From positions 1 through 47,561 of the forward strand of contig JANWYN010000111.1 of NCBI GenBank assembly GCA_025055235.1: a stretch of 47,561 bases of DNA, given 5' to 3'. A program made the translations under genes and the position numbers. Each line of letters opens with the position of its first letter. Position 1 is the stretch's first letter. Positions 1 through 47,561 of the stretch are shown piece after piece. A model generated the notes under the pieces. It searched no databases. It worked only from the letters and a program-made list of their open reading frames with translations, and was not told the DNA's origin. The stretch comes from Candidatus Roseilinea sp. Its GTDB lineage: Bacteria > Chloroflexota > Anaerolineae > J036 > Brachytrichaceae.

Positions 1-198
1 GTCTTCACCCGCATCCGATGCGTCGCTCGCAGTGGCAGCATCGCTGGACCTCACGCGCGCTGCCGAGATCAAGCGGCGGACGCGCCGGCTGTTGCAATGC
101 GGGCAAGTCACCTTGGCCTTCAGCATCTTCTGATGCGAGGCGAATAAGCGATCGAACGTCTCACCACACTGGATGCAGCGATATTCGTAGATCGGCAT
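1..198 (-). CDS. FmdB-family zinc ribbon protein (3' part outside window)
   Basis: The first 66 residues are visible; the C-terminus lies beyond position 1. The protein opens MPIYEYRCIQCGE and has a second CPHC pair about 26 residues later, giving the two CxxC knuckles of the FmdB/putative regulatory zinc ribbon family. A Ser/Ala/Asp-rich low-complexity tail follows, as is usual for this family. An in-frame ATG five codons upstream (position 213) exists, but family members start at MPIYEY, so 198 is chosen. The gene starts about 20 bp after the M81 peptidase stop and is probably co-transcribed with it. The family has no settled biochemical role; a regulatory or metal-binding role is only inferred from the fold. 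Confidence 0.85.
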   Translation of the reverse strand, partial: MPIYEYRCIQCGETFDRLFASHQKMLKAKVTCPHCNSRRVRRLISAARVRSSDAATASDASDAGED

Positions 199-218
199 AG
201 CACTATCAATCATAGCGT

Positions 219-1793
219 TCAGGCGACGGAGCGGCGGAAGATCGTAGCCCGCCGCTCCCACGTCACATGCTCGTCCAGCGGCCAGATCGGGCGCGGGCAT
301 CGGGTATGGCCAAGGCGCTTCAAGTTCGCGCTGGTCGCGCCCGGCGCGTCCACGTCAATGTAGCGCGCCGCCCAGTCCTTGAACATGTGGGGCTGGCAGT
401 GCGGCGACTTGACCACCACCAGGTCGAAGCGCTTGGGGTCTTGGCCATGTGCATAGAACAGCGACCGGTCGTACAGGCTCACGGCGCGGCTGGTGATGAC
501 CAGCGTGATGTTGTCGGCGATCAACACCGCCGTCGGGCCGGAGTACCACAACTCGTCGAACGACTCGCTGCGGAACTTGCCGTCGGACAGCAGGTGCACG
601 CGGCCGGTCACCTCGACCGGCGTGAAGCGCCCGGGATCCATCACCCCGCCGACGCGCACGGTGATCGTCGCGCCGACGCCGGCGTCGAACGCTGCCTTTG
701 CCGCTGCCGGGTCTACGATCGGGATGAGCGCGCGGCCTGAATAGCCGGTCGCGATCAGTTGGCGCAGGATGGCGTTGCTGTCACCCGATGCGCCGCTGCT
801 GGTGGCGTCGGCTGCATCCACCAGGATTGTCGTGCCGCCGCGCGGCAGTTGTTCATGCGCGATGCGCACTGCCTCGTCCAGCGGCGTCAACGGCACAAAC
901 ATCTTCTCGTGTTCGCGCCAGAACAAGTCGGCAATACGCAGCGCTTCGCGCTCGGCCAACGCCGGGTCGTCGTCGGTCACGACGAAGCTATAGGTCGCCA
1001 GGTCGGGCACGTCGGTGAATGGGTTGCCCCAAAACAGGCCGGCCGAGAGCGCGCCGTTGGCTTCCAGCGCCTTGGCAGCATTCACGGCATGGCGGATGGC
1101 GCCGGTCTCGGTGATCAGCTCGTCGCCGCGGACGAGAGCGGGGATGAACACCTTCGCCGTCACCGGCTTCGCGCCGTTGAGCACGCGCAGCAGCAAACGA
1201 GCGGCGCGCTGGCCGGTCTCGTAGAAGTCCACGTGCGGGTAGGTGTGAAAGCAGCAGATCGCGTCGGCGTTGTGCAAAATGCGGTCGGTCAGGATGCCGT
1301 GCAAATCGAACGACGCGACGATCGGCGTGCGCAGTCCGAGCAGCCGGCGCGCTTCTTGAAGCAGATCGCCTTCCGGGTCGTCCTCGTTCTCGGCGGCCAT
1401 CGCGCCGTGCAGGGCGAAATAGGCGGCGTGGATAGGGGTGGGGGCGTTGGTGTTGGGAGTGTCGCTAGTTTCGGTAGTGTCAGTGGTGTCGGTGGTGTCA
1501 ATAGTGTCGGTGGTGTCGCGGATGGCGGCGAGGATGTCGTTGCGCAGCCGGGTCCAGTCGGCAGCCGCAAGCGTGCCGCCGCTGGTGATCGCACGCGCGC
1601 TGATGGCCGGCACGACCTCGATCTCGGGGTGCTGGTCGAAGACGCTGAGCGCGCCGCCGACCTCGTTGCGCACGGTGCGGTGGTGGGCGATCAGCGCCTC
1701 GCCGCGATGAATGACGAAGTCGTCGTAGCGGCTGAGCGCAGGGTTGAACGTGCTGACTTCCTGCTTGCACTCGACGATGAGGATTCTGATCAT
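219..1793 (-). CDS. M81 family metallopeptidase, MlrC-like (DUF1485)
   Basis: A 524-residue protein resembling the microcystin-degradation protein MlrC/M81 family of zinc hydrolases. It starts MIRILIVECKQEVSTFNP and carries the family signatures FALHGAMAAENEDDPEGDLL (about residues 126-145), SFDLHG (161-166) and a His-rich CFHTYPHVDFYETG segment (181-194). The true substrate is unknown; most bacterial homologues are not toxin-degrading and sit in peptide or amide catabolism contexts. Residues about 92-118, just before the HGAM motif, are an Asp/Thr repeat encoded by 9-bp DNA repeats that the family normally lacks. The downstream FmdB gene follows after 20 bp. The family assignment is good; the substrate is not inferable. 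Confidence 0.88.
   Translation of the reverse strand: MIRILIVECKQEVSTFNPALSRYDDFVIHRGEALIAHHRTVRNEVGGALSVFDQHPEIEVVPAISARAITSGGTLAAADWTRLRNDILAAIRDTTDTIDTTDTTDTTETSDTPNTNAPTPIHAAYFALHGAMAAENEDDPEGDLLQEARRLLGLRTPIVASFDLHGILTDRILHNADAICCFHTYPHVDFYETGQRAARLLLRVLNGAKPVTAKVFIPALVRGDELITETGAIRHAVNAAKALEANGALSAGLFWGNPFTDVPDLATYSFVVTDDDPALAEREALRIADLFWREHEKMFVPLTPLDEAVRIAHEQLPRGGTTILVDAADATSSGASGDSNAILRQLIATGYSGRALIPIVDPAAAKAAFDAGVGATITVRVGGVMDPGRFTPVEVTGRVHLLSDGKFRSESFDELWYSGPTAVLIADNITLVITSRAVSLYDRSLFYAHGQDPKRFDLVVVKSPHCQPHMFKDWAARYIDVDAPGATSANLKRLGHTRCPRPIWPLDEHVTWERRATIFRRSVA
1448..1519. repeat. In-frame 9-bp tandem repeat tract inside the M81 gene
   Basis: About seven to eight degenerate units of the type GTGTCGGTG / GTGTCAGTG lie head to tail on the plus strand. 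Because 9 is a multiple of 3 the tract stays in frame and encodes an alternating Asp-Thr-Thr peptide in the M81 peptidase. It is tandem only, without an inverted second arm. Confidence 0.8.
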
Positions 1794-1809
1794 GGCGGCT
1801 ATAGACTCA

Positions 1810-1877
1810 CCACTCCCGACTCCCCACTTCCCATTTCAGTCAGGAGTGGGCAGTAGGCAGTAGGGAGTCGGGAGTGG
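1810..1877. repeat. Inverted-arm heptamer element between M81 and lactonase genes
   Basis: Heptamer-phased CACTCCC/GACTCCC units at 1810-1824 are mirrored by a perfect 15-bp reverse complement at 1863-1877. About 38 bp of related GGGCAGTAGGCAGT sequence lies between. The element fills the gap between the M81 start (1793) and the lactonase stop (1897). Confidence 0.8.
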
Positions 1878-1896
1878 GATCGAGGGCGGTGTGACT

Positions 1897-2883
1897 TCAC
1901 GGCCACTGCGCGCCCTGGGCTTCGACGTAGAGCGCGTAGAGCGACTGGCTGCCGGCCATGAACAGGCGGTTCTTGCTTCGCCCGCCGAAGCACAGGTTGC
2001 CGCACGGCTCGGGTAGGTGGATCTGGCCGATCAGGTCACCATCGGGCGTGAGCACCAGCACGCCGTTGTTCTTCGGGCTGCCCCAGCCGCTGCTGGCCCA
2101 TAGGTTGCCGTCGCGGTCACAGCGGATGCCGTCGGCGAAACCGGGCTTCATGTTGATGAACTCTTTGCCGCCGCGCAGCTTCGTGCCGTTGCCCACCACA
2201 TCGAAGACGCGGATGTGCGACGGCGCATTCTCGTCGTGCGTCACGCCGGTGTCCACGATATACATGCGCTTCTCGTCCGGCGAGAAGCACAGCCCGTTCG
2301 GCTTGTGGAAGTCGTCGGCGACGACGGTCGCCTTGCCGGTGACCGGGTCGAGCCGGTAGACGTTGGTCGGCAGCTCGAAGTCGGCCTTGTAGCCCTCGTA
2401 GTTGAGCAGGATGCCGTAGCCGGGGTCGGTGAACCAAATCGCGCCGTCGGATGCGACGACTACGTCGTTGGGCGCGTTCAGGCGTTTGCCCTGGTAGCTA
2501 TCAATCAGCACGGTGATACTGCCGTCGTATTCGGTGCGGGTGACGCGGCGCGTGCCGTGCTCGCAGGTGATCAAGCGGCCCTGCCGGTCGCGCGTGTTGC
2601 CGTTGGCGTAGTGCGATGGCTGGCGGAAGGTCGTCACCTGGCCGGTGACCTCGTCCCAGCGCAAGATGCGGTTGTTGGGGATGTCGCTGAACAGCAGGCA
2701 ACGCGCGTCGCCGAACCAGACCGGCCCTTCTGCCCAGCGCGCGCCGGTCCACAGCCGCTCGACGGCCGTGTTGCCCATGAGATATTTCTTGAAGCGCTTG
2801 TCGTGCACCTCGATGCACGGGTCGGGGTAGTGCGACAGGCCGCGCTCCCAGCGCGGATGAAGCGGGTCAGTCCATTCGTCCAT
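1897..2883 (-). CDS. SMP-30/gluconolactonase/LRE family protein
   Basis: A 328-residue six-bladed beta-propeller hydrolase of the SMP-30/LRE group, which opens sugar lactones (for example gluconolactone) using one divalent metal. Visible family features are the metal-ligand region WAEGPVWF near residue 51, NAPNDVVVASDGAIWFTDP in the middle, the PNGLCFSPDE blade, and FADGIRCDRDGNLW near the C-terminus. No signal peptide is seen, so it is probably cytoplasmic. A sugar-acid operon lies 3 kb away, which fits a lactonase role, but they are not co-transcribed. The start at 2883 gives MDEWTDPLHPRWERG, slightly longer at the N-terminus than a minimal propeller. Confidence 0.9.
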   Translation of the reverse strand: MDEWTDPLHPRWERGLSHYPDPCIEVHDKRFKKYLMGNTAVERLWTGARWAEGPVWFGDARCLLFSDIPNNRILRWDEVTGQVTTFRQPSHYANGNTRDRQGRLITCEHGTRRVTRTEYDGSITVLIDSYQGKRLNAPNDVVVASDGAIWFTDPGYGILLNYEGYKADFELPTNVYRLDPVTGKATVVADDFHKPNGLCFSPDEKRMYIVDTGVTHDENAPSHIRVFDVVGNGTKLRGGKEFINMKPGFADGIRCDRDGNLWASSGWGSPKNNGVLVLTPDGDLIGQIHLPEPCGNLCFGGRSKNRLFMAGSQSLYALYVEAQGAQWP

Positions 2884-3051
2884 GCGATGCTCTCCGTGGT
2901 GTCATAGTTGCGCATGGAGTGTAGAGGCAAATGCGGTTTCGCGCACGGTGACGCTCGGCGGAGCGGGGGCTTATTCGCTCAATACTGCCGGCATAGCACA
3001 ATCAATTGTTCGCGATGGCGTTCGATGAGTTCTAGCATCACTTCGGCCTTT

Positions 3052-5106
<2,055 letters not shown>

Positions 5107-5137
5107 GGGCGATGAACGGTCGCGCCGATGAGGGACG

Positions 5138-5280
5138 TCATGTCTTGCGTCTTACGTCTTGCGTGCCGCGTCTGGCGTCCTACGTCTTGCGTTTTTACGC
5201 ATCGCATCCCTCATGCAGCAGTATAAGCCACTCTCCCACTCCCGACTCCCCACTCCCTAATCTCCAATCTCTAAATCTCT
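5138..5280. repeat. Two adjacent 7-bp-period intergenic tracts
   Basis: At about 5138-5200, units such as TCTTGCG, TCTTACG and TCCTACG repeat every 7 bp. At about 5226-5280, units of the ACTCCCC/GACTCCC type also repeat with 7-bp phasing and drift toward AATCTCT. The two unit sequences differ but keep the same period. The tract fills the gap between nadE and the zincin gene. Confidence 0.8.
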
Positions 5281-5290
5281 CACCTGATCC

Positions 5291-5668
5291 TCAATACGCC
5301 CCCAGCTCATCCAGCCGGTCGTCGCTAATGCCGAAGTGATGCGCGATCTCATGGCGCACGGTGCGCCGGACTTCCTCGCGCAGCTCCTCTAGCGAGTTGC
5401 AATCCATCTCATGCGCCCGCTGGTAGATGGTGATCAGGTCGGGCGTGACCAGGTCGTAATGCGTCGTCCGCTCGGTCAGGGGGATGCCGCGATACAGCCC
5501 ATAGAGGTCGAGCGGGTCTTCGACGCCGGCGTACTCCAGATCATCTTCCGACGGATAGGCCTTCACCTCGATTTCGAGGTTGGAGATGCGGCTGCGAATG
5601 GCCTCCGGCAGCTCGTCCACGGCCTCCCAGACGAGTCGTTCGAATCGTTCACGGCTGATCTTCAGCAT
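5291..5668 (-). CDS. Small zincin-like metallopeptidase family protein
   Basis: A 125-residue protein of the bacterial minimal zincin family (possibl-zinc-metallopeptidase, Zincin_1). The C-terminal HEIAHHFGISDDRL motif supplies the HExxH zinc helix (H106, E107, H110) and the downstream Asp ligand D116 expected for this family. The N-terminus (MLKISRERFERLVWEAVDELP) also matches family members, and the length (about 115-135) is normal. No signal peptide is present, so it is cytoplasmic. Its physiological substrate is not known. Confidence 0.9.
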   Translation of the reverse strand: MLKISRERFERLVWEAVDELPEAIRSRISNLEIEVKAYPSEDDLEYAGVEDPLDLYGLYRGIPLTERTTHYDLVTPDLITIYQRAHEMDCNSLEELREEVRRTVRHEIAHHFGISDDRLDELGAY

Positions 5669-5739
5669 ATCCGTCCTCTTGCGGTGGCTGTATTCCTTCT
5701 TGCTCAGCTGAAAGACTTGGTCTCATTCACAGTCGCCCA

Positions 5740-5812
5740 ATTGTCATTCCCGCGTAAGCGGGAATCCAGTCCTGTCGCACTCTCTAGATGCCCGCTTGTG
5801 CGGGCATGACGA
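5740..5812. repeat. Double-hairpin palindromic repeat (REP-like)
   Basis: Two hairpins share the same geometry: ATTCCCGC/GCGGGAAT with a 4-nt loop at 5746-5765, and ATGCCCGC/GCGGGCAT with a 4-nt loop at 5788-5807. This is the widespread 'CATTCCCGCGnAAGCGGGAATCC' type of dispersed bacterial repeat, recognisable because its translation reads like VIPAKAGIQ. It lies between the divergently oriented zincin and SDR genes. Confidence 0.85.
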
Positions 5813-5951
5813 CTGTCGGATCGGGACCATGAAGGACAGGTTTGGGAGCCCACATTATTAATTAGGTTTGCAACTGAGCCATTCCTTTTACTCAAGCATA
5901 CTCGCGCGTTGCGCATCTGTGAATAGAATCCAGCTCACGAGGTGGATGAAC

Positions 5952-6749
5952 ATGATGTTGAAAGATCGGGTGGCCATCGTCACCGGCGCCAGCCGAGAGA
6001 TCGGCGCAGCGATGGCGTTGGCGCTGGCCCGCGAGGGCGCGGCGGTAGTGGTGAGCTACTTCGGCGAGCCGGATCGCGCCGAGGCGACGGCGAACCGCAT
6101 CCGTGCCGCCGGCGGGCGGGCGATCACCTGCCGCGCCGACGGCAGCAAGGTGGCCGACAACTTCGCCCTGGTTGCGGCAGCCGTCGAGGCGTTCGGCCGG
6201 CTGGACATCTTTGTCGCCAACGCCGGCATCACCAAGTTCGGCCGCTTCATAGACTACAGCGAGGCGTCATTCGACATGGTGGCCGATTTGAACTTCAAAG
6301 GCAGCTTCTTTGGCGCGCAGGCCGCTGCCCAGCAGATGCTCAAGCAGCCGCGCGACGACTACGGCGGGCGCATCGTCTTCAGCTCGTCCGTAGTCGGCAG
6401 CACCGCCGTGCCCGGCCTGGCCGCCTATGGCGCGACCAAAGCCGCGATCAACTACCTGGCCATGGCGCTGGCTGCCGAGCTCAGCCCGCACGGCATCACG
6501 GTTAATGCCATCGGCATCGGCGCGACGACCAACGAGCGCAACCTGCGCGACGACCCGAACTACGCCGAGAATTGGGGGCGCGTGTTGCCCATCGGTCGCG
6601 CCCTCACGCCGGAGGACTCGGCGGCGGCGCTGCTCTACCTGGTCTCGCCGGCAGCGTCTGCGGTGACGGGCATCACCTTGCCGGTGGACGGCGGGCACAC
6701 GCTGCAATCGCCGGCCCCGCGCATGGACTTCGCCATGCAGCAGGCATGA
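5952..6749 (+). CDS. SDR family oxidoreductase
   Basis: A classical short-chain dehydrogenase/reductase of about 265 residues, acting on a sugar, sugar acid or other hydroxyl substrate with NAD(P). It shows the Rossmann motif TGASREIGAAM (the usual Gly before Ile is Glu here), the NAG segment VANAGIT, the catalytic Ser in SSSVVGS and the YGATK catalytic Tyr/Lys. The C-terminal GITLPVDGGHT is standard. An in-frame frame extends to 5868, but GAGGTGG at 5939-5945 sits correctly before the ATG at 5952. It heads a three-gene operon with an FGGY kinase and a second SDR. The start of the next gene lies at or within 30 bp of its stop. Confidence 0.9.
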   Translation: MMLKDRVAIVTGASREIGAAMALALAREGAAVVVSYFGEPDRAEATANRIRAAGGRAITCRADGSKVADNFALVAAAVEAFGRLDIFVANAGITKFGRFIDYSEASFDMVADLNFKGSFFGAQAAAQQMLKQPRDDYGGRIVFSSSVVGSTAVPGLAAYGATKAAINYLAMALAAELSPHGITVNAIGIGATTNERNLRDDPNYAENWGRVLPIGRALTPEDSAAALLYLVSPAASAVTGITLPVDGGHTLQSPAPRMDFAMQQA

Positions 6750-6776
6750 GTGCCCGTTGCGTCCAGCAGGCCTCGC

Positions 6777-8264
6777 ATGATCCTCGTCCTCGACCTCGGC
6801 AGCTCGTCCACGCGCGCGTCGCTCTACGACGAGCAGGCGCAGGCCGTGCCCGACGCCTGGGCGCGCGTGCCGGTGGAATTCGTCGTCGGCGAAGATGGCC
6901 GGTGCGAGGACGACCCGCGCACGGCGTTCGAGCGCGTCGTTGCCGTGCTCGACGCGCTGCACGCCAAAATCCCGGATTCGGCGCCGCCGATCACCAACAT
7001 CGGCATCAGCGCCTACGCGTCTTCGCTCGTCTGCCTAGATGATCGCGGCGCGCCGCTCACGCCGGTATACACCTATGCCGACACGCGCTGCGCCGAGGAC
7101 GCGCGCCGGCTGCGTGCGCAACATGACGAGCTGGAAGCGCTGCAGCGCACCGGCTGTCGCATCCGCGCCAATTACTTGCCGGCCAAGATCGCCTGGGTCG
7201 CACGGACGCAGCCCGACGTCTTTCGCGCGACGCGCTGGTTCGCTTCGCTCAGCGATTTCGTGTGCCTGCGGTTGTTCGGTCGCATGCAGGCCGGCGTCTC
7301 GGTTGCTTCGTGGACGGGATTGTTGAATCGCCGGACGTCGGACTGGGACGAAACCTGGCTCGACGCGCTGGGCATTGCGCGCGCGGAGCTCTCGCCGATC
7401 GCGCGCGACACCGACCGGCTGGAAGGGTTGCGGCCGGAGTGGGCGGCCCGCTGGCCGAAGTTCGCCGCAGCGCGCTGCCATCCGCCGATCGGCGACGGCG
7501 CGGCTGCCAACGTCGGCAGCGAGTGCGTGGATCCGTCGCGCATCGCCGTGACGATCGGCTCGACGGCGGCGGTGCGTGTGGTGCGGCATCGCGCATCGGG
7601 CGAGCCGTATCACCTGCCGCCGTCGCTGTGGGCCTATCGCGTGGATCATGCGCACGAGCTGATCGGCGGTGCGACGACGGAGGGCGGCAACGTCTTCGCC
7701 TGGGCGCGGCGTGTGCTCCGGCTGCCGGACGAGGACGAACTCGAAGCGCGCGTCGCGGCGATGCCGCCCGATGCGCATGGGCTGACGGCGCTGCCCACCT
7801 TGGCTGGCGAGCGCAGCCCAGGCTACGCCGAGGACATCCGCGGGACGTTGCACGGCCTCTCGCTGGATACCGACCCGATTGAAATCACCCGAGCGCTGAT
7901 GGAGGGCATCGCCTATCGGTTGGCGCACATCTGTGATGCGCTGCGCGCGTCGGGCGCGGCGAGCGCAGATGCGGTGCTGGTCGGCAGCGGTGGCGCGTTG
8001 CAGGCGTCGCCGGCCTGGCGCCAGATCATCGCCGACGTCACCGGCCTGCCGTTGCATGTGGCGTCTGAGCCGGAGGCGACGAGTAAAGGGGTTGCTGTGT
8101 TGGTGAGTTGCCAGGTTGCTGGGTCAGACAAGTGGCGTCATCACACCTTGCTGCCCGGCAACTTAGCGACCCATCAACCGATCCACTCGCACTACGCGAT
8201 TTACCGCGCCGCGATGGCGCGACAAGAGGAGCTCTATGCAAAGCTGGTTCGATCTGACGGGTAA
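6777..8264 (+). CDS. FGGY-family carbohydrate kinase (gluconokinase-like)
   Basis: About 495 residues. The N-terminal ATPase fold begins MILVLDLGSSSTRASLYDEQ, with the phosphate-binding DLGSSSTR. The second half has IGDGAAANVGSEC, the VTIGSTAAVRV segment and the nucleotide-binding GSGGALQASPAWRQIIAD, matching FGGY kinases of the gluconate/xylulose type that phosphorylate sugars or sugar acids. A GTG at 6750 directly after the previous stop would add nine residues. ATG 6777 is preferred because it has an AGCAGG six bases upstream and matches the family start. Residues about 437-468, in the last part of the C-terminal domain, are encoded by an inverted octamer repeat and do not look like the family. 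The 3' end overlaps the next SDR by 29 bp. Confidence 0.88.
   Translation: MILVLDLGSSSTRASLYDEQAQAVPDAWARVPVEFVVGEDGRCEDDPRTAFERVVAVLDALHAKIPDSAPPITNIGISAYASSLVCLDDRGAPLTPVYTYADTRCAEDARRLRAQHDELEALQRTGCRIRANYLPAKIAWVARTQPDVFRATRWFASLSDFVCLRLFGRMQAGVSVASWTGLLNRRTSDWDETWLDALGIARAELSPIARDTDRLEGLRPEWAARWPKFAAARCHPPIGDGAAANVGSECVDPSRIAVTIGSTAAVRVVRHRASGEPYHLPPSLWAYRVDHAHELIGGATTEGGNVFAWARRVLRLPDEDELEARVAAMPPDAHGLTALPTLAGERSPGYAEDIRGTLHGLSLDTDPIEITRALMEGIAYRLAHICDALRASGAASADAVLVGSGGALQASPAWRQIIADVTGLPLHVASEPEATSKGVAVLVSCQVAGSDKWRHHTLLPGNLATHQPIHSHYAIYRAAMARQEELYAKLVRSDG
8087..8180. repeat. Inverted-arm octamer element inside the FGGY kinase
   Basis: The left arm consists of GTTGCTGt GTTGGTGa GTTGCCAg GTTGCTGg, an 8-bp period. 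After a short centre, the right arm reads in the opposite orientation (GCAACTT and CATCAACC-type units up to 8180). The reading frame stays open across the element. It belongs to the same GTTG-octamer family as the insert in queA. Confidence 0.72.
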
Positions 8265-9042
8265 AACCGCCCTGGTGACGGGCGGTGGCGGTGTGCTGGG
8301 CAGCGCGATGGCACAGGCCCTGGCCGATCACGGCGCGCGCGTGGTCTTGCTGGGCCGCACGCGCGAGAAGGTGGAGCGCGCCGCGCAGCGGATTCAAGCG
8401 CGCGGCGGCCTGGCGAGCTGGGCGCAAGGCGATGTGACCGATCCCGATTCGTTCGGCCGGGCGCTCGAAAGCGTCGGCGACGTGCACATCTTGATCAACG
8501 CCGCAGGGACGATCCTGCCCGAAGCCATGACCTCGCCCGACCGGTCGCTGTTCGACCTGTCGCTGGAGGCAATGCGCAAGGTGATGGACGTGAACTGGAT
8601 GGGCACGGTCATCCCGTCGCTGCTCGTCGCGCGGCAGTTCGTCGCGCGCGGCGGCGGCGTGATCATCAACGTTGCCTCGATGTCGTCGTTCCGGCCGGTC
8701 ACGCGCAACGTGGCGTATTCGGCGTCGAAGGCGGCGCTGCTGAATTTCACGCAGTGGCTGGCCGTGCACATGGCGCAGCACTATTCGCCCAACATCCGGG
8801 TGAACGCTATCGCACCCGGCTTCTTCCTTACCGAGATCAACCGCGCCTTGCTCGTCGAGCCGGATAGCGGCCGGCTCACCGCGCGCGGCCAAGCCATCAT
8901 CGCCCATACGCCGATGGGCCGTTTCGGCGAGCCGGAGGAGCTCGGCGGCGCGACGGTCTTCCTCGCTTCCGATGCCGCGCGCTTCATCACCGGCGCCGTC
9001 ATCCCGGTGGACGGCGGCCACTTGGCATTCAGCGGAGTGTGA
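8236..9042 (+). CDS. SDR family oxidoreductase (sugar-acid type)
   Basis: A 268-residue classical SDR. It carries the cofactor motif TGGGGVLGSAM, the NAG-like NAAGTI, the catalytic Ser in ASMSSF, YSASKAAL (Tyr/Lys) and the C-terminal FITGAVIPVDGGH. The sequence layout resembles gluconate 5-dehydrogenase or mannonate/fructuronate-type SDRs, which fits its place beside an FGGY kinase, but the exact substrate is inferred. It begins inside the kinase reading frame (29-bp overlap), behind AGAGGAGC, so the two are translationally coupled. A strong hairpin follows the stop. Confidence 0.9.
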   Translation: MQSWFDLTGKTALVTGGGGVLGSAMAQALADHGARVVLLGRTREKVERAAQRIQARGGLASWAQGDVTDPDSFGRALESVGDVHILINAAGTILPEAMTSPDRSLFDLSLEAMRKVMDVNWMGTVIPSLLVARQFVARGGGVIINVASMSSFRPVTRNVAYSASKAALLNFTQWLAVHMAQHYSPNIRVNAIAPGFFLTEINRALLVEPDSGRLTARGQAIIAHTPMGRFGEPEELGGATVFLASDAARFITGAVIPVDGGHLAFSGV

Positions 9043-9048
9043 GATTTC

Positions 9049-9081
9049 CGGGTAGGCAAAGGCACCGCCTTTGCCTACCCG
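9049..9081. terminator. Bidirectional hairpin between SDR and hppA
   Basis: A perfect 15-bp inverted repeat (CGGGTAGGCAAAGGC / GCCTTTGCCTACCCG) with a 3-nt loop lies seven bases after the SDR stop, between convergent genes. A partial third arm follows at 9083-9100. No long T-run is present. It could equally be a dispersed palindromic repeat acting as a terminator. Confidence 0.6.
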
Positions 9082-9122
9082 AATGCCTTTGCCCTACCCG
9101 AACAATCCCTTTGACCGCCCGA

Positions 9123-11210
<2,088 letters not shown>

Positions 11211-11317
11211 CGTGTGAGAAGACTCCTTGCCTAGGTTGACGTTGACTGTCGTGATGACGCGATTCTACTCGTTGACGTAGAATTCCCTACAATCACTGCG
11301 CGCAAGCGAGTCGAATT

Positions 11318-11833
11318 ATGAGCGCATCCGACAAAGACTACTACGAGATCATGCAAGTGGATGAGATGGCGGAGAGCGCCGTCATCGCTGCGGCCTACAA
11401 GGCGCTCGCCGCCAAATACCACCCCGACCGCAATGCGTCCGCCGACGCCACGCGTCGCATGCAAGCGTTGAACGAGGCCTACGAGGTGTTGTCGGATCCG
11501 CACAAGCGCGCCGATTACGACCGGCAGCGCCTGCCCAAGCGCAACGGCCAGGCGAACGGCTATCCCCAGCCGGCGATGTCCGCGCAGGCCAGCCTCACCG
11601 ATGCGCGCCTGCGGGAGCGCTTCGAACGCATGGCCCAGCGCATCCGCGAGGTGCAAGAGAAATCGCTCCAGCAAATCCAGGCGCTGCAGGAGCGCTCGGC
11701 CCAGCAGATTCGCGACATCCAGGACCGCGCGGCCCAGCAGGTGAAGGAAGTTCAAGACAGGACGGCGCAGCAAATCCGCGAGATCCAGCAGCGCACAGCG
11801 GAGCAGATCCGCAGCATTCAGGAGGGCTTGTAG
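11318..11833 (+). CDS. J-domain protein with C-terminal hendecad coiled coil
   Basis: A 171-residue protein. Residues 6-70 are a J domain with the essential HPD tripeptide (H35-P36-D37) in AAKYHPDRN and the helix IV region EAYEVLSDPHKRADYDRQR, so it should stimulate an Hsp70 ATPase. After a short linker, residues about 103-170 form six 11-residue units of the type IRDIQDRAAQQ, a hendecad coiled coil. It has neither the Gly/Phe region nor the zinc-finger and substrate domains of DnaJ, so it is a class C J-protein. It is followed after 30 bp by the aminotransferase on the same strand. Confidence 0.92.
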   Translation: MSASDKDYYEIMQVDEMAESAVIAAAYKALAAKYHPDRNASADATRRMQALNEAYEVLSDPHKRADYDRQRLPKRNGQANGYPQPAMSAQASLTDARLRERFERMAQRIREVQEKSLQQIQALQERSAQQIRDIQDRAAQQVKEVQDRTAQQIREIQQRTAEQIRSIQEGL

Positions 11834-11863
11834 GTGTCGTCTTGCGTCGTGCGTTGATGCGTC

Positions 11864-13216
11864 ATGCGCCAAATTGATCGCGCGCGATTGCGTGCCTGCC
11901 TTGACGCGGAAGAACGCCGTTTTGCCGAAACGCATCCCCGCTCGCGCGAGTTGTTCCAGCGCGCCCAGGCGCACCTGCTCGGCGGCGTGCCGATGAACTG
12001 GATGGTGCGCTGGGCCGGCCGCTTCCCCATCTTCGTCGCCGAAGGGCGAGGCGCACACTTCACCGACGTGGATGGGCACGATTATCTCGACCTTTGCCTG
12101 GGCGACACCGGCGCGATGACCGGCCACGCGCCCGAAGCGACTGTGCGTGCGATCGCCGACCGCGCGGCACGGGGCAGCACCTTCATGCTGCCGACCGAAG
12201 ATGCGCTGTGGGTGTCCGAGGAGCTGGCGCGGCGCTTCGGCTTGCCTTATTGGCAGTTCGCGCTCACGGCCACCGACGCCAACCGCTTCGCCATCCGCCT
12301 GGCGCGGGCGATCACCGGCCGCCGGTTGATCTGCGTGTTCAACTGGTGCTATCACGGCACGGTGGATGAAACCTTCATCACGCTGAACGGTGGCCTGCCT
12401 GGGCCGCGCCCGGGCAATCGCGGCATGCCGGTCAACCCGACGCTCACCACGCGCGTAGTCGAGTTCAACGACGTGGCTGCGCTGGAGGCGGCGCTGGCGC
12501 CCGGCGACGTGGCCTGCGTGCTGGCCGAACCGGCGATGACCAACATCGGCATCGTGCATCCGCAGCCCGGCTTTCACGAAGCGCTGCGCGAGATCACCCG
12601 CCGCACCGGCACGCTGCTCATCATTGATGAGACGCACACGATCTGCTGTGGGGTTGGGGGCTATACGCGCGCGCATGGGTTGCAGCCGGACATGCTCACG
12701 ATCGGCAAGCCGATCGCCGGCGGCCTGCCGGCGGCGGCTTATGGCGTGAGCGAGGATGTCGCCGCGCGCATTCGCGCCACGCAGGCGCCCGAGTACGAGG
12801 ACACCAGCGGCATCGGCGGCACGCTGGCCGGCAACGCGCTCTCCTTGGCGGCGATGCGCGCTACCCTCGCCGAGGTCTTGACCGAGGCCGCGTTCGCGCG
12901 CACCATCCCGCTGGCGGAGCGTTGGGCCGCCGGCGTGAGTGCCGTCATCGAGGAATTCGAGCTGCCGTGGCACGTGACGCAGCTGGGCTGCCGCGCTGAG
13001 TATTGGTTCTGCGCGCGTCCACCGCGCAATGGCGGCGAAGCAGCAGCAGCCATAGATGGCGAGCTGGATCGCTACATGCACCTGGCCGCGCTCAACCGAG
13101 GAATCTTGCTCACGCCGTTCCACAACATGGCGTTGATCGCGCCCGATGTCACCGAAGCCGATGTGGACATGCACACTCAGGTCTTCCGCGAGAGCGCTCG
13201 GGCGTTGTTCGAATAA
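11864..13216 (+). CDS. Class III PLP-dependent aminotransferase (GSA aminomutase-like)
   Basis: A 450-residue fold-type I aminotransferase of class III. Seen in order: the substrate-side GRGAHFTDVDGHDYLDLCLG, the PLP-ring region ATDANRFAIRLARAITG, LLIIDETHT with the PLP-N1 Asp, and the Schiff-base Lys (K282) in LTIGKPIAGG. It resembles glutamate-1-semialdehyde 2,1-aminomutase and related 'aspartate aminotransferase family' proteins. However, the active-site stretch ATDANRFA replaces the NSGTEA-type motif normally seen in true HemL, so a heme role is unlikely. The actual substrate is unknown. A spacer of about 30 bp containing TCTTGCG-type heptamers separates it from the J-domain gene. Confidence 0.88.
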   Translation: MRQIDRARLRACLDAEERRFAETHPRSRELFQRAQAHLLGGVPMNWMVRWAGRFPIFVAEGRGAHFTDVDGHDYLDLCLGDTGAMTGHAPEATVRAIADRAARGSTFMLPTEDALWVSEELARRFGLPYWQFALTATDANRFAIRLARAITGRRLICVFNWCYHGTVDETFITLNGGLPGPRPGNRGMPVNPTLTTRVVEFNDVAALEAALAPGDVACVLAEPAMTNIGIVHPQPGFHEALREITRRTGTLLIIDETHTICCGVGGYTRAHGLQPDMLTIGKPIAGGLPAAAYGVSEDVAARIRATQAPEYEDTSGIGGTLAGNALSLAAMRATLAEVLTEAAFARTIPLAERWAAGVSAVIEEFELPWHVTQLGCRAEYWFCARPPRNGGEAAAAIDGELDRYMHLAALNRGILLTPFHNMALIAPDVTEADVDMHTQVFRESARALFE

Positions 13217-13218
13217 AA

Positions 13219-13242
13219 AGGCGGCCACGCGTGGGGCCGCCT
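13219..13242 (-). terminator. Rho-independent terminator of hpf
   Basis: On the minus strand an 8-bp GC stem (AGGCGGCC / GGCCGCCT, 8-nt loop) is followed directly by TTTTTATT, an ideal intrinsic terminator 25 bp after the hpf stop. Its U-tract overlaps the stop codon of the convergent aminotransferase gene. Read on the plus strand the hairpin has no U-tract. Confidence 0.82.
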
Positions 13243-13267
13243 ACGCCTAGCTTGAGGGTTGGATCTG

Positions 13268-13846
13268 CTATTTCTCCGGCTGCAGCAGGCCATAGTCGCC
13301 GTCCCTGCGACGATAGACCACTTTGACCCGGCTGTCGTCGGCGTGCACGAATACGAAGAAGTCGTGGCCCAATAACTCCATTTGCTCGATGGCTTCTTCC
13401 ACGCTCATCGGCACGATCTGGAAGGTCTTGACGCGCACCAGCTTGGGCAGGGGTGCCGCCGGTGGGGCTTCCTCTTCCTCGATCGGCAAGGCCTCGGCCA
13501 TGAGCAACTCTTCGTCCTCGGTCGCGAGGGCAGCTGCGCCGCTGCGCTTGCGGTCTATGCGGCGGCCTTTATAGCGCGCGATGCGGTGGTACATCTTCTC
13601 CAGTGCAAAGTCGAATGCCTTGAAGGGGTCGGGGTCATGTTCTTCGACGCGCAGCAGCGTGCCGCGCCGCCGCACGGTCAATTCGACGGACTTGGGCACG
13701 TCGCTCTTTGTGCTTTGCCTCGTAAACTCCACGCGTACGTCCTCCACGCCGGGCAGATACCGCTGTAGCCGCTCGGTTTTGCTCCGGACGTATTTATCGA
13801 GGCGTTGGCTGACGTTCATGTTGTGGCCTTGAACTGAAACTTGCAT
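13268..13846 (-). CDS. hpf: Ribosome hibernation-promoting factor, long form
   Basis: A 192-residue protein. The N-terminal S30AE/YfiA domain (about 1-100: MQVSVQGHNMNVSQRLDKYV, then the conserved basic FALEKMYHRIARYKGR) binds the 30S subunit. The C-terminal dimerisation domain (about 135-192: VRVKTFQIVPMSVEEAIEQM, then LGHDFFVFVHADD and VVYRRRDGDYGLLQP) is present. This is therefore the long HPF that builds 100S disomes on its own. The acidic linker EEEEAPPAAPLP joins the two domains. It lies 57 bp downstream of comF in the same orientation, a conserved gene order in many bacteria, and has its own terminator. Confidence 0.95.
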   Translation of the reverse strand: MQVSVQGHNMNVSQRLDKYVRSKTERLQRYLPGVEDVRVEFTRQSTKSDVPKSVELTVRRRGTLLRVEEHDPDPFKAFDFALEKMYHRIARYKGRRIDRKRSGAAALATEDEELLMAEALPIEEEEAPPAAPLPKLVRVKTFQIVPMSVEEAIEQMELLGHDFFVFVHADDSRVKVVYRRRDGDYGLLQPEK

Positions 13847-13903
13847 TGCGCTTCCTCCACTGTTCGATTCGTCGAGTCCGACGAACGTGCCTGACTTGCA
13901 GGT

Positions 13904-14593
13904 TCATGCACGGGCGAGCGTGAGTGCGCTCACGCTTCGTGCGCCGGCCCGCAGCAGGACGTTCGCACATTCCATCAACGTCGCGCCGGTGGTGAAAACG
14001 TCGTCCACCAGCATGATCGCTCTGCCTGCGACAAGCGCGGGCAGAGCGGCAAATGCGTCGCGCACGTTCTCCTTGCGCGCCGTTGCGTCCAGGTGCGCTT
14101 GTTGCTGGGTCGGCCGGATGCGTCGCAGGGCGCTTGCAGCGACTGGAATTCCTACTGCTGCGCTCACATGGCGCGCCAGCATCGCGCTCTGGTTAAAGCC
14201 ACGCTCGCGCAGTCGGGCGGCGTGCAACGGCACGGGGACGATCACGTCGGCCGAGAGGCCGCCGGCCCGCCAAATGGTGCTCATGGGGGCGGCAAACGCT
14301 TCGGCCAGTTGGGGCTGGCTTTCGTATTTGAAGCGGTGGATGCCCTCGCGCAGCGGCGGCGCGAATGTTGCCGCCGAGATCACCACCAGCGATTCGCCCG
14401 ATGGCAGGGCGAGCGCGACTTGGCTTTCGCGCGTGCTCAGCCAGTGCGTCCGGGCATTGCACGCGCAGCACCACCAGCCCTCACCGTATCTATCGCATCC
14501 GCCGCAACGTGGGGGATACAACAAGTCGAGCAGAAACGCGAATGCGCGCCGGGTGTGCGCAATCGCCACGGCTGGGGCGCTCATGCGCGACAT
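13904..14593 (-). CDS. comF: ComF family phosphoribosyltransferase-like protein
   Basis: A 229-residue protein with an N-terminal double zinc finger (PPRCGGCDRYGEGWWCCAC, about 38-56) and a C-terminal type I phosphoribosyltransferase domain ending in the PRPP loop MLVDDVFTTGATL. ComFC/GntX-type proteins contribute to natural DNA uptake in several bacteria; the exact chemistry is unknown. KYESQPQLAEAFAAPM and VPVPLHAARLRERGFNQS are standard family segments. A Flp-like pilin lies upstream and hpf downstream. Confidence 0.92.
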   Translation of the reverse strand: MSRMSAPAVAIAHTRRAFAFLLDLLYPPRCGGCDRYGEGWWCCACNARTHWLSTRESQVALALPSGESLVVISAATFAPPLREGIHRFKYESQPQLAEAFAAPMSTIWRAGGLSADVIVPVPLHAARLRERGFNQSAMLARHVSAAVGIPVAASALRRIRPTQQQAHLDATARKENVRDAFAALPALVAGRAIMLVDDVFTTGATLMECANVLLRAGARSVSALTLARA

Positions 14594-14652
14594 ATGCCCA
14601 TAGTAAACACGACTCGCCTAAGAAGCAAATAGGAATACGGCGTGCCGGCCAA

Positions 14653-14799
14653 TCAGCGGGTGACCAGCCGGCTCAGGAAATCGGTGATGGCCGGCCCGAG
14701 CAGCACGACGATCACGACGAGCACGATCGAGAACAAAATCAAGATCAGGGCGAAATCTATCAAGCTGCCGCGCCCGCCCTCTCCGCTGGGGGGTCTCAT
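14653..14799 (-). CDS. Flp-like small pilin / single-TM protein
   Basis: A 48-residue protein: a short Gly-rich N-terminus (MRPPSGEGGRG), then one hydrophobic segment (LIDFALILILFSIVLVVIVV) and LLGPAITDFLSRLVTR. The layout matches the very short Flp/Fap pilins common in Chloroflexota (typical form GQGLVEYALIL...LGP.I...F). The Glu at +5 of the mature pilin is Asp here, and the residue expected before the cleavage site is not a clean Gly, so processing by a TadV-type peptidase is uncertain. A longer frame to 14847 exists, but the family starts near the Gly-rich segment. No Tad secretion genes are nearby. Confidence 0.6.
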   Translation of the reverse strand: MRPPSGEGGRGSLIDFALILILFSIVLVVIVVLLGPAITDFLSRLVTR

Positions 14800-14872
14800 A
14801 GCGATTCGATACCTCGCGCGCGGATTATAGACGGGTGCACCGCGCATAGAGGCAAACCGTCGCAGGGGGTAG

Positions 14873-14896
14873 GGGCACGGACGCCGTTCCGTGCCC
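14873..14896. repeat. Small palindromic repeat
   Basis: GGGCACGG and CCGTGCCC face each other across an 8-nt loop, in the intergenic stretch before the zinc-ribbon gene. This is the short GC-rich palindrome type dispersed in many Chloroflexota genomes. It is not placed at a gene end, so a terminator role is doubtful. Confidence 0.55.
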
Positions 14897-14980
14897 GAGT
14901 GCGCTGCCAGCTTATAGACCTCGCCTATACTGGAAGCGCGTTGGAAGTCCGGGACGAATCACCCAGCTTAGGCTGAGCCT

Positions 14981-15024
14981 GTCGAAGCCCAGTCGAAGCC
15001 CAGTCGAAGCCCGGTCGAAGCCCG
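14981..15024. repeat. Four tandem 11-bp repeats (GTCGAAGCCCA)
   Basis: Units GTCGAAGCCCA x2 and GTCGAAGCCCG x2 lie head to tail, preceded by GGCTGAGCCT. The TGAGCCTGTCGAAG core is the same as in the large repeat block at 45.5-45.9 kb. The unit length of 11 bp excludes a CRISPR. It ends 37 bp before the zinc-ribbon gene start. Confidence 0.85.
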
Positions 15025-15060
15025 CGCCGACTTCTGGAGTGCACCCTATACCGGCTGCGT

Positions 15061-15765
15061 ATGTCGCGTGCAGAATCCCTCTACCGTTTGCAATTGCTCG
15101 ATCTCGAACTCGATCGCGCCCACAAGCGCCTGCGCGAAATCGAAGCGTCGCTCGCCGGCAGCCCTGCGTTAGAGCACACGCGCGCAGAGGCGGCCAAAGC
15201 CGAAAAGGCGCTGCGACTCGCCTCGGCTGAACTCAAGTCGCTCGAGCTGGATGCCCAGAGCCTCGACGACAAGATCGCCAGCGAGGAGCAACGGCTGTAC
15301 TCCGGCGTGATCCGCAACCCCAAGGAGATGCTCGACGTGCAGCAAGAACTCGACGCGTTGAAGCGGCGGCGCGTCGCGTTGGATGACCAGCTCCTGGCGG
15401 CGATGGAGCGGGTGGAGCAGCTCCGCGCCGACGAGCTGCGCTGCCGGCAGGCGCTCGCTCAAGCCGAGCGAAACTTTGCCGACGACAGCGTGCACCTGCG
15501 CGCCGAGCGCGACAAGCTCCAGGCCACGGTCGAGGGCGACTTAGAGCAACGCGAGGCGCTGTGCCGCGGCATCCCTGCCAAGGACCTCGACCTGTATTTA
15601 GCCATCCGCGCCAAGAAGCCCAACGGCGTAGCCGTCGCGCTCATCAAGGCCGGCGCGTGCAGCCAGTGCGGCGAAGTCGCCTCGTCTCAGCTCGTTCAGC
15701 AAGCCCACACCGGTGCTGCACTGGCGATTTGTTCCAATTGTGGGCGGATTTTGTATGCGCAATGA
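15061..15765 (+). CDS. CT398-like zinc ribbon protein with coiled-coil domain (DUF164)
   Basis: A 234-residue protein. Residues about 1-180 form a long antiparallel coiled coil rich in Arg, Glu, Ala and Leu, with the typical IRNPKEMLDVQQELDALKRR turn. Residues about 195-234 form a C4 zinc ribbon, CSQCGE ... CSNCGRILY. This matches the widespread CT398/DUF164 family, sometimes linked to RNase HI or flagellar/secretion functions; the biochemical role is not established. It stands alone, with a weak hairpin (15760-15781) over its stop codon. Confidence 0.9.
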   Translation: MSRAESLYRLQLLDLELDRAHKRLREIEASLAGSPALEHTRAEAAKAEKALRLASAELKSLELDAQSLDDKIASEEQRLYSGVIRNPKEMLDVQQELDALKRRRVALDDQLLAAMERVEQLRADELRCRQALAQAERNFADDSVHLRAERDKLQATVEGDLEQREALCRGIPAKDLDLYLAIRAKKPNGVAVALIKAGACSQCGEVASSQLVQQAHTGAALAICSNCGRILYAQ

Positions 15766-15781
15766 ATGTTGCCATTCGTTG
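15760..15781 (+). terminator. Possible weak terminator hairpin
   Basis: CAATGAATG and CATTCGTTG form a 9-bp stem with one G-U pair and a TTGC loop, overlapping the zinc-ribbon gene stop. GCTTTGGTATT follows, a poor U-tract. Confidence 0.35.
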
Positions 15782-15989
15782 GCTTTGGTATTAAACTATC
15801 GCAACAAACTGCGTTGAGCCGGTCTGAAGCGAGGAGGGAGACCTATGGCGTGATGATCCATCTGTGAGATTCCTTCATGCTTTCTTAGTTCGTCTTGAGT
15901 GTGACCCAGACCTAGAGAATATGACTTCGATGCAAGCTGGGTTCGGACCACAGTGCAATGCACAACACACACTTAGCTAAGGAGACAAG

Positions 15990-18900
15990 ATGCGCAAGTT
16001 ACTTTTCGCACTCGTCAGCTTCGGGTTGGCGGCTTCGCTCGCAGCGCCGGCCCAGGCGGTCACCGGCCCACAGCCGAAAGACGTGTCCGGATTGCTCATT
16101 CCCGAGGGGCTCGTCACCGAAGCAGGGGGATCTGCTCCCAGCCGCGTCATTGATCCCAACCTGAAACAAGTCAAGGGCACGGTCAACGTCGTCGTTCAGC
16201 TCAAGAGCGCGCCGTTGGCGGTTCAGAACGGCGCCGGCTTCAGGCAGTTGTCGCGCATAGGCGCGGCGCGCGTGACGCCAGCCGATCAGCGCGCCCACCT
16301 GGCCGTGCTCGCGGCCGAGCAAAACGCCTTCGTCAGTCAGGCGGCTGCGCTCGGCGCTCGGGAGATCGCGCGTTTCTCGCGCTCGCTCAACGCCGTGGCG
16401 ATGAAGGTGGACGCCTCGAAGATCGAGCAGCTCGCCAACTTGCCCGGCGTGGTCAGCGTCCGGCCGATCATCAACTACCAGCTCGATCTGCGTGAGACCG
16501 TTCCCTACATCGGCGCGAAGGCGGTGCAGGACGCCGGCTTCGACGGTTCGGGCGTGGTCGTCGCCGTGCTCGACTCCGGCATTGACTACACGCATGCCAA
16601 GCTGGGTGGCCCAGGCACCTTGGCGGCTTACGAAGCCGCCTATGGCACAAGCACCAGCGATCCCCGCAACACCAGGCGCGACGGCCTGTTCCCCACGGCC
16701 AAGGTGATCGAGGGTTACGACTTCGTCGGCGAAGTGTGGCCGCGCGGCCCGAACGGCTTCGGCGATGAAGACTTGGCGCCCGACCCCGACCCGATTGACT
16801 TCGAGGGACACGGCACGCACGTGGCCGACATCATCGCCGGCAACGACATGGCGCGCGTGCGCGTCGTGCATGCCTCGCCGGATGCGCCGGCAGTAGACAT
16901 CCTGGTGAACGGCGCGCCCGCCATCACCAACCTCGCCTTCGGCAAGATCAGCGGCTACGCCAGCCTGGCGCCCGGAACCTACAACATCAAGGTCGTGCCG
17001 GCGGGCGCGACGACGCCGGTCGTGTTCGACGCGGATGTGCCGCTGGCCGAGGGCGTTGATCTGACGGTCGTGGCGAAGGGCTTGCTGGGCGACGGCAGCT
17101 TCGGCGTGCTGCCGCTCACGGACAACAACACGCCAACCGCCGACAAGGCGCGCATTCGCTTCGTGCACGCCTCGCCCAACGCGCCGGCGGTGGATATCGC
17201 TGTCGCCGGTGGCCCGGTGCTGTTTGGCGACATCGAGTTCGGTGAAGTCGGCGATTACATTGAAGTGCCCGGCGGCACCTATAACCTCGAAGTGCGCCTG
17301 GCCGGCACAAGCACCGTCGTGCTCTCCTTGCCCGGCATCAAGGTCGCCAACGGCAAGACCTACACGGCATATGCCGTCGGCCTGGTGGGCGGCACGCCGC
17401 CGCTGGGCGCAATCTTGAGCGTGGACGATCCCTCGCCCACCGGCAAGGGCGTCGCCCCCGGCGCCAAGCTGCTGGCCGTGAAGGTGTGCAGCGCCGTGTC
17501 CAGCGCATGCAATGGCCTAGCGTTGCTCCAAGGCGTCGAGTTCGCCCTCGACCCGAACCGCGACGGCGACCTGTCGGATGCTGTGGACGTGATGAACCTG
17601 TCGCTCGGCGCACCCTATGGCCAGAAGGAAGACGATCTGAGCTTCGCGCTCGGCAACGCCGTGCACCTCGGCGTGGTCGTAGTCGCCTCGGCCGGCAACA
17701 GCGCGGATCGGCCTTACATCGTCGGCTCACCATCGTCGCAGCCTGAGGTCATCAGCGTGGCGCAGACGGCCGTGCCCAGCGCCAAGACCTTCCCGCTGGT
17801 GATCAACTCGCCGGCCAGCATCGCCGGCATCGTCCGCAACACCAACACGGTGGAGTGGGCGCCCATCGGCGACGGCTTCACCGGCGACGTGGTTTACGTC
17901 GGTCGCGGCTGCCCGGCCGGCTCGATCACCGGCGCCAACCCGGCTGATCCGTATCTGGCTAACCCGGCCGGCAAAGTAGCGCTCATCTTGCGCGGCGCCT
18001 GCGCCGTCAGCCTAAAGGTGGATCGTGCCACCAAGGCGGGCGCTATTGCCGTGCTGATCCAGAACAACGTCCCAGGCGACCCGCCGAGCTTCTCGTTCGG
18101 CGGTGGCGACCTGCCGATGGTGCCGACGCTCATCATTACCCTGCAGGATGGCAATACCATTCGCGCTGCGCTCGCGGCCGGCAATGTCGTGAACGTGTCG
18201 GTGTCGGATGCCGTGTTCATCCCGCTGGTTGGCAGCATGGTGGCTTCATCCTCGCGCGGCCCGAGCTATAGCTTCAGCGCGATCAAGCCGGAGATCGGCG
18301 CGCCGGGCGCATCCGTCTCGGCCATCGCTGGCAGCGGCACAGGCGTCGAAGCGTTCGGCGGCACTTCCGGCTCGGCGCCGATGGTCGCCGGATCGGCGGC
18401 GCTCATCTTGCAGGCGCATCCGGATTACGCGCCGCGCGATGTGAAGGCCGTCCTGGTCAACACAGCCGACGCCAACATCTTGATCAACCCGGCCACGCAG
18501 CCCGGCGTGCTCGCGCCGATCACCCGCATCGGCGGCGGCGAGGTGCGCGTGAACCGCGCCGTGGCGGCGAAGACGGCGGCCTGGTCGGCCAGCGACGACA
18601 ACCCGGCTATCTCGTTCGGATATCGTGCGGTCACCGGAACCAGCACGTTCCGCCGGCGCATCATGGTGCGCAACTACAGCGACCATGCCCGCACCTACAC
18701 CATCACGCCGTCATTCCGCTATGCGAACGACGCAGCCAGCGGCGCGGTGACGCCTTCGGCCCCGGCCACGATCCGCGTGCCGGCCAACAGCACGCGCTCG
18801 TTCGTGCTCGAACTCACGGTGGATAGCACCAAGCTACCGGCCTGGCCGTGGACGTTCTTCGGCGGCAGTAACAGCGGCACCGGCGCGCTGTTGCAGACGG

Positions 18901-19775
18901 TCGAGTTCGACGGCTACTTGACCATCAGCGACGACACGGACACCATCCACCTGCCATGGCACATCCTGCCGCGCAAGGCGGCCGAGGTGCGAGCGACGCC
19001 GAACCGGCTGCGCTTCCCGAACAACAACATCCTCACGTTGAGCAACAGCGCAGTGAACAACGCCGAGGTGGACGTGTTCTCGCTCACCGGCGTCAGCCCG
19101 CGCATCTCCCGTGGTGCTCTGCCGGGTCCGGGTTACAACTACGTGTTGATTGATCTGGCCGCGACGGGTGTGCGCCCGGCGCTGGTCAGCTCCGCAGCGG
19201 GCCCGTTGCAGGCGGTGCAGTTCGCCATCGCCACCTTCGGCAACCGCGCGCATCCGAACTACCCTGCCGAGTTCCAGGTCTACATTGATGCGGATCGCGT
19301 CTACAACGACACGCAGGGCTTCGGCGAGTTCGAGTACGTGCTCTACAACTCGGAACTCGGCGGATTCGCTGCCACCGGCCAGTGCGTGGTGAACCTGCTC
19401 AACCTGGATACCGGTGTGCAGGTGACGCGCTTCTTCTGCGACGCCGACTTGAACTCCGGCAACATGATCTTCACCGCACTGCTGGGCGACATGGGTCTGT
19501 CGTTCGACAAGATGTTCAGCTTCTACGTGTATGCCTTCGACAACTACTTCACGGGCAACCTGACGGACGCGATCCATCAGCAGACCGTGCAGCTGGACAC
19601 CTTGCCCGTCTTTGCCAACGCAGCGGCGCTCACCGTGCCTGCCAACGGCTCGGCGACGCTCACGGCCGGCAAGAACGACATCTGGACCGAGCCGCCTTCG
19701 CAGACCAACGGCCTGTTGCTGATCTATCGCGACGCGCCGCCCGGCAAGGAGTTCCAGTTCATCCGGTCGAACTGA
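15990..19775 (+). CDS. Secreted S8 (subtilisin-like) serine protease with nested DUF4397 domains
   Basis: A 1261-residue exported protease. There is a signal peptide (MRKLLFALVSFGLAASLAAPAQA), an inhibitor I9-like propeptide (about 60-165), then the catalytic domain with Asp195 (VAVLDSGID), His274 (GHGTHV), oxyanion Asn570 (ASAGN) and Ser793 (GGTSGSAPMVAG). Between the His motif and the rest of the catalytic core sit two DUF4397 repeats. Each starts with RVVHASPDAPAVDI or RFVHASPNAPAVDI, at about 289-377 and 388-480. A PA domain lies at about 615-740. The last 390 residues are beta-rich, adhesion-like domains. The start follows AAGGAG by six bases. It is monocistronic, with a hairpin terminator 50 bp downstream. 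The role is probably extracellular protein degradation. Confidence 0.95.
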   Translation: MRKLLFALVSFGLAASLAAPAQAVTGPQPKDVSGLLIPEGLVTEAGGSAPSRVIDPNLKQVKGTVNVVVQLKSAPLAVQNGAGFRQLSRIGAARVTPADQRAHLAVLAAEQNAFVSQAAALGAREIARFSRSLNAVAMKVDASKIEQLANLPGVVSVRPIINYQLDLRETVPYIGAKAVQDAGFDGSGVVVAVLDSGIDYTHAKLGGPGTLAAYEAAYGTSTSDPRNTRRDGLFPTAKVIEGYDFVGEVWPRGPNGFGDEDLAPDPDPIDFEGHGTHVADIIAGNDMARVRVVHASPDAPAVDILVNGAPAITNLAFGKISGYASLAPGTYNIKVVPAGATTPVVFDADVPLAEGVDLTVVAKGLLGDGSFGVLPLTDNNTPTADKARIRFVHASPNAPAVDIAVAGGPVLFGDIEFGEVGDYIEVPGGTYNLEVRLAGTSTVVLSLPGIKVANGKTYTAYAVGLVGGTPPLGAILSVDDPSPTGKGVAPGAKLLAVKVCSAVSSACNGLALLQGVEFALDPNRDGDLSDAVDVMNLSLGAPYGQKEDDLSFALGNAVHLGVVVVASAGNSADRPYIVGSPSSQPEVISVAQTAVPSAKTFPLVINSPASIAGIVRNTNTVEWAPIGDGFTGDVVYVGRGCPAGSITGANPADPYLANPAGKVALILRGACAVSLKVDRATKAGAIAVLIQNNVPGDPPSFSFGGGDLPMVPTLIITLQDGNTIRAALAAGNVVNVSVSDAVFIPLVGSMVASSSRGPSYSFSAIKPEIGAPGASVSAIAGSGTGVEAFGGTSGSAPMVAGSAALILQAHPDYAPRDVKAVLVNTADANILINPATQPGVLAPITRIGGGEVRVNRAVAAKTAAWSASDDNPAISFGYRAVTGTSTFRRRIMVRNYSDHARTYTITPSFRYANDAASGAVTPSAPATIRVPANSTRSFVLELTVDSTKLPAWPWTFFGGSNSGTGALLQTVEFDGYLTISDDTDTIHLPWHILPRKAAEVRATPNRLRFPNNNILTLSNSAVNNAEVDVFSLTGVSPRISRGALPGPGYNYVLIDLAATGVRPALVSSAAGPLQAVQFAIATFGNRAHPNYPAEFQVYIDADRVYNDTQGFGEFEYVLYNSELGGFAATGQCVVNLLNLDTGVQVTRFFCDADLNSGNMIFTALLGDMGLSFDKMFSFYVYAFDNYFTGNLTDAIHQQTVQLDTLPVFANAAALTVPANGSATLTAGKNDIWTEPPSQTNGLLLIYRDAPPGKEFQFIRSN

Positions 19776-19827
19776 TCGTTCGCCGCGGCTTCTGCTGAGC
19801 TGCTGATGCAGGCCCGGCAGAAAAGCG

Positions 19828-19866
19828 CAGGGGCTGCTCGAGGAGAGCGGCCCCTGTGTTCGTTTT
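19828..19866 (+). terminator. Intrinsic terminator after the S8 protease
   Basis: CAGGGGC and GCCCCTG (19828-19856) pair around an inner TGCTC/GAGCG-type extension and are followed by TGTTCGTTTT. It is the only strong hairpin after the protease stop. Confidence 0.7.
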
Positions 19867-20087
19867 CGAGAGGCAACGATCGGTTCCGCGCGTAAGGGTG
19901 TGCGCACGCCGCCGACTTGCAGGCGCACCGTGTAGCGCCCGTCGGGACGGCGGGTGATGTTTGACACCACGTTTACACCACTCGGTGGTGTCAGCGGGTG
20001 GGGTGGGTAGTCGGGAGATTAGCGCTCGCTACCGCCAGATGTTGGGGATTGGCGCGACTATCGGCGCCAGATGTAGGTGGTTTCGAG
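19867..20087. other. Intergenic stretch before tRNA-Cys
   Basis: No supported gene. On the minus strand a short open stretch reads like a protein fragment (ITRRPDGRYTVRLQVGG), but it has no start context and its continuation is antisense to the protease. Two small inverted repeats (CACCACTCGGTGGTG and GGCGCGACTATCGGCGCC) are visible. Nothing else is recognised. Confidence 0.5.
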
Positions 20088-20159
20088 AGGCGACGGTGGG
20101 AATCGAACCCACGTATAAGGGTTTTGCAGACCCTCGCCTTACCACTTGGCCACGTCGCC
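20088..20159 (-). tRNA. tRNA-Cys (GCA)
   Basis: The minus strand folds as a cloverleaf. The acceptor stem is GGCGACG with CGTCGCC, the anticodon loop is CTGCAAA with anticodon GCA, and the T-arm is GTGGG TTCGATT CCCAC. The discriminator base is T and CCA is not encoded. There are 72 nt. It lies directly upstream of, and divergent to, the glycosyltransferase. Confidence 0.95.
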
Positions 20160-20170
20160 ATGCGGCGGGG

Positions 20171-20179
20171 AGTATATCA
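20171..20179 (-). promoter_or_regulatory. Extended -10 promoter element for tRNA-Cys
   Basis: On the minus strand TGATATACT is a TGn-TATACT extended -10 box, placed about 12 bp before the mature tRNA 5' end. No good -35 is visible, as expected for an extended -10. Confidence 0.5.
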
Positions 20180-20209
20180 CGCAATGCGCGTGCTACACTG
20201 ACGTATCCG

Positions 20210-20992
20210 ATGACCGCTGCTTCGTCGCCCAGCGTCAGCGCCGTTGTGCTCACGTTGAACGAGGAGCGCCACATCAGCGCCTGTCTGGAGACGTTGGCTT
20301 GGGCCGATGTGCGCGTGGTGTTCGATTCATTCAGCACCGACGCGACCGTTGCGCTCGCCCGGCAAGCCGGTGCGCGCGTCATCCAACATCCTTTCGAGAA
20401 CTACGCGCAGCAGCGTAACGCTGCGTTGAACGCAGTCGAGAGCGACTGGGTGTTCTTCATTGACGCGGATGAGCGCTGCCCGGAGGCACTCGGCGAGGAG
20501 ATCCGCGCAGTCATCGCTGCGCCGCGGCACGATGTGTATGCCGTGCCGCGGCGCAATTATCTGTTCGGCCGGCTTACGCTCGGCGCGGGCTGGTACCCGG
20601 ACTATCAGGCGCGGCTGTTTCGCGTCGGCCGGGCGCGCTTCGATCCGAGTCGCGAGGTGCACGAGGTGGCGCAGCACAACGGCCCGATGGGCTATCTGCG
20701 CACCGAGCTAATCCACTACAACTACGACACGGTCGCCCAGTTCCACACTAAGCAGCGCAAGTATGCGGAGTACGACGCCGGCATCCTGTTTAAGCAGGGC
20801 GTCCGGCCTAAGCCGCGCAACTTCGTGCTGCAGCCGCTGCGCGAGTTTCGCCGGCGGTTCTTCACGCTGCGCGGCTACCGCGACGGCTGGCACGGCTTCC
20901 GTTTAAGCGCGCTCATGGCCTACTACAACTTTGACATGTATCGTCGGCTGGCGCGCATGTGGCGCGAGCGAGATGCGCGGCGCGCTGAATGA
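20210..20992 (+). CDS. Family 2 glycosyltransferase
   Basis: A 260-residue GT-A glycosyltransferase without membrane segments. The N-terminal VSAVVLTLNEERHISACLE starts the nucleotide-sugar fold, DSFSTDATVALARQAGARV follows, and FFIDADERCPEAL holds the metal-binding acidic motif. The later YPDYQARLFRVGRARFDP and HYNYDTVAQFHTKQRKYAEYDA are typical of the WaaE/KdtX-like group that modifies lipopolysaccharide or glycoconjugates. The acceptor is unknown here. The reading frame stays open further upstream through the tRNA gene, so the start is ATG 20210 (MTAASSPSVSAVVL). Confidence 0.88.
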   Translation: MTAASSPSVSAVVLTLNEERHISACLETLAWADVRVVFDSFSTDATVALARQAGARVIQHPFENYAQQRNAALNAVESDWVFFIDADERCPEALGEEIRAVIAAPRHDVYAVPRRNYLFGRLTLGAGWYPDYQARLFRVGRARFDPSREVHEVAQHNGPMGYLRTELIHYNYDTVAQFHTKQRKYAEYDAGILFKQGVRPKPRNFVLQPLREFRRRFFTLRGYRDGWHGFRLSALMAYYNFDMYRRLARMWRERDARRAE

Positions 20993-21004
20993 CGGAGGAG
21001 CGGT

Positions 21005-21040
21005 TTACGTTTTGCGTCTTGCGTCTTGGGTGTTGCGCCG
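21005..21040. repeat. 7-bp-period tract between GT2 and HtrA genes
   Basis: Units TTTTGCG, TCTTGCG, TCTTGGG and TGTTGCG repeat every 7 bp between two convergent stop codons. The same TCTTGCG unit occurs near 5.15 kb, 11.84 kb and 38.55 kb. Confidence 0.7.
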
Positions 21041-21046
21041 GCGGGC

Positions 21047-22207
21047 CTAGGGCCGGGCGGTCAGCGTCGCTGTCAGCGTGATCGGCTGGCCGTCGCGGAT
21101 GAGCGAGAGCGTCACCGTCTCGCCCACGCGCTTGTTGTTCTCCAGGTAGATGGTCAACTGGTCGCGCGTAGCGATCGGGCGGCCATCCACGGCAGTGAGG
21201 ATGTCGCCGCCGATGAGCAAGTAGCCGCCGCGCACGCGTAGCTGCTGCGTCGCGCCGCGCACGCCGGCGCGGTCGGCGGCAGCACCGGGCTGCACTTGGG
21301 CGATCAGCAGGCCACGATCTACCGGCAACTGCAATATGCGCGCGAGATCCAGGGTGATCTCGTAAGCGATCAGCCCCAGCCAGGGATGATCGTAGCGCCC
21401 CTTGGCGATCAACTCGGGAACGATGCGCTTAACCGTGTCGGCAGGGACGGCGAAACCGATGCCCACCGATCCACCGGTGGGGCTGCGGATGCTGGTGTTC
21501 ACGCCGATCACCTCGCCGCGCAGGTTGAGCAGCGGCCCGCCGGAGTTGCCGGGGTTGATCGCGGCATCGGTCTGGATCACTTCGCCCAATGCGGCCTGAT
21601 CCTCGCGCTCGATCGTACGGCCCAACGCGCTGATCACGCCGGTCGTCAACGTGCGATCCAAGCCAAAGGGGTTGCCGATGGCCAGCACGTGCATACCGAC
21701 CTTCAGGTTCTTCGTCGTGCCCATGGGCAACGGCTTGATCTGCTCCGGCGAGAGGTTGTCCGCGCGCAACACGGCCAGGTCGGAATAGGCGTCGGCGCCG
21801 ATCACGCGGGCGCTGGTGCGCGTGCCGTCGGCCAGGACGATCTCGATTTCGTCCGCGCCTTCCACGACGTGATGGTTGGTGACGATGTGGCCTTGGTCGT
21901 CGAAGAAGAAGCCGGAGCCGGTGCCTTCGTTCGGCACCACGCCGCGGAAGAAGTCGAACACTTGCGTGCGGGTGGTGATGTGCACGACCGATGGGCTGGC
22001 GCGTTCGTACAATTCGACAAACAGGTTCTCGACAAGCAGTTCGAGTTGGCCGAGTTCGGCAAGCGATGCGGTGAGCGCCGGCGTCGCTGTGGGCGATGGC
22101 TCGGGTGTCGCCGTGACAACGACGATGCGCGGCGGCGATGCGCAGCCGGCCAGCAGCACCGATGCTGCCGCATAGCCGATGAAACGTCGAATGACCTGAT
22201 TGACCAT
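21047..22207 (-). CDS. HtrA/DegP-like trypsin-type serine protease, lipoprotein
   Basis: A 386-residue S1C protease. The N-terminus has a lipobox (VLLAGC, lipidated Cys22) and a Thr/Pro linker, so it is anchored outside the cytoplasmic membrane. The trypsin-like domain shows His113 (IVTNHHVV), Asp143 (YSDLAVLR) and Ser222 (NPGNSGGPLL). One PDZ domain (about 290-380: LLIAQVQPGAAADRAGVRG, then GGDILTAVDGRPI) follows. It is a periplasmic or extracytoplasmic quality-control protease by family knowledge. It is monocistronic, facing the GT2 gene. Confidence 0.95.
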   Translation of the reverse strand: MVNQVIRRFIGYAAASVLLAGCASPPRIVVVTATPEPSPTATPALTASLAELGQLELLVENLFVELYERASPSVVHITTRTQVFDFFRGVVPNEGTGSGFFFDDQGHIVTNHHVVEGADEIEIVLADGTRTSARVIGADAYSDLAVLRADNLSPEQIKPLPMGTTKNLKVGMHVLAIGNPFGLDRTLTTGVISALGRTIEREDQAALGEVIQTDAAINPGNSGGPLLNLRGEVIGVNTSIRSPTGGSVGIGFAVPADTVKRIVPELIAKGRYDHPWLGLIAYEITLDLARILQLPVDRGLLIAQVQPGAAADRAGVRGATQQLRVRGGYLLIGGDILTAVDGRPIATRDQLTIYLENNKRVGETVTLSLIRDGQPITLTATLTARP

Positions 22208-22284
22208 ACGTCACCTCGCCGGTCGCGAGGGTAGCGAACGAGCGTTAGCGAGAAGTTAGCGTCGCGTCAATCTCCTGCTTGCAG

Positions 22285-22387
22285 CCCTCCGACTCCCCAC
22301 TCCCGACTCCCAACCTCTACCCTCTGACTTCTGCCCTCTGACTTCTGACTTCTGATCCCTAATCCCCGATCCCTGACCCCCTGACCT
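22285..22387. repeat. 7-bp-period tract ending at the ALDH16 stop
   Basis: CCACTCC/GACTCCC units give way to CTTCTGA, TCCCTAA, TCCCCGA and TCCCTGA units, all phased by 7 bp. The tract fills the gap between htrA and the aldehyde dehydrogenase, right up to the stop codon at 22388. No inverted arm is seen. Confidence 0.78.
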
Positions 22388-24790
22388 CTATGCCCCATAC
22401 GGCACCCACACGTTCTTCACCTGCGTCGCCTGGCGCAGCATCTCGGCCTGCTCGGCAGCGCTGAGCGTGAACCAGTCGCGCGGCCGGCCGTAGTTCACCC
22501 AGGTGCGCTTCAGGTTGTTCACCGAGGCGCGCTCGACCATCGCGCTGCCTTCCGCGCTCCCGAAATACCACATCGCATCCACATCGGCGTGCTCGGCCAG
22601 CACCTTCGCCAGCTCGTCGCGCGCGCCGGTGACGATGTTCACCACGCCACCGGGCACATCGCTGGTGTCGAGCACTTGATACAAGTCGGTCGCTGAAAGC
22701 GGATGTCGCTCCGATGGCGTAAGCACGACGGTGTTGCCCATGCCGATCGCGGCGGCCATGAGGGTGACCGGCGCCAGCAGCGGCGCTTCGTCCGGACAAG
22801 CAATGCCGATCACACCGACCGGCTCGTTGAACGCCATGGTGATGGCGCGGAACGGCGTGCGGTGCACAGCGCCGTCGTATTTGTCCGCCCATGCGGCGAA
22901 GGTGAACAAGCGGTCTATGGCAACTTCTACCTCGTGCTCGGCGTCGTTCGCGTCGCAGCCGGTCTGCTGCACCAAGCGCGCGGCGAACTCCGCCCGGCGC
23001 GCGCTCAGATTCTCGGCGATGTAGTACAGGATCTGGGCGCGATTGTGCGCCGTCTGGTCGCCCCAGCCGGAGGCCGCGCGCGCGGCCTCGACGGCGTTTC
23101 GGATGTCCTTCCGGTTACCCTCGCCGACTTCGCCGATCGGGCTGCCATCCGCGCCATAGATCACCCGGCTGTAGCCGGAGTCGGGCCGCGCCTGCTTGCC
23201 GCCGATGTAGAGCTTGGGCGTGCGGTCAATCTGGGAATTGAGAATTGAAAATTGAGAATTGAAAAGGGCGCTCTTCGTACGCTGCGATCCCTTTTTCAAT
23301 TTTGAATTTTCAATTTTCAATTCTTTGAGCTTGACGTATTCGAACAGCCCTTCCTTGCCGCCTTCGCGTCCGAAGCCGCTCTCGCGATAGCCGCCAAAGC
23401 CGGACGCAGCGTCGAACAAGTTGGTGCAGTTGATCCAAACCACACCGGCCTTGATCTTGCCGGCCACGTCGAGCGCGAGGTTGATGTCTTCGCTCCATAT
23501 GCTGGCGGCCAAGCCGTAGCGCGTGTTGTTGGCTAACGCCACGGCTTCTGCCGGCGTGCGGAAGGTCATTGCCACCAGCACCGGCCCGAAGATCTCCACC
23601 TGCGCGATGGTCGCCGCAGGCGAGACGTCGGTGAACAGGGTAGGGGGATAGAAGTAGCCCTCGGCCGGGCAAGCCCAACTCGGCTGCCACATCGTCGCAC
23701 CTTCGGCCTTGCCTTGCTCGACCAGCCGGGTGATCTTTTGCAACTGCGGCGGCGCGATGATCGCCCCGATGTCTATCGCCTTGTCCAGCGGTCTCCCGAC
23801 GCGCAGCTTCTCCATCCGCGCGCGCAGCTTGGCGTAGAACTTGGGCGCGACGCCCTCCTGCACGAGCAAGCGCGATCCGGCGCAGCACACCTGCCCCTGG
23901 TTGAACCAGATCGCATCCACCACGCCCTCGATCGCGCTGTCTAAGTCGGCGTCGTCGAACACGATGAACGGCGATTTGCCGCCCAGCTCGAGCGAGAGCT
24001 TCTTGCCGCTGCCGGCCGTCGCAGCACGGATCTTCTTGCCGACTTCGGTGGAGCCGGTGAAGGCGATCTTGTCCACGTTGGGGTGATTGACGATCATTTC
24101 GCCCACCTGGCCGTCGCCGGTGACGATGTTGACCACGCCGGGCGGCAGGTGGATCGCCTCGCAGATCTCGGCGAAGCGCAGCGCGGTGAGCGGCGTCCAC
24201 TCGGCGGGCTTGAGCACGACGGTGTTGCCCATCGCCAGCGCCGGCGCGATCTTCCACGCCAGCATCAGCAGCGGGAAGTTCCACGGGATGATCTGCCCGA
24301 TTACGCCCAGCGGCGCATAGTCGGCCAGCTCGGTCTCCATCAACTGCGCCCAGCCGGCATGATGATAGAAATGGCGCGTGACGAGCGGGATGTCAATGTC
24401 GCGCGTCTCGCGGATGGGTTTGCCGTTGTCCAGCGATTCGAGCACGGCGAACAGGCGCGCGTGCTTCTGGATTTGGCGCGCCATCGCGTAGAGGTAGCGC
24501 GCGCGCACATGGCCAGGCGTTTGCGACCACGACTTGAATGCCTTGCGCGCCGCAGCGACGGCTGCATTCACCTCGTCCTGCGTCGCCTGGGTGACGTAGG
24601 CGATGGGCTGGCCGGTCGCCGGGTTCACGCTGTCGAACAAGCGTTGTGGATCGGGCTTTGTCCACTGGCCGGCGATGAAGTGGCCGAAGGTGCGCCCGTG
24701 CTCGTCCAACCAGGCCAGCGCCGGCTTGGCGCTCTCCAGCGCCGGGCCGTAGGCCATCGTGTGGAAGATCTCTGCGATTTGCGTGGTCAT
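22388..24790 (-). CDS. ALDH16-type double-domain aldehyde dehydrogenase
   Basis: An 800-residue protein with two aldehyde dehydrogenase domains, as in the ALDH16 family (about 800 residues in animals and bacteria). Domain 1 (about 1-490) is complete: PWNFPLL, FTGSTEVGK, the general base E268 in LELGGKSP and the catalytic C302 in GQVCCAGSR. Domain 2 (about 523-800) keeps a Rossmann-type part (VGVIGIACPDEAPLL, GNTVVLTPSERHPL) but has no catalytic Cys motif, so it is the expected pseudo-domain. It oxidises aldehydes with NAD(P)+; the substrate is unknown. The interdomain linker (about 491-522, KIENSKLKKGSQRTKSALFN) is encoded by an inverted heptamer element. The downstream end of the FMO gene lies 14 bp upstream, suggesting co-transcription. 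Confidence 0.93.
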   Translation of the reverse strand: MTTQIAEIFHTMAYGPALESAKPALAWLDEHGRTFGHFIAGQWTKPDPQRLFDSVNPATGQPIAYVTQATQDEVNAAVAAARKAFKSWSQTPGHVRARYLYAMARQIQKHARLFAVLESLDNGKPIRETRDIDIPLVTRHFYHHAGWAQLMETELADYAPLGVIGQIIPWNFPLLMLAWKIAPALAMGNTVVLKPAEWTPLTALRFAEICEAIHLPPGVVNIVTGDGQVGEMIVNHPNVDKIAFTGSTEVGKKIRAATAGSGKKLSLELGGKSPFIVFDDADLDSAIEGVVDAIWFNQGQVCCAGSRLLVQEGVAPKFYAKLRARMEKLRVGRPLDKAIDIGAIIAPPQLQKITRLVEQGKAEGATMWQPSWACPAEGYFYPPTLFTDVSPAATIAQVEIFGPVLVAMTFRTPAEAVALANNTRYGLAASIWSEDINLALDVAGKIKAGVVWINCTNLFDAASGFGGYRESGFGREGGKEGLFEYVKLKELKIENSKLKKGSQRTKSALFNSQFSILNSQIDRTPKLYIGGKQARPDSGYSRVIYGADGSPIGEVGEGNRKDIRNAVEAARAASGWGDQTAHNRAQILYYIAENLSARRAEFAARLVQQTGCDANDAEHEVEVAIDRLFTFAAWADKYDGAVHRTPFRAITMAFNEPVGVIGIACPDEAPLLAPVTLMAAAIGMGNTVVLTPSERHPLSATDLYQVLDTSDVPGGVVNIVTGARDELAKVLAEHADVDAMWYFGSAEGSAMVERASVNNLKRTWVNYGRPRDWFTLSAAEQAEMLRQATQVKNVWVPYGA
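23235..23323. repeat. Inverted-arm heptamer element encoding the ALDH16 linker
   Basis: The left arm, about 34 bp, has GAATTGA/GAATTGA/AAATTGA units. The centre is about 20 bp (23269-23288). The right arm of about 35 bp has the same units in reverse complement (TTTCAAT/TTTGAAT/TTTTCAA). The A+T-rich arms stand out in a GC-rich gene. The reading frame is open through the whole element. Confidence 0.88.
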
Positions 24791-24803
24791 CGTATCGTGT
24801 GCC

Positions 24804-26111
24804 CTAGGCCATCTTCTTGATCAGCTTCTTGAGGTGTTCGCGGTAGCCGAAGTGCTCCACTTCGACGTAGTGTCGCGTGGAGTCCTTGTATTTGATGCCG
24901 CGATTGCGCGGTTGCTCGGCGGTGGCCTTCAGCCGGCGCATCATCTCGGCTTTGGCGGGGTTGTTCCGCTGCGCGCAGATGAACTTGGCCATGGCCTGCG
25001 ATTGGTAGTCCACCAGGCCCCATTGCCCGCTGTCCGGCTGGATCAGGCCGATGACGAACAGGTTGTCGTAGTGCGGATGGAAGATATGCCAATACAGCAG
25101 CGGCTTGCCGTCCTTCCAGTTCAGGTAGCGCTTCTCGATGAAGGGAAAGGTGATGTTGAAGCCGGTGGCGTAGATGATCACGTCAATCTGCTCTTCGCTG
25201 CCGTCTTTGAACAGCACCCGATCACCGCGCAGCTCAGCCACGTCCGGCTTGACCTTGATGTCACCCTGGCCGACGTAGTAGAGGATCAACTGGTTGACAA
25301 TGGGGTGTGTCTCGAAGAATTTGTGATCGGGCTTGGGCAGCCCGTAGTCCTGCGGCAGGCCGATCAACAGCTTCAAGATGATCGAGTAAAGCCAGCGCTG
25401 GAGGGTGAGCGGCACGCGCAAGCGCAACAGCAGCTCGTTCACCTGATCGGAGGGCTTGCCGAACGTGTATTTCGGGTTGTAGTAGTAGCCCCGGCGAACG
25501 CTATGGAAGGTGACCTTCGCGTTCTGCGCGCTCTCCACGGCGATGTCGCAGCCGCTGTTGCCGGCGCCGACGACGAGCACGCGCTTGTCCACCAGCACGT
25601 CGGGCGTCTTGTATTGGCACGAGTGCAGCACCAAACCGTCGAACTTGCCGGGATAGTCCGGCCACTTCGGATCCCAGTTGTGCCCGTTGCAGATGATCAC
25701 GCCGCCGTAGCGCCGCGTCTCGCCGGTGCTCAGCGTCACGTCCCATAGCGGGCTGGTCGCGTTCTCGTCGGTCGGGACGATGCGCTCGACGCTGGTGTTG
25801 AAGGTGATCAGCTCGTATAGGCCGAAGTGGCGCGCATAGCTCTTGATGTATTCATGCGCCTGCCAGTGGCTGGGATAGTCCGGATACTCCTTCGGCATCG
25901 GGAAGTCGGTGTATTCCGTGCCGGGCTTGGACGAGATCAAGTGCGTGGACTTGTAGACGCTGCTGCCGGGCTTGCCGTAGTACCAGTTGCCGCCCACGTC
26001 GTCGAGCTTCTCGAACACGTCGCAGGGGATGCCGTGCTGCTTGAGGTTCTTGGCCGCGGCCAGGCCGGATGTGCCGGCGCCGACGATGCAGTACCGATTC
26101 GCGTAATCCAT
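24804..26111 (-). CDS. Flavin-containing monooxygenase (group B)
   Basis: A 435-residue FAD/NADPH oxygenase. The FAD motif is YCIVGAGTSGLAAAKNL near the N-terminus. The FMO signature is present as KFDGLVLHSCQYK, the NADPH Rossmann motif as LVVGAGNSGCDIAVE, and the ATG motif as DVIIYATGFNITFPF. Group B FMOs oxygenate N, S or carbonyl groups of small molecules. It sits 13 bp upstream of ALDH16 on the same strand, so ALDH16 may handle the aldehyde product. The start MDYANRYCIVG has its ATG at 26111, inside the edge of an inverted 9-bp repeat element. Confidence 0.93.
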   Translation of the reverse strand: MDYANRYCIVGAGTSGLAAAKNLKQHGIPCDVFEKLDDVGGNWYYGKPGSSVYKSTHLISSKPGTEYTDFPMPKEYPDYPSHWQAHEYIKSYARHFGLYELITFNTSVERIVPTDENATSPLWDVTLSTGETRRYGGVIICNGHNWDPKWPDYPGKFDGLVLHSCQYKTPDVLVDKRVLVVGAGNSGCDIAVESAQNAKVTFHSVRRGYYYNPKYTFGKPSDQVNELLLRLRVPLTLQRWLYSIILKLLIGLPQDYGLPKPDHKFFETHPIVNQLILYYVGQGDIKVKPDVAELRGDRVLFKDGSEEQIDVIIYATGFNITFPFIEKRYLNWKDGKPLLYWHIFHPHYDNLFVIGLIQPDSGQWGLVDYQSQAMAKFICAQRNNPAKAEMMRRLKATAEQPRNRGIKYKDSTRHYVEVEHFGYREHLKKLIKKMA

Positions 26112-26127
26112 CTTGATCGTGGTTGAT

Positions 26128-26236
26128 AGACAGGATGAACAAGATGAACAGGATTAGATAGAAAGCGACAAGCGTATCTTAAACTATCCCACAAGAAACC
26201 TGTAAATCCTGTAAATCCTGTAAATCCTGTCAACCC
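26128..26236. repeat. Inverted-arm 9-bp element between lutC and FMO genes
   Basis: The left arm repeats ACAGGATGA/ACAAGATGA/ACAGGATTA. The right arm repeats CCTGTAAAT three times and then CCTGTCAAC, the reverse complement type. About 45 bp of less repetitive sequence lies between. The right arm begins at the lutC stop codon and the left arm ends just before the FMO start. Confidence 0.85.
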
Positions 26237-26907
26237 ATCTCCGACAGATTTTCTATCAAAATCACGTGCAATTCCAGCGGGCCGTGCACGCCGAAGACGG
26301 GGTGCATCTCGATATCGCTGGTGCGGCTGCTGCCGGTGATCAGCGTGACGTTGCTGCTGCGGCGGAAGACGCCGAGCCGCTGGGCGCGTTGGGCGGCGAT
26401 GTAGTCCTCCAAGCGCGGCACGATGCGATCTTCGGTGAGCACGGCGATGTGCACCGGCGGCAGCAGCGACGCCATCCGCGGCTTGCCGGGCCCGGACGAC
26501 AGCACCAGCGTGCCGGTCGTGGCGATGGCCCAATCGGCGCCGGTGATGCCGGCGTCGGCCGTGGCGACCTCGGCGTTGCTGCCTTGGATGCGTTCGATGC
26601 CCAATTCTTGCAGCAGCGCTGTGACGCCGGGCAGCGGGATATGCGCCTCGTCCCACATGGTGACGCGCTGCGCGTTGCGGCCGGCCAGCAGTTCGCGCAG
26701 CGTGCGCCGGGCGGCTGCGTCGTCCGGCGCTACGTGCACGGTGCCCTTGACGCGCTCGACCTCGGCGATGAAGCGTGCTTTCAGGTCCTCGTCCGGCGCC
26801 AGGCGGGTGACCGGCAGATACGGCGCCTGCGGACGGTTGGGGAAGGTCGGCTGCTGGGCGACGGCCCGGCGCAGCCGGCTGAGGATGTCCTCGCGGGCGG
26901 ATGGCAT
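26230..26907 (-). CDS. lutC: Lactate utilization protein C (LUD domain)
   Basis: A 225-residue protein of the LutC/YkgG family, part of the LutABC L-lactate oxidation complex. It has the family core with ADWAIATTGTLVLSSGPGKPR, PPVHIAVLTEDRIVPRLEDY and the C-terminal LITGSSRTSDIEMHPVFGVHGPLELHVIL (given in part). The LUD domain is shared with LutB. It is the last lut gene in the transcription direction but is separated from lutB by an inserted AT-rich protease gene, so it may need its own promoter. Its stop codon is at the edge of a 9-bp repeat element. Confidence 0.93.
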   Translation of the reverse strand: MPSAREDILSRLRRAVAQQPTFPNRPQAPYLPVTRLAPDEDLKARFIAEVERVKGTVHVAPDDAAARRTLRELLAGRNAQRVTMWDEAHIPLPGVTALLQELGIERIQGSNAEVATADAGITGADWAIATTGTLVLSSGPGKPRMASLLPPVHIAVLTEDRIVPRLEDYIAAQRAQRLGVFRRSSNVTLITGSSRTSDIEMHPVFGVHGPLELHVILIENLSEMG

Positions 26908-27024
26908 GTGGAAATTTTATGCGCTGAGAAATGAGACTCAAAGGGCTGAGCGACTCCATCATGGTCAGCAGGTCTTTGTGAGGCGCGGCCCACCCGTTCG
27001 ACAGAACCAGTCAGGTAGTGCTTT

Positions 27025-27825
27025 TTATCCAGGTTGCAGTGCTTTGCCTCCTTTCCTGGTTATCAGTCGAGTGATTTCTACACAGCCAATCGCTATGACA
27101 AGGATGATCGGAGTCATTTGAGAATTCATTCCAACCAGCGGAAAGTCAGATACGCCATGCACCAATCCCGCCAAGAGAATATTATCCGAACGGATGAACA
27201 GATAGGCATAACCGAGGCCAAGCACGAACAAAGCCGGGAAGCTGATCAGAAACAAGACAATATCAATTTCCCCAGAAATTAGCCAAATGATACGACTGGG
27301 GAGATGCCAGATAGAGAAGAATGCACTGACGAAGAGGACAGCGACCACTTGTCGCCGTTTGTCTGGCCCATAAGTGAAGTGTCGGAAAGAGGCATTCAGG
27401 AAGTAGCCACGGAAGAGGAATTCTTCCCCGAAGCCTACAAAGAGCCAAGTACTCAATATATTCGCTCCGACTTTCCAGGCCGGGATACTCCTCAAGGCGA
27501 GGAACTCTTCCTGTAGCTGGGCTATCCCTAAAAGTTGAATTACCAGCAGGAAGAACAACCAGCTAATCAGTGTGAATATCAATGCTTCCAAGATTCGTCG
27601 GGTGTTGATAGGCAAAGTGATCTGCTCTGTGCTCAATCCCCATAATGCCAATATGAATAAAAGGAGATAAAGCCCGATCTGTACAAAATACAATCTGAGA
27701 CCTTCCAAATGAAATAACTGGATTGCTGACCAGAAAAGAATAGTCGTGACGAAGGTCAGAGTCATGTTGACAACTAGAATTGCCTTGCCCCGCTTCTTAT
27801 CGATTCGGGTTGATGTATTCTCCAT
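27025..27825 (-). CDS. CPBP family intramembrane glutamic protease (CAAX-like)
   Basis: A 266-residue membrane protein with about seven to eight hydrophobic segments. The CPBP/Abi motifs are present: EEFLFR with E134, E135 and R139, SIWHLP with H174, and LVHGVSD with H223. Family members cleave peptides in the membrane; bacterial ones are often linked to bacteriocin immunity or processing. The start ATG 27825 has GGAG eight bases upstream; a longer frame to 27861 has no such site. Base composition is visibly lower in G+C than all neighbours and codon use is different, which indicates recent acquisition. It sits between lutB and lutC and interrupts that operon. Confidence 0.9.
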   Translation of the reverse strand: MENTSTRIDKKRGKAILVVNMTLTFVTTILFWSAIQLFHLEGLRLYFVQIGLYLLLFILALWGLSTEQITLPINTRRILEALIFTLISWLFFLLVIQLLGIAQLQEEFLALRSIPAWKVGANILSTWLFVGFGEEFLFRGYFLNASFRHFTYGPDKRRQVVAVLFVSAFFSIWHLPSRIIWLISGEIDIVLFLISFPALFVLGLGYAYLFIRSDNILLAGLVHGVSDFPLVGMNSQMTPIILVIAIGCVEITRLITRKGGKALQPG

Positions 27826-27996
27826 GATGTGTTCTCCATACCACATAAGTGGCATGCACACTCATCAGTAGCTAGAGAGTTCATACTGCAAACGACCAGC
27901 CTCTCAGTTTGCCTGCGCTGCTATCCCCAGCCATATAGGCGACGCAACCTCGACAACTCGCCTACCCCTGTAGCCCGTAGAGCCGCGGCAACGTTA

Positions 27997-29409
27997 TCAC
28001 GCATCTGTCTGCTTGCCCCGGCGCCGCTTCAGCCGCTCGCGGAACGACGATTCCGCGAACGCCGGAAAGTCGCGCTGCTTAGTCCACGCGTCGAACGGCG
28101 GTGGCAGTGACTTGATCTTGCCGCTGCGGCCGGCCAGCAGGCGCGTCGCCATGCCGGCCATCTTGCCGCCCAGCCGGTAGAGCACCGGCGACTTGAATGC
28201 GGTTGCCCACAGCCACATGCCGATGCGCCAGCCGGGCGTCGGGTCGCCGGCCTGCACCAGGTCGCGCCGCAGCCTGAGCAGCATGTCGGGGATGGCGATC
28301 TCGACCGGACAGGCCGCTTGGCACGCGCCGCACAGGCTGCTGGCGTAAGGCAGCTTCGGCGCGCGGGTCGGGCCGAGCAGCAGCGGCGTGACGATCGAGC
28401 CGATCGGCCCCGGATATACCCAGCCGTAGGCGTGCCCGCCGATGTTCTGATACACCGGGCAGGCGTTCAGGCATGCGCCGCAGCGGATGCACGCCAGGCT
28501 CTCGGCATACTCCGTGCCCAGGATGCGCGACCGGCCGTTGTCCATGATGACCAGGTAGAAGACGTCCGGCCCGTCCGGCTCGTCCGCGCGGCGCGGGCCG
28601 CTCATCAGGTTGTTATAGACCGACAGGCGCTGGCCGGTGGCGCTGCGGGCGAGCAGTTGCACCAGCACGGCGTAGTCTTCCCAGGTGGCGATCACCTTCT
28701 CGATCCCCATCACGGCCACATATACCCGCGGCGTGCTGGTGGAGAGCCGGTTGTTGCCTTCGTTCTCGACCGTAGCGATCGTGCCGGTCTCGGCGATGGC
28801 GAAGTTGACGCCGCTGATGCCCATGTCGGCCTCGAGATACTTCCGGCGCATCACGCCGCGCACAAAGCGGGTCATGTCCTCCGGCTTGTCGGTCATCGGC
28901 ATGCCCAGCTTGTCGTGCAGGAGCTGCGCCGTCGCCTCCTTAGTCTTGTGCAGCATGGGGAAGACGATGTGGCTAGGCGTCTCGCCGGCGAGCTGGACGA
29001 TGTACTCGCCCAGGTCGCTCTCCGTCACCTCGATGCCGTTTGCCTCCAGCGCGTGGTTCAGCTCGCTCTCCTCGGTGACCATGCTCTTGCCTTTGGTCAC
29101 GCGCCGCACGTCGTGCTTCCGGCAGAGGTCGAGGATGATCTGGTTCAGTTCGGCGGCGTCGCGCGCCCAGAGCACGTGGCCGCCGTTGGCGATCACGTTG
29201 CGTTCGAGCTGTTGGAGCAGGTCGGGCAAATGGTTCAGGGCACGTTCGCGGGCCAGGCGTGCCTGATGGCGCAGTGCATTCGCGTCGGTCGTCTCGCCCA
29301 TTGCTACGATGCGGTTGTTCACGCCGCGCGTCGTGCCGCGATCCAGCGCAGTTTGCAGTTGAATGTCGTTGAGGGCGATGATGACGGAGCGGGAGAAGTT
29401 ATCTTTCAT
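27997..29409 (-). CDS. lutB: Lactate utilization protein B (iron-sulfur, LUD domain)
   Basis: A 470-residue protein. The N-terminal LUD domain (about 60-300: KGKSMVTEESELNHALEANG, then ADMGISGVNFAIAETGTIAT) is followed by a two-cluster ferredoxin-like region: CIRCGACLNACPVY and SLCGACQAACPVEIAIPD. LutB carries the two [4Fe-4S] clusters of the LutABC lactate oxidation complex. The ATG at 29409 lies inside the left arm of the heptamer element that ends the four-helix cassette. The start MKDNFSRSV is therefore made of repeat sequence, and the native start may have been replaced on insertion. Confidence 0.93.
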   Translation of the reverse strand: MKDNFSRSVIIALNDIQLQTALDRGTTRGVNNRIVAMGETTDANALRHQARLARERALNHLPDLLQQLERNVIANGGHVLWARDAAELNQIILDLCRKHDVRRVTKGKSMVTEESELNHALEANGIEVTESDLGEYIVQLAGETPSHIVFPMLHKTKEATAQLLHDKLGMPMTDKPEDMTRFVRGVMRRKYLEADMGISGVNFAIAETGTIATVENEGNNRLSTSTPRVYVAVMGIEKVIATWEDYAVLVQLLARSATGQRLSVYNNLMSGPRRADEPDGPDVFYLVIMDNGRSRILGTEYAESLACIRCGACLNACPVYQNIGGHAYGWVYPGPIGSIVTPLLLGPTRAPKLPYASSLCGACQAACPVEIAIPDMLLRLRRDLVQAGDPTPGWRIGMWLWATAFKSPVLYRLGGKMAGMATRLLAGRSGKIKSLPPPFDAWTKQRDFPAFAESSFRERLKRRRGKQTDA

Positions 29410-29435
29410 CTTTCATCTTTCATTTATCATTTCTT
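29401..29435. repeat. Left inverted arm of four-helix-bundle cassette (ATCTTTC)n
   Basis: On the plus strand ATCTTTC occurs three times with 7-bp phasing, then the degenerate ATTTATC and ATTTCTT. The arm contains the stop codon of the four-helix-bundle gene (29427-29429) and the start codon of lutB (29407-29409). Confidence 0.9.
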
Positions 29436-29828
29436 TGGAGGTTTGGGCGTCGTGGCTTTCTTTTGGCTCAAACGGGCTTTGATCGTCCGCTGAGTTGCGC
29501 CGAAGATGGCCAGCAGTTCGTTTGCTTCCTGCGTCAGGGCCGACAACTTGGCTGCCGGCATGATATCGCCTTCTGCCAGGAGTTCGAGCCAAAACAGCGT
29601 TTCGTCCGTCTCTTCGATGACGACGCCTAACTTCGAGAGAAAGTCCCTATCGGATCGTGCACGGCACACAGCACGATAGTTCGCGCCTACGGATGTGGCG
29701 GAGCGGAGCAGTTGTCGCCCAATCACCCGCGCTTCTTCGCGCTTCGGTAGCGCCGCATAAAGTTTCAACACCTGCAGCCCGAACTGCTTCGTGCGCACTT
29801 TCATCTGTTCCGTGGTCATGCTACCCAT
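29427..29828 (-). CDS. Four-helix bundle protein (S23/23S rRNA intervening-sequence protein family)
   Basis: A 133-residue helical protein. The ATG at 29828 has GGAGG five bases upstream; the 20 codons further upstream are only repeat sequence. Core residues match the family, which is known from ORFs inside 23S rRNA intervening sequences and as free-standing genes: KLYAALPKREEARVIGRQLL, then RSATSVGANYRAVCRARSDRD (split here for length) and IEETDETLFWLELL. The Arg-rich helices suggest nucleic acid binding, though the function is not established. The gene lies inside an element with inverted (ATCTTTC)n / (ATGAAAG)n arms at 29401-29435 and 29839-29886, exactly between the lutA stop and the lutB start. 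Confidence 0.9.
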   Translation of the reverse strand: MGSMTTEQMKVRTKQFGLQVLKLYAALPKREEARVIGRQLLRSATSVGANYRAVCRARSDRDFLSKLGVVIEETDETLFWLELLAEGDIMPAAKLSALTQEANELLAIFGATQRTIKARLSQKKATTPKPPKK

Positions 29829-29838
29829 AGCTGCCTCC

Positions 29839-29886
29839 GATGAAAGATGAGAAATGAAAGATGAAAGATGAAAGATGAAAGATATC
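29839..29886. repeat. Right inverted arm of four-helix-bundle cassette (ATGAAAG)n
   Basis: On the plus strand ATGAAAG ATGAGAA ATGAAAG ATGAAAG ATGAAAG ATGAAAG is phased by 7 bp and is the reverse complement of the left arm. Its outer end touches the lutA stop codon at 29885-29887. Confidence 0.9.
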
Positions 29887-30616
29887 AAACTCTTCCCGTC
29901 AGCACCTCTGCCACATGCACCACGCGGCGGGGCGAGCCGGCGCGCGACAGGCCGCCGTTGATGTGCATCATGCAGCTCGCATCGCCGGTGATCACCACGT
30001 CGCAGTCAACGCCGTTGATGGCGTTGAGCTTGTCTTGCAGCATCGCGCCGCTGATCGCGCTCATCTTGATCGCGAACAAGCCGCCGAAGCCGCAGCATTG
30101 GTCATGGCCGGGCATCTCCACCAGCGTCAGGTTCTTCACATTGCTGAGCAGGGCGCGCGGCTGGCGTGCGATCCCCAGGCCGCGGTAGCCGTGGCAGGCG
30201 TCGTGGATGGCGGCGCGCGTGGGGCGAGGCAGCGACGCACCCACGTCGGTCACGCCTAAGACGTCCACCAAATACTGCGTCAGCTCATAGGTGCGCGCGG
30301 CGATGCGCTTGGCCTCCTCGAACCGGCGATGGCCGCGAAACAGCTCCGGGTAGTAGTGGTGCGCCATCGCCGCGCACGATCCCGACGGCGTGACGATGGC
30401 GTCGTAGCCGGCGAATACGTCCAGGAAGTGCTCGGCTACCTCGCGTGCTTCGCGGGTGAAGCCGGAGTTGAACGCCGGCTGGCCACAACACGTCTGCGCT
30501 TCGGGAAATTCCAGCTTCACCCCTTGCCGCTCCAGGATCTCGAAGGCAGCCTCGCCGATGTGAGGAAAGATCGTATCAACGATGCATGTCACGAAGAAAG
30601 CTACGCGGTTCGTCAT
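29885..30616 (-). CDS. lutA: Lactate utilization protein A, (Fe-S)-binding
   Basis: A 243-residue protein of the CCG-motif (cysteine-rich domain) family, as in LutA and glycolate oxidase subunit GlcF. It has two CCG domains: QTCCGQPAFNSGF near residue 45 and HDQCCGFGGLFAIK near residue 178. The start MTNRVAFFVTCIVDTIFP matches LutA; an upstream extension to 30685 is repeat-like. It is the first lut gene in the transcription direction. The next coding sequence is the inserted four-helix cassette rather than lutB. Confidence 0.93.
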   Translation of the reverse strand: MTNRVAFFVTCIVDTIFPHIGEAAFEILERQGVKLEFPEAQTCCGQPAFNSGFTREAREVAEHFLDVFAGYDAIVTPSGSCAAMAHHYYPELFRGHRRFEEAKRIAARTYELTQYLVDVLGVTDVGASLPRPTRAAIHDACHGYRGLGIARQPRALLSNVKNLTLVEMPGHDQCCGFGGLFAIKMSAISGAMLQDKLNAINGVDCDVVITGDASCMMHINGGLSRAGSPRRVVHVAEVLTGRV

Positions 30617-30718
30617 TACGATGATGCTAGCATGAACCCCCGCTGCTGATTCGACGATCCTGCCCTCCCACTTCCTACTTCCCACTCCCCAATTCCCCTG
30701 CCCCGATCCCAGCTACAA

Positions 30719-30806
30719 TTCGACCTGTCCGACCTGATTGACTTGCCTGACCTGCCTGACTTGTTCGACCTTCCGACTTGACCGATTTGCCCGACCTGCT
30801 CCGCCT
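30719..30806. repeat. 9-bp-period tract running into the exonuclease start
   Basis: About nine units of the type GACTTGCCT/GACCTGATT/GACCTGCTC repeat with 9-bp phasing from about 30719. They continue into the first codons of the exonuclease, so the protein starts with Leu-Pro-Asp repeats. An ACTTCC-type tract lies just upstream (about 30660-30710). Confidence 0.7.
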
Positions 30807-31821
30807 CACCCCCGCCGGCCTGTACTGTCCTGCCGGCGACTTCTACATAGACCCGTGGCAGCCCGTGCCGCGCGCGGTTATCACGCACGCCCACGCCGAT
30901 CACCTGTGCTGGGGCTGCGCGTCGTATCTTGTGGCGGCGGAGGGCGAGCCGGTAGTGCGCCTGCGCCTGAGCCGCGCACCCGCGCCAAGCGCGATCCAAG
31001 CCGTGCCCTATAGCGAGCCGGTCAACATCAACGGCGTGCGCGTCTCGTTGCACCCCGCCGGCCATATCCTCGGCTCGGCGCAGGTGCGGGTCGAGCATCG
31101 CGGCCAGGTGTGGGTCGTGTCCGGCGATTACAAGGTCGAGCCGGACGCCACGTGCACGCCGTTCGAGCTACAGCGTTGTCACGTCTTCATCACCGAGTCC
31201 ACCTTTGGCTTGCCGGTGTATCGCTGGCGGCCGCAGCGCGAGGTCTTCGCCGAGATCAACGCTTGGTGGCAGGAGAACGCGGCGCAGAAGCGCGCCAGCG
31301 TGCTCTTCGGCTACGCGCTGGGCAAAGCGCAGCGCTTACTCGCCGGCGTAGATGCTTCGATCGGCCCGATCTTCGTGCATGGCGCGGTCGCCGGCGTCAA
31401 TCGCGCTTACCAGGCTGCGCGTCGCCTGCCGGACGCGCGCTACGTAGGCGAGGTGAGCGACGCGCGCCAATTCCAGGGCGCGCTGATCATCGCCCCGCCT
31501 TCGGCCAACGGCACGAGCTGGATGCGTCGCTTTGGCGAGTTCAGCTCGGCCTTCGTGTCCGGCTGGATGCAAATTCGCGGCGCGCGCCGCCGGCGGGCTG
31601 TGGATCGCGGCTTCGTGCTCTCCGACCATGCCGACTGGCCGTCGCTCGTGCAAGTGGTGCGTGAGACCGGCGCCGAGCGCGTGTGGGTGACGCACGGCTA
31701 CAACAGCGTCTTCGCGCGGTGGCTGAGCGAGCAGGGCATCGCCGCGCAGGCGATCGAGACGCGCTTCGTGGGCGAACGCGACGACCTCGCGGTGGAAGAC
31801 GCCGACGAAGCGCAAGCGTGA
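30778..31821 (+). CDS. Ligase-associated DNA exonuclease, metallo-beta-lactamase fold
   Basis: A 347-residue MBL-fold nuclease of the ligase-associated group, similar to the SNM1/CPSF-type. Metal ligands appear in THAHADHL (H37, H39, D41, H42) and later in LHPAGHILGSAQV, VSGDYKVEPD and FVLSDHADWPSL. It belongs to a four-gene DNA damage repair set with the ATP-dependent ligase, DEXH helicase and PdeM found downstream. The initiation codon is TTG (30778) within a 9-bp repeat tract; no other start is in a better position. A P450 gene now lies between it and the ligase, facing the other way with its stop 1 bp after this stop. Confidence 0.93.
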   Translation: MTDLPDLLRLTPAGLYCPAGDFYIDPWQPVPRAVITHAHADHLCWGCASYLVAAEGEPVVRLRLSRAPAPSAIQAVPYSEPVNINGVRVSLHPAGHILGSAQVRVEHRGQVWVVSGDYKVEPDATCTPFELQRCHVFITESTFGLPVYRWRPQREVFAEINAWWQENAAQKRASVLFGYALGKAQRLLAGVDASIGPIFVHGAVAGVNRAYQAARRLPDARYVGEVSDARQFQGALIIAPPSANGTSWMRRFGEFSSAFVSGWMQIRGARRRRAVDRGFVLSDHADWPSLVQVVRETGAERVWVTHGYNSVFARWLSEQGIAAQAIETRFVGERDDLAVEDADEAQA

Positions 31822-31822
31822 A

Positions 31823-33184
31823 TTAGCGCGCTTGCACCACCATGCGCATGCCGCCCTTCGGGCGCAGCGTCACCAGCGGATCGAGCGTCACGCGATGCCC
31901 CGGCGCAAGCGCCAGCCGGAAGCGCTGCGCAATCGTCGCCAGGATCAGCCGCGCTTCCATGAGCGCGAATGCGTTGCCGATGCAGATGCGTGGCCCGCCG
32001 CCGAAGGGGAAGTAGGCGAACTTCGGCAGGCGCTTCTCCAAGTCGCCCAGCCAGCGCTCCGGCTTGAACTGCTCCGGCGCGTTGAACCAGCGCGTGTCGT
32101 GATGGGTGACGTAGGGCGAGATCAGCACTGTGCTGCCTTTCGGAACGAGGTAGTCGCCGATTCGCACGTCCTCTTGTGGCTCGCGTGAGGTGACGTAGGC
32201 TGCCGGATACAGGCGCAGCGTCTCTTTCACCACGGCCTCGGTGAACGGTAGCCGGGGCAAGTCATCGAAGGCCGGCGCGCGCCCGCCCAGCACTGCATCC
32301 AGTTCGGCATGCAGCGCGGCTTCGGCTTGTGGATGCTGCGACAGCAGATACCACGCCCAGGTAAGCGTGTTGGCGGTGGTTTCATGGCCGGCCACGATCA
32401 GCGTGAAGGCCTCGTCGCGCGCCTGTGCGTCGCTCATGCCGCCTGCCTCGTCCACCGCCGCCAGCATCATCGAGAGCAGGTCACCGCGATCCTGGCCGGT
32501 CTGCCGGTAGCGGGCGATGAAGCGCGCAATGACCGCGTTGATCGCCTGCGTCGCCCATTCGCCCTCGCGCCGGGCCGGCGTAGGCAGCCAGCTCGGCGCG
32601 CGAAAGATCGTCTTGAACGCTTGGCCGACCTGCTTCTGGCCGATGTCCACGGCGCGCCCGATGTCGTCGCGCTCCTGTGGGGTAAGCTGCTCGCCGAACA
32701 GCGTTTTGATCACGATGTCGAGCGTGAGCGACATCATGTCGTGGTCGACGCTGCGCGTCTGGCCGGGTTGCCATTCAGCGATGGCGCGTTCCGCGTAGGC
32801 CGTCATCGTCTCGGCGTAGGCCGCGATGCGCGCCGCGTGGAAGGCCGGCTGGATCAGCTTGCGCTGGCGCTTCCACAGTTCACCGTCGCTGATAAGCAGC
32901 CCTTCGCCGAGCGACGGCCGGAGCAGCGCCTTGGTGAGCCGCGTCTTGTGATACTTCGTCGCATCTTCGACCAGCACTTGATGAATGAGGTCAGGATGGT
33001 TGGCGAAATACATGCGAAACGGGCCGAAGTCGAACTGCGTGAAGTCGCCGTGCTCGCGCGCGATGCGCGTCAGGAAGCCGAGGATGTCGGTTTGAAAGGC
33101 GCGCAGGTTGCGCAGGCCGTTGATGAGGCCCACTGGCCCCGGCGCGCTCTTGGGCTGGGATAGAGAAGATGGAAGCGTAGTCAT
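31823..33184 (-). CDS. Cytochrome P450
   Basis: A 453-residue P450. The I-helix has IVAGHETTANTLTW, the K-helix ExxR is VVKETLRLYPAAY, the PERF-type motif is FKPERWL, and the heme-binding loop is FGGGPRICIGNAFA with the proximal Cys. It is soluble, without a signal peptide or N-terminal membrane anchor. The start MTTLPSSLSQPKSAPGP (33184) is preferred. A frame continues to 33286 but only through heptamer repeat sequence. The substrate is unknown. It is the odd gene in a DNA-repair cluster, divergent from the ligase and convergent with the exonuclease. Confidence 0.93.
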   Translation of the reverse strand: MTTLPSSLSQPKSAPGPVGLINGLRNLRAFQTDILGFLTRIAREHGDFTQFDFGPFRMYFANHPDLIHQVLVEDATKYHKTRLTKALLRPSLGEGLLISDGELWKRQRKLIQPAFHAARIAAYAETMTAYAERAIAEWQPGQTRSVDHDMMSLTLDIVIKTLFGEQLTPQERDDIGRAVDIGQKQVGQAFKTIFRAPSWLPTPARREGEWATQAINAVIARFIARYRQTGQDRGDLLSMMLAAVDEAGGMSDAQARDEAFTLIVAGHETTANTLTWAWYLLSQHPQAEAALHAELDAVLGGRAPAFDDLPRLPFTEAVVKETLRLYPAAYVTSREPQEDVRIGDYLVPKGSTVLISPYVTHHDTRWFNAPEQFKPERWLGDLEKRLPKFAYFPFGGGPRICIGNAFALMEARLILATIAQRFRLALAPGHRVTLDPLVTLRPKGGMRMVVQAR

Positions 33185-33197
33185 CTCGAGGCCAATT

Positions 33198-33262
33198 GTG
33201 CCACTGAGCTGTGAGCTATGTGCTGCGAGCTGTGATTTCTGATTTCTGACTTCTGACCTCTG
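33198..33262. repeat. 7-bp-period tract between P450 and ligase genes
   Basis: Units GAGCTGT, GAGCTAT, GTGCTGC, GAGCTGT, GATTTCT, GATTTCT, GACTTCT, GACCTCT and GACCTCC follow each other with 7-bp phasing. The tract drifts from one unit to another without losing the period. It fills most of the divergent promoter region. Confidence 0.85.
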
Positions 33263-33299
33263 ACCTCCGCTTCGCGTATGATGCACAGCCGAAACAGCT

Positions 33300-34985
33300 A
33301 TGCGCGACTTCGCTGTGCTCTACGCCGAGCTGGACGCAACCAACAAGACCAACGAGAAGGTCGCGGCGCTGGTGCGCTACTTCCGCAGCGCACCGGCAGC
33401 GGACGCTGCCTGGGCGATCTACTTCCTTATCGGCCGCCGGCCGCGCCAAGCCGTGCCCACCGCCAGCCTGCGCGCCTGGTCTGCCGAAGCCGCCGGCATC
33501 CCCGATTGGCTCTTCGAGGAGTGCTACGCCGCTGTGGGCGACCTGGCCGAGACGATGGCCCTGCTCGGCATGCGCTCTAATGGCGTGCCTGAAGCCGCCA
33601 CTGCATCGCGCTCGCTGGCCGAGTGGATCGAAGATGTGCTGTTGCCGTTGCGCGAGCTAGACGAGCCGGCCAAGAAGCGCGCCGTGCTGGCAGCTTGGGC
33701 ATCGCTCGAGCCGCGCGAGCGCTTCGTCTGGAATAAACTGATCACCGGCGCGTTTCGCGTGGGCGTCTCGCAGAAGCTCGTCGTCCGCGCGCTGGCCGAG
33801 GTGAGCGGCGTGGACGAAGCGACGCTGGCGCACCGGCTGATGGGCGAGTGGCAGCCCGGCGCGCGCTTCTTCGCGCAACTCGTCGCGCCCGAGACCGGCG
33901 ACGCCGACATCAGCCGGCCGTATCCGTTCTTCCTCGCCTATGCGCTGGAGAGCAAACTGCCCACCGACCCGCGCGGCCGCTTGCTCGATGCCGATCCGGC
34001 TGCGTTTGCCGAGACGTTGCAAGCGGCGCTCGGCGATGTGCGCGACTGGCAGGCCGAATGGAAGTGGGATGGCATCCGCGCCCAGCTCATCCGCCGGCGC
34101 GGGCAGACCTTCCTCTGGTCGCGCGGCGAGGAGCTGGTGACCGAGCGCTTCCCGGAGATCACTGCCATCGGCGACGTTCTGCCGGATGGCGTCGTGTTGG
34201 ACGGCGAGATCATGCCGTTCAAGGATGGGCGCGCCCTGCCGTTCAGCCGGCTGCAAACGCGCATCGGCCGAAAGGCGTTGACGAAGAAGATCCTGGCCGA
34301 GGCGCCGGTCGTCTTGTTCGCCTACGACCTGCTGGAGATCGCCGGTGAGGATGTGCGCGACAAGCCGTTGCGTTGGCGGCGCGCGCAGTTAGAACGGCTC
34401 GTGCGGGAATGCAATTCGCCTGCGCTCAAGCTCTCGCCGATCGTTGAGGCCGAATCGTGGGAGGCACTGGGGCGATGGCAGCGGCGCAGCCGCGAACACG
34501 ACGCCGAGGGGCTGATGCTCAAGCGGCTGGATAGCGCCTATGGGGTGGGGCGCATTGTCGGCGATTGGTGGAAGTGGAAGGTCGCGCCTTACACCGCCGA
34601 CGCCGTGCTGATCTATGCTCAAGCCGGCCATGGCCGCCGCGCCAGCCTGTTCACCGATTACACCTTCGCCGTCTGGGATGGTGACCCGCGCGATGGCGGC
34701 CGGCTGGTGCCGTTCGCCAAGGCCTACTCCGGCCTGACCGACGCCGAGATCCGCCGCGTGGACGCCTTCATCCGCGCCAACACGCTGGAGAAGTTCGGGC
34801 CGGTGCGCACGGTGAAGCCGCAACTGGTGTTCGAGTTGGGCTTCGAGGGCATCCAGCGTTCCTCGCGCCACAAGAGCGGCATCGCCGTGCGCTTCCCGCG
34901 CATCTTGCGCCTGCGCGACGACAAACGCATCGAAGACGCCGACACGCTGGACACGATCCGCGCCCTCCTGCCGCACGAGCCGTAA
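33300..34985 (+). CDS. ATP-dependent DNA ligase (ligase-associated repair set)
   Basis: A 561-residue ATP-dependent DNA ligase. An N-terminal DNA-binding domain (about 1-225) is followed by the adenylation domain with the nucleophile K255 in EWKWDGIRAQL, then LDGEIMPF (motif III), FAYDLLEI, EGLMLKRLDS (motif IV) and WWKWKVAP (motif V), and an OB-fold domain to the C-terminus. This is the bacterial single-protein type with an N-terminal DNA-binding domain, unlike short LigC/LigD forms. It seals nicks in an incompletely known DNA damage response together with the neighbouring exonuclease, helicase and PdeM. Its stop codon is the first base of the hairpin at 34984. Confidence 0.95.
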   Translation: MRDFAVLYAELDATNKTNEKVAALVRYFRSAPAADAAWAIYFLIGRRPRQAVPTASLRAWSAEAAGIPDWLFEECYAAVGDLAETMALLGMRSNGVPEAATASRSLAEWIEDVLLPLRELDEPAKKRAVLAAWASLEPRERFVWNKLITGAFRVGVSQKLVVRALAEVSGVDEATLAHRLMGEWQPGARFFAQLVAPETGDADISRPYPFFLAYALESKLPTDPRGRLLDADPAAFAETLQAALGDVRDWQAEWKWDGIRAQLIRRRGQTFLWSRGEELVTERFPEITAIGDVLPDGVVLDGEIMPFKDGRALPFSRLQTRIGRKALTKKILAEAPVVLFAYDLLEIAGEDVRDKPLRWRRAQLERLVRECNSPALKLSPIVEAESWEALGRWQRRSREHDAEGLMLKRLDSAYGVGRIVGDWWKWKVAPYTADAVLIYAQAGHGRRASLFTDYTFAVWDGDPRDGGRLVPFAKAYSGLTDAEIRRVDAFIRANTLEKFGPVRTVKPQLVFELGFEGIQRSSRHKSGIAVRFPRILRLRDDKRIEDADTLDTIRALLPHEP

Positions 34986-35020
34986 TCATCAATCATGATT
35001 CATGATTGATGATTGATGAT
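34984..35020. repeat. 14-bp perfect hairpin joining ligase stop and helicase start
   Basis: AATCATCAATCATG at 34984-34997 faces its exact complement at 35001-35014 with a 3-nt loop. GATTGAT-type heptamers are phased by 7 bp. The hairpin begins in the ligase stop codon and ends at the helicase start codon. Confidence 0.85.
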
Positions 35021-37643
35021 TGGCCTTGGTTATCATGCGACCTTGTTGAGCGCACCTACAGAAGCAGCCCTATCGCACATCGAAGCCTGGTTTGCCGCGC
35101 GCGGCTGGCAGCCGTTCGACTTTCAGTGCCAGGCGTGGCGCGCATATTTGCAAGGCCGCAGCGGGTTGATCCACGCGTCCACCGGCGCCGGCAAGACCTA
35201 CGCCGTGTGGCTCGGGCCGCTGGCCGAGGCGCTGGCCGAGCGAGGCGCAACTTGCGGCGAGGCAGAGCACATCGGCAACTCATCATCGAGGCAACAGGCT
35301 AAGCGCGCCCGGCGCGATGATGCGCCGCCGCTGCGCGTGCTGTGGGTCACACCGCTGCGTGCGCTGGCTGCCGATACCGAGCAGTCGCTGCGCGAGCCGG
35401 TCGAGTCGCTCGGATTGAACTGGACGATCGAGCGCCGCACCGGCGATACCGCCACATCGCTGCGCGCCAAGCAAAAATCACGCCTGCCCACCGTCCTCGT
35501 CACTACGCCGGAGAGCCTATCGCTCATGCTGAGCTGGCCCGACGCGCGCGAGCGCTTCGCCGGCTTGCGCTGCGTCATCGTGGACGAATGGCACGAGTTG
35601 CTCAGCACAAAGCGCGGCACGCAAACCGAACTCGCGCTGGCGCGGCTGCGCTGTTGGCAACCAAATTTGCGCACCTGGGGATTGAGCGCGACCTTGGGCA
35701 ACCTGGATGTGGCGCTGCACGCGCTGATGGGGATGAACGGCTCGGATGCGACGCTGATTCGCGCGGAGCTGCCCAAAGAGGTCGTCATCGAGTCGCTGCT
35801 GCCGGAGCAGGTAGAGCGCTTTCCCTGGGCCGGCCACCTGGGCTTGGTGATGCTGCCGCGCGTATTGGAGGCGATCGAGGCCAACGCCAGCACGCTGGTG
35901 TTCACCAACACCCGCTCTCAAACTGAGATGTGGTATCAGGCCATCCTAGAAGCGCGCCCGGAGTGGGCCGGCCAGATCGCGTTGCATCACGGCTCGCTCG
36001 ATAAAGTCGAACGCGAGTTCGTGGAGCGTGGGCTGAAAGAGGGCCGGCTGCGCGCAGTGGTGTGCACGTCCTCGCTCGACCTGGGGGTGGATTTCTCGCC
36101 GGTGGATTGTGTGTTGCAAGTGGGCAGCCCGAAAGGTGCAGCGCGCTTGCTGCAGCGCGCCGGCCGCAGCGGCCATGCCCCGGGGCGACCGAGCCGGGTC
36201 GTCTGTGTGCCGACGCATGCGCTCGAGCTGGTCGAATTCGTTGCCGTGCGCGACGCCATCCGGCAGGGGCGCATCGAGGCGCGCCTGCCGCTGAACAAGC
36301 CGCTCGACGTGCTCGCACAACACGTGGTCACCGTGGCGGCCGGGGGCGGCTTTCGGAGCGACGCGTTGCTCGCCGAGGTGCGCACCGCGTATGCCTATCG
36401 CGATCTCAGCGATGACGAATGGGGCTGGGTGCTCGACTTCGTGACGCGCGGCGGCCGGGCGCTCAACGCCTATCCCGAATTCCGGCGCGTCGTCTGTGAC
36501 GACGGCATGTATCGCGTGGCCGATGCGGGCATCGCGCAACGCCATCGCCTGTCCATCGGCACGATCGTCAGCGAGGCGTCCATCAACGTGCAATACCTGA
36601 AGGGTGGGCGCTTGGGCACGGTGGAGGAATCGTTCGTGAGCTGGCTGAAGCCGGGCGAGTGCTTCTTATTCGCCGGGCGATTGCTGGAGTTCGTGCGCTT
36701 GCAGGACAACACGGCCTGGGTGCGCCGCGCCGCCGGCAAGCGCCCGTCCGTGCCGCGCTGGATGGGCAGCCGCATGCCGCTCTCCACTGAGCTGGCGCAC
36801 GTGCTCCGCGAGAAGCTGGATCAGGCGCGTCTCGGGCGATTCGACGATGCCGAGATGGCAGCCGTCCGGCCGCTGCTGGAGCTGCAGGCGCGGCGCTCCA
36901 AGCTGCCCGAGCCGGACGAGTTGCTGATCGAGCGCGTGCAGACGCGCGAAGGGCATCACCTGTTCTTCTTCCCGTTCGACGGCCGCGCCGTCAACGAAGG
37001 GCTGGCGGCGCTGGTGGCCTATCGCCTCTCGCGCCTTCAACCGATCTCGTTCTCGTTCGCCATCAACGACTATGGCTTCGAGCTGCTCTCCCCTGATCGC
37101 GCAGATTTGGACCGCAGAGGCGCGGAGATGGCGGAGAGTGGGGAGTTAGGCCAAGGAGGCGCGGAGAAAGCGGAGGTGAAGAAGCAAAGAATCTCCGCGT
37201 CTTCGCTACTCCGCAGTTTATTCAGCCCGGATAACCTGGCCGAGGATTTGGTTGCCAGCTTGAATGCGGCGGAGTTGGCGCGGCGGCAGTTCCGCGAGGT
37301 AGCGCGCATCGCCGGCCTGGTGTTCGAAGGGCTGCCCAGCCGGCGCAAGTCGAGCCGGCAGCTTCAGGCGTCCAGCACGCTGTTCTACGAGGTGTTCAGC
37401 AAATACGATCCAGACAATCTGCTGCTGACGCAAGCCCGGCGCGAGGTGCTGGAGCGGCAGTTGGAAGAAAGCCGGCTGGCGCGCGCTCTGCAACGCATCT
37501 CGCGCGGGCGCATCACGCTGCTGGACGTGGAGAAGCCGACGCCGTTGGCCTTCCCGTTGATGGTGGATCGCCTGCGCGAGCAGCTCAGCAGCGAGACGCT
37601 GCTCGACCGCATTCGCAAGATGCAGGCGCAGTTCGAGGAGTGA
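35016..37643 (+). CDS. Ligase-associated DEXH-box DNA helicase (Lhr-like)
   Basis: An 875-residue superfamily 2 helicase of the Lhr group. Motif I STGAGKTY (K60) is followed by the DEXH box VDEWHELL, motif III LSATLGN, and the second RecA domain with VFTNTRSQTEMWYQ and RAGRSGHAPGR (motif VI). A winged-helix/Lhr C-terminal region follows. ATG 35016 lies at the end of the hairpin repeat; TTG 35013 is also possible. Residues about 699-734, in the C-terminal region, are encoded by a GCGGAG-type repeat insert and are absent from the expected helicase architecture. It works with the ligase, exonuclease and PdeM. Confidence 0.92.
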   Translation: MIGLGYHATLLSAPTEAALSHIEAWFAARGWQPFDFQCQAWRAYLQGRSGLIHASTGAGKTYAVWLGPLAEALAERGATCGEAEHIGNSSSRQQAKRARRDDAPPLRVLWVTPLRALAADTEQSLREPVESLGLNWTIERRTGDTATSLRAKQKSRLPTVLVTTPESLSLMLSWPDARERFAGLRCVIVDEWHELLSTKRGTQTELALARLRCWQPNLRTWGLSATLGNLDVALHALMGMNGSDATLIRAELPKEVVIESLLPEQVERFPWAGHLGLVMLPRVLEAIEANASTLVFTNTRSQTEMWYQAILEARPEWAGQIALHHGSLDKVEREFVERGLKEGRLRAVVCTSSLDLGVDFSPVDCVLQVGSPKGAARLLQRAGRSGHAPGRPSRVVCVPTHALELVEFVAVRDAIRQGRIEARLPLNKPLDVLAQHVVTVAAGGGFRSDALLAEVRTAYAYRDLSDDEWGWVLDFVTRGGRALNAYPEFRRVVCDDGMYRVADAGIAQRHRLSIGTIVSEASINVQYLKGGRLGTVEESFVSWLKPGECFLFAGRLLEFVRLQDNTAWVRRAAGKRPSVPRWMGSRMPLSTELAHVLREKLDQARLGRFDDAEMAAVRPLLELQARRSKLPEPDELLIERVQTREGHHLFFFPFDGRAVNEGLAALVAYRLSRLQPISFSFAINDYGFELLSPDRADLDRRGAEMAESGELGQGGAEKAEVKKQRISASSLLRSLFSPDNLAEDLVASLNAAELARRQFREVARIAGLVFEGLPSRRKSSRQLQASSTLFYEVFSKYDPDNLLLTQARREVLERQLEESRLARALQRISRGRITLLDVEKPTPLAFPLMVDRLREQLSSETLLDRIRKMQAQFEE
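37110..37216. repeat. Inverted-arm GCGGAG repeat inside the DEXH helicase
   Basis: Left: GCAGAGGCGCGGAGATG and GCGGAGAGT, then GGCGCGGAGAAAGCGGAGG, in about 9-bp units. Right: TCTCCGCGTCTTCGCTACTCCGC, the reverse complement type. The frame is open throughout. It resembles the dispersed CGCAGAGG-type repeats of many environmental genomes. Confidence 0.8.
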
Positions 37644-37645
37644 AG

Positions 37646-37700
37646 GCTGGTAATGGCTGGTAATTGGTAAATGGTAAGTGGTAAATAGTAAGTGGGCAGT
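37646..37700. repeat. 7-bp-period tract between helicase and pdeM
   Basis: GGTAATG, GGTAATT, GGTAAAT, GGTAAGT, GGTAAAT and AGTAAGT follow each other with 7-bp phasing, starting right after the helicase stop and ending near the pdeM start. Confidence 0.85.
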
Positions 37701-37706
37701 GGGGAG

Positions 37707-38357
37707 ATGGTGACGGTGACAGCAGCGGGTGAGGTGTTGCAGCTCTTGCCTGAACGGGCGGTGTTTTGGCCACGGCGCAGCACGTTGTTCGTGGCCGATG
37801 TGCACTTCGGCAAGGCAGCAGCCTTTCGCGCCGCCGGCATCCCCGCGCCGGAAGGTGGGTTGGCGGAAGATCTGCAACGTTTGTCGCAGGTAATTGCCTG
37901 CGCCGGCGCGGAGCGCGTGGTCTTCCTGGGCGACGTATTGCACGCGCGCCGGGGGCGGGTGGATCATGTGATCGCGCGCGTTACAGCCTGGCGATCGGAG
38001 CATTCGCATAGGCAGTTTATGGTCGTCAGGGGGAACCACGACGCGCGCGCGGGTGACCCGCCCCCGGAGTGGCGGATGACCTGCGTGGATGAGCCGTTCA
38101 TTGAGCCACCGCTGGCGTTCTGTCACATGCCGAATGCATCGCCGGCGGCGGGCTACATGCTGGCCGGCCACATACATCCTGCCGTTTGGCTGCGGGGCAG
38201 GGCAGGGCTGCGCGAGCGGCTGCCATGCTTCGTCGTCGGGCCGAGCCGGATGATCCTGCCGGCCTTCGGTAGTTTCACCGGATCGGCGTCGGTGCAGCCG
38301 ACACCGGACGACCGCATCTACGCCATTGCAGGCGATGTGCTGGTCGAGGTGTGGTAA
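37707..38357 (+). CDS. pdeM: Ligase-associated DNA damage response endonuclease PdeM
   Basis: A 216-residue calcineurin-like metallophosphoesterase. The metal-site motifs appear in order: VADVHFGKAA, FLGDVLHAR, VVRGNHDAR and LAGHIHPAVW. This matches the ligase-associated phosphoesterase PdeM, the fourth member of the repair set. A GTG at 37692 is also in frame; ATG 37707 is chosen, though GGGGAG directly before it is a little close for a normal site. It follows the helicase after 63 bp of heptamer repeats and is probably co-transcribed. Confidence 0.92.
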   Translation: MVTVTAAGEVLQLLPERAVFWPRRSTLFVADVHFGKAAAFRAAGIPAPEGGLAEDLQRLSQVIACAGAERVVFLGDVLHARRGRVDHVIARVTAWRSEHSHRQFMVVRGNHDARAGDPPPEWRMTCVDEPFIEPPLAFCHMPNASPAAGYMLAGHIHPAVWLRGRAGLRERLPCFVVGPSRMILPAFGSFTGSASVQPTPDDRIYAIAGDVLVEVW

Positions 38358-38512
38358 TGAAGCGCATGTGGCCCGCAGGGGCTGCTCACCAGCAGTAGGT
38401 AGGCGCATGATGAACGGCGTGCTGTGGCGCTGGAACACGCGCCAGCCCCTGCCCAACAGCGTCCCAACAAGCCGACGCTGCGGTTCACGGTGCAGAACTA
38501 GGTGAGCAGGAT

Positions 38513-38561
38513 GCAAGACGCAGGACTCAGGACAGGATGCGTATTACGTCCTGCGTCTTGC
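38513..38561. repeat. Inverted 14-bp repeat of TCTTGCG-type heptamers
   Basis: GCAAGACGCAGGAC at 38513-38526 is exactly mirrored at 38548-38561, with a 21-nt centre. The TCTTGCG unit is shared with the tract at about 5.15 kb. It lies in the 248-bp gap between two convergent genes. Confidence 0.85.
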
Positions 38562-38605
38562 GTCTCACGTTCTACTCGTATGCTCTGCGTTTCCCCCAGC
38601 GTCCC

Positions 38606-39694
38606 TCACGTCCCGCGCGTGATGGCATCCAGCATCATCAAGTTCGCCAGCACCTTCAGCGCGAATCCTTCCTCGGAGAGGTGGAAGTAGTAGCCCCATT
38701 CGTCGAGCAGGCCGTTCTGGGTGAAGGGACGCTTGGGTAGCTCCGGATTAGGCACGACGGGTAGCGATCGAGTAGCCACGTAGAAGTCGGCCAGCGGCAA
38801 CTGATACTCGCCGGCCAACTTGCGGATGGTGTCGTTGATGTAGTTGAAGCTCGCGCCGCCCTGGATGGACTCCATATCGTCGGCCTTCGTCATCAGCACC
38901 GGCAGCACATCGTTGGCCAGCGCGTAGTCAATCATCCGGCGCAGGTTGGCTTCGAACTCGCGCCAGGCAAACTTGTCGCCCGTGCCGAGCTGGATGAAGA
39001 CGATGCTGGCGCGCGACAGCCGCAGCTCGCACGCGAACATGCCCTCGTCCGGTCGGCAATCGGGCGAAGTTGCCTTCGCCGGGTCGAACATGTCAACGGC
39101 GCCCGCGCCGCCCTGCACCGCCACGCTCACCCGCGCGAACGACGGGTCGAAGCGCGCGACGACCGGCCTGAGATAGCCATGCGCGCCGAAGTCATAGACG
39201 CCGGCGGCGATCCGGCCAAGGGTGCGCTGCCAGGCCGAGTTGCTGTCGCCAGCGACCGTGAACATGCGGGGGTTGCGTCCGGCCTTCACCGCGCGCTGAT
39301 ACAGCTGTTTGCCGCGCGGCGTGATCACGATCCACTCGGGCAACGGGACGCTGTTGGTGTTCTTCGGCGCAGGAGGCAGCGCCGTCTTGATCATCGGCAC
39401 GACGGACAGGCTGCCGGTGACCTCGCCGAAGCCGGCCGGTAGCCACGCCTTGAAGTTCGGGCCGGCCAGTGCCAGCCATTGGCCGTCCTCGCTGCGCCCG
39501 ACGACGTCGTAGGTCGCACCCTGAATCACCGGCGCAACCTTCGGCGCCATCACGCTGGGCGCTGCCCGAAACCAGGCGTTCTGCCAGGTGGCCAGGAAGG
39601 TCGCCTGTTGGGCGTAGGCCGGCGTCGTCCATGTGAAGGCCGAACCGATCCACATTGCCAACGCGATCGAGATGGATGCGCAGGATCGAAGCAT
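38606..39694 (-). CDS. SGNH/GDSL hydrolase-like exported protein (Ser nucleophile copy)
   Basis: A 362-residue exported protein with a signal peptide (to about residue 29, PAYAQQ). Residues about 33-100 form an SH3-like domain (YDVVGRSEDGQWLALAG). The SGNH-type domain begins near 145 with block I VAGDSNSAW (Ser151). CRPDEGMFAC is a Cys pair conserved in the two paralogues. The block III region is VFIQLGTGDKF, without the usual Asn of GxND, and the last block has YYFHLSEEG. It may be a hydrolase of cell envelope polymers or glycans, but the triad is incomplete by sequence. It is the last of three tandem paralogues and is 27 bp after the preceding one. Confidence 0.82.
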   Translation of the reverse strand: MLRSCASISIALAMWIGSAFTWTTPAYAQQATFLATWQNAWFRAAPSVMAPKVAPVIQGATYDVVGRSEDGQWLALAGPNFKAWLPAGFGEVTGSLSVVPMIKTALPPAPKNTNSVPLPEWIVITPRGKQLYQRAVKAGRNPRMFTVAGDSNSAWQRTLGRIAAGVYDFGAHGYLRPVVARFDPSFARVSVAVQGGAGAVDMFDPAKATSPDCRPDEGMFACELRLSRASIVFIQLGTGDKFAWREFEANLRRMIDYALANDVLPVLMTKADDMESIQGGASFNYINDTIRKLAGEYQLPLADFYVATRSLPVVPNPELPKRPFTQNGLLDEWGYYFHLSEEGFALKVLANLMMLDAITRGT

Positions 39695-39721
39695 GATGAG
39701 CGTGGTGCGATGGCTTGTGCC

Positions 39722-40825
39722 TTACTCGCCGGTGATGGCGGCCAGCGTCTGCAGCGTGGCCAGGATCTTGCGATCCATGCCGGCGTAGCTCAGGTGGAAG
39801 TCCTTGTCGCCTTCGTCAATCAAACCGTTGTTCGGCAGCTCGCGCGTAGCGGCCCAAAAGTCGAGCAGCGGCACGCCATACTCGCCCGCCAGCTTGCGGA
39901 TGACGCCGTTGATGTGGCCGGACGGCGCGCCGGAGAGGGTCTCGATGTCGTCGGCCTTGGTCATCAGCACCGGCAACACGCCCTTGCTCAGGGCGTGCTC
40001 GACCATCGGCCGGTAGTATTTCTCGAAGTCCTGCCAGGAGTATTGCTCCTGCGTGCCGAGCGAGATGAACACGATGCTGGCGCGCGAGACCCACAGCTCG
40101 CACTCGAACGGCCCCATTTTTGTGCCGCACAGCGCGCCGTCGGCCCACGTCGGATCCATCATCGAGTGCGAGCCGAACCCGCCCTGCGCTGCCAGGCTCA
40201 CCCGCCCGAACGACGGCGCAAAGCGCTGCACGATCGCCTGCAGCCGCGGCTCGAGCGCGCTGGCGTCGAATTGGCCGCCGGCCAGCCGGCGCAAATACAC
40301 CGACGGCTGCGAGTTGCAATCGCCGGCCACGGTGAAGATGTTCAGGTCTTTGCCGGCCTTCACGCTGTTCTGCCAGATGGCGCGCTGTTGAGGGGTGATG
40401 CGTGGAACCCAGGCCGGAAAAGGCACAGCGCGCGCTGCGCGCCTACGCGGCGCTGCGGATGGGGCCGGCTTCAACGTCGCGCTGACCACCGGTGCAGCTT
40501 TCAGGTCGCCGGAGTAGAGCACGCCGAGGTCGGCCAGCAACCAGGTGCCCGCGGATTTGTCGGCGCCCGGCACGGCCAGTTGCCACCAGGCGTTATCTGC
40601 CGTGCGCCCGATCACGTCGTAGAACTGCCCCTTGTCCACCGGCACGGAGTTGCCGGCCGTCAAACTCGGCGCGCGGCGCAACCAAACCTGCTCTGCCGTG
40701 ATCGTGATCTTGGCCGGCGCCGAGCCTTGTGCTCCGGCTGGGACGAAGCCGGCGGCGAACGCTAGGCACAGCCCGAGACACAAGGCAAGTGCTTTCCGCA
40801 GGTGCATAGCGAACGATGCGCTCAT
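39722..40825 (-). CDS. SGNH/GDSL hydrolase-like exported protein (Cys at block I)
   Basis: A 367-residue paralogue with a signal peptide ending near VPAGAQ. Its SH3-like domain includes FYDVIGRTADNAWWQLAVPG. The block I motif is VAGDCNSQP: the position of the SGNH catalytic Ser is Cys170. The pair CGTKMGPFEC is conserved (C-x8-C). Block III reads FISLGTQEQY and the final block DKDFHLSYAG. Its start codon overlaps the stop of the upstream paralogue as ATGA (40822-40825), so the two are translationally coupled. Confidence 0.82.
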   Translation of the reverse strand: MSASFAMHLRKALALCLGLCLAFAAGFVPAGAQGSAPAKITITAEQVWLRRAPSLTAGNSVPVDKGQFYDVIGRTADNAWWQLAVPGADKSAGTWLLADLGVLYSGDLKAAPVVSATLKPAPSAAPRRRAARAVPFPAWVPRITPQQRAIWQNSVKAGKDLNIFTVAGDCNSQPSVYLRRLAGGQFDASALEPRLQAIVQRFAPSFGRVSLAAQGGFGSHSMMDPTWADGALCGTKMGPFECELWVSRASIVFISLGTQEQYSWQDFEKYYRPMVEHALSKGVLPVLMTKADDIETLSGAPSGHINGVIRKLAGEYGVPLLDFWAATRELPNNGLIDEGDKDFHLSYAGMDRKILATLQTLAAITGE

Positions 40826-41952
40826 CGCTTTCTCGCCGGCAGGTTCACGGCCGGGAACTGCGCCAGCGTTTGCAGAGTGAGGAGGATGCGGGCGTCCATG
40901 CCTGCTTCGTTCACATGGAATGGCTCGATCTTCTGCATGTTGTCGTTGTGCTCGATCACCAACCCGCCGTTAGGCAACTGGCGGGCGGCCAGCGCGAAGT
41001 CAATCACCGGCAGGCCGTATTGCGCGCCCAGCTTGCGCACCACGCCATTGATGTAGTCGGCCGGCGCGCCGCCTTGCTTCGTCTCCAGCGCGTCGGCCTT
41101 GGTCATCAGCACCGGCACGACCTTTCTGGCGAGCGCGTATTCGATGATGGCGCGATAGTGCGCCTCGAAGTCCCGCCAAGTGAATGTGTCGCCGGTGCCC
41201 AACGAGATCAGCAACACACTGGCGTTGGACAGGCGCAACTCGCAGGGCAGCGGCCCCTCGTCGCGCTTGCATTGTTTGGGATCCGCCCAAGTTGGGTCGA
41301 ATGCCATCGCGGCGTTGAAGCTGCCGCTGGTGGCGACGCTGGCGCGCTTGAAGGAGGCGGCGAAAGTCTGTGCAGTCTTTTGCAGCTCGGGGTAGGGAGT
41401 CAGGTCAAACGCGCCGGCTCCGAAGCGGCCGAAGTATACGGGATGCTCGGAGTTGCAATCGCCGATCACCGTCGCCATGCCGGGCGTCCGGCCGGCGCGC
41501 ACCGCATCGCGATACAACTGTTGCACTTTGCGGCTGACGGTGGGCACGCCGGGCAGGTACATGCGCTTGGGTGGCGGGGCCGGTGGCACCTGGTCGGCCG
41601 GTGGCAACTGGCTGATGTCCATGCCGTCTGCGAAGCGCACCGCGCTCAGGTTCACCCAGGCGCGCGTGCTGCCGTAGGGCACGAGAATCCACTCGCCCGC
41701 AGCGTCGCGGCCCAGCGCCGGGTAGCACTGGAACTTCAACATGCGCCCAACCTCGGGCGATTGCCAGCTGTTCTGGCGGCGGGCGAACGTGCCGTCAATG
41801 TCAATCATCACCTGCGGCGTCTGCGAGTCACCGCATACAAAGGTGATGCTGCGCGGTGCTGCCATAGCTGTGCCTGCGATCCCGCCGGCGGGGATTGTCA
41901 GCGCAAACGCAGCAACCGCAGCGACGACGCGATGCGCGATACGTCCGTTCAT
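40822..41952 (-). CDS. SGNH/GDSL hydrolase-like exported protein (Cys at block I)
   Basis: A 376-residue paralogue, first in the transcription order of the three. The signal peptide ends near GTAMAAP. The N-terminal domain has CGDSQTPQVMIDIDG and a Cys at residue 76. Block I is VIGDCNSEH with Cys166 in the place of the catalytic Ser. The Cys pair CKRDEGPLPC is conserved, block III is LISLGTGDTF, and the final His lies in EPFHVNEAG. The ATG 41952 is followed by a normal signal peptide. The AGGAG visible upstream is about 14 bp away, longer than ideal. Confidence 0.82.
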   Translation of the reverse strand: MNGRIAHRVVAAVAAFALTIPAGGIAGTAMAAPRSITFVCGDSQTPQVMIDIDGTFARRQNSWQSPEVGRMLKFQCYPALGRDAAGEWILVPYGSTRAWVNLSAVRFADGMDISQLPPADQVPPAPPPKRMYLPGVPTVSRKVQQLYRDAVRAGRTPGMATVIGDCNSEHPVYFGRFGAGAFDLTPYPELQKTAQTFAASFKRASVATSGSFNAAMAFDPTWADPKQCKRDEGPLPCELRLSNASVLLISLGTGDTFTWRDFEAHYRAIIEYALARKVVPVLMTKADALETKQGGAPADYINGVVRKLGAQYGLPVIDFALAARQLPNGGLVIEHNDNMQKIEPFHVNEAGMDARILLTLQTLAQFPAVNLPARKR

Positions 41953-42263
41953 CCGAATCTTTACTTCTCCTATCCCTTTCTCGAAAATTCAGGCGACGAG
42001 GCCCGAATAAGGTTGTAACGCAAGGTGAGCGTGCGACCTTGACGTTCAATTGCCTGACGCTCGACGATGTGCCAAACACAGCAGGCGTCAGTCGCAAGCA
42101 GAAATGCTACCAAAATGCATGTTGCACAACTCTCTCGGCGACCTAAGGCAAAGTCCGCCTCTGCCGACCAGGCTACGAGTCGCCGAGAGGCGACTTCGCT
42201 TTGTGTAGCGCGCGATTTCTAATCGTCGCGTAAGGTGAGTGACCGCAAAGTAGAATCGCGCTC
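41953..42263. promoter_or_regulatory. Divergent intergenic region between SGNH operon and lipoprotein
   Basis: About 310 bp with no supported gene. It must hold the promoters of both flanking transcripts, but no convincing -35/-10 pair could be read. A small hairpin (AGTCGCC GAGA GGCGACT, 42178-42195) is visible. Confidence 0.45.
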
Positions 42264-42821
42264 ATGCTCAGCCTGTTGCGACGCGCATGGATCGCAAGCA
42301 TCCTGGCGCTCAGCCTAGCCGCCTGCGGCCCTGCACCGGCTGCGACGCCTATCCCCACGCCGACGTCGTCGCCCGCAGCGACGCCAGCGCCTACGCCCAC
42401 GCTTGCTCCAACGGCGACGCCCGAACCAACGCCGGCATTGGCGCAGCCAACCGAATCTGCAGGGCAGGATCTCCTGCCGCGCCAACGTTCGGTATGGGAT
42501 ACCAAGATCAGCCCGGGCGAGACGCTCGGCGAATGCGCCGGCGGGGCAATCTTGCCGGTGTATGGGCTGGTGCAGATCACACCGACTGAAGCTGGGCTAG
42601 AGTGGAAGAATCAGGAGCCCCGGCCATATCCGATGGCACGCATCGCGCCCAACACGTATCGCTTCGCCGGCCCGAGTTCGATCAACGACGGCGTGGTGAC
42701 GATGACGGTGACCTTCTTAGATGAGAAGTCGCTGGTTATGCTGCGCGAGTTCACCCCCAACGCCGACCCGAAGTGCATCCACCGTCACGAATACACCGGC
42801 GAGTTCAAGTGGTTCCGCTGA
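42264..42821 (+). CDS. Putative lipoprotein of unknown function
   Basis: A 185-residue protein. The N-terminus has a lipobox (SLAAC, Cys21), followed by a Pro/Thr/Ala-rich spacer (about 22-65) typical of surface lipoproteins. A compact globular domain (about 75-185) ends KCIHRHEYTGEFKWFR, with YGLVQITPTEAGLEWK and FTPNADPK in the middle. I do not recognise the domain family. It is monocistronic and divergent from the SGNH genes. Confidence 0.8.
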   Translation: MLSLLRRAWIASILALSLAACGPAPAATPIPTPTSSPAATPAPTPTLAPTATPEPTPALAQPTESAGQDLLPRQRSVWDTKISPGETLGECAGGAILPVYGLVQITPTEAGLEWKNQEPRPYPMARIAPNTYRFAGPSSINDGVVTMTVTFLDEKSLVMLREFTPNADPKCIHRHEYTGEFKWFR

Positions 42822-42965
42822 CGGCTAATACCGCTGTGTCACTTTCAAGACTCAGGCAAGCAGCGCGGCCATGAGTGGGCTACGCTGAAGGAGGCAGATC
42901 CAACGAGGGATTGCCTGCGTGCAGGCTGGGCAGCGCGATGTTTTGCCTTGCCGGGCAGGTGCACC

Positions 42966-43775
42966 CTACTGGTTCAACATGACCTCCGCGCGGTTCGCCC
43001 GGTCACGCGTCATGTGATAGTTCCAGCCGCGCAGCACCAGCGCCTCGTTGGGGTGCATGTTGCCTTCTTCCACGCGGTCGTCGCCGGCATGCATTTGCAC
43101 CAGCACCGTCTTGCGCACTTTGTTCGACCGGTTGGGCATCGAGCCGTGGACGGTGAAGTAGTGGAAGAACAGCACGTCGCCGGCCCGCGCCTCGACCACC
43201 GTCGCTCGCTCGATCGGATATTCGTTCAGCAGGATCTCGGAGACCGATTGTCCCCACGCGCCGGCGATGCGTCCGCGTTTGTGGCTGCCGGGATACACGC
43301 GAAAGCAGCCCATCTCGTCGGTGGCGTCGGAGACGTGGATGACGCCGGCCATCATCGTGTCCTTCTCCGTCGGAAAGTATGGCCAGTCCTGGTGCATCGG
43401 GAAGGGTGCGCCCTTCTCTGCCGGCTTGTGGAAGAGCTTGGTGTGATGCAGCACGATGTCCGGGCCGAGGATCGCCTCGGCGATGTCAAGGAACCGGTCG
43501 TGCAACAAAGCGCGGTGCCAGACCGCCGAGTACTGCTGCACCTGATGCGTGTGATACACGATCGTGTCGAGCGCGCCGAGCTTCTCCACTTCCGGCCCTC
43601 TCCAGCGCGCGTTGATCTGCTCCTCGCTGCGCATCAACTGCTGGACGATGCGGTCGAAGTCGCGCTCCAGTTCGGCTACCTCATCCGGCGAGAACACGCC
43701 ACGGGCGAGGTAGTAGCCGTGCTCATTGAAGAAATCTGCGATCTCAGATGGGGATGGAAGTCGGGCAGAATTCAT
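42966..43775 (-). CDS. Phytanoyl-CoA dioxygenase family protein (PhyH)
   Basis: A 269-residue Fe(II)/2-oxoglutarate dioxygenase. The 2-His-1-carboxylate facial triad is visible as H128 and D130 in PFPMHQDWPYF and H210 in FTVHGSMPNRS, with the basic residue of the 2OG site probably R221. The N-terminal FFNEHGYYLARGVFSPDEV matches PhyH enzymes of bacteria. They hydroxylate a wide range of small molecules, so the substrate is not inferable. The gene stands 90 bp upstream of osmC's end on the same strand. Confidence 0.92.
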   Translation of the reverse strand: MNSARLPSPSEIADFFNEHGYYLARGVFSPDEVAELERDFDRIVQQLMRSEEQINARWRGPEVEKLGALDTIVYHTHQVQQYSAVWHRALLHDRFLDIAEAILGPDIVLHHTKLFHKPAEKGAPFPMHQDWPYFPTEKDTMMAGVIHVSDATDEMGCFRVYPGSHKRGRIAGAWGQSVSEILLNEYPIERATVVEARAGDVLFFHYFTVHGSMPNRSNKVRKTVLVQMHAGDDRVEEGNMHPNEALVLRGWNYHMTRDRANRAEVMLNQ

Positions 43776-43865
43776 CTTGCCTCCTCGTGGAGTTCTATGA
43801 ATGAACGGTTCTTACCACGCTGAGGGCGCAGGTTGCCAATCCCTTGCGCCCTCGCGCAGCGCGCG

Positions 43866-44291
43866 TTACACCAGCCGCGCTTTGACGGTCACTTCCGGCA
43901 CGGCGGCCAGCGCCTTCGAGACCGGGCAGTTTTGCTTGGAGACTTCCACTTTCTCCATGAAGGTCTTCTCGTCCAAGCCGGGCACTTCGGCTTCGGTCTC
44001 CAGTTCGATCTTGGCGATCGTCGGGCCGGCCTCTAGGTGCACTGTCGCAGTCGTGTGGATGCGCGTTGGCTTGAAGCCGGCGTTGGTGAGCTGCGCGGAG
44101 AGGAACATCGAGAAGCAGCCGGCGTGCGCCGCGCCGATCAGCTCTTCTGGGTTGGTGCCCTTGGCGTCGCCTTCGAAACGCGAGGCGAACGTGAACGGCG
44201 CCTGCTTGATGAAGCCCGTGCCCACAGACATCTCGCCTGCTCCTTCTTTCAACGTGCCACGCCAGGTTGCTTCGGCTTTCGATATAGCCAT
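43866..44291 (-). CDS. osmC: OsmC family peroxiredoxin
   Basis: A 141-residue organic hydroperoxide-reducing protein of the OsmC/Ohr fold. The two reactive cysteines are in HAGCFSMFLS (about residue 59) and KQNCPVSKAL (about residue 121). NPEELIGAAHAGC is the family's strongest motif. The N-terminal MAISKAEATWRGTLKEG matches OsmC proper rather than Ohr. It is probably a detoxification enzyme. It lies between the PhyH gene and queA on the same strand. Confidence 0.93.
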   Translation of the reverse strand: MAISKAEATWRGTLKEGAGEMSVGTGFIKQAPFTFASRFEGDAKGTNPEELIGAAHAGCFSMFLSAQLTNAGFKPTRIHTTATVHLEAGPTIAKIELETEAEVPGLDEKTFMEKVEVSKQNCPVSKALAAVPEVTVKARLV

Positions 44292-44379
44292 GTGTGTTCT
44301 CCTTTCGGTTGTGGTTTTGGGATAGCCACATTCTACGGCCTCTGCCGCGTTCAGGGGACAGCAAAAAGCCGGCGAACGC

Positions 44380-45441
44380 CTACAAGATCAGCATGGCGTC
44401 GCCGAACGAATAGAAGCGATAGCGCTCGCGAATCGCCAGCGCGTAAGTGCGGCGCATAAAATCCATGCCCATGAACGCGCCGATCATCGCCAGCAGCATG
44501 CTGCGCGGCAGATGAAAGTTGGTGATGAGCGCATCCACGACCTTCCACCGATAGCCGGGCGTGATGTATAGGCTGGTGAAACCGCTGAAAGGTTGTATGG
44601 TTGCAAGGTTGCTGGGTTGTTGCGTGAGGGAGGTCTCACCCGACAACCGTGCAACGTGACAACTTTCCAACGTTCGAGCGCTCGTCGTCCCCACGGCGAT
44701 GATCCGCCCGCCCTTCGCGCGCGCCTCGTTGATCGCCTCGGCAGTGGCCGGCGGCAGCTCGCACCACTCGGTGTGAATCTTATGCGCCTCCACCGTCTCT
44801 TCCTCGATTGGCTTGAACGTGTCCAGCCCAACATGCAGGGTGACGAAAGCGATCCGCACGCCCATCGCTTGTATGCGTTCGAGCAACTGTGGAGTGAAGT
44901 GCAAGCCGGCCGTCGGCGCAGCCGCCGAGCCGGCGACGCGCGCATAGACGGTTTGATAGCGCGACGGATCGCTCAGCTTCTCGTGGATGTAGGGCGGCAG
45001 CGGCGTCTCGCCCAAGACGTCGAGGTATGGCTCGATCGGCTCGTTGAAGCGCACGGTGAAGGCGACCTCGCCGGGGCGCTCGACGGCTTCTGCACTGATC
45101 TGCTTTCCTTCCTTGCCCGATGCCGAGAAGACGATTTGTTTCACATTGCGCCCGCCGACGAGCGCCTCCCACGTCACGTCGTCCAGCTTGCGCAGCAGCA
45201 GCACTTCCACCTTGCCGCCGGTCGGCTTTTGGCCGTGCAGCCGCGCGTTGATCACGCTCGTGTCGTTGGCGACGAGCAGGTCGCCGGAGCGAAGGAATTC
45301 CGGCAGGTCGTAGAAGTGCCGGTGCTGGTGCGTCTGCGTCGCCCGGTCGCACACCAGCAGGCGCGACGCATCGCGCGGCTCGACCGGGCGCTGCGCGATC
45401 AGCTCCGGCGGCAGTTCGTAGTCGAGTTCCGAGATGTGCAT
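44380..45441 (-). CDS. queA: S-adenosylmethionine:tRNA ribosyltransferase-isomerase
   Basis: A 353-residue enzyme that transfers and isomerises the ribosyl moiety of SAM to make epoxyqueuosine in tRNA. It shows the family's LPPELIAQRP, LLVANDTSVINARL, PTAGLHFTPQLLERI, HVGLDTFKPI, IAVGTTSARTLES and NFHLPRSMLLAMIGAF, and the C-terminal YRFYSFGDAMLIL. Residues about 262-286, between TTSARTLES and the LYITPGY strand, carry an insertion (CHVARLSGETSLTQQPSN) that is encoded by an inverted octamer repeat. The E. coli enzyme has only a short loop there. The gene lies between osmC and the large repeat block before arginase. Confidence 0.95.
   Translation of the reverse strand: MHISELDYELPPELIAQRPVEPRDASRLLVCDRATQTHQHRHFYDLPEFLRSGDLLVANDTSVINARLHGQKPTGGKVEVLLLRKLDDVTWEALVGGRNVKQIVFSASGKEGKQISAEAVERPGEVAFTVRFNEPIEPYLDVLGETPLPPYIHEKLSDPSRYQTVYARVAGSAAAPTAGLHFTPQLLERIQAMGVRIAFVTLHVGLDTFKPIEEETVEAHKIHTEWCELPPATAEAINEARAKGGRIIAVGTTSARTLESCHVARLSGETSLTQQPSNLATIQPFSGFTSLYITPGYRWKVVDALITNFHLPRSMLLAMIGAFMGMDFMRRTYALAIRERYRFYSFGDAMLIL
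44591..44674. repeat. Inverted-arm octamer element inside queA
   Basis: The left arm (44591-44622) repeats GTTGTATG, GTTGCAAG, GTTGCTGG and GTTGTTG with 8-bp phasing. The right arm (about 44643-44674) repeats the reverse complement type (ACAACCGT, GCAACGTG, ACAACTTT, CCAACG). The centre is about 20 bp. The reading frame stays open. It belongs to the same family as the insert in the FGGY kinase. Confidence 0.78.
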
Positions 45442-45496
45442 AGTCGCTCTGTAGCGGTAAGTGTAACGGTAGCGGCAACTGCAAGCTAGGCTGTGC

Positions 45497-45905
45497 GGCG
45501 GCTGAGCTGAGTGCGGCGGCTGAGCTTGTCGAAGGCCGCCGCTGTGTCGCCGTTGCCTTCGGCAGGCTCAGGCAACGACGCGGGCTGTGCCTGGTGCGGG
45601 GGCTGAGCCTGCCGAAGCCGCCGCCGTATCGCCGTTGCCTTCGACGAGCTCAGGCAACGGCGCGGGTGTGCCAGCGACTAAGCCTGTCGCGGCGGCTGAG
45701 CTTGTCGAAGCCGCCGCGTCGCCGTTGCCTTCGGCAGGCTCAGGCAACGGCGCGGACTGAGCCTGCGTGGCGGCTGAGCTGAGTGCGGCGGCTGAGCTTG
45801 TCGAAGGCCGCCGCTGTGTCGCCGTTGCCTTCGGCAGGCTCAGGCAACGACGCGGACTGGGCCTGCGTGGCGGCTGAGCCTGCGCGGCGGCTGAGCCTGT
45901 CGAAG
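45497..45905. repeat. Array of four large GGCTGAGC/GCCTTCGG repeats
   Basis: Four imperfect copies share GCCGTTGCCTTCG and the opposing GGCTGAGCTTGTCGAAG core, at about 45548, 45630, 45720 and 45820 (spacing 82, 90 and 100 bp). Each copy contains the core in both orientations, so it can fold back on itself. The first and last copies share an almost identical stretch of about 85 bp, 272 bp apart. The block fills the 500-bp gap between the divergent queA and arginase genes, including their promoters. No ORF here looks real. Confidence 0.85.
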
Positions 45906-45940
45906 CCCGCGCGATGTATAGTTCCGCGTCGGGCGATCCC

Positions 45941-46837
45941 ATGGCGCATCACATTCACATCATCGGCGTGCCGATGGACCTCGGCCAGCGCCGGCGCGGC
46001 GTGGACATGGGGCCGAGCGTCATCCGCTACGCCGGCCTGCACCAACAGTTGCGCGCACTCGGCCACACCATCACCGACAGCGGCAACATCGCCGTGCCGC
46101 TGCCGGAGACCGTGCCGCTCGACTCGGAGAAGGCCCGCCACCTGCATAGCATCGCCGGCGTGTGCCGCGACATCTACGACGCCGCCCATGACATCAACGC
46201 GCGCGGCGAGATCGCGCTCTTCTTGGGCGGAGACCACTCGCTCAGTATCGGTACCGTGTCGGCCATCACTGCACAGGAGGACAGCGTGGGTGTGCTCTGG
46301 GTGGACGCGCACGGCGACTTCAACACGCCGGAGATCACGCCCAGCGGCAACGTGCACGGGATGTCGCTGGCTGCATTGATGGGCCTAGGCGCGCCGGAGT
46401 TGACTGACATCGGCCGGCCGGGTGCGAAGATCAAGCCGGAACAGGCCGTCATCCTAGGCGTGCGCGACCTCGACCCGCTGGAGAAAATCGCCTTGCGCCA
46501 GCACAGCGTGCGCGTGCTCACCATGCGCGATGTGGACGAGCGCGGCATCGCCGCCGTCACGTACACTGCGCTGGCCTATCTGCAAACCTACCGGCGCATC
46601 CACGTCAGCCTGGATATGGACGCGCTCGACCCTGCCGAAGCGCCCGGCGTGGGCACGCCGGTGACCGGCGGCCTGTCCTACCGCGAAGCGCACCTGCTGA
46701 TGGAGATCTTGCACGACAGCGGCAAGGTCACCTCGCTCGACATTGTGGAGGTCAACCCGATTCTGGACGAGCGCAACCGCACCGCCAAGCTGGCCGTCGA
46801 ACTGACGGCGTCGCTGTTCGGCAAGACGATTTTCTGA
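45941..46837 (+). CDS. rocF: Arginase
   Basis: A 298-residue manganese arginase (ureohydrolase) that hydrolyses arginine to ornithine and urea. The Mn ligands lie in FLGGDHSLS (H99), WVDAHGDFN (D122, H124, D126) and [10 protein letters not shown] (D225, D227). The N-terminal [21 protein letters not shown] matches Bacillus-type RocF, and the length is normal. A frame extends to 45914 but the family begins at MAHHIHIIG. The upstream promoter region is occupied by the repeat array, so regulation is unclear. Confidence 0.96.
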
Positions 46838-46856
46838 CTAAGACGATTTTCTGACT
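46823..46856. repeat. 17-bp tandem duplication over the arginase stop codon
   Basis: AAGACGATTTTCTGACT occurs twice head to tail (46823-46839 and 46840-46856); the first copy contains the stop codon. It does not change the protein and is probably a slippage event. Confidence 0.9.
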
Positions 46857-46910
46857 CCGAGTGGCTGCCGAGCCAATCGTTAGCGTAGCGCGCATCCGCG
46901 CCTATTCGGC

Positions 46911-46943
46911 AGCGCCCAACGCGCTTTAAGCACGTTGGGCGCT
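46911..46943. terminator. Bidirectional terminator hairpin between rocF and rpoC
   Basis: AGCGCCCAACG and CGTTGGGCGCT form an 11-bp perfect stem with an 11-nt loop, in the gap between the convergent arginase and rpoC genes. No strong T-run follows on either side. Confidence 0.65.
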
Positions 46944-47041
46944 AGATTACAAGCGGTGGCGTGCTGCGTCGAGCGCGTCCTACCCAACCCACACTCGTTG
47001 TGAATGCACCCTCAAGTGAGCATCGCGCAATCGCGCGGTGT

Positions 47042-47561
47042 TCACTCCTCGTTCTTGCCGTTGGCGTCGCCGGGGAGGAAATCCTCCAGCGAAGGCAGGT
47101 TCTCGGCAGGCAACGATTCGCTCTCGCCCAGGCCGAGCAACGCCATCTCGGCGCGCTGCGTCAGCGACGGTTTCGGCGGCGCTTCCGCGGCCAGCAGCGT
47201 CACCCCTTCGTAGCTCTGGATGACGTTGGGGTTGAAGCCGGTGCCCGCCGGGATCAGCTTGCCTAGGATGACGTTCTCCTTCAAGCCGATCAGGTCGTCG
47301 CGCTTGCCCTCGATGGCTGCACCGGCCAGCACTTTGATGGTGTGCTGGAACGACGACGCCGAGAGGAAGGACTCGGTAGCCAGCGCCGCCTTCGAGATGC
47401 CCAGGAGGATCGGCACGCCGACGGCCGGGCGCTTGCCCTCTGCGATGAGTTTCGCGTTCACCCGCGCCAGCTCCAAGCGGTTGATCAGGTCGCCCGGCAG
47501 GTAGTCGCTGTCGCCGGGGGTCGTGATCTGCACGCGATTGGTCATCTTGCGGATGATGATC
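47042..47561 (-). CDS. rpoC: DNA-directed RNA polymerase subunit beta', C-terminal part
   Basis: The window holds the last 172 codons of a gene that continues beyond 47561. The sequence [20 protein letters not shown], then [20 protein letters not shown] and [19 protein letters not shown], is the conserved C-terminal region of bacterial beta' (the jaw end and the trigger-loop-side helices). The tail is acidic and species-specific ([16 protein letters not shown]). Gene order beyond the window is unknown. An internal ATG at 47545 should not be taken as the start. Confidence 0.95.

What the first reader, a model, noticed from the sequence alone, without database searches (positions are those of the whole stretch)
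29401..29886. Four-helix-bundle gene inside an inverted-repeat cassette, fitted exactly between lutA and lutB
The gene at 29427-29828 encodes a protein of the family found in 23S rRNA intervening sequences (IVS). Its two flanks are heptamer arrays in opposite orientation, (ATCTTTC)n on the left and (ATGAAAG)n on the right. The right arm touches the lutA stop codon and the left arm contains both the cassette gene's stop and the lutB start. In rRNA IVS elements the ORF likewise lies in the loop of a long stem made by terminal inverted repeats. This looks like an IVS-like mobile element living in a protein-coding operon, perhaps cut at the stem by RNase III. What is seen: arms, ORF family, exact fit. 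What is inferred: mobility and RNA processing.
Basis: partly seen in the sequence, partly recalled or inferred. Interest (0 to 1): 0.78.

Follow-up and report, generated by a model that had tools for sequence, protein, structure and literature searches.

The report
Heptad-armed four-helix-bundle gene cassette
A small gene of unknown function sits between two mirror-image arrays of a 7-letter repeat inside a bacterial operon, and similar gene-plus-array units, each with its own 7-letter word, turn up in many bacterial groups and come and go between related species, so it looks like an unrecognised kind of small mobile cassette.

Summary
An S23 (TIGR02436/PF05635) gene at 29427-29828 (-) lies between inverted heptad arrays that fill the lutA-lutB gap. 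It is not a local curiosity. In the window's genus 29 of 36 tested S23 hits have inverted tandem arms; the 7 misses are 5 fragments, 1 retroelement Avd and 1 true exception. Control families show background (3/17, 3/19). In a cross-phylum sample 55 of 78 pass, and 61 of 68 further copies in 21 genomes. Units are mostly 7 nt, and the word follows the S23 protein lineage (Mantel r=0.22; reverse-complement control negative). Congeners show empty, full or decayed alleles at four sites. At another site the S23 gene is 100% identical between species whose flanks differ by 8-9%. So the cassette behaves as a mobile unit. A published 23S rRNA IVS (Coxiella) also has tandem heptamers beside its S23 ORF, which supports kinship with rRNA IVS. 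RNA cutting at the stem is untested: the RNA folds as required (z=-5.6), but arm mismatches show no bias towards sense-strand G-U pairs. The mobilising enzyme is unknown; reverse transcriptase and Y1 transposase were each missed in part of the genomes searched.

The parts
29400..29434 (-). 3' arm of the cassette (downstream arm in transcription direction): (ATGAAAG)n on the - strand, ATCTTTC on +; contains the S23 stop and the lutB start codon
   Evidence: period-7 score 20
29427..29828 (-). S23 / four-helix-bundle gene, 133 aa, starts ATG GGT AGC ATG
   Evidence: TIGR02436 78.2 bits, PF05635 52.1 bits; AlphaFold2 four helices, pLDDT 96; Foldseek 2rld E 4.5e-6
29834..29838 (-). Shine-Dalgarno-like GGAGG just upstream of the S23 ATG
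   Evidence: read in the sequence
29839..29884 (-). 5' arm of the cassette: (ATCTTTC)n on the - strand, abuts the lutA stop codon
   Evidence: period-7 score 28
29400..29884 (-). whole cassette; as RNA the arms pair as a 24-bp uninterrupted helix with the ORF in the loop
   Evidence: fold z = -5.58, 0 of 100 shuffles as good; helix length recounted
27997..29409 (-). lutB (LutB/LldF family), host gene whose start codon lies in the 3' arm
   Evidence: TIGR00273 473.6 bits
29885..30685 (-). lutA-like host gene (CCG domains), stop codon abuts the 5' arm
   Evidence: PF02754 117.7 bits; start codon as listed by the ORF listing, not checked

Best explanation
This is a small mobile cassette made of one S23 four-helix-bundle gene between two inverted arrays of a short tandem repeat (usually 7 nt). 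It settled between lutA and lutB, lies in sense with the operon, and has its own ribosome-binding site. Shown here: the anatomy; its recurrence across phyla; the link between repeat word and S23 lineage; presence/absence, decay and replacement between species; and transfer confined to the cassette at one site. Inferred: the arms form a hairpin in DNA and/or RNA; the S23 protein, a relative of the retroelement helper Avd, binds that hairpin and helps the unit to spread using host enzymes; the arms lengthen and shorten by slippage. The S23 open reading frames found in 23S rRNA intervening sequences would be the same kind of unit in another address.
For: Arms beside S23: 29/36 hits in the genus above the 95% level of swapped flanks; 55/78 across phyla, 50 above 99%; 93/100 copies in 29 genomes, of which 61/68 were not the seed loci. 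Controls: Uma2 3/17, acetyltransferase 3/19. Word follows protein: r 0.217, p 0.0002 (55 sites); r 0.22 pooled (97 sites, 0 of 2000 permutations as high), 0.20 between different taxon labels only, reverse-complement control -0.11. Same-genome pairs with the identical 7-nt word: 0 of 85. Empty or decayed alleles at the lut, L001, L003 and L005 sites. Site B: S23 0/324 mismatches against 92/1200 and 104/1200 in flanks (p 1.9e-10 and 9.1e-12), with the change at the outer edges of the arms. Replacement: L006/L055 72% DNA identity in S23 against 92-97% in flanks, p 1.8e-26; L007/L053 64%. dN/dS 0.03-0.24 in the 10 of 16 pairs where it could be computed.
Against: No near-identical cassette at two unrelated sites of one genome was found. 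In the genus every S23 pair at least 70% identical is at an orthologous site. Elsewhere 3 of 126 same-genome pairs reach 71%, 77% and 86%, the last only 4 kb apart. So new-site insertion is inferred mainly from empty sites. No target-site duplication is visible by eye at the junctions read. The cassette encodes no transposase. At sites A, D and H the S23 gene is neither more similar nor more different than its flanks, and at F and G it is somewhat more different. 23 of 78 phylum-wide loci do not pass the arm test, 7 of 100 in the second set, and one intact genus copy (L062) has no arms. One plasmid copy (L370) has direct rather than inverted arrays. The word-protein correlation is modest.
Confidence: 0.82

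Rival explanations
1. The functional unit is RNA, as in rRNA IVS: the arms pair in the lut mRNA, RNase III cuts the stem, and the S23 message is released or lost while lutA and lutB are separated.
For: Predicted 24-bp uninterrupted stem with the ORF in the loop, z -5.58. [quoted passage not shown] S23 genes are mostly in sense with neighbours: both flanks same strand 50, both antisense 0, mixed 13 (the 50 include orthologues, fragments and one Avd-like gene).
Against: Arm mismatches that would still pair as G-U in the sense RNA (93) are fewer than those of the antisense kind (126; p 0.03, per-locus sign test p 0.25). Two cyanobacterial plasmid copies lie antisense to both neighbours. The sense bias is also seen for ordinary genes (5:1, 6:1).
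Confidence: 0.3
2. S23 is an ordinary operon gene, and the arms are neutral microsatellites that happen to flank it in a genome rich in heptads.
For: Heptad arrays are common in this genome: 13 in the window, 33 in 400 kb of a congener.
Against: Control gene families lack matched inverted arms. Arms match their own partner better than another S23's arm in the same genome (83/100 above the same-genome swap 99% level). The association holds across many phyla, and unit words track the protein.
Confidence: 0.05
3. The cassette is moved in trans by a host enzyme that acts on hairpins, such as a Y1/RAYT transposase or a reverse transcriptase working with S23 as Avd does in diversity-generating retroelements; the ORF-less heptad hairpins are its miniature partners.
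For: S23 shares its fold with Avd in the retroelement complex (8ub7, 4dwl; TM about 0.6-0.84 but Foldseek E 0.05-0.4). ORF-less heptad hairpins are dispersed: matches to all or part of one family lie at 21 other places in G000, and one hairpin lies inside a gene in G004 (L323, by eye).
Against: Reverse transcriptase is found in 17 of 35 and Y1 transposase in 26 of 35 S23-bearing genomes, so neither looks obligatory; assemblies are incomplete, so absences are soft.
Confidence: 0.25
4. The cassette spreads only by ordinary homologous recombination between species at fixed sites; insertion at new sites is ancient and rare.
For: All closely related S23 pairs in the genus are at orthologous sites.
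Against: Site B's identity block ends at the arms rather than in the flanks. Insertions seen in one genome only exist (L001 and L005 sites).
Confidence: 0.3

Closest known systems
23S rRNA intervening sequence (IVS) with S23 ORF (Coxiella, Leptospira and others)
   Same: S23-family ORF in the loop of terminal inverted repeats; 444 nt in Coxiella, 485 nt here; in Coxiella, tandem heptamers beside the ORF whose number varies between strains (PMC4990558, passages)
   Different: Here it lies between protein genes, not in rRNA; excision from RNA is not shown; the ORF has a Shine-Dalgarno-like site and S23 genes of the genus are under purifying selection, whereas the Coxiella ORF is reported as decaying and probably not expressed
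Avd of diversity-generating retroelements
   Same: Same fold; the family link is stated in PMC10053308 (passages)
   Different: Avd sits beside a reverse transcriptase; the Avd-like gene of this genome (L011, near RT G000:C142:18188-18778) has no heptad arms
REP/REPIN hairpins with RAYT (TnpA_REP)
   Same: Dispersed hairpins, here the ORF-less heptad hairpins, alongside a form that carries a gene
   Different: REP are fixed sequences served by a Y1 transposase; here the loci have different words and the gene is not a Y1 nuclease (RAYT facts recalled; papers seen only in the search listing)
Heptanucleotide repeats of cyanobacteria and Beggiatoaceae (TAACTGA)
   Same: Tandem 7-nt intergenic arrays near start codons (PMC4679880, abstract and passages)
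   Different: One fixed word, direct repeats (one inverted case); the term S23 does not occur in the paper
GxxExxY-gene cassettes (TIGR04256)
   Same: Single small gene with inverted arms, 25 of the 30 loci fetched above the swap 95% level
   Different: Arm period 8-10 in 23 of 24 (9 in 14) instead of 7; unrelated protein

Membership tests
S23 / four-helix-bundle protein (TIGR02436, PF05635) | profile match above the curated cut-off | tested here: met
   78.2 vs 24 bits; 52.1 vs 33.8 bits
S23 / four-helix-bundle protein (TIGR02436, PF05635) | four-helix fold like solved members | tested here: met
   pLDDT 96, four helices; 2rld TMt 0.83-0.91, 2gsc TMt 0.80-0.86
S23 / four-helix-bundle protein (TIGR02436, PF05635) | homopentamer | not tested
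   only the monomer was modelled
rRNA intervening sequence (IVS) | inserted in an rRNA gene | tested here: not met
   lies between lutA and lutB; no rRNA in the window at Rfam gathering level
rRNA intervening sequence (IVS) | terminal inverted repeats that form a stem, ORF in loop | tested here: met
   35-nt arms 94% complementary; RNA fold z -5.58
rRNA intervening sequence (IVS) | excised from RNA by RNase III | not testable with these tools
   needs RNA data
Mobile element | presence/absence at orthologous sites | tested here: met
Mobile element | history of the insert discordant with its flanks | tested here: met
   sites B, C, E, C/L007 (also F, G, J with S23 more different than flanks); not at A, D, H, the last being the window's own site
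Mobile element | same element at several sites of one genome | tested here: inconclusive
   genus: no S23 pair of 70% or more at non-orthologous sites; elsewhere 3 of 126 same-genome pairs at 71-86%
Mobile element | target-site duplication | tested here: inconclusive
   none seen at four junctions read by eye; arms hide short ones
Diversity-generating retroelement | RT and template/variable repeats beside the S23-like gene | tested here: not met
   the two RT matches of G000 lie on contigs C93 and C142, not on the window's contig C56

The most novel reading that the evidence does not exclude
S23 genes throughout bacteria are the protein half of an unrecognised class of mobile cassette whose ends are inverted tandem arrays of a short word that is particular to each protein lineage. 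The pentameric S23 protein recognises its own arm word and drives spread without a transposase of its own. rRNA IVS elements are one branch, ORF-less heptad hairpins are its miniatures, and GxxExxY cassettes with 9-nt arms are a sister class built on an unrelated protein.
Probability: 0.4. Interest if true: 0.92.

Novelty: new variant of a known kind. Interest (0 to 1): 0.82.

Why it matters
S23 proteins are still described as of unknown function (title of 2rld; PMC4990558), and rRNA IVS have been suggested to be remnants of transposition without a known parent (PMC4990558, passages). If S23 genes as a rule come with their own inverted tandem arms and move with them, the parent element is in plain sight in many bacterial phyla. 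It would also give an origin for part of the heptad repeats seen in many genomes, and a directly testable pair (protein and arm word). The period split, mostly 7 nt for S23 and about 9 nt for GxxExxY, suggests that arm length is set by the element and not by the host.

Tried and rejected
Arms copied from the target: at lutA-lutB the word resembles the lutB start (ATGAAAGAT) and in a congener the lutA end (GATTTGA), but the empty site at L003 shows no such match (by eye), and words track the protein. Dropped as a general rule.

The G006 lut junction as a decayed S23 of another lineage: the 32-aa ORF between heptad arms scores 35 against S23 relatives, within the range of shuffled sequence (mean 23.6, maximum 40.7 of 300). 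Not claimed.

Uma2 (PF05685) as a third armed family: suggested by one distant lutA-lutB junction (L037; family named by eye), but 3/17 own-genome copies pass, as in the control. Rejected for this genome.

RNA selection on the arms by G-U bias: no support. Reverse transcriptase or Y1 transposase as obligatory partner: not supported. S23 in phages: no match in 50,697 records at E 1e-5 with one query; plasmids 34 of 72,556, most of them cyanobacterial. rRNA-borne S23: none in the 24 of the 80 loci, or in L060, scanned with Rfam; the other loci held at that time were only searched for nine short rRNA words.

Sense-only insertion as a strict rule: 50:0 in the two loci sets, but two of the six plasmid copies fetched are antisense to both neighbours.

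Full report
What is there. The gene at 29427-29828 on the minus strand is an S23 (four-helix-bundle, TIGR02436/PF05635) gene. Its model has four helices at pLDDT 96. Foldseek finds the S23 structures 2rld (E 4.5e-6) and 2gsc (E 2.4e-3) and, more weakly (E 0.05 and above), Avd of diversity-generating retroelements. A GGAGG lies just before its ATG. Two inverted heptad arrays bracket it, 35 nt at 94% complementarity. The arrays and the gene fill the space from the lutA stop codon to the lutB start codon; the lutB ATG opens the last heptad of the 3' arm. As RNA the arms form a 24-bp uninterrupted helix with the gene in the loop (z -5.58).

Not unique. The same genome has 11 S23 hits. Nine are intact and not Avd, and all nine lie between inverted short tandem arrays, each with its own word. 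The tenth is a fragment and the eleventh is an Avd-like gene near a reverse transcriptase. In the genus, 36 of the 38 hits were held as loci; 29 of 36 exceed the 95% level of swapped flanks. The 7 misses are L010, L048, L063, L065 and L066 (fragments), L011 (Avd-like) and L062 (intact, no arms). Control families in the window's genome gave 3/17 (Uma2) and 3/19 (acetyltransferase) (17 of 19 Uma2 and 19 of 20 acetyltransferase rows used). Two of the Uma2 loci have one strong heptad array on one side only.

Across bacteria. Of these, 78 could be tested: 55 exceed the 95% and 50 the 99% level. Loci above the 99% level come from bins and isolates labelled Planctomycetota, Bacteroidota, Acidobacteriota, Proteobacteria, Verrucomicrobiota, CPR bacteria, Omnitrophota, Chloroflexota and others. 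In 29 of these genomes, reached through 30 of the loci, I listed every S23 match (127 rows) and fetched 100. 93 exceed the swap 95% level and 83 exceed the 99% level of swaps within the same genome. Leaving out the 32 loci that were already in the first set, 61 of 68 and 52 of 68 do. The arm period was 7 nt in 65 of 78 arms of the genus and first set (score 13.5 or more; 8 in 11, 9 in 2) and in 67 of 79 of the second. Six cyanobacterial plasmid copies, two of them homologous, all show heptad arrays by eye; in one the two arrays are direct, not inverted.

The word belongs to the element. Over 55 distinct sites, S23 protein similarity correlates with word similarity (r 0.217, p 0.0002). Over 97 sites r is 0.22. 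Between sites with different taxon labels (phyla, but in part classes of one phylum) it is 0.20, while the reverse-complement control is negative (-0.11 and -0.09). Within one genome, 0 of 85 pairs share the exact word. The 5' arm is purine-rich in 104 of 129 loci, pyrimidine-rich in 22; the window's copy has a pyrimidine-rich 5' arm. Words share a weak consensus beyond shuffled words (3.42 against a mean of 2.80 and maximum of 3.03 bits).

It comes and goes. The lutA-lutB gap is 41-64 nt with no S23 match in congeners G001, G003, G005, G007 and G008. It holds an 86% identical S23 with the same word in G002, and other heptad arms in G006; in G004 no lutA was found in front of lutB. Site L001 is occupied only in G000; a 51-nt empty form is seen in four congeners, G006 has 132 other bases, G003 another ORF, and G004 and G007 align only in part. 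Site L005 is likewise occupied only in G000, with gaps of 44-80 nt in six congeners and two that align on one side only. Site L003 shows full cassettes in G000 and G004, an internally deleted one in G006, a remnant in G001, a clean empty site in G008, a nearly empty one in G005 and 198 other bases in G002. In site B the S23 gene has 0/324 mismatches between G008 and G006 or G001, while flanks differ at 92/1200 and 104/1200; the change falls at the outer edge of the arms, and the arms themselves differ in repeat number. The G006-G001 pair of that site has more similar flanks (28/1200), so there the exchange may have taken in the flanks. Site C is similar in a weaker form (p 2e-7). Sites E and C/L007 show the opposite: S23 far more different than its flanks, so cassettes replace each other or evolve fast. 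F, G and J lean the same way. Sites A, D and H (the lut site) show no discordance. dN/dS is 0.03-0.24 in the 10 of 16 pairs where it could be computed; three pairs are identical and three saturated.

How it most likely works. I take it as a mobile cassette whose S23 protein and arms act together. The steps shown are anatomy, recurrence, word-protein linkage, presence/absence and cassette-limited transfer. The steps inferred are hairpin binding by S23, the copying mechanism and slippage. The cassette encodes no transposase; reverse transcriptase and Y1 transposase matches are present in 17 and 26 of 35 S23-bearing genomes. Outside the genus, three same-genome S23 pairs are 71%, 77% and 86% identical (of 126 pairs), so related copies within one genome exist but none of the pairs is recent. 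The expected signature of an RNA stem, mismatches that remain G-U pairs in the sense strand, is absent (93 against 126 of the other kind).

Relation to what is known. The nearest known thing is the rRNA IVS. [quoted passage not shown] The cassette here shares the anatomy, but is not in rRNA and its RNA fate is unknown; so it may work like an IVS but is not one by definition. Nine full-text searches listed no paper whose title or abstract start links S23 genes with heptad arms outside rRNA. The listings are capped, and only open-licence PubMed Central papers are held.

A possible sister class. GxxExxY genes (TIGR04256) in relatives also have inverted arms (25 of the 30 loci fetched), but with a period of 8-10 nt in 23 of 24, 9 in 14. 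ORF-less hairpins with 7-nt arms are common in the window, and one with 9-nt arms is present.

Noticed in passing
window 1805-1878, 23232-23322, 34984-35022, 38506-38565: ORF-less hairpins made of inverted heptad arrays in gaps between genes (partly by eye); period 7 is the dominant non-codon tandem period in the window (13 arrays; 8 nt: 1).
   Followed up: partly
window 38510-38564: Member of a GACGCAG/GCAAGAC heptad hairpin family; matches to all or part of it lie at 21 other places in this genome and at some in congeners.
   Followed up: partly
window 26130-26230: ORF-less hairpin with 9-nt arms (ACAGGATGA / CCTGTAAAT), the period seen in GxxExxY cassettes.
   Followed up: no
L323 (G004): An AATTGAG heptad hairpin lies inside the coding region of the acetyltransferase-like gene next to site L001; the other congeners' stretches printed there lack it (by eye).
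   Followed up: partly
L106-L135: GxxExxY genes carry inverted arms, mostly of 8-10 nt period, in 25 of 30 loci, a possible sister class of cassettes.
   Followed up: partly
L028, L029, L030, L031: The lutA-lutB junction of distant relatives holds a GxxExxY-like ORF between arms (L028, named by eye) or ORF-less heptad hairpins (L029-L031), as if the same gap were a recurrent landing place.
   Followed up: partly
L011 (G000:C142:16041-19352): Avd-like gene near a reverse transcriptase and a variable-repeat-like stretch: a probable diversity-generating retroelement in this genome.
   Followed up: no
L322 (G003): At site L001 a Phd/YefM-like antitoxin ORF occupies the gap where G000 has an S23 cassette (name by eye).
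   Followed up: no
L368, L370: S23 cassettes between nrdB and nrdA (Nostoc plasmid, antisense) and between cas6 and cas4 (Pseudanabaena plasmid; arrays in direct orientation).
   Followed up: partly
L221, L246 (G067:C107): Two S23 genes 86% identical and about 4 kb apart in one Omnitrophota bin, the closest same-genome pair seen.
   Followed up: no
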